Part shown: piece after piece, positions 1-64,000 of the stretch | Layout: every line of letters begins with the position of its first letter | Numbering within the stretch: the first letter of the stretch is position 1 | Assembly: GCA_034687125.1 (NCBI GenBank) | Contig: JAQGBZ010000071.1 | Coordinates: 124,001-188,000 of the forward strand | Direction of reading: 5' to 3' | DNA from: Neelides folsomi | Lineage: Eukaryota > Arthropoda > Collembola > Neelipleona > Neelidae | Length of the DNA: 64,000 nt | Translations under genes and position numbers: made by a program | Notes under the pieces: model-generated | Database searches by the model: none | Told to the model about the DNA's origin: nothing | The model's input: only the letters and a program-made list of their open reading frames with translations

Positions 1-3000
1 AGGTGATTAGGAGAAGAGATAATTATTGGGGTTTAAGAGCCGTAGAAGAAGCCATCCATTTCACTCACCTCACATAATCTCCAATGAGTTATCAAGCGAG
101 AAATGGCGAGCCTATGACCAGCCCTGCCGCTGATCGAGAATGTGCCAAGAACAAGTTATACATCTTCAAATCCTCACTTTGAGGGTGGACACAAGATGTT
201 CACAAACGTGTTTTGACAAATGCTAAGCTTATTTTTATGAGTGCTCGTTAGGTGAGGGGAGAGAGGGAATAATTTTAATAACGAGTCCATTTGCATTGTC
301 CGAACATTTATTATATTTCTTCTCTGCATAATTCAGGATTTGGGGGACTCACTCCCGAATATTAATTACGATACAGGAAATTATGCTACACATAAATATT
401 CCCTTTGGAAGCCTCGGAGCCGTCTTTCGAACCGAGTATGTAATATACTCACCGCCTATGTTATATCCCCTCCGCCGGGAAGGATGAGAGATGGGAAAAA
501 TTCATGAGGAGCCACATTTCACCAGGGAGAAATGACAGTCGTCACCTTTAGGCCATACACTCTGCACCGACGATGGCTCAGCTCGAAACGGAACACATTT
601 GTTATTTTCTCCGCTTCCCCAGGAAAATGAGTGGAGGCTTGTATCTATTTATCTCCATATAACCCCATGGATGAGGATCCATTACTAATAATATTTCCAA
701 AGTTTAACACCTCGAGTCCTAATGGACCAAAGTGGAAATCAGCACAAATTCCCTTCAGATCTACACGTGTTCACCCCCTTCAACTCTGCCCATTGAGAGT
801 GATGTGAGCAAATGGGATACAAATTGGGGAATGAATCTCTCATCATCCCACATAGAGAGAATAATTAGAGAAAATTCGTCCGCCCTCGCCCTCACATCTC
901 TCATCACCAAAAGCATGAGCTAAATCAGCAAATGAATCGAATTACTCAACGTTTTCATCTTAATTAGAATAGGGGTAAAAGTTTTGTTCAATTATGAGAA
1001 GAAATGTCTTTGAGGAATTGAGTAATGAGTGAGCGGTGCTAAAACTTTCACAATTCATTTAGGCAAAGTTCATTAGTAGAATAATTCTCATAACGTTTCC
1101 ATTCGAGATGGGATCTACAATTTTTTTTGGCTGAAAGCGATATTGAACCTATAATTGTGAACTGGAATTGCGAGGCGTGGTTCATGACATTAATTCCCCT
1201 ACTCTCATTTTTACAAAAATGGGAGTCGAATAATGAAGAAATGTCTCATCATCGACTTCAACTTGGGGTCAGGGCCATTGAACAATTCTCTCCGGCTCCT
1301 CCAAGAAAAAGATGATTGAGTGGGAGAATGACAGTACGGGCCTCATTTGCTCTAAGCTCTCATTCCCCCCCCCCCCATCGACTCATCATAATCGGGGGGA
1401 AGAGAAAGCATTTAATGAGGAGATCATTTCAAGATCATATTTCCTCAATGGCTTCGTCTCAGGTGAATGAGCATTATAAAGATAAACGGGAGGCTGACAT
1501 GCACCCTGGAAAAGATAATGGGGAGGAGGAAATCATCTCAATTTACTTCCTCGTGACGGGCAGAGAGAGTCAATTTAATCGGAAAGTCGAGTCGTTCTCA
1601 TCTCAGTGCGGAGCAACTGACAATCTTACAGATCATCGGCTCTGTGGCTAAAAAATGAGATCAATTGGTATAGCATAATGTCCTTACGTCTCCACCTTGT
1701 TCAAATAACATGTTACGGTTTGATAGAACCTCTCTATACAAACCATGATGCAGATCGATATCGTCCTGATGATGAAAAAAGTTTGAAGGAAATAGAGTCG
1801 ATTTCTTCAGGTGCTGACCCACCGAACCAGATCTTCATGAGTATGATGAAAAAATTCCCCACATGTCCTCATCACGTCTCCTTTTAAAATGAGGAGGTTG
1901 GGCGAAGTGGAGTGAACCCGAGAGACATATTTTATTCATACAAAGCTATATACAAAGTTATATGAATTTATATGAGGAGATTGAAGGATGCGGGTTTCGT
2001 CAATCCCCTCTGGCCTCTGTAGATCAGGGTGGATGTTATGGGGAATGAGCCATGTTGGGATTAGCATTAAATTAGAATTAACTCGAAAGAACACTCGAGG
2101 TAAGATTATTAGTAGGGCAATTGTTACTTTCCCCCTCTTCAATCTAATAAAAACTCCCTTCATTATTCATTCCCCATTAATAATATGGTGGAGAGGAAGC
2201 ACGGTGACGTTTCCTTTTAGCCATTCAAAATTTCACACTTTTCATTAAGACGTTCATTTTGAGCTGCCATCGTAGGTTATTATTTTTCCACACTCGGTTC
2301 ACGGCCGTAAATAAAAGCTCCTCAAAATACACACACGCATCACACCATTTAATATGTGTAGGAGCCGTGAAGACCTTTCGATATAAGTACATATGACTAT
2401 ATCAACATGCATCCAAGTTCAAGAGCAAAACGGTGAAGTGTCTTTTCTGCCCTCATGCGCCTTATTGCTATTTTAAAATCTTGAAGTTCTCCCTTGGGTC
2501 TCCCCTAACTCTTAACTTAATTTGAAGACATTTTGTTCTTTTACATGATTTTACAAGACGAGAGCTTTTAAAAATTTGTAAATCTTTCCACTAACTAACG
2601 AGAAGTTATGTGCTAAAATTCTAAAAGAAATAGCATAAGAGATCCAATGCATGCTAGTAGTTAGTAAATAGTTATAGGAAAACCTTTAGTAGAGGAAATA
2701 TATAGAAAAGCATTTAATAAGTAAGACGGGCTTAAAAGGAAGGTAGTACATAGTTTACGAGAGTGAGTAACAAGGTCTCCTCCTCATTGAAGGATTTCCG
2801 AATAAATCTCTCACCCGGCTGAAAGCATCTGCTACCTCGAGTCCACATAAATATGTCTGGAAATAATCTGTATAATAAGAGTCCCCCCGTTCTTTCCCGG
2901 GATTCCCTCGCCCCTTCTCATCCAAGAATGGGGCCCAAATCACTTTTGACACTTAATATTACGAGAGAATTTGTTGCGGAGCACATGGTAAGAGTCAGGA

Positions 3001-6000
3001 TTAAAGATAAAGCCATCTCTCCACAATAAGCCACCGGATCTCGACAAGATTCAACAGCTTCTCCTTGCCACTCCGCACCTCCACGCTCCTCACTCAAAGA
3101 ACGATCCGGGTAATATTGGTTTAAGGGATACAGGAGGATTTGAAAAAAGAGAAATGTCAATAAAGTAAACAATATGAAAAGAAAATAATTTTGAATGTAA
3201 AGACCTTCTTAAGCTTTTAAGCTCCGCAGGTCAAGAATTTAAATAATGGAGTCCTCATGATTCGACAATATTCATTAAATGGTATGAAAAAGACATGAAA
3301 CGTGTTAAAGTGTTATTCCTTTGACCAAATCCCCCACACCACATACAAAATTCTCGGAACGGGCAAAGGCGTGAGGATTTAAAGGTATTCGGTTAGTTAT
3401 TAAAGTAAACGATTTAAGTATTTAATGTTGAGAAATGAGGAACCGTTAAAGCAATAACGATTTAGGAATATGAGGAGAGTTTAAGGAAAATGAAGACCTC
3501 AAGATGGGAAATTGGTGAAGATGCGCGTTGAATTCGTAAAAAAACTTTATTACCAAGTATTTATTTCTCAGTAAGGAATACATTAGGGGAGAAAGCTGGA
3601 GAAGATATGCTCAATAAAGGATTTTAAATTGATGTGGTGGGGCCTTGAGAGAAGCTGTACAATTACAATCGATGCGTCATTTATCATGCAAGTGTTTTAT
3701 TTATACGAATAGTTTCTCCTTCGTTAGTTGAATGAGTGTCATTTATTTTATCCAGAACCGCAGAGAAGTCGTTCGTGATGTTGAGGAACTCCGGAATTTC
3801 GTATTCCAAATTCATGTGAGATGAGATTCTCATCTCTCAGTTTCTGACAGAGGAAAGTGATTCATATACTTTTGTGTTTATCTCTCATATTGAGCAGAGC
3901 GTTATCAGGATGAGCTCATCTGAGGTGGAATGAAGTTCCTATCTGCCCCAATCCAAAGGCCACTTCGCGTTCTTTACTAATTTCCTAAACACTTCAACAT
4001 CCCTCTTCGCTACAGGAAAAGTTCAAAAGCCCTATAAATACCACCATAATAAATGCCGACGAATATGGGTGATACGGCGGTGAAAAACATAAAGAACACG
4101 TAGGAAATCTCAAACCGTAAAAATTATCGAAAACTCCCTCCTGCTTCAACCACGACCGAACCTTCCAGATAAGAATCGGAAGATGAGGGATGATGAATCA
4201 ACCCTTATAAAGATACATATTAACATTTTTTATCCTCCAAATGCAAGGTGAAACCTCGTTAGAGATTGTAAAGGCTCTTATAAAATTCTAAAGGAGGGAT
4301 AAGTTTGATATAACACTCTTATTATTGTGTAATCTCCCTGTTTATTTTATGTCCCTTATTTCCTTTTTACCCTTTTCTTGAAGGGTCGTTTATACACAAG
4401 GAAGAATTCGAGACAGGCCAATTGAGACAGGTAATGAGAGGGGAAGAGCTGATAATCGTTAGACGACCTGAACAGAGCTTAAGGGAGTTCAAAAGTATTT
4501 TACAAGGATGGGCTTCCCAGCCTCATGAATTATGAATATAGACATTAGATGAGACGGGTGAAGAAAGAGAGCGAAGGGAATCCAAAGACCCGAAAGGGCT
4601 CAATTGAGTCAGAAAAAAAGAAAATAAATAGTGTCCTTTTACGCTCTCCAAAGCACCCAACAGCTTTTGCATGGCTGCTCCTTCATGTAAAGAATTTCCA
4701 AGCCGGACAATGAAAAAGAGTGATTTTCCAACACCCTCAATGTCAAAAGACAAGGAATAACGATAAATCAGGAGCGAGTCGCTCATTTTACTCCTTCACT
4801 TTTATACGACTTTTCCACTATGGGACCTCCAATTGAACTTCAGTTTAATGTTTCGGACACTTTGAGTGAAGGAAACCGCATGCAGGGAGGGAAATGTGAA
4901 CGAAATCCCTTTGCTCATTTTTTCCAATTCTTTTTTCTCAAATATTTGAGGGACAACGTATGTGTATGAAGGCGGAGGAAATATATGAAGGAACCGGTCC
5001 CTCTTGTTGGGGCCGAGATGAGAATGGGCATGGGCCAAAAGTCAGGTACTTGAAATGGAATGAGAAATAGGAACACTCTCCATCCGAACTCTTCTTGAGG
5101 TTAATTTTATTATCTCAATCCTCATGATTCACTTGTAGAAGGTATTAGAGCATTAGAGACTGAGAAATTTTTATCGCCTCCTCCCATCACATTCCCAATA
5201 ACTATTAAGGCAATGAAAGACTTCCACCCATTATTTGGGTGTAGAAGTTGTAAATTATGGATTCCGGAGTGGCTGAAGCACGACGGACAAAGTCTCCTGC
5301 AAAGTTCCTCGTAAATATTCGCTCCTTCTTGAAGGCAAAGACGCGCAGCAGGGCGAGGCAGGCCGACATGGTGCAAATTGTCCGTCCTCTTGTCCTCCGC
5401 AAGACTTGTCATAACGGAGAGGATCCTGTTCCCCTCACGGTGCCTTGACGATGACAAACTTTGAAGCTGACAACTATTACATTATGATGACAGGGTGTCA
5501 AGGGTCCCCGTGCTTTGCATTTTCATGATGCGAACACTCCTTCCACACCCTGCTCCTCCCATTCCTCCTTTCTTCATTTCCCTCACAAAAGAAGACTCTC
5601 TCCCATTCCCTTCATTATCCTCTGTAATTAGTGAAGAAAAATTAATAAATTAGGTAAAGGAAAGTCAATAGGTGCGGAGGAAATTCTTCACCCTTTTCAT
5701 AAGTATGAATATGTTCAAAACACCCATTCTCCTCTGAGTTATGTCTCGGGAGAAACTCTGTCAAAAGGGAGATTCCAGCTAATGGAATCCCTTTCGTTGT
5801 GTGAAAAATGAAACGGACGGGGAGAAGAATGGACGGGACGCGAGAGTTAAGAGACTCTTGGACATGTCGAATAAAGTAGATGGTGAAAAATAGGGAGTTC
5901 ACATCCTTATGTATCTCCCTTGGCGTCCGAGAGGAAAGCCATTAAGAGTTTGGACAAATTTCACTTAATCCTTCTCGAGGAGATCAATGAGGGCGAGTTT

Positions 6001-9000
6001 GTGTCCATTAACGGAGTAATCGCAGAGGTTCGCCGCCCCCATCCACTCCTATCATACGGGAGAAGAGGAGCTCTCGGCTTAATGGACAAAAAGATATACT
6101 TATTATTATCACCATCATATGGCGTAATTCCATGTTACCAGACCACACGCCTACCGGAGCTTCTTACGGCGACTTGAGCCTAACGACATTTAATTGCTAC
6201 TCTCGCCACTCTTTTGCCTTCTCCCGCTCCTTCCTATTTCTCCCCATTATCTTCACAAATATTCCCTATCCCAACACGTGTTTCTTCCCCCCATAGGTGG
6301 ATAATGGTTTACATTACTGACTCTGTAATTCAGTGGTGGTGCAATCGAATCAAATGTGCACTTGTGTGATATGAGCCCATTCCTGAGATTCCTTCATAAA
6401 ATAAAAATACAAAAAGATTGCTACGCATAGCTCTGCATTCGCATCCATTACAGTTTTTTTCGAGGCTTCTAATAGGACTATTGCTCCTCTTTCATGAAAA
6501 TATTATATAGTAAATAAAGTAAGTTGTCTCCTGAGTAGCCGTCAGGCTTTAAGAGCTTGTTCAACTTCACCACTTGAGTAACAAATTTCTGCAACTCGAA
6601 ACCACAGCCTTGTACTTGGCTATATGTCGTTGAAGTTTCCTTCTCTTGAGATGAAATATGACTAGGCTGCATTAAGAACCGTTCCTTCTTTATGAACATT
6701 CATCAGGAGCGGAGGAAGGAGGAGAATAAACGTAGTTGATTCCATTTCCCAATTTCCTTCAGTCTGGCTCCTTAAGGTCAATTTCCCTCATTTCCCTCTG
6801 ACTATGTATGCGATACAAAGGGAAATGAATAGAGAATTTTTAGAGTTCGCTATTTTCATCAAGGCAGAAATTCCTGTCGGAGATATGAGATCCAACCGGA
6901 GAGATCCGAAATTTTCTATTCACCTTGAGGGGCGAGACTCGAAACGAGTTTTCTCTTCTCCATTCAACTGGAAGGAGAGAACATTGAAGCAATGGATTGT
7001 AAAATTGGGACAGATTGTGTGCGTGGGATGGTAGGAAACTTTTTCGCTTACACCTTTCTTATACTTACTTTCTTCCCCGGGAATCTACATATGAATTTCC
7101 TTCGGCGATCTATTCCGACTCTGGAAGATTTGAGTGGAATTTTGAAATTTGGAGATGGCAGAGGAAGGATTTGCATCGAGATAAAATGGGGAGATGACTC
7201 GGGACGTTCTTTGTGGCCAAATAAGGTGAGAAACAATATTGGAGAGAGATGGGGGAGGGCGATAGCTTCCTAAGGCTCCCCGCCTCGCCTCTCATTACCT
7301 ATATACTTCGCCTGATAAATATCCTCAACTGATAAATTTTACCTCCGACTCTCCTCCTTGCATATCCAAATGAGCAATAAGTCTCTTTCACCACACTCTT
7401 CCCTACACAGGGCCAATAAATCATAACGCGTCCACGTCAAGTCTGAACGACGGGTTTGGGATCTAGGATGATTATGAGTCTCTTTACAATGGAAATGGCT
7501 ATGATCGAACCATGTGTCGGACCGTATTTACAAGCTAATCATCGTCTCATTGGAGGTAAAATACCTTGCCAAATTCCTCATTAGAAATCCTTTATATGGA
7601 AGTCAGGTTTAATTAAAGGAGAATGAACTCCGTAGACTCGTTTTAATTAATCTCATTGAACTCGTGATGTAAGGAGAACTCCAACGAGTATTTAATTGCT
7701 GGCTTATTTACAATAACTGCCATTTAAATTGGGAGACGAGGTGGTGAGAGGAGACGGAAGGCCCCTCAATAAAACGGACGAGATTAGTGGTCGCTCCTTC
7801 CCTCCCTGACTCGATAAGAGCTGGATTCCTGACTCGGAATGAGATGTTTCCTTCTCATGACATTCACAACATCACAACTGGAAAGATGAAGTGGAGGAAG
7901 CATTCAGGAGGAAAAAAGGAATCCGCCCGTCTACATATTGAACAGCCAGGCTACGCCAATACTATCGATCCAAGTGCCAATAATCATTATCTTAATGATT
8001 ATAAACTCGTCTCACCTGTCCCATCCGCTGCCAAGATGAAATTATAATAATTCTTTGGCTCAGAAGGCTCATGTAAACAAATCACTTTTACTATTTCTTA
8101 AACTATCAGGGAATGGGAGATTAAACAAGTTTAGGTGCTGATTTGTCTCGATGGCCATCTAAATATTTGAAGCCGTTGGGACACCTCGAAATCATTCTTC
8201 TCAATTCGCCATCTCAACCTCACATCCCTTGGGTCCTCCCACGACTCCCGAATTTATCGATGAGCTTCACGCATAACTCATGGAGGGATAAATGGAAAAT
8301 CTTGAAAAAGTGGTTGGAATACCAAGCGGGATTCTCTCCGCTCCTCCTGAGCACTAAATGTCAAGGGATGGCTGTCCACTCCCTCCTATTCTCCCTACTA
8401 AACCCTACCTGATATAACCTTCTCCCCAACCTCGACCCTCACAAAAGTCAAAAATTGCGAATGCCACAATCCGACCATTAAGATCATCATAAATACACTT
8501 TCAATTTGCATTTGAATTCCCCCACACTTCGTTTGTATTCTTCATCATTGCAAATTTCAATTATTCTCATTATAAAGTCATTCCTAATGTATAACCACAC
8601 AATTCATAAAGTAAAAAGTCCACATGCAAGACACGATAAATGTCAAGAGGAGGATGACACGACGACCTGTGACGAACTTTTCCAAATACTCTTCCCCATC
8701 ATGGAAGAAAGGAGAAATCCTTCTAGAGTGAAAAAAACGCTTCACCAGGTAATTGTAAGGAATTAGGGGCTTATAGAAGAAGGAGCGAAGGTGAGCCTTA
8801 AATTCCATCGGGCGGCTCAGGTCCCATTTAAGAATGCAAATGAACCTCGAGAGTTAGATTATATTGAGAGGATGACAAGGGCCAGGGATAAGTGGCTTAT
8901 GGTGGAATTGGAAATGATGAGACTTCCACGGCCCGACAGCCTCTTTACGACGAATTGGGAGACGGGGGATAAAAAAGGTAAAAGCACGTCATAGCACCAC

Positions 9001-11538
9001 TCTACTCTTACGGAGGAGTCAATACTGCTTCCTGAAGACAATCCATACATTTAAACCGATTCTTTACTTCTAAATGATTTATTCGGCCTTCTTCGAGATA
9101 AATCAATGGGAGAGTCTTACGCATTACTCTTCACCACCTCAGGAGTGACATGAAGATTTGTAGGGTGAACTCTGATATTTTTAGTGAGAGTCTCAAAGGG
9201 ATGATGGAAGTCCATTGGCCCACGCCACCCATGTAGAGAATCCCTAATGCAATAGTGAATCCTCGTTATAAACTACACATCTATCAATAATATAAAATGT
9301 AAGACCATGAGTAACTATTTATTACACATCCAACCTCTCACCGCTACTAGAGTTAAAATGTAATAAACAATTTGCTTTACGCGGAACTAAAACTCAACCG
9401 CTGTATATCCTACATATTAACTGTTACTGTGATGTTGTTCGTATGAAAGCACTTGCATAAGTAATACTATGCAAATGAGAGACGTTGAATATAGTTAAAT
9501 TACAAATAGTATAGGAGTATGTGTATTAAATCCTATTTCATCCTTCTTCCACGCCTCCTTTGACTCTTTAATTAATAATTCATTCTTCAATTGAATCCCT
9601 CAATTCCCATTTGGGACTCTTCCTACTCCTGCCCTTTGTCCTCTCCGGGAGTCCGCCTGTGTTTCTTTCCATTGGCCTTTTCACATTTAATTACTCTCAT
9701 AACAATGAAATTGATGATTCACGGATGTACAAGCGTTCCATCACACGCGGAAGAAATTTACTCAAATTGTTAAAAATATTCAAGTTAATGCTTAATGGAG
9801 TTTCTATAATGCAGAGGTTCGAAAAACTGAATGGTGGTGTAGTAAAACGGTAGCGGGTTCTTGTGTTCAATGGCATTAGTAAATTATTCACTATCACGAA
9901 TTACTATATGGAGTAATTAACTGAGAATTGAGAGTATTTGTAAATTACTTATTTGGGCTCTCGTCCTCAACATGACTTTTCTAATTCATGAGAAAGGGAA
10001 GAAAACTCATGCGTTTAATTGCCATTACTGCTTCACAACATTGGGGGCTGAAAAGGCGCATATTATACGTATTATAGTAAAATATTCTAGTAGATTCCAG
10101 AAAACGCGAGTTAATGCTTCCTCTTCCCTATTTACAAGTGTTTGTTATTCAAGAGACTTAACCAGAAAACGAAAATCCCGAGAGAAATTTTGCCCCAGTT
10201 TCCTTCAATTATTCAATGATACTTAATTTAGTTCCCACTCTATTACCACGTCCTAAGAGAATATTTCAAAATTGATTAAAGAGAAATTAAGTCAAACTTG
10301 CCTTAAATAAATAAGCACATAAATAAAAGCGATGAGAAATTACAAATCGCTAAAACGTTTTATAAACTTTTAAAAAAATATTTTATTTAAAGTTATTTAA
10401 ATATATTAGGAATAGGATATTTCAATGGGATTCTTTAAAAATGTAGCATTTGCAATTGAAAATGAAAAATTGTTGAATTGGAATTAAGACATGAAAATCA
10501 TTACCAAATCAAAATGAAAGAATTTAAATTTCCAGGGGTGGTGAACCGCAAAGTGTGAGGGCCAGAAAGGTTCGGAGAGCATCGGACTTTAATGGAAAAT
10601 GAGGAAGTTGCTCCAATAACCTCTCCATCTCCAACCTCGCAAAATGAGGGTTGGATTCTTCACAAGGAAATTATGGTTTTCAATAGAAGCCACATCCAAG
10701 CATGGAATTATTTCTCGTGTCCCCGAGGGGTTCGCGAAATGAAGATTCCTTCAACAAATCCCCAAACCATTTCCACCAATTTCCACCAAGTGACCCAAGA
10801 CGCATTGGGTTCCCGTCGAGGCCCATTACCTCCCCTAATACCCTCTCCTCATGCATGTATCACTTCTCTATCCGATTCTCATTTTATGCTTCATTAAATG
10901 CTCCCATTTCCGAATTTCCATATATCTATTATAATCATCAAGGAGGATTTACAGCCTTCAGATGGGCTTAACGTGTGAACACTTCCCCAAGTTCTTGAAC
11001 TTAAACTTTCAAACTTGAAAAGTCAAAGATTGAAATATAAGGCTTAGGCAAAAGAGAATTCAATAAGTTTTTAAAAATTTAATGGTAACTTTCCCTATGG
11101 GTAAAAGAGTAGAATTCTTATTAATCAAAGTCTCCTTCCCGAAGATCGAGTGACTCGGGTCCGAGTTGGGAAAGTTGAGCGGAGAAGTTCTCCTGTGAGT
11201 CTTAATAAAGTGAATCGAGGAGTTCCATTGTGCAACTTCCGATTCACCAAAGAGACTTAATGGGCTCCCTTTCTACGCTCCACAGACAAAAAGACTCTCT
11301 CATCACTACACAAAATGCTATGTTGAATAAGTTTGGAACCAAGTGCTGCTCCAACTACTAAACTTATGTATCACTATTTCGCTCCACTAAGCTCGTTAAT
11401 TAAAATAAATGAATGAAAACGGACATCAAAAGTAGAGTAAATAAATAAATTGATTTGTTTTCATCTTGAATTAATGCATTTTACTCTAACTCGATTACAT
11501 AAATTGGCTTCATACACATTAAAGCACAAATTCCTTGC
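1..11538. other. Gene-free stretch upstream of TPMT
   Basis: I see no convincing gene here. Open frames are at most about 110 codons, overlap on both strands and have no recognisable domain, which is what chance gives in DNA of this composition. The sequence is moderate in GC, rich in TCCTC/GAGGA-type words, and broken by AT-rich patches (for example 10,240-10,560). A run of 12 C lies at 1,365-1,376. No tRNA-like A-box/B-box pair or transposase signature was found. It could be intergenic DNA or part of a very long intron of a gene outside the window. Confidence 0.6.
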
Positions 11539-11544
11539 TTTATT
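11539..11544 (-). terminator. Poly(A) signal AATAAA overlapping the TPMT stop codon
   Basis: On the minus strand the end of the TPMT frame reads GCGGAATAAAGC: the TAA stop lies inside a perfect AATAAA. I found no other AATAAA or ATTAAA on that strand within about 150 bases downstream. If this hexamer is used, the 3' UTR is only about 15-30 nt long. Confidence 0.45.
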
Positions 11545-12385
11545 CCGCTGGCTTGGGAGCCATGAGGAAAATAATCTCTTCAGCTTGTGGCAGATCTTTT
11601 GAGACAGCTTTCATCGGATGGCCGTCAACAACTTCAATCCTCTCCAATGTTTCAAATGAAGCCCAACCCGCGAAATATTTTTCCATGTCAGCTGAATCAA
11701 CAGCCCTTGGAGGTCCGCCGTATTTTGTCCTATCATAGGCAACTGTCTGAAGGAGATAACGAAAATCTTGGGTTGGATCTAGAGAAAATACAAGGAACCT
11801 TGTAATTGCCAAAAGAAGGAAAAATACTAAACATTGTTATTCCATTATTGCCAAAGTTTAGCAATGAAATGAATGTGTTGGTATTATAGAAATAATAGCA
11901 AACGGACTTTGAGAGTTTCCAACACTTCGGTGCATCATTTGAGCATAAGGTTCCCTCAGAGAATAATCGATTGCGATGAAGGACCCGCGATCCCAAACAA
12001 CGTCGAACGGCCCCCACTTCTCAATGGGACACTTGAACAAGTCCCCATGAAATATCTTGAGTCGACCCCCACAGCCCTCAAACACCGACTCGGCCTTGTT
12101 AAAGATGAGCCCGAGGGAGTTTTCCGCCTCGAGCTCCTCGATTGCCTGAAGCACACTCTCAACCCCAAACACTTCATGACCGAGGGAAATAAGATATGGG
12201 ACATCCCGGGTTTTCCCACATAGCGGGACGAAGAACTTTTTGGTTCCTCCTTGGGTTAGGAGATCCATGTGAGTTCGGAGACTTTCATTGATCCCGTCGA
12301 TGTGCCATCCAATCTCTCTCCGTTCCCATCGACCCTCCCAAAATCTTTTCCCTGCTTCTAAATCCACCTCACTCACGTTTGACAT
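11540..12385 (-). CDS. TPMT: Thiopurine S-methyltransferase-like enzyme (2 exons)
   Basis: Predicted to be a cytosolic SAM-dependent methyltransferase of the TPMT family, which methylates sulfur (in some relatives also Se or Te) of small molecules. The exons are 12,385-11,926 and 11,778-11,540. The 147-bp intron (gtgttg...ctctag) interrupts codon 154 after its first base. The product is 232 aa; human TPMT has 245. Family marks are the N-terminal FWEGRWERREIGWH (15-28), the SAM-binding FFVPLCGKTRDVPYL (51-65) followed by GHEVFGVE (69-76), and WDRGSFIAID in the first exon. The second exon supplies TVAYDRTKYGGPP, matching the TPMT segment before the substrate lid. The start is the first ATG of the open frame, just before the conserved tryptophans. 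The gene stands alone in a gene-poor region. Its physiological substrate is not deducible; thiopurine is only the name-giving drug substrate. Confidence 0.9.
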
Positions 12386-15300
12386 CTTACATTTTACCTA
12401 ACCTAACAATAAAGAAACAGGTCAAATAAGACTATCATATACAGGTGCTTTGCTCACCGCAAATTCCGACACTCCAACCTTCTAAATCTTAAATGACAAA
12501 TTGAATTGAGAAAAACACATAACAATCTGTATATTTAACTGACAACACTTCTTATGTCTTCACCCTAGCTTGTATTTTTCTCTACTGTTGGCAAAAGAGA
12601 TTCTTAGATCCAAGCGATTCAAAAAACATTCAATAAATGTCCTTGATAAATTCAAAATTAACCAATGCGCAATAGATCAAGTTCATTACGAGTCTCCCTC
12701 TATTCAAATACTTTTTGCCCTCATCTTATCCGAGTAGTAAAAGAATCATAAATTCCATTGTTTCCCTTCTACATTATGAAATGTAAAACACAATGGGTTC
12801 TAATACATAGTTATGTGCATTTGAATGAACTCCCTCGATGACCATTAAATTTTTCCTATGGAAAATGACGATAAGGGTAGATATGAAGGATAATTTCGTG
12901 GAGGCTCTTACGGAATGTAAAAGGGGTGGCCAAACTGGGTAATTTATCTATTAAATCCTCGTAAACTTCAAAAACTGATAAGCTTTGCAGAAAAATAAAT
13001 TCCACAATTCCTTTTCCTTTTATTTATGTGACACAAGGAAGGAGTTTTGTGTCTGTGGAGACGCACACATAAACTGTTTATCCCACAACGTCTATGGGGA
13101 CGGTGAGGATGGGCAAAAGTAATCGAGTTTATTTAAATTAGCTGCAACGATTACTCGTCGTCTTTTGTCTATACAAAGAGATGCTTAATCTCGTTTTGAT
13201 CTCTGGGAATGTTTTTATGTCGTCGAAGACAAGTATTTGAAAATACTTTTATAGGAATGTGGAATGAATCCAAAGAGTCGCTCATTGAAATGCCAAACTA
13301 TAATGTGATTGTAAATTTTGCAAATGCGCTACTTAACTCCTGCAAATAATAAGAGTCAGTTTTAATGCGAGTTCAAGTAGCGTCGGGCTTAAATTGCCCT
13401 TTTTATTATAATTTTAAAACCTTCTGCAGTTGCACTATAAATAAAAAAGGATGCGGAGGTTCGTTGGTGGTGGATTATTTAGGAGTTCCGGGAAGTGGGA
13501 TGAAGGGTTGGGCGGCGGAAGTCTTACTTTGTCCCTCCATTGGGATCAAAGGCCTGGTGAGCTTACGAGCATTCCCATACAATAATAACTCTAATAATTG
13601 GGAGTAAAGGGGGGAACAGGTGGATTTTGCATTGTGCGTGTGAGTGAGCTTGGTGGGCTTAAATGATTTCCAGAGGAATCCCCCTCATGATTATGAACAG
13701 AGGAATGTTGTTCCACATGAGAAACTTCTTCACCAGCCAAAACTGCCGGGGAGATCTCTGCGGAATCGCCCCCACCAACACCAAACCTCCGGATTCATGG
13801 ATCGTAGGCCAACACGCTGGCTTTATTTATGCTATGTATATTTGACAAACATTGTTTGCATTGTTTTCTATGAGCAAACAATGGACATGTATATTTTATT
13901 TTTTTAAAGTAAATAAATAACAATATTTATTATTGTATAATTTATTTTGGAAATTACTCTGAATCTTGTGTTTTATCCAGCGACAATTTTTTGATATTAA
14001 AAAAATCTTTTTCATATTTCAAAACACTATCTAACATTTATAAAACAAGATAGAGCTAAAGTACCAATGGTAGTGCGTAAACGTATACTTATTCAGAAAT
14101 TTTTTATTACAAGGTTTTATAAAAATAAATGCGTATAGTAGTAAAGATTCATAAAAAGGGCCAAGTTTGTCAAAGCTACTTTTTAAAAAAGGAGCCTAGT
14201 TTTAATTGGCAAATATATGCAGATTCAGCGTAGCGTGAAATATTCACTTTTTACATCTAGAAAATGAAAAAAGACGTACATGTCGCCTTTTATTCCTCGC
14301 TCCCTGCTCTTTGTTTTATTAAGCAAATTATTCCATTTCTCACTCTCCTCCTTTACAAAGTCATTTTTTGAAGCGTTTCTGCATAATGGTATTATTTACA
14401 TTACAAGTTTAATGAAAAATAATGAAGAAGATCTGGTGGGGCTCTTTAGAGTTTCGACCTCCGGCTCAAACTATACAAGCTATGTAGGGCGTCTTGCGTG
14501 TGTATCTCTTTGGTTGATATTTATGCAAACGGCCTAGGCCACGGTCGGCTGAAGGTATTTATTAAGCTACTCATTCTGCTCATACCTTCCACACTTGAAA
14601 CTTCTTTTTCCTTCATCCACTTCTCTGGAATAATTTATTCAATTTTCCCTTTGAATGGACGAGAGTGTGAATATCCTCATTTCACTCTTATTTTTTACTG
14701 TCAGCCTAAGCGTCTTCTCGGAATACACATGGTTGAGAGAAACGCAGATTGTACATGTTAGTTACTCGGAGAAGCCAAAAAGTTATATTTCGGAAGTGTA
14801 CATGCCATTTTTCCTAAATAAATCTCTCCTCCCCTCATCTCTGGGAGCAGAAGAAAAAGGAAAAAAACGTAAATAAATGGTTCCTCCTTCATTGTTCAAA
14901 TTGGTAATCCAATTCGGAGTGATATTAAATTTTAGTAGAGATTTAAGATCTTCAGCCTCAACTTACTTCCTGGGGGTGTGAAGTTGGGAAGACAGAAGCC
15001 CAAGTACATGAGTAATGTTGAGAGATGTATAGAGATATCAAAGGTTCTTCTCGAGAAGAACAGTGTAGACATAAATCCTCCTTTACTTTCATGGAGCCAC
15101 ATAAATCTCGAGGGTTCTTCATAGGTCGACCAAAGCATCGGTTGAGTGTTCACCATTTCCCTCCTTCGCCCGGAATTTGAGGGAAAGAGATCACAAGGGG
15201 GAAAATCAACAAGGATACATTTCCTCCTTTTCACTATATAGGATGAAAATATTGAGACTGAAATTTAATATGAAGAGTTCGAGTTCCTCTCATTTCCATA

Positions 15301-17871
15301 TTCTCAATAGAGAGCCGGATGAACTTGCATTGGAATAAGCAATGGTAAAAAGAGTTGCAATGAGAATGCTAGGACCCAATACAGCCTTTTTTCCAACCCA
15401 AACTCCAGTGTTGTTCAGACGAGAGGAAAGTCGTTATATGGAATATTAAGAGTCGGAAGGAATGACGATGATTTTGAAAGTCGTATTAGAAAGAAAGTAA
15501 TGGGGAAGAGACGGAAGTCGGATCTCATTTATTCCGCTTAATTTTCCAAAAGCCCTCCGAATCTCCTCAAATTGTGAAAGAATCGAAAGGTTTTCCTCCC
15601 TCCCCTCCTTCTTAACCGTCCATTTTAACTGCTTTCCTCCTTAATGCTTCACTTGTCCTTTTAGCCTCTTGCATTTCCCCTCCTTCGGATCCACTTTGAA
15701 AATAGGAAGTAGAATTCCCCATTTCAACCTTCCACCTCCCGATATTCAATTATGGTTGAGAGTCATTAATGGCCTATTTTGAACCCTTTAATTCTGTCCT
15801 AGCTTTTTTTGCTCCTTAGCTTTTACTTCTTAAAGTCTCATTCCTCCAAGTAGGGGATATGTTATACGACGCTGTTAAAGTTATTGTAAGATGTAGAATT
15901 GGGTTGGACAGTTATGGGGATATTTGGGGGAAGAAAAAGTGTTTGCAAAAAGTTGGAGGAGGACGTTGAAGGAGCTTTAGTGAGTGAGCCACTTTTGGAT
16001 CATTACTTGATTGAAATATTAACTGACTCCCAAGTACTGAAGGAAGGTGTCGGAGCCCATGGCTTACATTTTAAACAGAGCCCAAGTTTCTCAAACTTCT
16101 TATACCATTACATGTATTATGAGTGGCTCTTCAGACGACAGACCTACAAATTCCTAATTTCTCACTTAAAAGGCACAGTTACAAGTTCCATTATTCAAAA
16201 AGAGGGACACAGGGGAGTGGAAAAAAGGTGGACAAAGCGAAGTAAACTTTTTTGGCATCTTTTGCCTGAGCTCGTAGCTGGCGGGTGAGAAGACCGTCAG
16301 ACAATAAAAACTCTGCTGAAAACTTGAGAAACTTGAGGGAGGCCCAAAGACTCCTTTTTTCCAGCTCGACTCCCAAGAACCCCTCTTCTTTGAATCTAAT
16401 CACGTCGCTATTAAATGTATCGTTTCCATTACTTCCCTTGGCAAGGAAAGCAATTAAAGTTGAAGAAAGGAGAAGGCCGAGGGATTGAAACAGTCGGAGG
16501 CGGAAAGTTGACCGGACCACCCCTTAAGTCCTTTTCCACTCAAAGACGCCTGAGAGGATGAGAAAGACAAACAAAGGAGAGTTGATTTCCTTTCCGTATC
16601 TAAATTAAGGAACTTTCCTTTATCAACTCCGCCGCCCTCATGAAAGCAGGAGCCCAAAAAATTAAAACGGCCGGAGATTAAGATATATAATACATTGGGC
16701 ATTTTAGGATTAATTTAGATGTTAATTGGATGAGAGATGAAACTTTCTCAATTAACTTTGTAATTTGTAGAAACATATTCTCCTACTCTTCCACTTTTCT
16801 TCTGCCCTAATTTCTTATGTCCCCACTCTACTCCACATTACTAACTGAGTGAGTGAGTAAAACACAAAAGGGAGAATAGTTAATTAAATTTTTCTAATTT
16901 CCTATTCCCATTATAATGATTGTAATAAAAGAATTGATTTCATTCTATTTCAATGGACCTCCACCGATCACTTTCCATTGTTACTCAAACAAGGGCTAAC
17001 TCGTCCTCCATTCAATAAAGTTGGGTGAAGTCATTTACTTTAAAAATATCTCAATTCTTATTATCTCAATTTTGGTTGTGAAATGGTCGTTTCTTTCTTC
17101 TATCATTCCTCGAATGCATAATTCATGTCTCTTACCTTTTCACGGCTTAAGTAAATGGGAAGAATAGAAGCTCGCAAGTCTTACCTGAAACAAAAAGAAA
17201 AGTCATTGATTATGTATTTCCACTCGAGCTTTGCTTTACGATCCCTTAAACTTTATTTTGGTACTTAGAAATATTCTTATTTGGCATGTCTGCATCATGT
17301 AAGTACGGCCCATTTGTGCATGTACAACACCATGTAGGATCCAATGGATTCTTGGTCCTCACCCTTGTTAGTTAGGGTGATTTAACGAAAGGTAAATCTC
17401 TTAAATCAGGAGAATTTTCAAAATAATTATATTATGCCCATCATCTCTTGAATGAGAATCAGTTGAGAGGAGAATAAGTTATCAAGTTATCATTTAATAA
17501 CAGGTTTGAAGTCCGGAGCTCTTATTAAATAAGAGAAGGACTCAACATCACTTTAAATCACAATGGTAAATGATGGCCAAACCGACGGATCTATTCATGA
17601 AGGGAAACAAATAATATTGAGTATTTTATGGCTCAATCCCCATTCGAACCCAAAGGCGAACATTCTTTAGCTCTTCTTGGGTGGCGCCGACGAGTGGGAG
17701 AGAAATAAATGGCAATCTTAACCTCTCGACCGCAATGTCAATCGCCCTTTGGTAACAAAGTGGAGTTTGAACTCCATAAGAGCTCGAGGAACATATAAAT
17801 ATAATGAGGGGATCCGCCGAGCTGGGATCATTTAGCAGTACCGTAACTACGAGGAGGCTAAGGGAGGCAAG
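12386..17871. other. Gene-free stretch
   Basis: No supported gene. The longest open frame (15,899-16,288, plus, 129 codons) has no recognisable domain and overlaps an antisense frame of 109 codons, so I treat both as chance. An AT-rich island at 13,840-14,280 contains a 10-bp inverted repeat (CATTGTTTGC and GCAAACAATG) around 13,850-13,885. A short frame ending at 13,845 is discussed under findings. A minus-strand frame at 17,626-17,892 is also unrecognised. Confidence 0.5.
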
Positions 17872-18717
17872 ATCTCCGGGCCCGACCATCACCTAGGGGT
17901 CCTTTACACTAGATATTATCGACTCTTTAAGAGTAATCCATTATTTTAGTAAAAATTAGTTAAAATTATTTTTATGCTAGGTTTAATGAATCAAATTCTT
18001 CTTTAATTCAATATATTTTATGGTATATTATTGATTTCAATATTATTTATTTATTTTTCAAAATATCTTTCGGCGTCAGAACATACCAATTTGTGTCACG
18101 GTATTTATCTTACATTTAGCTTTTGAGATAAAAAGTGGGCATATTGAAAATGTTTAAAATATACAGGAATTTGGCCGGTCCCGTAAATAGAGTAAACATA
18201 TTTATAGACCTGACCTAATACTGATGTTTCGATATACTATGAACAACGGAATTTTAAAAATTTCGCGAAATAAGGCGGTTCCTGAATATATAATTCAGCA
18301 ATATTAAAAAAATTGCGTAACTGTTCCGTATAAGTATTAAATTACTAAAAAAACTAAAAATTGTGAATTTAGCGGAACCTTAAGTTTTCGATAAATGCAA
18401 AGTAACGAAAATTTGAAATATTCGCGGAACCTTTGGGTTCCGACACGTGCCAAGTATCGAAAATTTGAAAATTTCGCGGAACCTAATGGTTCCGACACAT
18501 GCCAAGTAACGAAAATTTGAAAATTCTGCGGCTCAGATAAAAGATGGATAGGGTTGATTTCAAAATTTCTCTAAATGTGAGAATTTTAAATATTTCCCGA
18601 TACATTTAGGATAATTTGTTAAATGAATAACCTCAAAACTTCTAATTTCCGAATCAAGTAATTAAGACATTAAGTTTCATAGGGGCCCAAAAAAATCTTA
18701 TCTCCGGGCCGGACCAT
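17872..18717. mobile_element. Putative AT-rich insertion flanked by 18-bp direct repeats
   Basis: An 18-bp sequence (ATCTCCGGGCC, C or G, GACCAT) occurs at 17,872-17,889 and again at 18,700-18,717, with 17 of 18 bases equal. The roughly 810 bp between them is strongly AT-rich, while both flanks belong to the higher-GC regime. That is what a non-autonomous insertion with a long target-site duplication would look like. The interior has no open frame of note but holds a 52-bp tandem repeat. No inverted termini or poly-A tail are clear, so the class is unknown. The GC-rich direct repeats could instead be element termini. Confidence 0.5.
18372..18527. repeat. Three tandem copies of a 52-bp unit
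   Basis: Units start at 18,372, 18,424 and 18,476, each exactly 52 bp, and a fourth start (GCGG) occurs at 18,528 before similarity ends. Each unit runs GCGGAACCT...CGAAAATTTGAAA. The last two contain GGAACC and GGTTCC separated by 4 bases, so each could form a small stem-loop; the first unit has lost the second arm. The array lies inside the putative AT-rich insertion. Confidence 0.85.
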
Positions 18718-21700
18718 ACCTCGGAACGTCACTGTGATTGAGTTCTCGTAGTACTACACATTGGGAACTTATTAAAATTCGTCAGACGGATTTCCATCCT
18801 CCATTTCTCTCTCCCATCTTCCTCTCATCTTCATCGGCTAATTATGCCCATTCTCCGTCGTGTGTCACGATCGTTATAACCTCAAATCTCATTCCTTATC
18901 TGCTCGTTCCTCTTTAACCCTAATCACGCGGAAAACTCATCGGAGTTCCCATCATCGTTCTCTGAGACCACACGGCTTCTGCCTTCACCATCCATTTATC
19001 TCTCCATCTTGCACAATTCGCACAATTCTTTTCGTCTCTTCTTTCCTCCACTTGAGATTTCAAAGTTAATACACATTGCCGCTTCTTTGAAACTTGCTCG
19101 TGTTCTTCCGAAGCCACTTCTCAAGATTGGAAATATCAAATTCCATCTTGGCTCACCCTCACATTCAAAGCCCCACGTGGATTAGCAATTCGCTCATGTA
19201 TTTATATAATAATGATAAGAAATCCAACTTACTAAACCTTCACATGCGGAACGAATTGGACTAAAAGGCGTTAAAAAATGATGAAAATATGTGGCCAAAA
19301 ACTTTCGATTATGAAATACATGCCGAAAAGGATCATTAAGCATAAGAAAATCAGATCCTGTTAATCCATATTTCACACTTATACGGAGTTTAACGTTCAT
19401 TATAACCAAATTGCTAATGGCTCTTATCTTCAGAATTGCGTTTCAGGAATTTTTTCAAAGTTTTTGCTTAGAGAATTGAACTTCACGATTACGATGCGAA
19501 GTCCTCAATATTTCCACTACTAATAGTATGTTTATACATTATTATGAGTTGTGTTTGCGTTGGCCTCTAAATGTGCACAATGTAAATTTGCAAATTCGCC
19601 GAGTGTCATCAAGAAATGTGTAAACCATTCCATTCAAATTTTCTAATTAGAAGAGGAGCAAAAGAGAAGAACAGTTAGCTGGTTTTATCTAGAGTAATGC
19701 ATTTCATAAAAGATCTTTTCTCATTGAGATCGTGGTCCGGCTGGGAGCAAGTGCTGGTCGACAATTCCCTGTTCCAATTATCAACAGGCATGTAGGCGTC
19801 GACTCCTCACGATGAGTTCGTTACGGAGATGCCGTTAGCAAAATCTAATAAGCTCACCGTGTCATCTCTCTTTCTTCCGCGAGCCCAATCAGACACTTTC
19901 GAATTATAACATCTCACTCCGACTCCTGCCAGCCATAAATTAAACATTTACTCACAAATCAGCTTCTGCCGTCGGCGGGGTTCTGCCTTCACATAATTAG
20001 CCCATACTTCATCAGGAGGATCATAAACTTGGAAATACCCATCTATGTTTATCCCTCAGCCCATTTCCTTGTTATGGATAAAGGTGATGATAGAAATTTG
20101 CGAGTGAGTGATGGAATGAAATGGCGGAACTTTATAATGTGCTCCCTGGTCTTTCATACGGTCGACGAGGGTCAGTCGTGGGAAAATGTTCCCATAAAAA
20201 GGAGCGGAGAGGCGTGCAAGTGGGAAAATAAAAAGCAAAGCTCGCTCTAACCATCCCTACAATGATGATGATGACGAAAAGTGGGAGTAGTAAGATGAAG
20301 AAAATATATATTCATCAATCTATCCTTTGTATGAACTATGAATGTGTATGTGTGTAAATGTGTAAAAGACTCGGATTCCCTCCGTATCTTCTGCGCCCCC
20401 GTCTTCCTAATGATCTCCTCCTTTTTACACAACAAACAGGGTATGTTTTTCACCTCGGCTCATGTCGAGCGACTCCAACGTTCCAAAACTCCTGTTGATG
20501 GCCCTAACTGTGGTTCTTATTCCATCTGATACCGTTTTCCCTCATTTACCTTCCTCCACACAGCTCCCGATCTCCTTCATTTACTCCTTCATCTAACCCT
20601 CTCTCGAATTATTCAGCTCTACATAATCGAGTTGAATCCAACCCAAAAAACTTGCCAAGAACAACATCAGAACCCAGTGAGGATGGAAGAGGAAGGATGG
20701 GGAATCCATTACCATTCGTCCGGGTCTCGAAGGTAGGAGGAATGTGGAAGTCCTAACAGACCATTTAGGAATATAACAACTCGGTTTATCCACATCAGCT
20801 CTTCCAAAGTACTTCTTTTAATTTGAGAGAGAAGGAATTAAAGCCCACAAAGCCCACAAGGATATGCAAATGGGAGGACACGAGAGTGAGTCAGGAAAAA
20901 ACCACGAATTTCGGAGAAGTGAGGATAAATCTATATAAGTGTGTATTGTATTCCGCTATTCAACCCCTAAAGATTCTCACTCAAGTAGATTTATTGTGTT
21001 TGGATGCTCCATTAGAAATGCTAATGTGGGTTCTCAATCTTAAATCAAAGGCATTCCACTTGCTCATCTCATACATAACCTTAGTGAATTTTGTTCATTT
21101 AATTTCCCTCAATTTCCAACTCCCACCGTGGTAACGTTTCAATGGCAAATCAATCTTAATAAGTATAATATTTGCGAGTATAGTTTATGGTAAGTATAAG
21201 GTGTGCGCAATTGTAATCTCTTTGATGGAAAATAAAATTGGCAAATGTTTCAAATGCTCAACATCGTTATTTACGACTACTGTTGCAAGTGATTTGGTCA
21301 TATCGCTCGAGTTGTAAAGGAACAGTTGAATAATATGATTTAATTGAATTAAATAGAGGGAATAAACGAAAAGAAAGAGAATAATAAGAGAAGCGTGCTG
21401 ACCAAAAGGTTAAACTAAGTGAATTTTCGAGATGGAAAAAAATTGACTCGAGGCTCCGTCGGCTCTTCCTCCTTTAACTGTCCATTTTGTTCTCCCTTCG
21501 AATAAAACTATTTTTATTTTATGACCTCCGTGTAAGGGAGTTTGGAAAATTTAATTTAATCTTCCTGTATGATATAGCTTCTGTTAATAACGAGTCCTCA
21601 GCATGGCATTTGCCTACATTAATCTCCATCGGCCGCAATTCTTTTCAAAGACAACTATCTGAAGTTCAGGAGACTGAGGCGAGACGGAGTCGAATGCGGA

Positions 21701-24700
21701 CACGTTCGCCTTTCCGACTTTTTTCTCTTTTGTCGCCAGGATTTGGGGCAAGTTCTACCAAAAACTCAGAAAAAGTCACAATGATGTGTGACAACGACAA
21801 TGTTTATACTATAAAAGAAGGCTATAAGAAAAATATAAACTAACCCATTCTTATTCGCTTAACACACTAAAGATAATTGAGCCCATTGTGTGTTTTATTT
21901 CCATGCTATGCCTCTCCCTCCTATGCTACATATGCGAAATCTATTTAAGGAATTTCTACCTATACTAATATATGAAAAATATAAAAATACATCCCATTTA
22001 ATATTATGCTATATGTATCATTATAAACTGATATCACTTAAAAGGCCATTTGGAATTCAGCGTTGTTTGCCTACCTTAAATTATTTTGTTCCAAGCCACC
22101 TTTTACACAAATATTTATGGGAATGGGAATTACAATGAAATGAATTGGAAGAGCGCCATGGCAGAGTTGCATGGGCCATTGAGAGTCTTCACTTTTCTGT
22201 AATGGGAATGATGGGATGGGTTCGGGGATAGTTTGAGATTGAAAGTGGAATTCCGATGGGAGCTGACCGCATTGTGTAACAAGAGTTGAAGATGAGCAGA
22301 GGAACTCCATTGTGAGATTGGGAAGAGGACTCAGGTCCTCTTTTCTCTTTTAATCGCAGTGGGACATCTCCAAGAGGCGGAATCTCTTCCAGTGACACTC
22401 TCCGTCTCTCATGTATAATGAGTGTCACAGGAGAGAGAGAGGAGTTTAAATCTGTACAGAGAGCTTCAAAGAACTTCGATAAAAGATTGAAGGGAGGGAT
22501 AAGATGAGGAACTTTTCTCGCCTCTCGAAACGTGCTCCTACGCGAATCGAACTCGAATCTGATAGCAAATGGTGAACAATGGGGACGCGGGAAGGTGTTG
22601 AGAGAGAAGACAACGGATTCACTCGGCCACGCCAAATAGACACGAAGGAATTCGTTCCTTGTATCCTCAAGATTCCTCGTCCCCCTTCTTTATTCATAAG
22701 GCGCAGTGGACAAGTTCACGGTCAAAGAGACCAACGGAGCCTTTTCACGGAGACTTTATTAAACAAATAAACAAAGATTTGATATCTCGGCCGTCGAGGA
22801 TCTGAATAACGTTTTTGCTCCTCGGCGACAAGAAGAGAAGCCAAGTGGATCGCCCTCAATAGAGGGATGTCGTGTGAAAGGACAACTTTGGAGTTTGGTA
22901 AATAATAATCATAAAATAAGCTTCAAGTCAAACTCATCCTTTTGACAGAAGCACACATGGACGCGAACCATAGAGCCGAATTTATGTAACACAATGTAAA
23001 GAATGAGATTTGGAGTTGTGATTGAAGAGAGTGTTGGCACTCGGCAGTTTTCCGCCTCAGGGCAAAGGAATCGTAACGTAATGGAAGATTATAACGAAGA
23101 GAGTAACCAGAGATCGGCATGCAGCATAATGCACTTCACAGCTTCCGAAATGGAATGTTAATCTGGAAGAGGGTTTGACTCTCAATAGCTAATCTATCAA
23201 CGTCTCATCCCATCATTGTCCATGATTAAAGAGAGATAATGAAGAGTTTAATTAAAGCACAATTCATCCTTCATCCTAAATTCTCGATTTAAAACAAGAA
23301 AGAGTCCTTTGGAGTTAATTACTATAGAATGGGCATAAGCGGAAGCGGAATCGGACTAGCAGACTCACTTTGGTTCCTTTCTTCCACTTAATGCAAAGCT
23401 CTTAAAGAAGTAAAGGGGGAGGGAAATTAAACGTGATGAATATTTAAACTTGGCTTTTCATCCTTCCTCTGAATTGTATATGGGTGTAAGTATGGAGAGG
23501 AGCACCTCGTTATCCAAAGAGGATCGAGTTCTAATTAAAAATTCTATTTGGGAATGAAGAGGAATGAAGAAGTTTCTCTTTCTTTTCCGTTCCCGCCTCA
23601 ACGTCAACTCCCAAGTTATATGGTATGTAGCCAAAGAGACAAATGTCGGATGATCCTGCGGAAGCCAGCGGAAAATTTTAGTTAAATTCCCCCCATCCTC
23701 CTAGTGTCCTATTGCTCCTCACCACTTGCCGCTGCTCCCTTTTATTTATTCAGAGGGCTGGTGAGACAAATGGAGAGAGATTAACGATACGACTTATTTT
23801 CCAAAGCGACTCTCCGAACAACTTGCAAATGTGGGTTAATTAAAATTCTTCCACCCTATGAGAATTTCTTATCCTGTATAGGAAGCTGAGATTTTAATTT
23901 GAGAAAGAGATTGGCAAGGAAGGAAGCCAAGTCTTTCTCAGTTCCGTGGGATCTTTTCCCCTTCATCGCCTCATCACCATTTATTTTCATTGGGGAATTG
24001 TCGAGGCTGAAAGAGGATTTGGGTATTCAGATGCCATCCTCAGTCACCGTCGCTCAGTCAACCCCATTCACTTCCTCTGCCGCCATGGACCCCCAATAAA
24101 CCATACTATTTGTATCATTAATTTACTCCTGTTACCTGAAATTCGCCATGATTGTCACCCACAGTTAGAAATCGGCGGCGAGGTGTTGGGAGGAACCAAC
24201 GCACAATGGCAACCTCCTATACAACAACCAGGCTGATTTATTCGGAGACTCTTCATCTTCTTTTCACCTCAAGTCATGGCCATTTGCCTTTCATTAGAAG
24301 GTTATTCATACACTCTGAGAGAGGAGCGATCAAATTCAACCGGGGGTTTGTGAGGGCAACGAGTCGTTCGATTATCTTTGGTTTCCATTTCGTTCCCTTC
24401 CCAAATACTTCTTCCTCATTCCCACATTGGTATTCCTGGGAATCATTTATAGATTTGATTCATCTTTGAGATAAAGGAATATTGTATATTTTTCACATTT
24501 CCTTCTCGCCTTTCCCAAGCCTTAAATCAAGAACTGTCAGCAGATGACATTTCCAAGTTGCGTCAATTTGTTAATCAAAACATTTTGACTTTGTGCGAGA
24601 TGATAAAAGTGAATTTAATGAGGAGAATGAAAATTGGAATCTATTAGATTCCATTTGGAGAGAGGGAAGGAAATTGACAAGTTTATTTACTTAAGAGTGG

Positions 24701-27700
24701 GAGAGTGAAACACAACAAGGAGGAATAATTGACAGAGTGAGAGACAATCCATTCGATGAACTAATGGATGTTCAAGGAAAGTAAAATGGGAATTTGATTA
24801 CTATTGGTTTGGGAGGCTCCTTGGAAGGATTTCGTACAGATATGATGGTGAAGACGGGTGATGCCAAGTTCTATCACCCCATTCAATCATTCATTAGAAG
24901 TCAATGTTCCATTTGCATAGAAAACAAGACAGCCGAACACCCACGGCCCAACTGAACACTCTCCATTTACAGATACAGCGAGTCCATTAAGGCCTCGTAT
25001 GTACACTCCCATCCTCCTCTCACTTTTTACTCCCGAAACATTCTCATAAAATTCATTAGGCAAAGTAGCAATAAAAATAAATTAAATTTACTCTCCCATA
25101 TTTTTATAGCCCTTCATTACTTTAAATATTTCGTTACTGTCCATTTCAATGTAATATTCGTACTTAAATAAAATATAGGTATTTTGCACTAGGAGGATTT
25201 CTTACTCACGACGGAATTGGGCTAAAAGTGATGTCCCAAAATTAAACGAAGAGTCATCCGAGAATAAAGATCTCAATTTCTCCTCTCATTACATTTGATT
25301 GTTTGGGGAGGAACGCATTAAGATTAAGATGAGTTTCGCCCCAAAACTGACGTTTAAAAGAATCAGAGCGAGAGATTGTCAGGTGATTTGGCTCAACCTT
25401 TTCCACTTTCAATTGAAACACATTCTGAACAAATTTTTGCTTGTAAAATACGCTCTAAAATATAATATGACTATTTCCACGAGTGTTCCACTCTCGCCAC
25501 AGACCATTTGCATGATTTGTTAGATTTTTCCACAAATCTGTTAAACGGTATGAGAATGATGATGGAGAATAATAAACTTTTAAATGGATTCTAAAGAATC
25601 ATCCTTTCTTCAATAAAAATGCAAGACATATTTTTTCACGTAGGAGAAATTCGTTATTTTGCATATTAAAAATGAATTGTAAGCGGATTGTAGCGTAGCC
25701 TGATCTACAAGTCTACATCTTAAATCCCTCGTATCCCAATTTAAGGGGAATTAGAGTTGTAAGAGAGCAAGCTTATTAGCACTCATGAACACTTAACACA
25801 TTGAGATTAAAGGCATGAAGGTGTCATTTTATGCCAGAGACCTTCGTTAGATTTTACGATTTCTGACTGTCGTGGATTGAACAGTTGGAATAGCCTCGTT
25901 TAATTATCCTATAAATTACGCTTGAGGAAGAAGAGGAATAGAAATGATGTGAGGAGAAATGAGGAATTGTTCTCTCATGAAGTTCGTGCCGTCTTAAATA
26001 AATAATAGAGCGGATTGAAAGTCAAATATAATTTTTCTCCCTAGTGCCGGTCCATTAGTTTATGTAAGAGAAGGATAATAAATTGCTCAGCGGCCCGAGC
26101 AATCGGCTCTCTTAACGTGGGACTTCAAGATGAAGTTATGAGAAAGTGAAAGCCGAACGTGGGCAATGCATATTAATTTGAACCCACATTCCTCCTAATA
26201 GCCCTCGATCTCTACGGAGAGTGAGGCAGATTGAGAAAATGGCAATTACGAGTTTGAGATCGATTGTGCGTTACGTTCGCCCTCCTAGAGCATCTTGCAA
26301 GGTCCATGAATCAAATTAAATCCCAACTGCCAATATGATACAAATGGTAACAAATAGCTATTAAACTAATCGCATCATAATCATGTTCGTACCATTATTT
26401 CAATTCATGTTACAGAAGGACAAAGCACTTATACCATTTGGCCATTAAACTTCATCATCATGCGAATCCATTGCCCTGATCGGACAAATTAAAAATTGTA
26501 AAAATAGAACATGAGAACTCAATGTTTGTTTGCCTTGATTTTAGTTCAACATGCAAAGTGGAGCTGAAATCAAATTGGCTCTTTCCACTGATTATAATTA
26601 CTTTATACGATACATTTTATTCTCCTACCAGTCTTGGGAGATTGGGCGCTTCTTGTCATTCCTTTGATAGAAGAACTAATTTAGTGGTTACTAATGCTTA
26701 TACTGGTTTAACATGCACGATAGATGCATACATAAAAATACGATGTAAGGCAAAAGTGAACTTGTTCAATCAACAATTCTCCGCGTACGAGTTCAATGAA
26801 TTAGAAGGAAAAGGGTGGGTCGTTCATTTTCTTCTCATTTTCCACTCCAAGAATTTCGAGAGTCGCATATTTATACTATAATACATATATGAACCACAGA
26901 TATTTTTTCTGCACATGAATTTATGTAATGGACTGAACGGACTGAACAGCACTTGAATAACCTGAGTTGTTTTCAAATCTATCCAGACTCCAAGTTTACA
27001 ACGAAGAATTTTGAGAATGCCCTTTAGCTTTTCATGTTCCGCTCGTACAGAGAGAAGAAATTCTCCTGTTCTTCAAATGAGTGCCGGCGGAGAAAAGTCG
27101 CGTTAAATTTCCTTGTGTTTCTCCTTCGTTTTTCTTAATAATTAGCTCGACTTTTTCGTTAAAGGCCCAATTAGAGCCCATTCGTAGGAAATTATTCCCA
27201 CCTTCCTCCTCCACACAGGGGAGTGGGATGATGAATATTAAGTCGAACTCATTTCTGCAAATTCGAGGTTCCTTGCGGCGAGTCCCCTCCAGCTTTTCCA
27301 CATTCGCCACCCTTCCCCATGAAGGAGACCATCATCTGAGAGTGGCAGGACGTGGAAGAATGACTTCAGACAATTTACATGCCAATTCCCTCTTTAAAAC
27401 GGGGAAACCACGAAGGGATTTGTGGTCATAAAATGTGTCGAGTGATTTGCGTGGAAGTTCAACTTTTTTCCCTCTTAACCATCATCATTCAAACAAGGCA
27501 AAACGGTCGAGAGGGATTAAAACATTATATAAAACTCTGTACAATCCACACTCTGCCCTACTTTCCCCAAGAGGTTCTACATCATTTTTTTCGAAATTCA
27601 GCTCATCCATTTACATTCCCAAATGAAGGACAAAAAGCGATGACGACTTTATGAGATTCCTCTTCTAAAGGGACAAATACTCGACTTACATAACTCAGGG

Positions 27701-30700
27701 AATGAGAGCAATAATAGGAATCCAAGCTGGTCGACTCGCTCCATTATCCTCTATTACTTCGACGAGACGAGTGGAAAAAAACGCTAGGATTTCTCCATCA
27801 ATACCGTAATAGATTCCTCCACGGTTCAATGAAAATTACACACAAATGGAATCGGCCAAAGAGTCAAGATTGGTCACCGAGACGAACCGACGAGACGAAC
27901 ACGTTTTCAACCATTGCCACAATACACACTTCATCGAAGTCGTTTTATTAATTTTGTGCGTATTTGGTCTCAAAAAAACGAAGTTAAGTTGTATCAGTCC
28001 TTAGGTATATGAAATTACTTTATCTTTAACGTTAGTAAATGAAATACGAATGAAACATTCCGTTTGGACATAAAGTAATGTAAAGTAAACATTATACCAA
28101 AAAGCATTACTCTACATTTACAAAATAATTCCTATACCAAAAACTACCTGGGACTCTCGTGCCAAAATTCTCATCAAAATACAAAATGTCTTTCTTTATG
28201 GAGGGGCACGAGAGATTTATGGATAAAATAGACAAGGGACAATTAGATACAGTTACCTTTCTCCGCTCTTTTTCAGGCAGGAGCAATCATGAAGTTCGGT
28301 CATAGACGTTCATAATGAGCTAATGTGCTCAAGCTTGACTCACTTAGTTAGCTCTCCTCCCTTAACTCAACATTGTAGTAGATGTAAAATGGATTATTTT
28401 GCGAGGCAAAATTGCTCATCTCCACTACCCACTGGTGACACGGGAAGTGACTGTTGGAGATTACAAGTTAGGAAGTAATTTGGTGAGTTTATGAAGAAGA
28501 AGGCATAACACGAAGGTCCTCCGTTCAGCCTCATTTACTTTCCCATCACTCACTCAATTAGGGGCCGACAGTCTCTTTAATAACTTGTCATGATAGCCAC
28601 GTCGATATTAATGGGCAATAAACTCGTGAAAGAATCCAATCCGTCCAATGGCTCATCGAGATAAGAGCCCATTGTGTCACACTCAGGAGTTGAGGACAAA
28701 TGAGGTTAAAAGGGGCTCCTTGGCTTCTTAATTCACTTTGCTGGATGTTCAAGGAGCCAGGTATCGATATCAGGTTTAAACCATCAAAGAGTATCTGGAG
28801 ATACACACGAGGTGAATCAGAGAAAGGGTTCGAGATTCAATCGGAAAAAATATGTCCCCTTCCCTACTGCGTTCCTTCCACTTGTCATCGATGCAAGTTG
28901 TTATTCCAGGGGAGGTGTAATCAGATTCTATTCGAATGAATATATCATGAGGTTCTATCTATCTATTAGGAATTGAGAGGTTCTTTATATAAAAAATTTA
29001 CATCTCAATGAGATCGTACATCCAGCTTCTTCAGAAGCCTTCCCTTTGGTTGAATTATGCAAAGTTGAGACTTGGAGCTTTGAATAGAATGGCATAGGGA
29101 ATTTGTAAGAGACACATGGGCAGGAAAATATCATCCTTCTCCAACCGTCTGGTATATTTCATAAGGAAAAATGTTCAATTTTCCGAAAGCTAATGGAAGG
29201 GAGGGAACGTAGGCGGAAAGAAGGATCAAAGAAGAAGGAGGGGCCCTTAAGAGGAAACACTACTTCAATTTACTCAATTTGACATATTTATAAACAAGAG
29301 CCTTCGATGAGGCTGATACGAAGAGGTTAAAAGTGAGAGCAAATAAGCTCGCACACATAACAGAGCCTCCTTCATTCTCCTCTTATTCTCTTGTTTGTAT
29401 ACTTCCACACTAATGGACCCAGACGGAATGGAGCACTCAACCAAGAAAGCAAAGATTAATTGGTCCAATGAGTGGCCTTTAAAATTAAATTCTTGCATAT
29501 TTAAGGAAGCCACCGCTTGTACTACTTCTACAACTACATCCAGGACAGGCTCAACCAACCAGATTAATTGGTCCGGGCGGAAGAGAAGGTGAAGTCATAA
29601 CTCAACCTTCAAATTTCATTATTTATGAGGAACACTTGGGTGTAAAATGGAATTATGAGGAGCAGGAGTTCGGGAGTGAATGAAACCAGAGAAGATTTGT
29701 GGCTTCAAAGATGAGTTTCTTCGGATAAGTTTTACGATCTTGGATGGAATGAGCTCGTGTTGTTCCTTCTTAAAACAGAATACTTATATTTTCATATCTC
29801 TTCCCATCTCTCCTATATGCGTTTTATGTATGAATGGTTCCTTATTTTTTTGTCAGGTTAATTTTCTCTCTTTCGGCCAACACCCAGGAAGGCAGACGTG
29901 TGAGGATCTTGAAGTCGCTTTTATGGTTCGAAATGGAACTGTTACACTTTTTGTCCAGACATGGCCCCTATTATGAATTAAGGTTAAAAGATCCCATTGT
30001 GTCTGAGTCCTTTTACGGTGAGATGGCTTGATTCCCCTTCACTGATGAGAAGACTCATTTCTATGATGACCCTTTTCTTCATACATATGTATATTTATAT
30101 TCATCCTGGTTCACATCTTCATAGGGAAATCTTCGTCCCTTCTGCCACTCAAAAGAGCTCTAGAGACATTTTGAGGCCTTAAGGCTCTGAAGGGCACTTG
30201 AGCGAGAATCTCAACCAAGGACTCTTCCCCCGCCTCATTGTTATGCATCGAACTTGCTCCAGCTCACCTCGCGGTGAAGGAAATTCAGCCCAACCGCAAA
30301 CAGAGATGTAATAAAGCAATTTTACATAAACTTATCTCCTTCTCCCGCGACGAGAATTACTTATTAATGAGCTGATCACACCTTACATTTTTTCTCCCGT
30401 TTCATTAGAGGTTTGGTGATATGAACTAGTTATATGATTTTAGATGGAATTCCTTGATTGAGCCATCTGAGTCTTTGGACAACTCTTCTCCATTCCTGTC
30501 GTGGAAATTTGAAATAGGGGCCGAAGACACGACCAACTCCTCCTACCTTTTCTCAATTAGAGTTCTCAAGAATCACTGGGGCTGCTCAATATGTCTAAAA
30601 TAATGTCTCTCCCCCTGCCTTGACGGCATAATTAACAAAATGGGAGCCAGATGTTCAAGAAAGACCTAATTATTACAATTAAGAATTGGAGAAGAGTTGA

Positions 30701-30776
30701 ATAACATTCCTTTCTTATTTGTTTACAAGTTCCTGAGAGTAAGACGCTTTTCACTGGATTGGAAAATAAATAATAA

Positions 30777-30780
<4 letters not shown>
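18718..30780. other. Gene-free stretch
   Basis: No supported gene in about 12 kb. Open frames up to 148 codons (for example 22,189-22,635, minus) overlap other frames and show no domains. A tRNA-like pair of boxes near 22,540-22,630 on the minus strand was examined and rejected. A short GGACTGAAC duplication lies near 26,935-26,955. Nothing else stands out by eye. Confidence 0.55.

Positions 30781-30835
<55 letters not shown>
30781..30835. repeat. (TAA)n microsatellite, about 18 units
   Basis: Fifty-five bases of uninterrupted TAA repeats, preceded by an imperfect AATAAATAATAATGAA. It lies 45 bp upstream of a LINE fragment. Many non-LTR retrotransposons end in short tandem repeats, so it could be the tail of an earlier insertion, or a plain microsatellite. 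Confidence 0.95.
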
Positions 30836-30838
<3 letters not shown>

Positions 30839-30879
30839 GATTAGCCTTAGAGGTGAGATGAGGTTGTTGGGTTCCATGA

Positions 30880-31137
30880 ATGATTGGAAAATTTAATGTT
30901 ACTTATAATAATTGTTTACGTATATTTTTCGGTTTGAGACGAAGAGGCATCAATTGGAACTTTGTCAAATTAGGAGTTGATACATTCAAGTGCCTTAGAC
31001 GTAAATTTGTATACAGCCTAGGTAAAAGGATAACATCGTGTAATAATAATTTTATTAATCTTTTAATTATTAATGAATCATATAAGAAAACAGAATTGTA
31101 CAAAGCTTACAAGTTGTTAGTATGTAAGCAAAAATAA
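30880..31137 (+). mobile_element. LINE reverse-transcriptase C-terminal fragment
   Basis: The plus-strand frame encodes 85 residues that read like the region after the polymerase domain of CR1/Jockey-type LINE ORF2 proteins: a YNNCLRIFFGL segment, then RRKFVYSLGKRI, then NNNFINLLI. In the families I know, this tail has the form YNN-x-R-x-x-x-GL ... R-K-x-x-Y/F-S-x-x-x-R ... N-x-x-I. The fragment starts abruptly after sequence of the other composition regime, as expected of a 5'-truncated copy. The frame ends with a TAA, followed by AT-rich sequence to about 31,250 that may be 3' UTR. I could not fix the target duplication. It is inactive because the polymerase and endonuclease are absent. Confidence 0.7.
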
Positions 31138-31140
31138 TTT

Positions 31141-34100
31141 GATTTAAAATGTAAATTTTATTAATTTTAATCTAATTGTGCTAACTTCATACAAACTAAT
31201 TATTTTAATTCTATGGGCAATATATATGTACATCAACGTTCACACGTGAATGGAACAATATGCCTGTTAGTAAAAACTTTTGATTGATTGAATTTGAAGT
31301 GGTACAGTGGAACCTACACCTGACACTCCTGTCACTTTGGCCCATCCAACTACTTTTCATTTATCCTAACTCCACGTCCACCATCATTTCACTTTTAATC
31401 AAATTTCCTTCCATTAAGCCACAATTCCTCTGACAAGTGGAAACAAGGGAAAAACATACACAAGCGTGCTGTAGTCAAAAAACAATAAAACACTTCCATT
31501 TAAATTAATACGCCTTTATCATACAAGAAATTGCCCTTCCAGGGAACTCTTCGCTCTCGCGAAAGGTAAATGGAATGAGCAGAGTTAATTTTCTCGACTA
31601 ACTCAAGGCAAGGAACAGGTTGGGGACGACGTAATGAAAAAACAGCAAAAGTGGCTCCTCAAGGCACTCCCGTTTAATCGGTATCACATCATCCAAACTT
31701 TGCTCTTCTTATCACTCCTTCTATCCCTTCTTCGGAAGGAACTTCTTCCTTCGCGAAATTGGAAATTGAACACGCTGTATCCCTTTCACTCATCTTGCAG
31801 GAAAGGAAGAGTGGGAGCCATTCATTTCATACAGAGGGGAAATAAGGTGGAAATGTAGCGGGACGGAAATTATCTCTCAACCATCATCACTCTCCCACTG
31901 TCCTCAACCAATTCCGGATGTTTGGAAAAGTATATGTGGCTTATGGAGTATAGTGGGATACGGAATAAAAAAGAAGTGTGTCAACACCCTAGCTGCCCTT
32001 CCACGTTCCCATCCACCTAACACAACTAATACACTTTTATTAGTGAAGGGTGGCAGAGTCGGAAACTCTCCGACAGCCATAATTCCTTTGTTGTGGGAAA
32101 CTGAGGGGGAGGAATTTTATAGAGTTAACAGGGGGAATGGCGAACGAGGAGCGATTGACCCATTCCCACCAGCCACCATGCTATTGTTCTCACTGGAACT
32201 CATGGGAAGGAGGCCAGACGAAGCTCGAGGAACAGGCGGAAATTAAATACAGAAAGCGATAGTCGACCTCATATACACACACGATTATTTGTTTTAAATT
32301 CCTTAAAGAATTTTTCCTCTTCATTTGACCGTACATGCCGCTCCGATGGCAGAAATATGAAGGAAAGGTATTTCACTTCGATCCAAATTCCAATTTACCT
32401 TTCACTCCATAGATATTGGACATGGAGGAATCTCCTGGGATGACCATAGGGAAGATTGGGGCTCAAGGAGAATAAATACATCAAGGAACCTTGGGAAGAG
32501 ATGGAGAGATAGAATGAAGATCTCACTCGTGTCTCCCTTCCTCGACTCAAATTTAAATTCAACCATTTTAGGACACAAGTTGTCCGGTCCGGGACGGAGA
32601 CAAACGTGGAGGTTCTCGAGACAGGGGAGAGACAAGAACATAAATCTCACGGCCCTCTCAGTCTCTTTGTCTTTTAAATCAATTTCCCAATTGATTTAAT
32701 GGACACTTCCATCCATCGCATTCCGGTGGAACACCAAAGCGAAGGATTGACGGATCCTTCCGCTTTCAATTGTCAGCCCATGGAATGATCCGAGGTTCAG
32801 CCTCGAGAGATAGGGAAAACAAGGGCAGTGAGGTGAGGATGCTTTTGCGAAAAGGATGAGGAAGAGATGAAACAGAATAATTGCAGATCCCAATCATCTC
32901 ATGGGATTTCAATTGGAACAAAGGGATGAGTCGAGTGGACGAAAAGAAATGAATATTTATTAGTTAGCCTCCCATTGAGGGACGCGATATCACCTCCCGA
33001 ATAATACGAGTGACAACGATCATCTCCTTCCCGAGAGAATGGAATATCAAAGGAGAAACATCCTATGATTCCATTTGAGTGGAAGTCCACACTATATGAA
33101 TATATGAGTTTTGTGAGTTATGAATAAGAGAGAGGACAATGGCGAGGCGGTGTGTGTAATGAACTGATATCATTATTTAATTCGAATCCTCGCCGAGAGT
33201 GTAAACAGAGAGTGAAGGATTCCCCTTTCATCCATTCACAAAAGTCTCTCAGAGCATTATTCCTCAGGCCAAGTGGTATTGAGGGAGATGGACAGCCGCT
33301 TTATATTGGAAATATTTATGCAACGGCGAGTGAATGAGAAACGATTCCTTTTGACATTCATCTCCCTCGAGAGATAAGTTTGAATGAGATGCGAATCCCA
33401 TTGAGCACATTTCATCATTCTCTATGAGCCTAATCTTCCTTAAGAAATTAAATGACAGCTATCCTCACATTATCTCCTCCCATGCAAGAATAGCTAATGG
33501 TGAAAGAAAGTGAGGCTTACTCACACGGTGAAATTCAAACATGTACCTAATTAAACTTATTTAAAATTAATATGTAACAATATGGAATTTAATAAAGCCA
33601 CAATGCATACAGCTGTATATATTATCAACGGTTAGGATAAGTTTGCTATGTTATCTATGTATATAAGTACATGTATAGTGAAATTGCACTCATCGTTTCT
33701 TCATTACTCGAAACTGAAGATGGAAAGTGAATGTATGTAGGGCAAACTGAAAGGAGATATTAATTCCATTATGATTAATGAAGAATTGTAATTATGTTTC
33801 AGATAGATTGGTAATGAAGTTTTTCCAATCGTGATTGAAAATTAAAACAATTTAGCAATTAAAGAAAGAGGAGGAAGAAGATCCTCGCTTGTTCCTTTTA
33901 ACACTCTCTGAAGAGGCTCGGAAGGATATAATAGGTAAAGTAAGTGGATGAGTCTCCATTTTTGAATGACAATGAGCAATTATCGGAGAGTATCCTCAAG
34001 ATACGCAAATTCATTCTTCGCTAATAAAAAGGGTTTAAAGACAAAAGGCCGGAGAGTGACAGGAACGACGTCGGCGACTCCCTCCAGCAACCGCGGATCA

Positions 34101-35546
34101 CCTCAGGTCACCAACTAGCGCGACACAATGACTTCCCACAAAGACTGATTGTACCTAGAAGGAGAAATTTTAACTCTGCTAATGTTGCTGATAAGAACGC
34201 CAACGCAAATGGCAAATTCAAAGAATTTCCTCTATTACCAAATCAAATGCCTAAATATAAGATAAATTAATGAATATTGGAAATGTATCCAAATCCTTCA
34301 GGCTAGAAAAGTTGATTTCCTATTATTACAATTATTATTACAATTTCACGAACCCACGACCCACACGATTCAATGAAGTTTTTATTAAAGAGTTGGGATG
34401 ATAGAAATTAACAAAGGAACTAAATAAAAGTAACATCATGCAAGTATCCATTATGTTATTATAAATTAAGAGTGTGAGTCTTTAAGCTTTCGTTACATTA
34501 AATACAATCAAAGTGTGATATTATTATTATTGTGCCTATATTATACGAGAATTTCAATATGTGTGTTCTCATACGGTTTCAATAGAAGTGGAAAGCTCAA
34601 CGATGTTAACAATTGTTAAGAAAGGGATTAAACTTGTTATTTGATTTAACAATTTCTAATTCGGTCCACTTCCTCGGGCTTAAGAAGAGAAGTCAGGGAG
34701 GGTCGTGTCATCACGGAACATAATGGACCCTTCGACACCAAACAACTCAATTGTCAATCTTTTGTAACAAAAAACGGAGGGAAGAAAAGGCTCATCCTGT
34801 GAGAGAGTCTAATCTTTTATAAAATTCTCCGGTGTTGAGAGAAGATTAAAGATGGCTTCCGTGCACCGCCTGTCGTTCCCTTCCCCAAAGGACTCAATGA
34901 GTTATTTGAATTAAAGCCTTGGTTCTGGAGAACGGGATCGAGACTACTATTAGAAGAGGAGATTAAGAACTTCTTCGCCCCACCATGTGTGAAACGATGA
35001 ATCATCCAAGACGAGTAAAGGGGTAGGATTGGATTTAATAACATAATTTGGTTTCGTGGGCCCTTTCCGCTTCCCGGCCTTCCACGGCGGTTGGCCGGAG
35101 GAAATTGAAAATAATTAGTAAGGAGGAGAGTAATTAGTCGGACCCCCGTTTTTCTGCATGTGTGGTAGAAGGCATGGGTGAGAGGGCCTATCCGGTGGGG
35201 TTACTACGAGACACGTTGGCCATTGAAATAAATAAGGGAACCCGAGCGGGATGATCATAATGATGATGATTAGGCCGACGATGCGGCGAACAGCCTGGCC
35301 CTTCCTCCAGGTGAGACACTCGCTGGAGGACCCAACCGTTCCAAGGTGCCTGATATGCTCTGGCCCCTATATAAGACAACGTCTCCACGTGGGAAGTCCG
35401 TCGTCTTTGGTGGGCATCGTGCCGCTACGTGGGGGGTTCGAAGAACGAAGGATCTCCGCCTTCTCACTCCCAGCCTCCTGGACAAGAGCCTTTGGATGAA
35501 CATCTCGCACCTTGATAAGCCCTTCAGACTCGGCCAACTACTCCTC
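31141..35546. other. Gene-free stretch
   Basis: No supported gene. A perfect 11-bp inverted repeat with a 4-base loop (TTAAATCAATT, TCCC, AATTGATTTAA) lies at 32,674-32,699. A TATATAAG box lies at 35,368-35,375 in unusually GC-rich sequence (35,040-35,480). AT-rich islands occur near 33,540-33,880 and 34,200-34,640, with no coding signal that I can recognise. Confidence 0.5.
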
Positions 35547-35700
35547 TATATAATACGAGTATGTAGCCGAGTATCTATTACTGGAGGACTATCCAGCCGT
35601 ATAATATCCTCATCATCATATTCTTCGGCATAATACCACTTGCTACTCACGTTCAATAATAGAGACATACGCACATACGACCCTCATCATGATTCTGAAA
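35547..35700 (+). promoter_or_regulatory. Possible TATA promoter with a mini first exon (MILK|gtgagt)
   Basis: TATATAAT at 35,547-35,554 is followed about 135 bp later by ATG ATT CTG AAA and an immediate strong donor, gtgagt, at 35,701. A very short first coding exon of a few codons followed by an intron is common in arthropod genes for secreted structural proteins such as cuticle proteins. I could not find the next exon (signal peptide plus mature protein) in the following 9 kb. This is therefore a pattern match only and may be chance. Confidence 0.2.
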
Positions 35701-38700
35701 GTGAGTCTTTACAACTCTAGTATTTTCTATTAGCCAGCCTGTTTATAATATTATACGGCCCTGCATCTGCCTTTTCAAATTACATCAATAACTCCAATCA
35801 ACGTCATCTTCCTTCATCTTCTTGTTATTTTGAATTTTCCTCCGCTCTCATTCTCCTTCCCCCTCCAGCTCGGAGGAAGAAATTAAAAAAGGCTGAGAAT
35901 GCGGGAATGGAGCTACAGAGATTCCCTCATTAGCACTTTCTTCACTCGCTCATTTTACAACTGACTCCTAACAAGCGTTTAGTTCATAAATAGTTTTTAT
36001 GGACTCGCACAAACACTTCAACATTCCTCCTTCAATGAGAATGACAAGTTAGTATTTTCCATGGGTGTTCTTTGGAATATAAAGCTCATTTGTGAAAACT
36101 TTCCAGTCACGGCCATCACCTGTGCTGTCGAATTGTGAAAAATTATATCCATCATTCCTAAGCTCGGCCCAAGATCCTCAGGCTACTTCTTCAATCATCG
36201 AGATGAGAAGAATGAGGAAACATAAATACGGAGGATTGTGGGAGGATAAACTCATCCAGGGGAATGAGATGTCGCAAGAAATACATATAAAATGAAAGGG
36301 AAGAATTTGGGATTTCACCAGCAGCTTCCTCATCGGCGTCCCAAGTCTCCCAAGCTCCAAGGATTTTACCTCTCCCATCATAATTTCATGAAGCTCATAT
36401 TGGCTTCTAACAAAATCCCTCGGATGAAAAAAAGAAAAAATCTCTAATTTGTGTCCTCAAGAGCCGAAGTTGAAGATGAGCCAGGGAGGGCCATTCCTTA
36501 GATTCACTCCTTGAGGATCGGATCTCGAGATATTATTCCACTCAGAATAAAAACTCATTTCGTATAGAGAGGAAACATCCCTCCGCTTTTTTTCCTATTG
36601 AGAATGAGAAAGTTCCAGTTTGGTCAGTCTGAAGCAGTTAATGATGACGGAGGGACGTGAGTTTTATACCCGATCGCTTTTGTGGGACACAAGGAGGAGG
36701 CTCACTCGCCCAGGATGACTTCTCAGGATACGAACCCATATAACTAAACATCCCATCAAGGTTTTTTTTCTCCGAGAGTGAATTCTCAACGTCTTTACTA
36801 ACTTGAAGTTCCACACTCATTTGATCGATTTTGTTCGTCGAATGATCCCTGAGGGTTTTAACTAGAGCGAAGCCTTGACACTTCCTCCGCCATTCCCCAC
36901 CTCTCGACTTATTGATGAAGATAAACGAAGGTGGCGGGGAGGAGTCATCAGAGATAACAATAATGTCTTCATCGGAGGAAGAGAAGTATGTGATCTCTTC
37001 ATTAGAGCCTCTTCTTTTCGCCTTCTCTTCTGTAGAGGCAGGGTGCCGAAAAAAGGTCTCGAGAGAAACTCTAACGATAACTGATCAACGCTGTGAATAT
37101 ACCCATTACCAGTCTGGTGAGATACAGGCCGTGAAAAAAGAGTGAGAAGGCAGTTAAGGAAATGCTTCAGGTGTAGAGTATACCTGAAGCTAATATAAGC
37201 AGGAAGGTATTAGTATCAATTTCCCTTCCAGCTCCACAACAATTCCCCATATCCCACGGAGAAGTGAAGGCACGGCGGTTTGGCTATTAAACCTCACCTC
37301 CTCCTTCGGAAGATTGTGGGAAATGTTATTGAGCTCCAGACGTTCCAGCCATGGCAGAACCCGCCTTTAAATGACTCTGCTCATTTGACCGAAAAAATCT
37401 TCCCATTGTCGCAGCCTGAGTTTCATCCCGCTGGAAATATTCCGTCAAATTCCTCTTGACAGGACAATACTGGGGATGTCAAACCTGATTATGCATCCCA
37501 TTGTCTTCGCCTTTCCCCGATCTCTTTAATTTCCTAAACGCGGAGGCGACGGGCCGAGTAGTTTCATCAAGGGAATGACTCAGAACAGAGGCTCGAAATT
37601 GGAGAATGACTTACACCGGCAGAATCAACCCTCTAATAAGCACATAACTCCATATAGGACAGAGACATAAACTCGCGTCATTCCAGTACCACAGCAGCCG
37701 AAATGACTCAGGAAGTATCATTTTGGGAATTTGACAGTCTGAGCCGTCTTCTTGGCCCGGTTCCCCACTCGGCTTTCTTTCGAGCCATGGTCTAAGGATG
37801 ACATGAGGAGAACATGCTGATACAGTTGAATTAGAAATAAGTGAAATTCTTTCATAGTCGTTAGGAGTCAATAAAAGAGCCTTGGTTCGTTCCGTTATCA
37901 TCCCAATTGAGTCATGAGAACTAACTTATGGGGAATTGAGACATAAATACAAGGAGAGTTCGTGTTGGTTGGTACAAGTTATTAGAAAGGTGCGGGTTTA
38001 GAAAATACAGATGTTTCTCCTCGTTGATACGATCGAAGAGGAGCAATTAAGGCGGAGGAGAAGAAGAACAAATCCTGGGTATGCGGGGTATCGTTGGAGG
38101 AACAACAACTTCATTCCACCTCTCCCATCATTCATTTCCCCCTTCTGCGTCTGGAGTCGAAAAGGGTATTAGGCGAAGGGGCCTCATAAGCATAAGGGTA
38201 CTACTTTTTCACTTACGAGTGTATCCTGACCTAAACTACAGGGTGCCTGGTCCTAACTGACTGGACCACCCCCAAAATAGATAATCTTGGAACATCTCTA
38301 TTTTTCTAATGAAAATCCACCTCCTCCCCTGCCGGCCAAGTTAAACCAACAGAAGAGGTGGAAATCGAAACCCTGGCCCATTAACTGAGCCCTTATCCCC
38401 AAATTCCCATCAAAGTCGACTCCCAGGGTGGAAGTAAACCGCTGGATTTTGACGTCAGCTTGCGCCACAACAACAATGGTCGAAAAAGGATAAATAAGGG
38501 AAAGGTGTCCGAGCGCTTGAAGCTTTAATCTCCTCAGGAGGACAAAGGTGACCATGTCGAGGTCCTAATACCCCTCGACACTGGGAGATAGAAGGGAGAG
38601 AAGAAAAATTCTCATTTCCTTCTCCTCCGACCTTCTCTTTCAAGTCCCATCCTTTGACTTTGAGCTGGGCGTCGAAGTGAGTACAAGAAGGGAATGGGAC

Positions 38701-41700
38701 GAAGAATTATGTCATCATCACTGACACCTCAACAATGGAGGAAAAGGTCAGCGAAGCAGACTGGCTGAGTCTATCACTGACTCCGGAATCGCAGGTAAAG
38801 GAGCCTTTTAAGCCTCAAAAGGCCTCCTATTCAAAAGTCTAGAGATGAAATGAGGATTTGCTACGCCTCACTACTCGTTAAGACTCAATTCCACTAAAGA
38901 GTAAATGGGATTAAAAGCCGATTGGGCTGAGACGGGAACGAAATCCCTCAGTGTACTTATCTACTGACGTAGACGGGACGTTACGTATCAAATACCTCAC
39001 ATTATTATTTCACACTTCCTCTCCTCTTTATTTTCACTTAAGATCAGATCAACTGAAGAGCAAAAGACCCACCATCGTTCTCCCCTATAAAACTTTAAAC
39101 CCCTTTCTCCCTTTTCCTTTCATTTGAATCATCTCTCAGTCCGTAAAGTTTAAAAAGGGGCAAAATGGGCCTTCACAAAAGAGCTCTGGTCCGTTGGAGC
39201 CTCAAGAGACATTTTTAGGAGGAAAGAGTTGAGGTGAAAAATGCAGTTGGGTCATCTGAGGAAGGTGGCATGACATCCATCCTCGAATTGTTCCGCATTG
39301 AGAGCTCGAGCTCCCATTAAATCCTGATTCCACCCAAGATTCCGATTTCAATTGACTCTATTCAGGGTAGGACGGGGAATAAATCAGACAAAGACGAAGA
39401 GGTTCTTAATGGAGACCTCGAAGATCCTTTAAGGGATCCAGTAATGAGATAAGGGATTGAGGAATCCACGATTTCTCTCTCTCCGTCCACGTTTTGTTTT
39501 CCTTCACCACCTTCTTGAAGGAGGAACAAACAAGAGATTCAAATCCACTCATCTCTCACTCCGTTTGTAGACTGAGGTTTATATACTTAAGTAGAGTGAA
39601 TGAGTTTGGAATATTATCATTGTCCCTGTGACGGTGACTGGCAAGGAATGATGACAAATTTTATTTTGTCCGGAATCAAAAAGGGGTTATAGAATGCGAG
39701 TCGTCATTTTCTGCTACGCCCATCAGCCATGACTTAGGACAATGAGGAATCTCTCAAGTTTTTTCCAACCTACTCTCATAATTATTTTTTATATCCTCCA
39801 TTCGATTCTTCGAGAGAGGAAGTGAAGGAGAAACGACGATGCCCCCATTAACATCCCCCGTTTCTTCGTCCCGAATAATGTTTCAAAGTTTTAATCTCTG
39901 GGAGTCCCCTTTCGCGTAATGGGACAACGTGGAGGAACTCTTAAGAGAGTCAAGTGATTCTTTGAGGTTCTTGGCAACCCTTGCAGCCTGGGCTAATAAA
40001 CAAAAGAGAGCCACGTGGCGAGTCATAAAAATGATCTTATCTGCTCTTATGGACAAGTTTGAGTGTGGAAGTCGGGGCATTCCTTCCTTTACATCTGCAA
40101 AATGTTCCATTGAGAGGCCGCTAATTAGATGAAATCCACACTTTCACACATTGGTAAAATGATGAGGGTGGATTCTTCCAGGAGAAACATCCTCATGCAT
40201 TTGTTATGTCAATAAACTTAGCACTCCAATACAAATATCCACTAATTTAATTACTCAAATATTCAAATTCAAATTCAAATTCTATTATTCAACTTTATTC
40301 TTGCATAATAAATAAGATTTTCTAGATGTTATAATGAAACTAGCATCCGCATAAAACTCACAATGGCTACAATCAAAAAGGAATGAAGAATGGGCGAAGC
40401 GTTTTTTTAGGAAATCATTTATCAGATTCAGAGAGAATGGAATTCTTCTCTTGGCAGCGAGAGGATATTTTGTATATGATATATCCGTGTAATAAAGAAC
40501 ACCATAAAAGAATAGAAAAATAGAATCATAATAATAAATAGAGATTATGACCCATAAGAAGAGTCGACATAGTGAGAGATGGAAAAGGAAATAAATTCAA
40601 CACTCTCCTCACCATAAGACAAAAAGCGGTAATAATAGAATGTAGTCCATAAACCGTTTTTTACTCCGACATGGAATGATGACCTATGATTTCCTCCACT
40701 TCACTCCGCTCCAAATTCTCAGGAAAGTGAGACCTCAGAAGCACACAAGTGGGGGCTCCGTTTAATGAACCTGTGGGCCTTCCTTTTCGACTCAAGAGAG
40801 AACTTACAACTTTATATACACTAAGCCCTTTGAGTAAAAAAGCGAAATGACTCAATCTGAGCTTGTAGACTCGTGGAGCCGGGATTTCATTTTTTCTCTC
40901 CCTTGTACCGGTCTCCTCCGTATTATTATGATTTATAAATGGAGAATGGCGGGGACGCGGAGAGAATGTCTCTTTGCCTCCTCTTAATAAGAATGAAAAT
41001 GTGAGAGTCCATTACACATTTATTATGAAGGAAATTAGGATTGTCAAGGGCCGGCCATCGGGGAAAAGCTCTAGTTTAATACAACCATAAAACCATTCCT
41101 CCTCCACTATGAAACATCATACAGGTAATCCCCGTCTAACATTAAATATGTATTTGAGCTTAATATCCTCTTTAACATCGGCGTGCTAACTATTATCCTG
41201 ATGCAGGATGATAATAATGATAATAATACAGTCGAAGTTGAAGATCTAAAAAATGCTCATTTCCCATTGTCACTCCGGAAGATGTTCATAGAAAGGCAGT
41301 TTAGAATTTATTCCAAAAACGCTAACAAACCTTTATTCAGAGCTATTCGTCGTTAAAGAAGAGTTTAAGGCCGGGAATTTGCAGCTTCATAATTTTGAAT
41401 TGGTAATGTAGAGTGTACACACAAACATCTTTAAATGAGGGATTGTTATTGTGAGCATGAATGTTGAAAAAATGTTTGAAGTGTAGGGAAGTCGGGATGA
41501 GGGTTCTAGAGCCAATAAAAGCCCATTCCTCTGTGTGTCTATGGATGGATGGAGTTGCAAAAAGTTTACATCATCTTCACGACTTCCCACTTTGGGATCC
41601 TCTTTTCACCCACCATGGAGAGATCACCTCCTTCAGAAAAACAATGGCAGAAGTTTAAAGAATCACTAACGATCAAAGTTTTATTTCCTTACCTCCCTTC

Positions 41701-44457
41701 TTTCTTTACGAGAAAAATAGCCCACAATGAAATTGGGCCCTTTATACATTCGAAGCACATGCATTTTGTCTTTCATCCTCAAAAAGCTCCTTTGAGCTCT
41801 TTTAATGAACGCTTTGGTAAAGTCAATAAAGCTCTTTATTCTCTCCAAACCCTTCTCTTATAAACTTGTAATGCTCAAAAACTCAATTATTAGCTTAAAC
41901 TCTAAACACTACACTTAAAATCCTCAATTACTATCCTCAAATTCAAATTTTCGCAAACCTAGAAACCTCTTCATTTTCCCTTTTCCAGAGGAATCCCACC
42001 ACTTGTACATGCACAGACTGGGAAATACTTTTAAACATTTTGGCAGTAAAATTAGCTTTATTTTATGAGGAATTAAATGACTCTTTCATTACCTTGTAGC
42101 AGAACACCGACGATGAATGAAAAGAGGGTTAAACTCGGCCAATGACGCTTCTTCCCCATTCTGGAGTCTTTGAATTGATTTGGTCAACTGAAATCTCCGT
42201 GGCACAAATTCGAAAATAACTATACTTATTCAGATACTTCACCGTTCTTCCTCGTCTTTCACAATTAAATTGGTTGAAACAACCTCTTATTATTAATATC
42301 CCTTCTATTAACTGAGCACTCCCCCTTGTCTTTCAATTGAGTATATAAAGGCGTATTTAAATTCCTCGAAACTTTCTCTCTTCTGATTAGCAATAATAAT
42401 ATATTTATATTATTCTCCTTCGCTTTATGTTTAAGACAGGAGTGATGAAAAAGAGAACTGAGGAGTACTTCACACTTTTAAAAGAATGACTCACTTATTA
42501 TTTTTATTTGTCATCTCACAATTTTTTTTCTTCCAATGTATTTTTAGTCTTTGTAACTCGATGACATCGTTCTCAGTACTGGTGATTTACCAATTGAAGA
42601 AGAAACAAATAAAGTAGTGGATAAAAAACAATAGAATGTCCCACACCCGTGTAGTTGAAAAATTGCGCGACTTTGAATCACTCACCGGATCTCCGAGAAT
42701 CCAATGGAGCAAGGAGACAAAAAAGTGTCCAATGTCAAATCAGAGTTAGAGCTAATAATTTCCAATCTACTGAGCAACTTAATTTCCACTGTTCCTCACC
42801 TATCGACTCACTTTGAGTGGAAATGGCGATTGAGACTGAAGGCCGTGGAGGAACTTCCGGTCAAGAGTTAAAAGAGATGATATAAATACAAAGGTGGAGA
42901 ATGAATAGCGTTGGGCAGATATGGAACGTTACCAACAAACGAGAGATCCGCGTCCCTCCGTCGTTCGAGCTTCACTGACAACCAGAGTGGAGGTTCAGCT
43001 CTTCTGAGCAGATGAAACGCAGCCAAACCTCCACCTACAACATTAACCATCCTTCCCTTCCACTCACCCCTCACATTTACTATCAAACTCACAATCACAA
43101 TTAAATAACTGCCCAATAATGTATGTATTGTATTATGGTAAAAAGTTGGAAATAGTCGACCATTACTCTCAAATGTTTAAATTATAATAATGACGGATAA
43201 TAAAATAAGTAAAATAATTCAGCTAAATCAAAATGAAGTTTTAAATCTTTCCATTTACCAGAAATTCAAGTTTTTACTCTCAGATTTCAATAAGGGAACG
43301 TGTAAAGTAAAGAAATTATTCATTTTCATACGTCTGTGTTAGTCAAATTAATCATACATTTTGACTCTCGTCCATACACATTTTATTTCCTCTGGTCTCC
43401 TGTGCGAATTTATGCATTCACAGCAGGGCAGTCTGTGAATGAGGGAGATGGGAATTGAAAAGGTAAAAAGGTGTAAAGGAACGGAGTCTCCATGAGTGGA
43501 TTTAATTGAGAATGAAAGAGGGTGATGGCCATTGCATAACGCTACTATCTCGGCCCTCGTATCTTTCTAGATCCATAATTACATGAGGGGTTTAAGGGCG
43601 GATGGTCTAGGAACCATGGATTTGCACAAGAGAAATGTATGGTGGAGATGCATTGTTCAAACCATGCCAGTTACGTGGGATCAGAGGACCGTGGAGTGTG
43701 GAGGGTCAGTCGGACGAGACGGACGAGACGGAGGCCATCGGACCCAAACGCTCTTTTCGCAGAATCAACAACAACCAACCGCCCTTCAGCTCAAACCGAA
43801 GGTGAACAATGGTGAAGACAAACAGTCACTTGGGTGGTGTTTGTGATTCCTCCACTGTTTAGCTATTCCTCATCGGGGAGGTGCAGGTCGAATCAATTCG
43901 CCTCTCTTCACCAGTAGCCCAATTCCCCATATCACTCGGTCTTTGCAAATGATGGTCGGTCACCGAGCTCCGCATCCTTGTTTCCCTCCTTCGCTTGACT
44001 TCCACAATATTCTTTAAATGAGAATGGCCATCCGTTAGACAATATTTCCAAATGAGAATTCAACCATGTAAACTAAGCTAATCTTTATTGACTCGCCTGT
44101 CAAAAGCTTGGATAATAAAAGCCTTGCTCACAGTTACCCGATGACATTAAATTGTACCAAAAAATGTTTAGTAAACTAAATTCGTTTGGTGACACTCAAA
44201 CAGTTACACTGACATGTACGCTTGGATAAATACAATTATTGGGCTTATAATAGGAACTCCTTAAACACTATTTGCTTTTGTAAAATGGGTCAAAAGATGA
44301 AAGCATTACTTTTGTACTTACGATTAAATATTTTTATATGAATGAAGGATTGTGATTTTTACATAGAATAGTGTATTTGAATAAATAAGTTTTATATATA
44401 AATACAATTGTCAGAAGATGGATTGTTAGAAAGATATGATAAATAAACATTAAATGA
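35701..44457. other. Gene-free stretch
   Basis: No supported gene in about 8.7 kb. An imperfect 12-bp inverted repeat (GCTTCAGGTGTA, GAG, TATACCTGAAGC) lies at 37,164-37,190. A short ATTCAA repeat lies near 40,257-40,285. The composition shifts to AT-rich from about 43,100 towards the ERGIC2 gene. Confidence 0.5.
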
Positions 44458-46638
44458 TCACAATGCGTGTGATGCGAGAATATCCGGGAGTGATTCTTTG
44501 GATGTTTCGGGCTCGTTGAGGAATGCTGACTGTAGTGGCTGCGCTTGCTGTTGGTGGAGCAAGTCAACTACAGGCCGTTGAAACTTTGATGCTCCCCCAT
44601 GAAACTTCTCGCTCTTTGCTTCACCGTGCCTTACGTAACTTGTATTCAAGTGGATGTCTTTATCCTTTGATCCCATGAACAACTTGTATTGGCAACTGAA
44701 GTAAGAAAGGTGGTTGTAAAGCATTCCTATTGTCGCGTATACACTAAATATACAAATATAAGGATAATTATACTCATTTCAATAATAAATATTATTTATA
44801 AAATTGCACAAGTAATAATTTGCAATAAAATTGAGTATAATTTAAATCAAATGAAACTTACCCCCCTATTATTGCACATAAGCGAACAAGGTATATGAGA
44901 AACGGTTGACTATCTTCCGTGACTGATACCTGTTATTTAATTAAAATTGATTGATTATAATTATAAGTACTATTTACTATTTTTATATGGATTTATAACT
45001 ATAAGTACGTATACAAATCATTAGAGGAAATATTACGGTTAATTTAATCAATGAAGAAATCCAGTTTGAATATTAGTAAATAAATAAGTAGGTAAACAAA
45101 CAACACTGACCTGAAGCCCTGACATATCATATTTGAAAAAGATTCCAGCAACACCATGAGATCCTTTATCGTGATCAACTTCTCTTTCCATTTCCCTTAC
45201 TGAATACTGGTATGTTTGGTATGAACGAAACCGAGTGTTGACTTTGGTTGGCACAATTTGAATGAAATACTGATAGAGCATTTGATCTACCAAAAATCGA
45301 CTCTTATAAACGAAACTTTTTAAGGTAAATAATAAATTAATTGGAAAAAACTTACTCTTTTGTGCAACTTTCTCGTCTCCTTCAAGAGGATGTATAATTG
45401 CAGATGATGAATCACCGAAAGAAAATTTATATATTCGATGAGAAAAGTTATAGTCTCTTTCGGACATGAAGGCAGCAATGTGAGCATGTCCTCTTAAAAG
45501 AGGTAGAGTTTTTCCGGCTGTTATATGAAAGTTCCCAGCCACTAAAAGTTTTTGATTAATATAACATTTTTATTGATTCGATAATACATAGTAAATATCA
45601 TTAATAATCATTTAAATAATCATGCTACAACTATACGGGTGGGCCAAAAGTATCTTTCTTTTTTATAAGATTGTTTATTTAGTAAAGAAAGATACTTATG
45701 GCCCACCATATACTTAGGTATGGTAAAAAATATCTTGAATCAAAAAATGATACCTTTGTTTAGTTCTAGTTGACCATGAAGCCGACAGGCTCTCGCTAAC
45801 CCCCTTTCACTCTTTTCTTGTTTAGTCCTTAAAATCGAAAATTATTTCATTCAATAATAGTTTTATTGTAAAATTAAGTAAAATTAACGTTCTAATTTAA
45901 TGTGTAAGGCATGCAATAAAAGGATATAGGTTATAAAATGTTTAATAAATTGGTTAAACTTACATTTGGGGCATATCGTCGTACAAATTTATAAATTCAT
46001 TTTTCCAAAGCAAAGTACTCAATGAATGATATTCTTCTCGCAAATAAGAGTTCATACTTGACTTGGAATTGAAGTAAGCCTTTTGTCTCTCTGTTAACTC
46101 AAAGTGGGCAAATTCTTCTGTTAATTCTCCAAACTTCATAACATTTTGGTTGGTGGAATCAACCTAGAAATTCATTAACAGTTGTGTTAATAAAATTCAA
46201 TCGATTGTTATGATAAAAATCAAGTTTACTTTTATTGAAATCTTACTATGTCTGCTCCGATTATACCACAAGGCATACCAACAGTCATATCTACATTAAT
46301 TCTGAGCTTCGTGTCGATTTCCGTGTCTGGGCTAAAACTGAATTTGTAGTCTGGATCAAGGAAATATTTCGTCTCCAAAATGACTAACCAGCAAATTATC
46401 ACCACGGCCAGAATTGATGCTGAAATGTATTCCGTATACATTTTAAGTACTTTATATATATATATTATCATTTTCTTGATAAAATGAATGAATTTGAAAA
46501 TAAGACAATACCTGAACCACCATATGAAGTTGTTTCTAAACAAGTCTCAGGAACTTTAGGGAATACGTCGAGATCTTCAACAGTCTTTAAGACTTTCCTT
46601 TTCCTTCTAACGAGTTCAGGTTGTGGTTGAGTTGACAT
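44458..46638 (-). CDS. ERGIC2: ERGIC2 / Erv41-type ER-Golgi cargo receptor subunit (8 exons)
   Basis: Predicted two-pass membrane protein of the ER-Golgi intermediate compartment, the Erv41 partner of Erv46/ERGIC3 in COPI/COPII vesicles. Exons (minus): 46,638-46,512; 46,419-46,247; 46,163-45,964; 45,827-45,754; 45,541-45,356; 45,286-45,111; 44,929-44,862; 44,743-44,458. All junctions are GT-AG and in phase, giving 429 aa. Marks are LKTVEDLDVFPKVPET near the N terminus, membrane segment ASILAVVIICWLVIL (about 43-57), KLRINVDMTVGMPC, the lumenal VAGNFHITAGK...RGHAH block (192 onward), NFSHRI, GSHGVAGIFFKYD, and the second membrane segment around LVRLCAIIGGVYATIGML. The C-terminal tail is Q- and H-rich and makes the protein about 50 residues longer than human ERGIC2 (377 aa). 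Intron 4 contains a MITE. The gene is divergent from the PHD/RING gene. Confidence 0.93.
45638..45707. mobile_element. Mariner-type MITE (hairpin) in ERGIC2 intron 4
   Basis: A 70-bp hairpin: GGTGGGCCAAAAGTATCTTT on the left pairs with AAAGATACTTATGGCCCACC on the right (one mismatch near the middle), around a short AT-rich loop. The GGTGGGCC terminus resembles Tc1/mariner inverted repeats, which often begin CAGGGTGGGCC or similar. TA dinucleotides lie close to each end. The element is too short to code, so it is either a solo MITE or an internally deleted element. It sits wholly inside intron 4 (45,542-45,753). Confidence 0.7.
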
Positions 46639-47578
46639 TCTCGTATGTTAGTTGAAATAATGAAATCTAAACACATAATGAAGGATTGTTAATAACAAAA
46701 TTCAAATATTAACTGTTAAACCATTTCTGAATTTGTCAATTAAAATATTTTAACTAAATTGTTGTTTCGTATATATCAATCGAATAAATAATAATAAATA
46801 GGATAAATACCCAATGTAAATTTTTTTAAAGTTAAGCTACTTACTCCTTAATGTTGATTTTTACAAGAAATAAACATAAATTTTACAAAAATTATAATGG
46901 CAGAAAAATTATATGAACTTTAAAAGGTCAAAATTATTATTTGATCTTCTTACTTCCTATCTTGCTCCTATCATACTTTCTCCTTGATCTTTTTAATATT
47001 TAAATATAATAATGTGATCATTTAACGATAAAATACAAAAAGCTTCAATTAGTTTTTAACAATAGCAAACTTTAAGGACTTTATTTAACTCATCAAAAAA
47101 TCAAGCTCGCAAGCCGATTTGTCTAAGATTTTAAAACTAAGGAACGATACTAGCACAATATATTCTGTCAACAGTGAAAAGTCTCATAATCAAATTGAGA
47201 AAACGTGGAGCTAAAACAGAGGTATTATAAAACCTATTGCATTTTTTCCCGCTTTTCTTCTCCCTTTCTTTTTTGTCAAACCAAAAAAATTAATTTCGAG
47301 TGTCCTTATCTTTCGCGTCATCTGCGATACACATTCTTCCGTCCTTGCCCTTGCTGTTCCGTCCAAGAACCACTTCAAGTTAATACCTTTTTAAATTAAA
47401 ATACAATTTTTAGTTAATGATAATATCGTAAGATATAGTTGAATAAAGTTTTAATCTGATTGGAACTTACCTTTTAACAGCATGTAAGACTATCGCGTTT
47501 TAACCCATCATATCAACCCTGATATTAGGGTTACGGGTTAGGGACGATTGAGTCATTTATTAAAGCGACACTGCTCCA
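46639..47578. promoter_or_regulatory. Divergent intergenic region between ERGIC2 and the PHD/RING gene
   Basis: This 940-bp AT-rich interval must hold the promoters of both divergently transcribed genes. It contains TTTCCCGC at 47,245-47,252, a match to the E2F consensus, inside a pyrimidine-rich stretch. Nearer the plus-strand gene it carries two TTAGGG words at 47,525-47,543. An open frame at 47,205-47,399 has no recognisable content. No TATA box is obvious for either gene. Confidence 0.45.
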
Positions 47579-50500
47579 ATGACCCTGTCTGATGAATCTC
47601 AACGTCTTCCGGACCAAATATTAATTATGGCTACATCGAGTTCCTACCGGCTTCCACATAACACAGAACCAAAGCCTGGAGCGTCAAGAGCAAGAGTCTC
47701 GAGGGTATCGTTAGAAGGAGGTATGTCAAAAATACATTTTTAGATAACTTACCACTTAAATGAAATTGTAATAGCTGTATATTATAAGTTAACAAATAGT
47801 GTAAGCTAATATTTACAATTTGATTATAGTGTCTATTTTATTAATACTAAATACTATGACATGTTGAATTGAACTATCGATAAGATTTACAAAAAATGTT
47901 AATATATAAAATATAATTAATTATAATATTTTTGTATTAAATGGGGTTATTGAAATGGTATATTTTTTTCTTCCCTTTCAGTTGAAACGAGACCTAATAA
48001 ATTAAATCCAGAAGTGAAAGAAATCTTGACAGAGAATTCGGACTTGAAATGTATGTTTTGTAAATTAAGCACAATTAACTCTATAGAATGGGGTCCAATG
48101 TACAATCTTGGAAAAATTACGATTCATTATTTTTGTATGGTGAGTACTCAAAAGATTCTTTCATGTAACATTTAAATTTTTATTTAATGATATCGTTAAA
48201 GTTGCTTAAAATCTTAATTATAAAGAAATCCTCTTGCCTGTATTTTATTGATTTTCTATTGTTCTCTATTGGATTAAGAATATTCGAAGAAATTAAATAC
48301 AAATTATTTATTACGAACTTTTGTAGCTCTTCTCTTGCGGGCTCGAGCAAAATGGCGATGATCAAGATGGAATTATGGGCTTTTTACCCAAAGATCTCGA
48401 AAATGAAAGGATTCGAGCTGGAAGACTTGTAAGTCATTAAATTGAAATTTATATCTTATTTCATGAAATAAATCTTATTTTAAATTGTATCTAATTTTGA
48501 AATTTTTCTGTCTAAGAAATGCAAATTTTGTAAATTGAATGGTGCCAATATTGGTTGCGGCATTTCGAGATGTGGCATGAGCTATCACTACACATGTGGA
48601 TACAGGAAAAATGTTCTTTTCCAATTTTACGGTCAATATCAATCATACTGTTCGAGTCATAAGATATCCAAGCAAGTGCATATCCCAGAAAACTGCAACA
48701 CAACATGCATTATTTGCTTGGAGAGGATTTCTTATGCTGATGAGGATGCTGTTTGGGCAACTTGCTGCGAGAAAAATATATTTCACCGACTTTGCCTTAT
48801 GGTAATGATTTGGATTATTTTCTTCTTTATATTTAAACCATCAATAAATTGGAAAGCATTTACGGCAATTTGTATGCTATGACCATCTATCTTACCTGTA
48901 AGATTCTTATTAGCTCGTGGAACACTTGTAATTTAATTTTTTTTACCATATTCTTATTGTAGGTATGGGTACAGAATATTCTCAATTTGATTGATCTTCA
49001 ACCTACCTAAGTGTAATACCTCTTTTCCAAGCTTCTAATATCCACTTTGACCTCTGAGCGTCAATTTGAACCAACTCCTGTTTCTGTTTCAAAACTTTAC
49101 AGTCTTCCGAAAGACCTTTTTCACGTATACAGGTAGAGGATTCCAAGTAGTATAAATACATATGTTACCTTTCTTGAAGAACTTCTAATCCAAAGAAGTG
49201 TGATGTCAAGAGATTTTACAGGGATTCCCTTGTTTTGGATGGTGATCCGAATCCTCGCTCAAAAAAGCGTCAACTTGAGTTTTGAACCTAACAAACGAAC
49301 TTGTATACGGTCAAAAAGCACAAAGCATGCGCTTCTAATGAGACGAAGACTCGCAATCACCATCATTTAAAATAAAGCAATCACACTGATTTCCAGTCTT
49401 TCAAATGTGTTTGAGAATGTTAAATACCTTTTCACTTATCACGCCGTATTTAAATAAAAACACCAATTTGGAAAGGGCTTTTACAAATTGTGGATAACTT
49501 TTGAGTAGCGTGAAACAATTTTTTATAAATACATTTAATTACAAAATTCCAATATTAGTTACAAAATTATAATTGTATAATTTTTTATTTCAGAAATATG
49601 CTGTGAACTCGGCCTATTATTTTAAGTGTCCGTTGTGTAATTCCCAGAAGCGCTTCAAACAAGCTTCTGCCGAACAAGGAGTTTATATTCCCGATGAGTA
49701 ATATTAATAAATCTGTATTTAATTCTTTGTCTTCTATATCTGTTCTACAACAATATATTAATTCTCACAGTGAAGCTACTTGGGAGCAAGAACCAAATGC
49801 GTTTCGAGAACAACAAGTAGCTTATTCAAAATGTGACGTTGAACCTTGTATTTGTCCCAATGGTAGAGATTTCAAAGAAAAGAAAACCCATCGAACTACG
49901 TAAGTACAAAATAATATTTCATACCTGAACTTCTAGCATCTTAATTTAATTATTCATTAACAATTTTGAGTTTCAATAAACCTTCTATTTTTACTACTAA
50001 AAATATTATAAGAAAAGTACATGAAAAGTGAGGATGTGAATCTTAAATTTACACATTTGTAATTTCATGCTATCTAATTCACTTAACCATTTTATATTAA
50101 TATTATTCCATATTAATCACATCAGTCAGTCAGGGTCAGTCATAAAATTATTTATATTCTGGATAATTAAAATAAGAATGTCTAAAGTGGTCTAATCTCA
50201 AGGCCCATGCACTAATTTAAATTAATAAAATCTATTTCTAATTAACAAAAAATCCTATGGGTGACATTGAGATTATTTTCTTTTTATTGCAGTGACTGGC
50301 AAATTATTAGGTGCAATCTGTGTGCTTCATCAGCTGCTCATCGAAGGTGTGGAAGAATTCTAGGCTTTAAATGGAAGTGTGAAATCTGTAGTAAACATTT
50401 CGGTAGGATTAAATTATAATTATTAACATTATTAATATATCCATTTATTTGTGAATTAACTGTAATACAATATTTTATTGTTTTAAATAATTGATGCATT

Positions 50501-52700
50501 GCAGCTGCTCTAATGAGTGAAGAAGAAGATATCGAAAGCGAAGAATCGTCCTCGATTTGTAAGTATTATATAACGCTTGAAATTCTTTAAGCAATTGATT
50601 AAATTTATAATTAATCAATTAGCGGCTATTGTGGGTCCTTCGCCAAAGATCGAATCTGAAGAACCATTTTTGATGGTAAATCCAAGCGAAGTTGCTATTC
50701 CGCCATCGCCACTTCCAACCTGGGACAATATCCAAATTAAGACGGATAACGAATATGTAAGAACTCTTTCAGCCATATTAAAAATGAGAGAGGCTTGTAG
50801 GTTAAAAGCTACAATTTCAACTCCTATTTATGATAAACTTATGAAAAATAGTAATTTTAAAGGTAGATTAGAAGAACTTAAAGGTTTGTTTATTAAGGAA
50901 CACTCGAGCTACAATGAGGTTGCGGGTTGTCAGTCTTTGTCCAAGCCCACTTGCCAAACCACACACAATGATCCTTCTCCTCTTGACTTTTTCAATATTG
51001 GTAAACCTAAATCCCCTGTTGGGACCCCACAAAATTTCTCGGTTCCTCCGCCCAATGTAACTCCCAATGAAGTCAATTCTGGTCTTTCGAACGTTCAAAT
51101 TAAAATACATGGTTTTGAAGAAAATCCAATAGTTAAGACCATCGTTAAAAGGTTCAAGAATTTATACAAAGACAGTTCAAACTTAACCAAATGTTTGCTT
51201 AAAGAAGCATTGAAGGATCAATCGAAAGTCAATGAAACGGAACTTGATGAAGACAACAGCTCCCGAAAGAAAATTAAACGGAAGCTAACAGTGAAAGAAC
51301 GAAATCGAGTCAGAAAAAAGAAACGCGTTCGATCTGAACGTAATATTGATAGCTCGAGTAGCGACGAGGGCGAAAATATTAGGAAATCAAAATCTAAAGA
51401 GCGGACTGATTCTAATCCAAAGAAATTATATCAAGAAGAGAAAATATTCGAGCAACAAAATTCCAATATTTTCAAAAGTTCAAGTTCAAAGATTAAGGGT
51501 TTTAAAATCCCATTGAAGCCGTCTCTGCCTCCTAGGACAGAGACAGTGTCGAAGGCACCTCCAATTGAACCCGATCCAGAAAGATATTTCGATTCACTTC
51601 CTTATCCTCCGCCAGATTTTAGACCAAATACTCCAAATACTTACTCCGAACGTCGCGAGTTTTCATCTGAACTTATTTCTCGAAATCCCTCAGAGTCTGA
51701 AATTTTATCACGACTTCGGAGGATCGCTTCTCAGTCAGAAGAGGTGAATAAAACCATTTGGGCCCATCCAGGAAAGGCATTCCATCCACAGCAACTTAAA
51801 CCGAAATCTCCGCTACAGCAAGAGCCCGTAAAGACAAATCGATTAATCTCAAATGAAATTGTTTTTCCGCCAGACCGAATTAGAAAACCAACTCGACGAG
51901 AGATTGAATATGAGAAAATTATTAAGCTTTACCGTCCTGAAGGGCAAGAACCAAAGGAAGATAGCTCAGACATTGAGATTATTGAAATAGGAAGTGATAA
52001 TCCTGAGAAAGCGATTCAATCAGATGATGTTTGTATACTTTCCGACCATTCCGACAAATTATCCTCACGACGCGACAAAAGCTCCTCGAGACGCCACAAA
52101 GTTTCTTCGCGATCCCGCAAAGGCTCCTCACGATCCCACAAAGTTTCCTCTCGACGCCACAGAATTTCCTCGGAATCGGATAAGGCCTCATCGAGAAACG
52201 ACGAAATAACCTCGCAATCCGATGAAACTTCAACTCGACCCGACAAAGTCTCCAATTCAAAGGAAGTCTCGGCCCAACAGGAGAAGTCAAAGGTTTTGCC
52301 AAATGAAAATGATGAGTCAGATATTGAGATTTTGGGTGAGTGTGTTGGTGGAGGCAATGTGGCGATAAAAGACAAAGACGAGATCGAGATCATCGAATGC
52401 AAACTTTTCCCTGCGCCTTCAGAGATTGGTATTTCTCGTGCCCTTCAGAATGTCCTGAATGAAAAAACTCAACCTCCAAAGATTCCTGAAAAGAAGCCCA
52501 GGGCTGATGGAATTGAAAATATGGAGATTGTTTCTCTTTTGTTAGACGATGACGATGATGAACCATGTGAGACCATTTTGAACAGAACACATCCCCTTCC
52601 ACATGATTATTGGTTTAATTCACGAAAAATTAAAAAATCCCTTTCCTTTTTGGCAGGCATTGTGGGGGGTTCAGCTCCGTACTGGCAGGCGAAGACTTGA
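47579..52700 (+). CDS. PHF7/G2E3-type extended-PHD and RING-like protein (9 exons, 1,053 aa)
   Basis: Exons: 47,579-47,720; 47,982-48,139; 48,327-48,428; 48,517-48,801; 49,594-49,697; 49,771-49,899; 50,293-50,402; 50,505-50,558; 50,623-52,700. All junctions are GT-AG and in phase. Residues 48-343 follow the domain order of PHF7, G2E3 and Drosophila pineapple eye. First is an extended PHD: CMFC, HYFCM, GFLPKDLENERIRA, then CKFC...CGISRCGMSYHYTCG...CSSH. Next is a RING/PHD-like finger: CIICLE...CCEKNIFHRLC...CPLC. After GVYIPDDEATWEQEPNAF comes a third finger: CNLC...HRRC...CEIC. Such proteins act as chromatin readers or ubiquitin ligases. The last exon (692 codons) is a disordered tail with basic K/R clusters, a heptapeptide repeat (835-904) and four SUMO-interaction-like motifs; no HECT domain is seen. 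The start is the first in-frame ATG after a stop; a second ATG lies 16 codons on. Confidence 0.88.
52041..52250 (+). repeat. Ten-copy 21-nt coding minisatellite (SSRRHKV-type heptapeptide)
   Basis: Inside the last exon of the PHD/RING gene, ten consecutive 21-nt units encode seven-residue repeats. In order they are SDHSDKL, SSRRDKS, SSRRHKV, SSRSRKG, SSRSHKV, SSRRHRI, SSESDKA, SSRNDEI, TSQSDET, STRPDKV. The frame is never broken. Early units are basic and later units acidic. The block resembles short RS domains, which are usually phosphorylated and disordered. Confidence 0.9.
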
Positions 52701-53430
52701 TCCCGCAACCTCGAGTCCATTTACAATTTATATTTTTCTATTCATTTAAAATAACGATATTATTACTGTACTTTGTACCTTTAAGATAACTATGATTTCT
52801 TACATCGAATTAATTTGTGCATGAATTAAAATTTATTAATGACTGAATAATACGTTTTTCTAACTTATCTTGAATTAATGGCATTAATTTTTCATTTCAT
52901 AAAATACAAACTGAAAACAATATATTTAATTATTGCAGTTCGAGTATAGAAAATTGTTAGAAATTAGAACTGATTTATGTATCATAGAATAAGTAAATGA
53001 GCTTATGGGACAAGGTATTTAAATTAAAAGAGCTTATAAATAATACCTGAAAATTATAAATTAATATATAAATCTATAGATCAATAAGCAATTTTTATAC
53101 TTTAATTGTACTACATTTTATAGATAGCATACACATAATTTATATTAGTTATTATATAATTTATTAATTAAGTTAAAAATTAATTGAGATTAGTGGAGGT
53201 CTAATGGAATAAAAAATTATTATTTCTCATAAAAATATATGCTTATTACATTACATTACGAGCTCGATCGATGTGATATTGAATCTATTTTTAATATTTT
53301 ATATAAAATTAACCATCATTATTAGAACAAAATACTTGTTTATACTATCTTAAATAACGATTAATATGTATTTGTATTTTTGATGATTTTTGATTTTTGG
53401 AAATAAAAACAATTGAATTTTAGTATATAA
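52701..53430. other. AT-rich intergenic region
   Basis: This separates the 3' end of the PHD/RING gene from the 3' end of the COX8-like gene; the two are convergent. ATTAAA at 52,825-52,830 is a possible poly(A) signal for the plus-strand gene, and AATAAA at 53,402-53,407 is another. No gene is seen. Confidence 0.5.
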
Positions 53431-53434
53431 TTTA

Positions 53435-53440
53435 TTTATT
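53435..53440 (-). terminator. Poly(A) signal for the COX8-like gene
   Basis: TTTATTTATT on the plus strand at 53,431-53,440 gives two overlapping AATAAA hexamers on the minus strand, about 120 nt beyond the COX8-like stop codon. That is a normal 3' UTR length. Confidence 0.55.
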
Positions 53441-53558
53441 CATGACTTGAATAGCGAAGTCGAATAAGGTTCATTTAATACAATTCCTTTTTACATTTTA
53501 ACTAGGTATTTAATAGAATATTGAACTACTATTACGCATAAGATGGGCCATCGTTGAT

Positions 53559-53893
53559 CTATTTTGGTGGAAGGGTTCTATAGTTGTCCATATGGGTAAG
53601 GATGTAGGCTGGAACAGCCACAATTCCTCCAACCATAGCGATGAACGATATAAGTTGCTCCTGAAATCAAAATTAATTAAAATTGTATGAATATAACAAT
53701 ATTACAAACAAAAATATGTATTATTAAGCATCTAGAAAGACTTATTAGACTTGTAGTAAAATACCGCTTTGGAGATTCTGACTCTTGGCATGGATCCCAA
53801 ATGATTGCTCGACATGTGAGGATAAATTGACCTCGATGGGACAACAAATGTCTTTTGGCTAACGAGCTTCAAAGCCATTCGTGCAGCGATCAT
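53559..53893 (-). CDS. COX8: Cytochrome c oxidase subunit 8-like protein (2 coding exons, 76 aa)
   Basis: Probable small inner-membrane subunit of respiratory complex IV. The coding exons are 53,893-53,765 (43 codons) and 53,660-53,559 (33 codons plus stop), joined in phase 0 across a 104-bp intron. An acceptor (TTTTTACAG) just upstream of the ATG, with the exon starting at 53,904, implies a 5' UTR intron. The N terminus is basic and hydroxylated with no acidic residue (MIAARMALKLVSQKTFVVPSRS), typical of a mitochondrial import sequence. The mature part begins near PRVRISK, followed by one hydrophobic helix (about 46-64) and HMDNYRTLPPK. Mammalian COX8 has the same plan: PRAKI near the start, a helix, then a PAGWIL-like and H-x-x-x-YR end. 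Length (76 against 69 in human COX8A) fits. Sequence conservation is low in this family, so the assignment is by architecture plus these motifs. Confidence 0.75.
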
Positions 53894-53904
53894 CTTTCCG
53901 AATT

Positions 53905-54550
53905 CTGTAAAAATTAAACAACATAATTATTTGAGGATACAGATATGACTAACTATATTATCAATAGATTTAATATTTTAATTAAACGATGTTTTAATGT
54001 TAACATTACAAATATTAGCCTTATTACCTTTTTACAAAGCAAGAGAGAGATAAATAAATGTTATAATTTCCAGAGAAATAGAATTTGTAAAATTCAGAGA
54101 GAAAGAGGTAAGTGGCTGACTCTAAGTTTTGGTAGATGGCACGATCAACACTTTTGGTTCTTTTCCCATTTAACCCCATGCCTTATTAACCTCATGCACG
54201 GTGGGATCTTTATACATCATTATCTATTGTTCTTTAGACCTCCCATGTCGAATCTTCTTGCCATAGTGAAGATTGGTGACAACATTTTATAATAAAATTT
54301 ATATAAACATCATATTTTTGCTACTTCCATGCATAAATATGATGTTTTCTCCAATGATGATGTCAATGTGACACGGGAAGGGGATCACCCTCGTTAACCA
54401 AAACCCCGTGTCAATACATTGGCATCGGAGGAGACGGGGATGAGGGGAGCATAGACCCGGGAAAATCCCAACCCATGTATGCATGTCAGTCTCAACAGAG
54501 TCTGACCCGCTCTGTTGGGGGCAATCTGAGTCATCAAAACCAAATTCTCC
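53905..54550. other. Upstream of the COX8-like gene, up to the transposon cluster
   Basis: This stretch should contain the untranslated first exon and promoter of the COX8-like gene on the minus strand. A minus-strand donor-like AAAAAGgtaata occurs near 54,023-54,034 but is not conclusive. The plus-strand frame at 53,945-54,292 has no recognisable content. Degraded 5' parts of the piggyBac element may start here. Confidence 0.35.
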
Positions 54551-55827
54551 AAAGCATTGCCAAATTGGATTGATGTTACTCTTGAAGAATTTTGGAATTG
54601 GCTTGGAAAGAGGATGAGTAGATCAAGGTATGTGAGATAATTTTGCATATCAATATTAATTATATGATAATGTTAAACCATATGTATAAATAAACATAAT
54701 TAAATTTAAATATTTACAATCAAGAAAAATTATTAATGTACAAAATTTTAAGGTATTTGGCGATTTTGCGAGCATTACATTTTGCACCGAATCCTGAACC
54801 ACGTCCTTCAAATAGGTTTTACAAACTCGACTCATTCATCTCAAATTTGGAGGAAAGATTTCAAGATTCAATTATTTGTGGAGAAAATATTTGAATTGAC
54901 GAATCCTTGCTCGGATTTAAAGGAAGATTGACATTTAGTCAATACGTTCCGAATAAAAGGGCTAGATTTGGAATCAAATTTTTCCATCTTGTGGATATGA
55001 AGACCAAAATGTTGCTTAAATCAATCCACTACCAAGGCAAAGCAACCGTGTTTGGTGAAGTAAATTGGAATGTTCATGATGAGGAGAAATTGGGACTTAA
55101 AGCGGAAAAATAGTCGTAACTTTGGTTGACAAAATCACTGGAAATGGACCAAAAAACTTGTAATTGACTCCTTCTTCACATCGCCTTATCTCTCCATTAA
55201 GCTATTGGATCAAGGGAACATTGGGAACCGTTCGACCAACTAGGAAAATGATGCCATCATTACCAGATTCCAAATTCACAAAGAAAAAACCAAAAGGACA
55301 AGTTGAAACTTGGGCTTCTGAAAAGATTTTGATTGAGAAGTAAATATATTTAACATAATTTGACGCCTTAAAATTTGATATCATGATTGGACAGTGACCG
55401 GGTATCACGGGAAGGTTATTGGGCGATATGGGTGACATGTGGGCAAAATGTTCTTGGACAGCATGGAAATGTCAATGGGCAGCATGGGAAATTCATTGGG
55501 CAGTTGTGAAAGTGGATGGGCTGTATCGAAAACCTTGAAAAGTTCCTTTGTACTGCAGAGTAACACTTTGGACTATTTAATTAACAGTGCATATAAATTG
55601 ATTTTTTAGATGGATTGACAAAAAGCCCGTTACAATGATAAACACCTTCATCCCTCATCAAATGACTCATGTTGCAATACAACGACACCCCAATTCTTCA
55701 CGTGATGAGTCAGATTCGGTCATATTTTACAACAAATATATGCGTGGTGTTTACACTTTGGATAAAGACCATAAAGTGGTACAAGAAGGTATTCATGTAG
55801 GGGAGGACAGGGGCAATCCGATCGGGG
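54551..55827 (+). pseudogene. Dead piggyBac-type (DDE_Tnp_1_7) transposase
   Basis: Fragments in several frames follow the order of a piggyBac transposase. They are WIDVTLEEFWNWLG (54,566 onward), RYLAILRALHFAP (54,750s), the catalytic block IDESLLGFKGRLTFSQYVPNKRARFGIKF (54,895-54,980), VDKITGNGPKNL, then IDSFFTSPYLSIKLL (about 55,158-55,203) and KKPVTMINTFIPHQM...YNKYMRGVYTLDK (55,620-55,766). Damage includes a TGA at 54,892-54,894 directly before the first catalytic Asp, a one-base shift just before the second, another stop after LDQGN, and a low-complexity stretch of 21-bp repeats before the C-terminal part. The third catalytic Asp, normally in a GVD motif, is Tyr here (55,752-55,754). 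CCC/GGG termini were not found. The end shown is approximate, because the Tigger element begins there. Confidence 0.85.
55387..55516. repeat. Degenerate 21-bp repeats inside the piggyBac remnant
   Basis: Units of the form TTGGGCAGCATGGGAAATTCA start at 55,387, 55,419, 55,454, 55,475 and 55,496; the last three are exactly in tandem. An 11-bp and a 14-bp partial unit separate the earlier ones. They fall where the transposase should continue between its second and third catalytic regions, so they expanded in, or replaced, dead coding sequence. Confidence 0.7.
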
Positions 55828-56975
55828 GGACGATCCGATCATTAATTATTGTACTAAAACCCCTAATTTAATGGCGCCCATAAAAATATATTTTTAAAAT
55901 ATCGAGATATGTTATTTGAATCCAAAGTATAAAAAGATTTCTTAAATCTAAACACGAGTTAAAATTAAATATTTAAAATTTAACACAAATCTCAACAAAT
56001 TTGATTTTCATTAAAATTTGACTGTTAATTTCCAAGTAATAAAATTTTAGGTAAGTAATGATTTATAAGCTTTTGAATACACTAACAAACATAGATATTA
56101 AGTATTATAACTGTTGGAATAATTTGCCTATTCGAAAATTAATTTGGAATAAATCAAAGTCGGGTGGGGACAATCCGATCACACATAAGTGGGGACAATC
56201 CGGTCACTTATAATTTTTGGATTTTAATGAATTGACAATTTTATGTAGCAATGCCACGTAGGAGGATTAAAAAGACATCAAGAGGAAGTCATTCTGCAAA
56301 AATGATGGAAGCTGCAAACAAAATAATCACAACGAAACGGAGCATTCGATCTGTGGCTACAGAATATGGAATCCCATTTTCAACTCTGAGAGACTTTCAC
56401 TCAAAACTAAACGATCCAACGAGAATTTCAAATCCAAGGCCTGGATACAATCCTCATACTCGAGTCTTTTCTACTGAACAAGAAGTTGAAATTGAAAATT
56501 ATTTAAAAAAGGCTTGCGATATGTTTTGTGGCCTTACACCTAAAAATGTTCGAAAACTTGCGTTTCAATTTGCTGAAAAGATAGAGAAAAATGGAAAAAA
56601 GAAAAATGTGCAAGTAAGGATTGGTTTACCAACTTTATGAAAAGGCATCCAACACTTTCAATTCGTTCACCGCAACCGACAAGCATAGCCAGAGCGACAA
56701 GTTTTAATCGTCACAACGTTAAAATGTTCTTTGAAAATTTATCAAATATCCTTGAAATATATAAATTTGAGCCGCAGGATATTTATAACATGGATGAAAC
56801 CGGAATAACTACCGTTCAAACTCCAGAAAAGATCGTTGCTAAAAAAGGAATGAAGCAAATAGGCGCTTTGACATCTGCAGAACGTGGCACGCTCGTAACA
56901 ATGGGACTTGCAGTCAACGCGACAGGATCAAAACGTTATTTATTTTTATTAGACCCATATTTATGTAATTTGTAA
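55807..56975 (+). mobile_element. Truncated pogo/Tigger-type DNA transposon
   Basis: The transposase frame begins at 56,251 (MPRRRIKKTSRG). It has a pipsqueak-type helix-turn-helix (about residues 17-52: AANKIITTKRSIRSVATEYGI), then a CENP-B-like second HTH half (STEQEVEIENYLKKACDM...GLTPKNVRKLAFQF). After one reading-frame change in an A-run (56,595-56,600) it continues with SKDWFTNFMKRHPTLSIRSP and the first catalytic region IYNMDETGITTVQTP...KGMKQIGALTSAERGTLVT. It stops at 56,975, before the second and third acidic residues of the DDE/D triad, so it is inactive. Upstream, four copies of an ATCCGATC-centred motif (55,816; 55,833; 56,173; 56,198) probably mark the left terminal region. No right end is present; the next feature is the 3' end of the monooxygenase gene. 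Confidence 0.85.
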
Positions 56976-57044
56976 CAAAGTAAAATGCGCTCAATATTGA
57001 TCGTCGTGAAATTAAAATACTTTTAAACTTTATCAAATGAATAC

Positions 57045-57050
57045 TTTATT
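57045..57050 (-). terminator. Poly(A) signal for the monooxygenase gene
   Basis: TTTATT on the plus strand is AATAAA on the minus strand, about 50 nt beyond the stop codon of the Baeyer-Villiger monooxygenase gene. Confidence 0.6.
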
Positions 57051-57097
57051 TGAGGAAAATGTCAGTTTAGGAATAACTAAAGAACTCCTTATAATAT

Positions 57098-59798
57098 TTA
57101 ATCAAAGTTCATATGAGACAAATCCATAAATTTAAGCTTTTTCCAATAATTAATGCAAGTTTTTGGCCAAACAGCAGTTGGAAATCCATCCTTATTGAAA
57201 TACCAAGCATTGCAATCAGCACGATTTCCCCAAACAGTAGGCTTGACATCCTCTTCGATCATATCCATGAACTCTTCTTGTGAAGATTCTTTCACAGTCA
57301 CCACTTTTGATCCTCTTCTAATTAGCTCTTTGAAAACTGTAATTGTGTAATTAACTTGGCATTCAATCATGAAAATAGCACTGTTGTGTCCAAGTCCCTA
57401 TAAGACATTTTAACAAGTATCTTCCACAGGTCACAAAAGCACAATACTTTTTATATCGTAAAAGATTATATTTTATTACAGTGTTTGGTCCAAGGAGTAA
57501 GAAAGCGTTAGGTAAAAGGGCTGATTGAACTCCATAAAATGATTTTGGATGGGTTTGAACCCAATTTTTAAGTACGCTCGTTTTTCCTTTTCCAATTATT
57601 TCCATTGGGAATAAATAGTCTTGGACTCGGTAGCCTGTAGCTAAAATAAGAACCTGAAAGAGTATAATTGATATTATAGAATAACTGATATAGTCGTCTC
57701 CACTTTGGTCGACTGTGGAACTCATTGGGAATCTCCTTGGGGGACCCTCTGGGTGAGAACTGAAGTAGGGAGTTTTTTCCCGAATGACAAAAAAAGTCCA
57801 GTTCTCTGCCGTACACACAGGTGGAGACGAGCGGATTCTGCACTATCAATCCATAGTTAAGTTAGTTAATATATAGAGTTGATGGAGGGAGGAATGAAGC
57901 CTATGTAAGCTGAGGGGACGGGTGGAGACAACCCTCGTGGAAACACGGCAGACAGAAGAGGAAGGCGGGAAAGCTCACAGCCTTGGCACTACCAGATTGT
58001 AAACTTACACCCCCAGGGAGGACAGAGAACCCAACAAAAGTGTGAGATTCGGCTACCGGACCCAACTTGGAATCACCGCCACGACGGACGTTGCCACCTA
58101 CTCACTAAGCATACCAATAGCCTGCTCCTAAAAGGGACAGATCGACGTAATCCGGCAACTAAAGGATGGAGTAACAGAGTTACTAGTCATACCTATGCAA
58201 CACCATCATTCTGTACCCATAGAATAAGAATAGAATTAATTAGAGAAACTCTAAGGGCGAAAGCCGAAATATCGGAGTATAAACACCCATAAAAAATTAT
58301 AGAATAACTGATACTGGTAATAACAATTTGATAAAAGATTCTTTATAACGATTAATTTATAATCGTTTCATCAAATTGTTTTTATCCATTAGCGTACATC
58401 AAGCTTCGTGTCCTTTCCATCGGCAGTCAACAATGAATTCGGTTTCACAGTCTTGATTTTTTCACAATGCAGAGTTGTTTGAGGTCTCATCATAGCTTTA
58501 TACAAATCACTTGATAAAACAATTCTTTTACAACCAAACTGATATTTAGGCGTCATGTTTTCTTTTAGATATGGATCAGCATCCTTTAATCCATTTTCTC
58601 TTATATGGTTCAGATGTTTATTAGCTTTAAAATAAATAACGAAAATTCTTGTAAATTCCCATTACCTTATATTTTATAAGCAGCAATAATAAATTATTAT
58701 TTTAATGTCATGTGGGGATGTGGGAATTAAAAACTTACCCATCCTTCTAAAAAAAGTTCCATCAACGAACATGTTATAAAACAACTCGAAGATAAGGAAG
58801 ATAAGACTCCGGTACAAATATTGAAAAAATGGAATGTATTTGAACATTTTTTTCAAAAACGGGGAGTGTTTAAATTGGGTACGTGGAACTACCCAAGGTG
58901 GGTTTCTTTGGAAAACATGAAGTTCTTTAACTTTTGGTGCAATAACTGGAATTATTTGTGTACTGCTGGAACCGCTTCCTACAATCCCAACAACTTTATT
59001 TTCAAGCTCAATGTCATCGTCCCAAAGTGCTGAATGCATTTTGATTCCTTTAAAATCGTCAAACTCTTTTGGAAAATTGGGTTGTCTGAAAGCTCCACAT
59101 GCAGAAATCCTAAATATCATAATTGTCGAATGACATGATTGACATTACTGTAGATAAATAATTATATTTTAAAGATAAGTAAATACGAATTTCAACAATG
59201 TTTAATTGTTCGTATAATTCCCTTACAGGATGTCAAACTTGTGAATGGTTTCTGTATTGTCTTTTGTGTTGAAAACAGTAACGTCCCACTGGTTGGTTGC
59301 TTCTTGCCATTCAGCTCGTTTCACTTGAGTGTTGAACTTAATGTTTTTGTACAAATTGTACTTTTTTGCAACTCCTCTGAGATATTCAAGGATTTCAGGT
59401 TGGGATGAATAATTTTCTGACCAATCTTGAATGAAACAAATAATCATAAAATTAAATTCTAAATAAATATTATATTAAAAAATGTTGATTAATAATTAAT
59501 TAATTGTCATTAATTTACACACTTGGATTTTGTTCAAATGAAAGTGAATAAAGATGGCTTGGAATGTCGCATGCACACCCGGGATATTTGTTGACTAGCC
59601 ACGTTCCTCCAACATCAGGATTGGTTTCAAACGTTGTATAGTCTTTAATACCCAATTTCTCCTTTAATTGAATTCCCATACAGAGTCCAGAATACCTGTG
59701 ATCAGCAAATTATAATTAACAAATGGAAGTTTGATAGTAATTTAATTATTTTACCCTGCTCCGATGATACACACCGAAGGGTTGGTCGGTCGAACCAT
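57098..59798 (-). CDS. Type I Baeyer-Villiger-type flavin monooxygenase (7 exons, 495 aa)
   Basis: Predicted FAD- and NADPH-dependent monooxygenase that inserts oxygen next to a carbonyl. Exons (minus): 59,798-59,755; 59,695-59,523; 59,425-59,227; 59,109-58,739; 58,624-58,398; 57,653-57,480; 57,397-57,098. All junctions are GT-AG and in phase. Motifs are the FAD Rossmann loop IIGAGYSGL (12-20), VGGTW...[28 protein letters not shown], the diagnostic BVMO fingerprint [12 protein letters not shown] (158-169; consensus FxGxxxHxxxW plus P/D), the NADPH Rossmann loop [10 protein letters not shown] (180-189), [27 protein letters not shown] (338-346), LLLGPNT then GLGHNS, and a C-terminal W...WPKT segment. 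Ordinary animal FMOs carry FxGxxxHxxxY/F instead. Exon 2 has three nested GT donors; only CCAA|gtgtgt keeps the frame. Intron 5 contains a 605-bp retroposon. The substrate is unknown. Confidence 0.92.
57691..58313 (+). mobile_element. 605-bp retroposed insertion with perfect 18-bp target duplication
   Basis: The sequence ATTATAGAATAACTGATA occurs at 57,673-57,690 and again at 58,296-58,313, enclosing 605 bp (57,691-58,295). The insert is clearly GC-richer than the intron around it and has no intact coding frame. Its plus-strand end is compactly folded: TTAGAG-AAA-CTCTAA (58,240-58,254), GGC-GAAA-GCC (58,256-58,265) overlapping CCGA-AATA-TCGG (58,264-58,275), then an A-rich end. Long target duplications of variable length plus a structured, A-rich 3' end point to LINE-machinery target-primed reverse transcription: a SINE or a 5'-truncated LINE 3' UTR. 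It lies antisense to the host gene inside intron 5 (57,654-58,397). Confidence 0.85.
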
Positions 59799-62700
59799 TT
59801 TACAACTCTTCTATTTATTAGCTATCTAACTTATTCAGTCGTCTTGTTGAGCAAATGCGAAACTTCCACTTTGACTTCAACTGTCTAACTGAAACACGCT
59901 TGTTGTAACGTCCAATATTAATAACTTTAACAATTTATGATGAAACCAAGTGAAGTTGAGTGGAAAGTTAAGTGCTGTCAGCTGGGTTCATCGTTGAACT
60001 TTGGAATTGCCCTCAGCAGCATCCGCCCGTTCGCCGTTCGCTTAAATCTCTATCATTTTTTTAGTACAATGTCGTTGGTTGTGCCCAAGGCCGAAAAAGT
60101 GTGCGTGTGTATAAAAACTAATACTTACATTGCTTGTGTACCTATGCCTAGATAGGAATTAGGATGGAATTGAAAGTTGTTTTATAAGGTTTCAATTTCA
60201 CAAATATAGTATATTGTATTATAAGTGTATGATAGAGTATATAATTACTTATTGTAAATATATTTATTATAAGAAGGGTTATTACAATAATATACTCATA
60301 GTATGGTAGCACATGATGTTTTTATTCTGTAGATCATTGTCTATCTGCATTGCTGAATCTTTCAAGGATGTGATTAAAGAATTAACCATTAAACTATCCG
60401 TTCATACTTTAACTTTATATATACATAATCTTTGAGTTTTATATAAGTGCCTACTGATAACTTTGTAAGGTTTAATAATTCGTAAATAGTAAATAAATTT
60501 TAATCATTTTATTTTATACACAACAAAAAACTTCAACGAAACACAATATGTTTGTAGAAATGGAAGGCTTCTAAAATGTTAATGAAGATAAGGGAGATGG
60601 ATTTGGATATCATTGTTACGAGATTCATTGAAGTTGAGGGTGTTATGCTTGACGACCATAAGGGGAAATCGATGCGGAATTCTCATCTTTATCTTTTTTC
60701 TCCCCTCTTTTGAAACCGCAAAAGGTCGGGATCTGTATTTATGGAGGCTTATAGGGGGATTGAGTTCCTTGGTAGATCGAAGCATGTTAATGTAGGAAGA
60801 AGCCTCTGTCCAATTTCCACCGCAAAGTGACATTCACGTTGAAGGATGGCGAAAATCGACGGGTCTTGGAGTCGCCACAGGGAGATACACACAGGAGATT
60901 GGCGAGTCGCCGTATGCCTCCAAGTAGGAGAGCAGCGAGGTGTATCGGTGATAAGAATTCGAGTTGTCAACCGAACCATAAAATATAAGAAGGGAGACCA
61001 AAATTCCTCTGGCATTTTTATTGCAAACATGCATAAAATATTCTTTTCCATCTCACGCTCAAACCCTCATGATTTATCTGCTCTGTCGGCTCAAAATTTT
61101 TATTACCTTCAAATGGAACTTCCCCATTATTATGAATGTCCGAATGAATGTCTCATTACCGTCACCTACATGATCTTTCCATTACAATCTGGTGTAATTT
61201 GTAGAATACTTATTCACATTTATCACAAATGCTCAAATGCAAGGTATTTAATATTAGTATTATCAACTAAATTACTTTTCAAAAGTAATTGTCTGTACTA
61301 ATATAATGACTTTTGTAGTATTTTAATAATCCACAAATACAAAAAATTGGAAAGCTATTACTTAAAAATCTTTGTATTCGTTCTGTGCTTATAAAAACGT
61401 GAAAAAGTTGAAAAGTGTAAAAGAAAGTTGAGAAGGGGTGAATTTAGTTTTATCAGAGAAGAGTGAGTTGTTCTTTTAGGATCTTTTCGCGTTTTCTTAG
61501 CCTTCTTTGTGATCCGCACGGGTGGCGAGGCGAAAGGGCTGCTGCTTCCCTTCAATCGCCAACTTTCCTTCTTAGAATCTCCACAATGTGAATTTACTTA
61601 GGTTTTTAGTCTCCTCACTTGCCCTTTGCTCACAACGTCCTCCGATCCCCATGAAGTCAAAGAGTCAAAGGGCGACTCCGCCTCCTCCTTTTCTCTAATA
61701 ATCATAAGATGAGTAAATAAAAGATCTCCGCCCCTTAGACTCGCTCTTTGACCAAAGAAAAATTTCAAGACTTTACCAAAATTCACCTTTCATAATTTAT
61801 AAGTTATAGGACAAATAATTTGCATTTGATAATTTAAGAAATGTGTAAAATTAAATTAAGTTCAATATTTACCTTTTTTACAAACATTTACTCTACAATG
61901 CTAATATATGGATAATCATTAACGAAATTCTCGCAAAGGAAAATTTTAAAAAATCTCAAAATATTTATTAATGTCATAGAACACTAAATTCAAGGTTTAA
62001 ATTGTAGTAAAATCCTTATAAAATAAAAGTAGTTAGTAACATACTAAAACCTGCGTTCCCTTTATAAGAATCACGTGGGAGTACCAAAGACAATTTCAAC
62101 AAACCTCATGGAACCTTCCATCATTCCACGCTCATCCGACTTCCTTCCGTGGAAGGAGCGAAGGGGAGAGGACGACGACGAAGGCGAAGAGGAAAGGGGA
62201 AGCTGGGCTATTCAATCAGAAGCTATTCAATGTAGTAATTATCCCGCAAATACTATCACCGAATTTCTACGTCAAGTTGGCTTCCATTTTAGTGACTCCT
62301 CCTTTTAAATAATAATCCTTATGGTTTTAATTTCTCATGAACAAAGAGTTACTTCCATTTGCAACTTATACACCTGAAAGAGGGTATAAGTACTTTATAT
62401 TAAAAGTAATATAAGCGATTTAATTTTGGGTACTCATCATTATAATAAATTATTTGTAATCATAAAATGTAAAACCCATGTATTGGGATAGGGAAAAGCC
62501 CCTTGCGGGATGAATTTTCGTGAGTAGAGATAAATCCCATAAGAGTTAAATCCCATGCCAATTTATGCGACTCTATCGTTGGATTATTAGGTTGTGAAAG
62601 TATCAAGAGAAAAAAATGGGTACTCTATTTTAAAATCGGTGTTAAAGTTAGCCGAAATGTGCAACTTATGGGAAAGCTCCTTTAGCTTAATAGCACCTTA

Positions 62701-64000
62701 AATCTTATAATAGTATACTGTATTCTGCTTTGCACTTCACCAATTGATCAATAAATGATCATTTTGTACTTTTACATTTATGCTTATACTAGAATCTCGG
62801 GTAGCATTTAAAATATTATGCACATTACATGTAAAAATAAAATTTTGTTTAGGTAAAACAATAAGATTCAAAAAGTTTTGTTATAAATTGAAAATCTTCT
62901 TGAACGGTTGAAGATGAGTAAGTTTAGTAGCTCTAATCGCTGTTGAGCTTCTTAAATCCTAATCTTGGGAGATAAGGCCAGAGATTGGATTTTAGCAGGA
63001 TGAGTTGAGTTCCGGGAGTGTCAGGATGTCAAAAAAGTTTTACATGGTTTTGTTTGGGGAAGGAATAAAAAGGTCCATGTGTGTCTCCTTCAATATTAAT
63101 GAGATTCCGCCGGATTCTAAATATTGGTGTCTGGGGGGCCACAATTGTAAAGAAGTTGTTTTTTTCCGCGGCTCCATCCAATCTCGTGAAATCACTCCTT
63201 TAGTTCTATTAGACTTCTTTTGCCCTCGATCCATTTGAAGGGATGTGAGAAGGATCCAAGTTGGACTTGAAAACTTGATGGAGATGAAGAGACCGAAATG
63301 CAAGGAATTCCAAATTCCACGGAACGAAGGGGGGAGAAAAAGAAGAAGGGGAAACGAAGAAAATTGGCAGAATTGACTCGACAAATAAAGTCATCTATTT
63401 AATCTCCCTTTCCTATTACTATTCTTTTCGATGGCCCTTTTCCCATTTCCGATTCGATCTTTCTCCAAGTATTGAGTTCCAAAGGTTCTCTGATTCAATA
63501 CACCATGAGATAATGCGTAAGTGAAACACTCGAAGAATTTGAAAACAATTCATTTTACTGGACGCTTTCTCTTCAATTGTTCCATTTGTATGGGATAGAG
63601 GACAATAAAAAGTTTACCACTTTCAAATTTTCAATTTCATTAAATAAAATTAAATAAATTTTAATAAAGTTGGATATTATGCGTATTTAACAACCAAAAC
63701 AAAAGCTGTAAATTCAATGTTCACAAAGTTCTGGTCATAATTTGTGAGGAATCTGATGAGAATGACAGATGTACGAGGGCAGACGGTGAGTAAAAGGCAT
63801 TTTTATTATGAAATGCAGAAGAGTTTGGAGATAAATCAAGGAATTCGATTACAGGAGAGCCATTAAGAGCATTAATGGTGTTTAAGGTGGAAGTTGAGGG
63901 AGAATAAGGTTCATTTGGTCGGGTATGGTCGAGTATCATAAAATAGTTTATTAGGATGCTCTGGAATCTCCTCCAGAGTAATTGGCAGATTTTTTGACGT
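59799..64000. other. Upstream of the monooxygenase gene; no gene seen
   Basis: The first few hundred bases should carry the monooxygenase promoter on the minus strand; no TATA box is clear. Beyond that I find no gene. The longest frame (60,846-61,301, plus, 151 codons) overlaps antisense frames of 84, 100 and 66 codons and shows no domain. An 8-bp inverted repeat (ACTTATAC/GTATAAGT) lies at 62,364-62,391. From about 60.6 kb the composition returns to the TCCTC/GAGGA-rich regime interleaved with AT-rich patches. Confidence 0.5.

Follow-up and report, generated by a model that had tools for sequence, protein, structure and literature searches.

Baeyer-Villiger monooxygenases (BVMOs) are common in bacteria and fungi and are rarely reported in animals, among which their distribution is patchy; they are also valued as oxidation catalysts. 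Several described systems can be set beside the locus studied here. The HapE-like BVMOs (4-hydroxyacetophenone monooxygenase group) are, in bacteria, mostly annotated as NAD(P)/FAD-dependent oxidoreductases. The classic BVMOs include phenylacetone monooxygenase (PAMO; PDB 1w4x). The animal FMOs, represented here by PDB 5nmw, ancestral mammalian FMOs and an FMO from the same genome as our locus, belong with them to the class B flavin monooxygenase superfamily. Finally, BVMOs encoded in animal genomes are described for Hydra vulgaris, Oikopleura dioica and Adineta vaga (PMC4498894, 2015), and the available part of that paper argues that metazoan BVMOs descend from an opisthokont ancestor, with losses; these animals are of other phyla, and we compare with them by report of presence rather than by sequence.

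The available text of a 2023 family study (PMC10682829) uses two fingerprints to tell BVMOs from FMOs, FxGxxxHxxxW(P/D) and GGxWxxxx(F/Y)P(G/M)xxxD, and proposes a link between the expansion of BVMOs and both niches such as soil and the detoxification of carbonyl compounds. Our analysis indicates, on the strength of sequence comparison, that a pancrustacean arthropod very probably carries an intact nuclear gene encoding a HapE-like BVMO.

Gene structure

The window, by which we mean the whole 64-kb stretch of DNA that was analysed, is part of contig C71 in an assembly of 75.1 Mb and 840 contigs. On the minus strand of the window, from 59798 to 57098, seven exons join in phase across six GT-AG introns to give 1488 nt of coding sequence and a protein of 495 aa with no internal stop. 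The spliced frame is thus open, and the coordinates, strand and seven-exon count given by an earlier sequence-only reading of this DNA were right. The features of the gene are as follows.

Exon 1, 59755..59798, minus strand: ATG at 59798; start of the FAD-binding Rossmann region
Exon 2, 59523..59695, minus strand: second BVMO fingerprint (15 residues); D58, equivalent of PAMO D66
Exon 3, 59227..59425, minus strand
Exon 4, 58739..59109, minus strand: first BVMO fingerprint (12 residues) and second Rossmann loop, GSGSSS
Exon 5, 58398..58624, minus strand: R296 in GCKR, equivalent of PAMO R337
Intron 5, 57654..58397, minus strand: 744 nt
Repeated element in intron 5, 57691..58295, no strand assigned: 605 bp, between 18-bp direct repeats at 57673-57690 and 58296-58313
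Exon 6, 57480..57653, minus strand: LATGY motif
Exon 7, 57098..57397, minus strand: C-terminal part, HapE-like, and stop codon

From first to last the introns measure 59, 97, 117, 114, 744 and 82 nt. Of 864 combinations of splice sites listed by hand, 24 left the frame open; the model is the one among these 24 whose junctions fit conserved family sequence, for example GPNTGLGHNS. The GC content at third codon positions is 33%, that of the introns other than intron 5 is 13-26%, and 2-kb stretches of the window range from 30 to 44%. When the 495-aa protein was searched against its own genome, all six matches fell inside the BVMO gene, none of them in exon 1, and no second BVMO copy was found in the 75.1-Mb assembly.

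Family assignment

Both published fingerprints are present in the protein, the first at residue 158, where it ends in W-D, and the second at residue 44. The earlier reading had described an exact BVMO fingerprint ending in W-D instead of the Y/F form, and this description holds: a pattern search for the ordinary-FMO fingerprint FxGxxxHxxx(Y/F)(K/R) found no match in the 495-aa protein, and the FMO on contig C13 of the same genome carries YEGRTLHSSSY. Among the sequences that we aligned, neither fingerprint matches any of the three FMO rows, both match the two EthA-like rows, and the second matches 37 of the 38 HapE-like rows. The first occurs in its strict form in 26 of those 38, and since it is missing from the other 12 we treat it as a signature of the family and not as its definition. 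The fingerprints part BVMO-type from FMO-type proteins; they do not part kinds of BVMO.

The same reading had claimed both Rossmann loops, the dinucleotide loops that flank the fingerprint in type I BVMOs. The first, GAGYSG at residue 13, fits GxGxxG/A, while the second, GSGSSS (183-188), aligns with the loop of the family and ends in S, so that it does not match that pattern. D58 and R296 align with D66 and R337 of PAMO in the PDB alignment as well as in the profile alignment, and we take these PAMO residues to be the active-site Asp and Arg with catalytic roles. The protein shares with PAMO and other classic BVMOs these two positions and, apparently, the layout with two Rossmann regions; it differs from PAMO in that identity is 32%, over fragments, and in that PAMO has W-P where the arthropod protein has W-D.

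What places the protein more precisely is the set of similarity scores. Pfam returns FMO-like at 77 bits, from a model that spans FMOs and BVMOs alike, and none of the NCBIfam models reached its cut-off with the 495-aa protein. In the PDB search the best match is PAMO (200 bits) and the best FMO scores 60 bits. The reverse is seen for the gene on C13, the other FMO-like gene brought up by the family search (five candidates scored): it matches 5nmw, which we take to be an insect FMO, at 235 bits and its best BVMO at 40 bits, and is an ordinary FMO. Against family profiles the BVMO-gene protein scores 514 bits (5 rows) or 544 bits (38 rows) for HapE-like sequences, 254 for classic BVMOs, 121 for FMOs and 114 for EthA-like proteins. 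Either the query or an alignment led by it served to bring in the HapE-like rows, which biases the scores in their favour; the gap should be far above what this bias would give, yet the bias is present. The FMO profile includes the C13 FMO, so that the score of the C13 gene against it is given by construction. In direct alignment the best HapE-like row reaches 377 bits over 494 columns, compared with 62 bits over 260 columns for the C13 FMO. Because bacterial homologues align over nearly the full length with up to 377 bits, the match to the BVMO family is not due to chance. Fingerprints, PDB matches and profile scores thus bear out the view that the protein is of the type I BVMO kind and not an ordinary FMO.

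The 88 HapE-like loci that were aligned show 33-39% identity to the arthropod protein over nearly its whole length and have in common with it a C-terminal WY...P pattern; unlike them, the arthropod gene has six introns and sits on a very long branch. Bacterial HapE-like genes often adjoin a gene for an alpha/beta hydrolase or an SDR, and none was seen among the nine window ORFs that were scanned. The animal FMOs are more distant, with 22-29% identity over 178-260 columns and the Y/F form of the fingerprint.

For trees we fetched 98 bacterial and archaeal loci (L023-L030, L031-L110, L111-L117 and L118-L120), 95 of which entered the alignment; L025 was excluded for an internal stop and L120 was not used. 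Prokaryotic loci were hand-picked for spread, 45 for the first tree and 33 for the second (31 of the 45 together with L118 and L119), 14 rows being dropped between the two, among them L112 because of its long branch. Both maximum-likelihood trees (50 and 38 rows) place the protein with the HapE-like rows, with support of 94/93 and 96/94, and apart from the classic BVMO, EthA-like and FMO rows; neither gives it a supported sister. The classic BVMO rows group on their own (100/99). The query sits on a long branch of 1.7, and the program warned of long branches, of an unusual letter composition in the query and, for the 50-row tree, of an unsettled bootstrap.

In the course of these searches we noticed that in L116 (plasmid pMP1 of Deinococcus radiodurans) and in H19 and H23-H25 (Burkholderia glumae plasmids) the class B monooxygenase match lies within proteins annotated as alpha/beta hydrolase fold, which suggests fused monooxygenase-hydrolase proteins.

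Origin of the gene

How did a HapE-like gene come to lie in an arthropod genome? Relatives were found in 405 plasmid records, all below 60% identity, 25 of them listed. In bacterial and archaeal genome contigs at least 592 of 593 candidate stretches, picked with two peptide patterns only, were confirmed, and the best 80 were kept. Across the two listings the highest identity is 39%. The closest listed relatives come from Acidobacteriota, Myxococcota, Planctomycetota and Pseudomonadota, and no donor stands out. At this level of identity, it is unlikely that the gene was recently acquired from any of the bacteria sampled. The long branch, the introns and the insertion of an element make the gene look old in its lineage. 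It fits opisthokont descent with losses, or an old transfer, about equally well.

In our estimate, vertical descent from a BVMO of an early animal or opisthokont, lost since in most animal lineages, comes close to an even chance. It is the descent argued, in the accessible part of PMC4498894, for the Hydra, Oikopleura and Adineta genes, and the low identity to the listed prokaryotes together with the six introns suits an old gene; the long branch, however, would suit fast evolution equally. Slightly less probable, in our view, is an ancient acquisition, in which an ancestor of the arthropod obtained the gene from a bacterial or fungal source and introns came later. The wide spread of relatives in bacteria, both in the genome stretches and in the plasmid records, speaks for such an acquisition, as does the position of the gene among HapE-like bacterial rows, in trees where it is the sole eukaryotic representative of the HapE-like group. 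Against it stand the missing donor, relatives of at most 39% listed identity scattered over several phyla, and the lack of a supported sister among the prokaryotes sampled. A fuller version, in which a pancrustacean HapE-like BVMO lineage stems from one deep microbial acquisition, gained introns and is active in ketone detoxification or in the synthesis of ester signals, we consider rather unlikely as a whole.

A viral or phage origin was considered and rejected: the protein alone found no relatives in viral contigs, and alignment A2 found one, at 34%. Eight phage records were matched, all from one 'Acinetobacter phage MD-2021a' set (CAKLQH02/CAKLQF02), six annotated as hapE and two as ethA; the set has the look of bacterial contigs that were deposited under a phage name.

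Position relative to ordinary FMOs

The protein could in principle be a divergent ordinary animal FMO that arrived at the W-D motif by convergence. When it was forced to group with the FMO rows, of which the trees hold only 3 and 5, two being fragments, the cost was 11.0 and 1.9 log-likelihood units and the AU test did not reject the arrangement (p = 0.227 and 0.397). The trees themselves thus speak against a place inside animal FMOs, and the AU values leave an FMO-side position standing. We read this non-rejection as low power, and the family call rests on the full-length scores. These run the other way: a HapE-like row reaches 377 bits over 494 columns where the FMO of the same genome reaches 62 bits over 260 columns, the profiles give 514 against 121 bits, and both BVMO fingerprints are present. 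On scores and fingerprints, the AU tests not being decisive, we reject ordinary FMO identity, which we regard as very improbable.

Host genome and neighbouring features

The 15,157-bp contig C742 is a mitochondrial genome, COX1 being recognised by Pfam and the other proteins by eye from their translations. ARAGORN names 21 of its tRNAs, tRNA-Asn not among them, and leaves one call unnamed. Its minus-strand order is I-Q-M-nad2-W-C-Y-cox1-L(UUR)-cox2-K-D and so on, which is the pancrustacean order; with its succession COX1-tRNA-Leu(UUR)-COX2 it supports the earlier description of the genome as arthropod-like. An exact 19-base pattern for 18S gave 0 hits. C742 and C71 are linked only through membership of one assembly. 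Features of the window outside the BVMO gene that bear on its surroundings are these.

45051-46546, minus strand: ERGIC_N and COPII-coated ERV exons (Pfam) of a gene for an ERGIC-type secretory protein
53577-53663, minus strand: COX8-like match, 18.9 bits (cut-off 24), E 0.14
56236-56637, plus strand: Psq helix-turn-helix ORF in the 3' flank, 20.8 bits (cut-off 20.4)
56577-56972, plus strand: ORF overlapping the Psq ORF in another frame, without Pfam match

The 18-bp direct repeats around the 605-bp element of intron 5 look like a target-site duplication. The element has 24 matches, several of them partial, on 22 contigs, its own locus included, and one of the 22 is C13, the bearer of the ordinary FMO. 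Because the element recurs, C13 shares it and ERGIC-type exons, which we take to be eukaryotic, lie nearby, the gene belongs to the nuclear genome of which the assembly consists. A bacterial or fungal contaminant contig, which the abundance of BVMOs in microbes and the bare assembly link between C71 and the mitochondrial contig might favour, is scarcely credible and is rejected in view of the GT-AG introns, the intron 5 repeat shared by 22 contigs and the eukaryotic neighbours, in line with the earlier argument against contamination.

Two parts of that argument call for qualification. Of the transposons it placed in the introns and the flank, the intron 5 repeat stands, and the 3' flank offers a Psq ORF barely above its cut-off and a second ORF without Pfam match. 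The pair (56236-56972, plus strand) looks like a broken pogo/Tigger-type transposase, the type being a matter of interpretation. The COX8-like neighbour corresponds to a sub-threshold match, probably the gene that was meant; no other place in the genome matches COX8 with an E value of 1 or less, and the assignment is plausible without being established. Elsewhere in the window, at 11543-12397 on the minus strand, lie two pieces of Thiopurine S-methyltransferase (PF05724; 114 bits and a sub-cut-off 23 bits), probably two exons. Scans of the 64-kb window for tRNA and Rfam families gave no matches.

Discussion

What would such an enzyme do? By analogy with described BVMOs, NADPH would reduce the bound FAD, and O2 would then yield a C4a-peroxyflavin beside R296 and D58; the active-site Arg of BVMOs assists the peroxyflavin step. 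With one oxygen inserted beside the carbonyl, a ketone would become an ester or lactone. HapE takes its name from an aryl ketone, and our preferred guess is that the arthropod protein would clear ketones that come from the diet, from fungi or from microbes. We infer that the gene is expressed and that its product performs BVMO chemistry. According to the available text of PMC10682829, the class B peroxyflavin is stabilised by bound NADP+, and mammalian FMO5 is listed there with Baeyer-Villiger oxidation, so that family alone does not fix the reaction.

Entries named BVMO may exist in databases for spiders and other arthropods, and for this reason we do not claim a first in arthropods. In the literature searched, as far as its available text extends, no report of an arthropod BVMO gene was found: the accessible parts of PMC10682829 and PMC8510581 report none, and 'monooxygenase' is absent from the main text, as available, of PMC13342648, a compendium of animal transfers. 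Animal BVMOs as such are already known, and the new part, within the literature searched, is the host group. The interest of the gene thus lies in its host and in the question of its origin.

An intact arthropod gene offers a clean test case for deciding between ancient relics and transfers as the source of animal BVMOs. Were the deep-acquisition reading true, it would add a reaction class undescribed, within the literature searched, from arthropods' own genes. The gene would also allow the idea of niche and detoxification put forward in the available part of PMC10682829 to be tested in an animal, and it provides a test case for whether an arthropod converts ketones to esters or lactones with an enzyme of its own.
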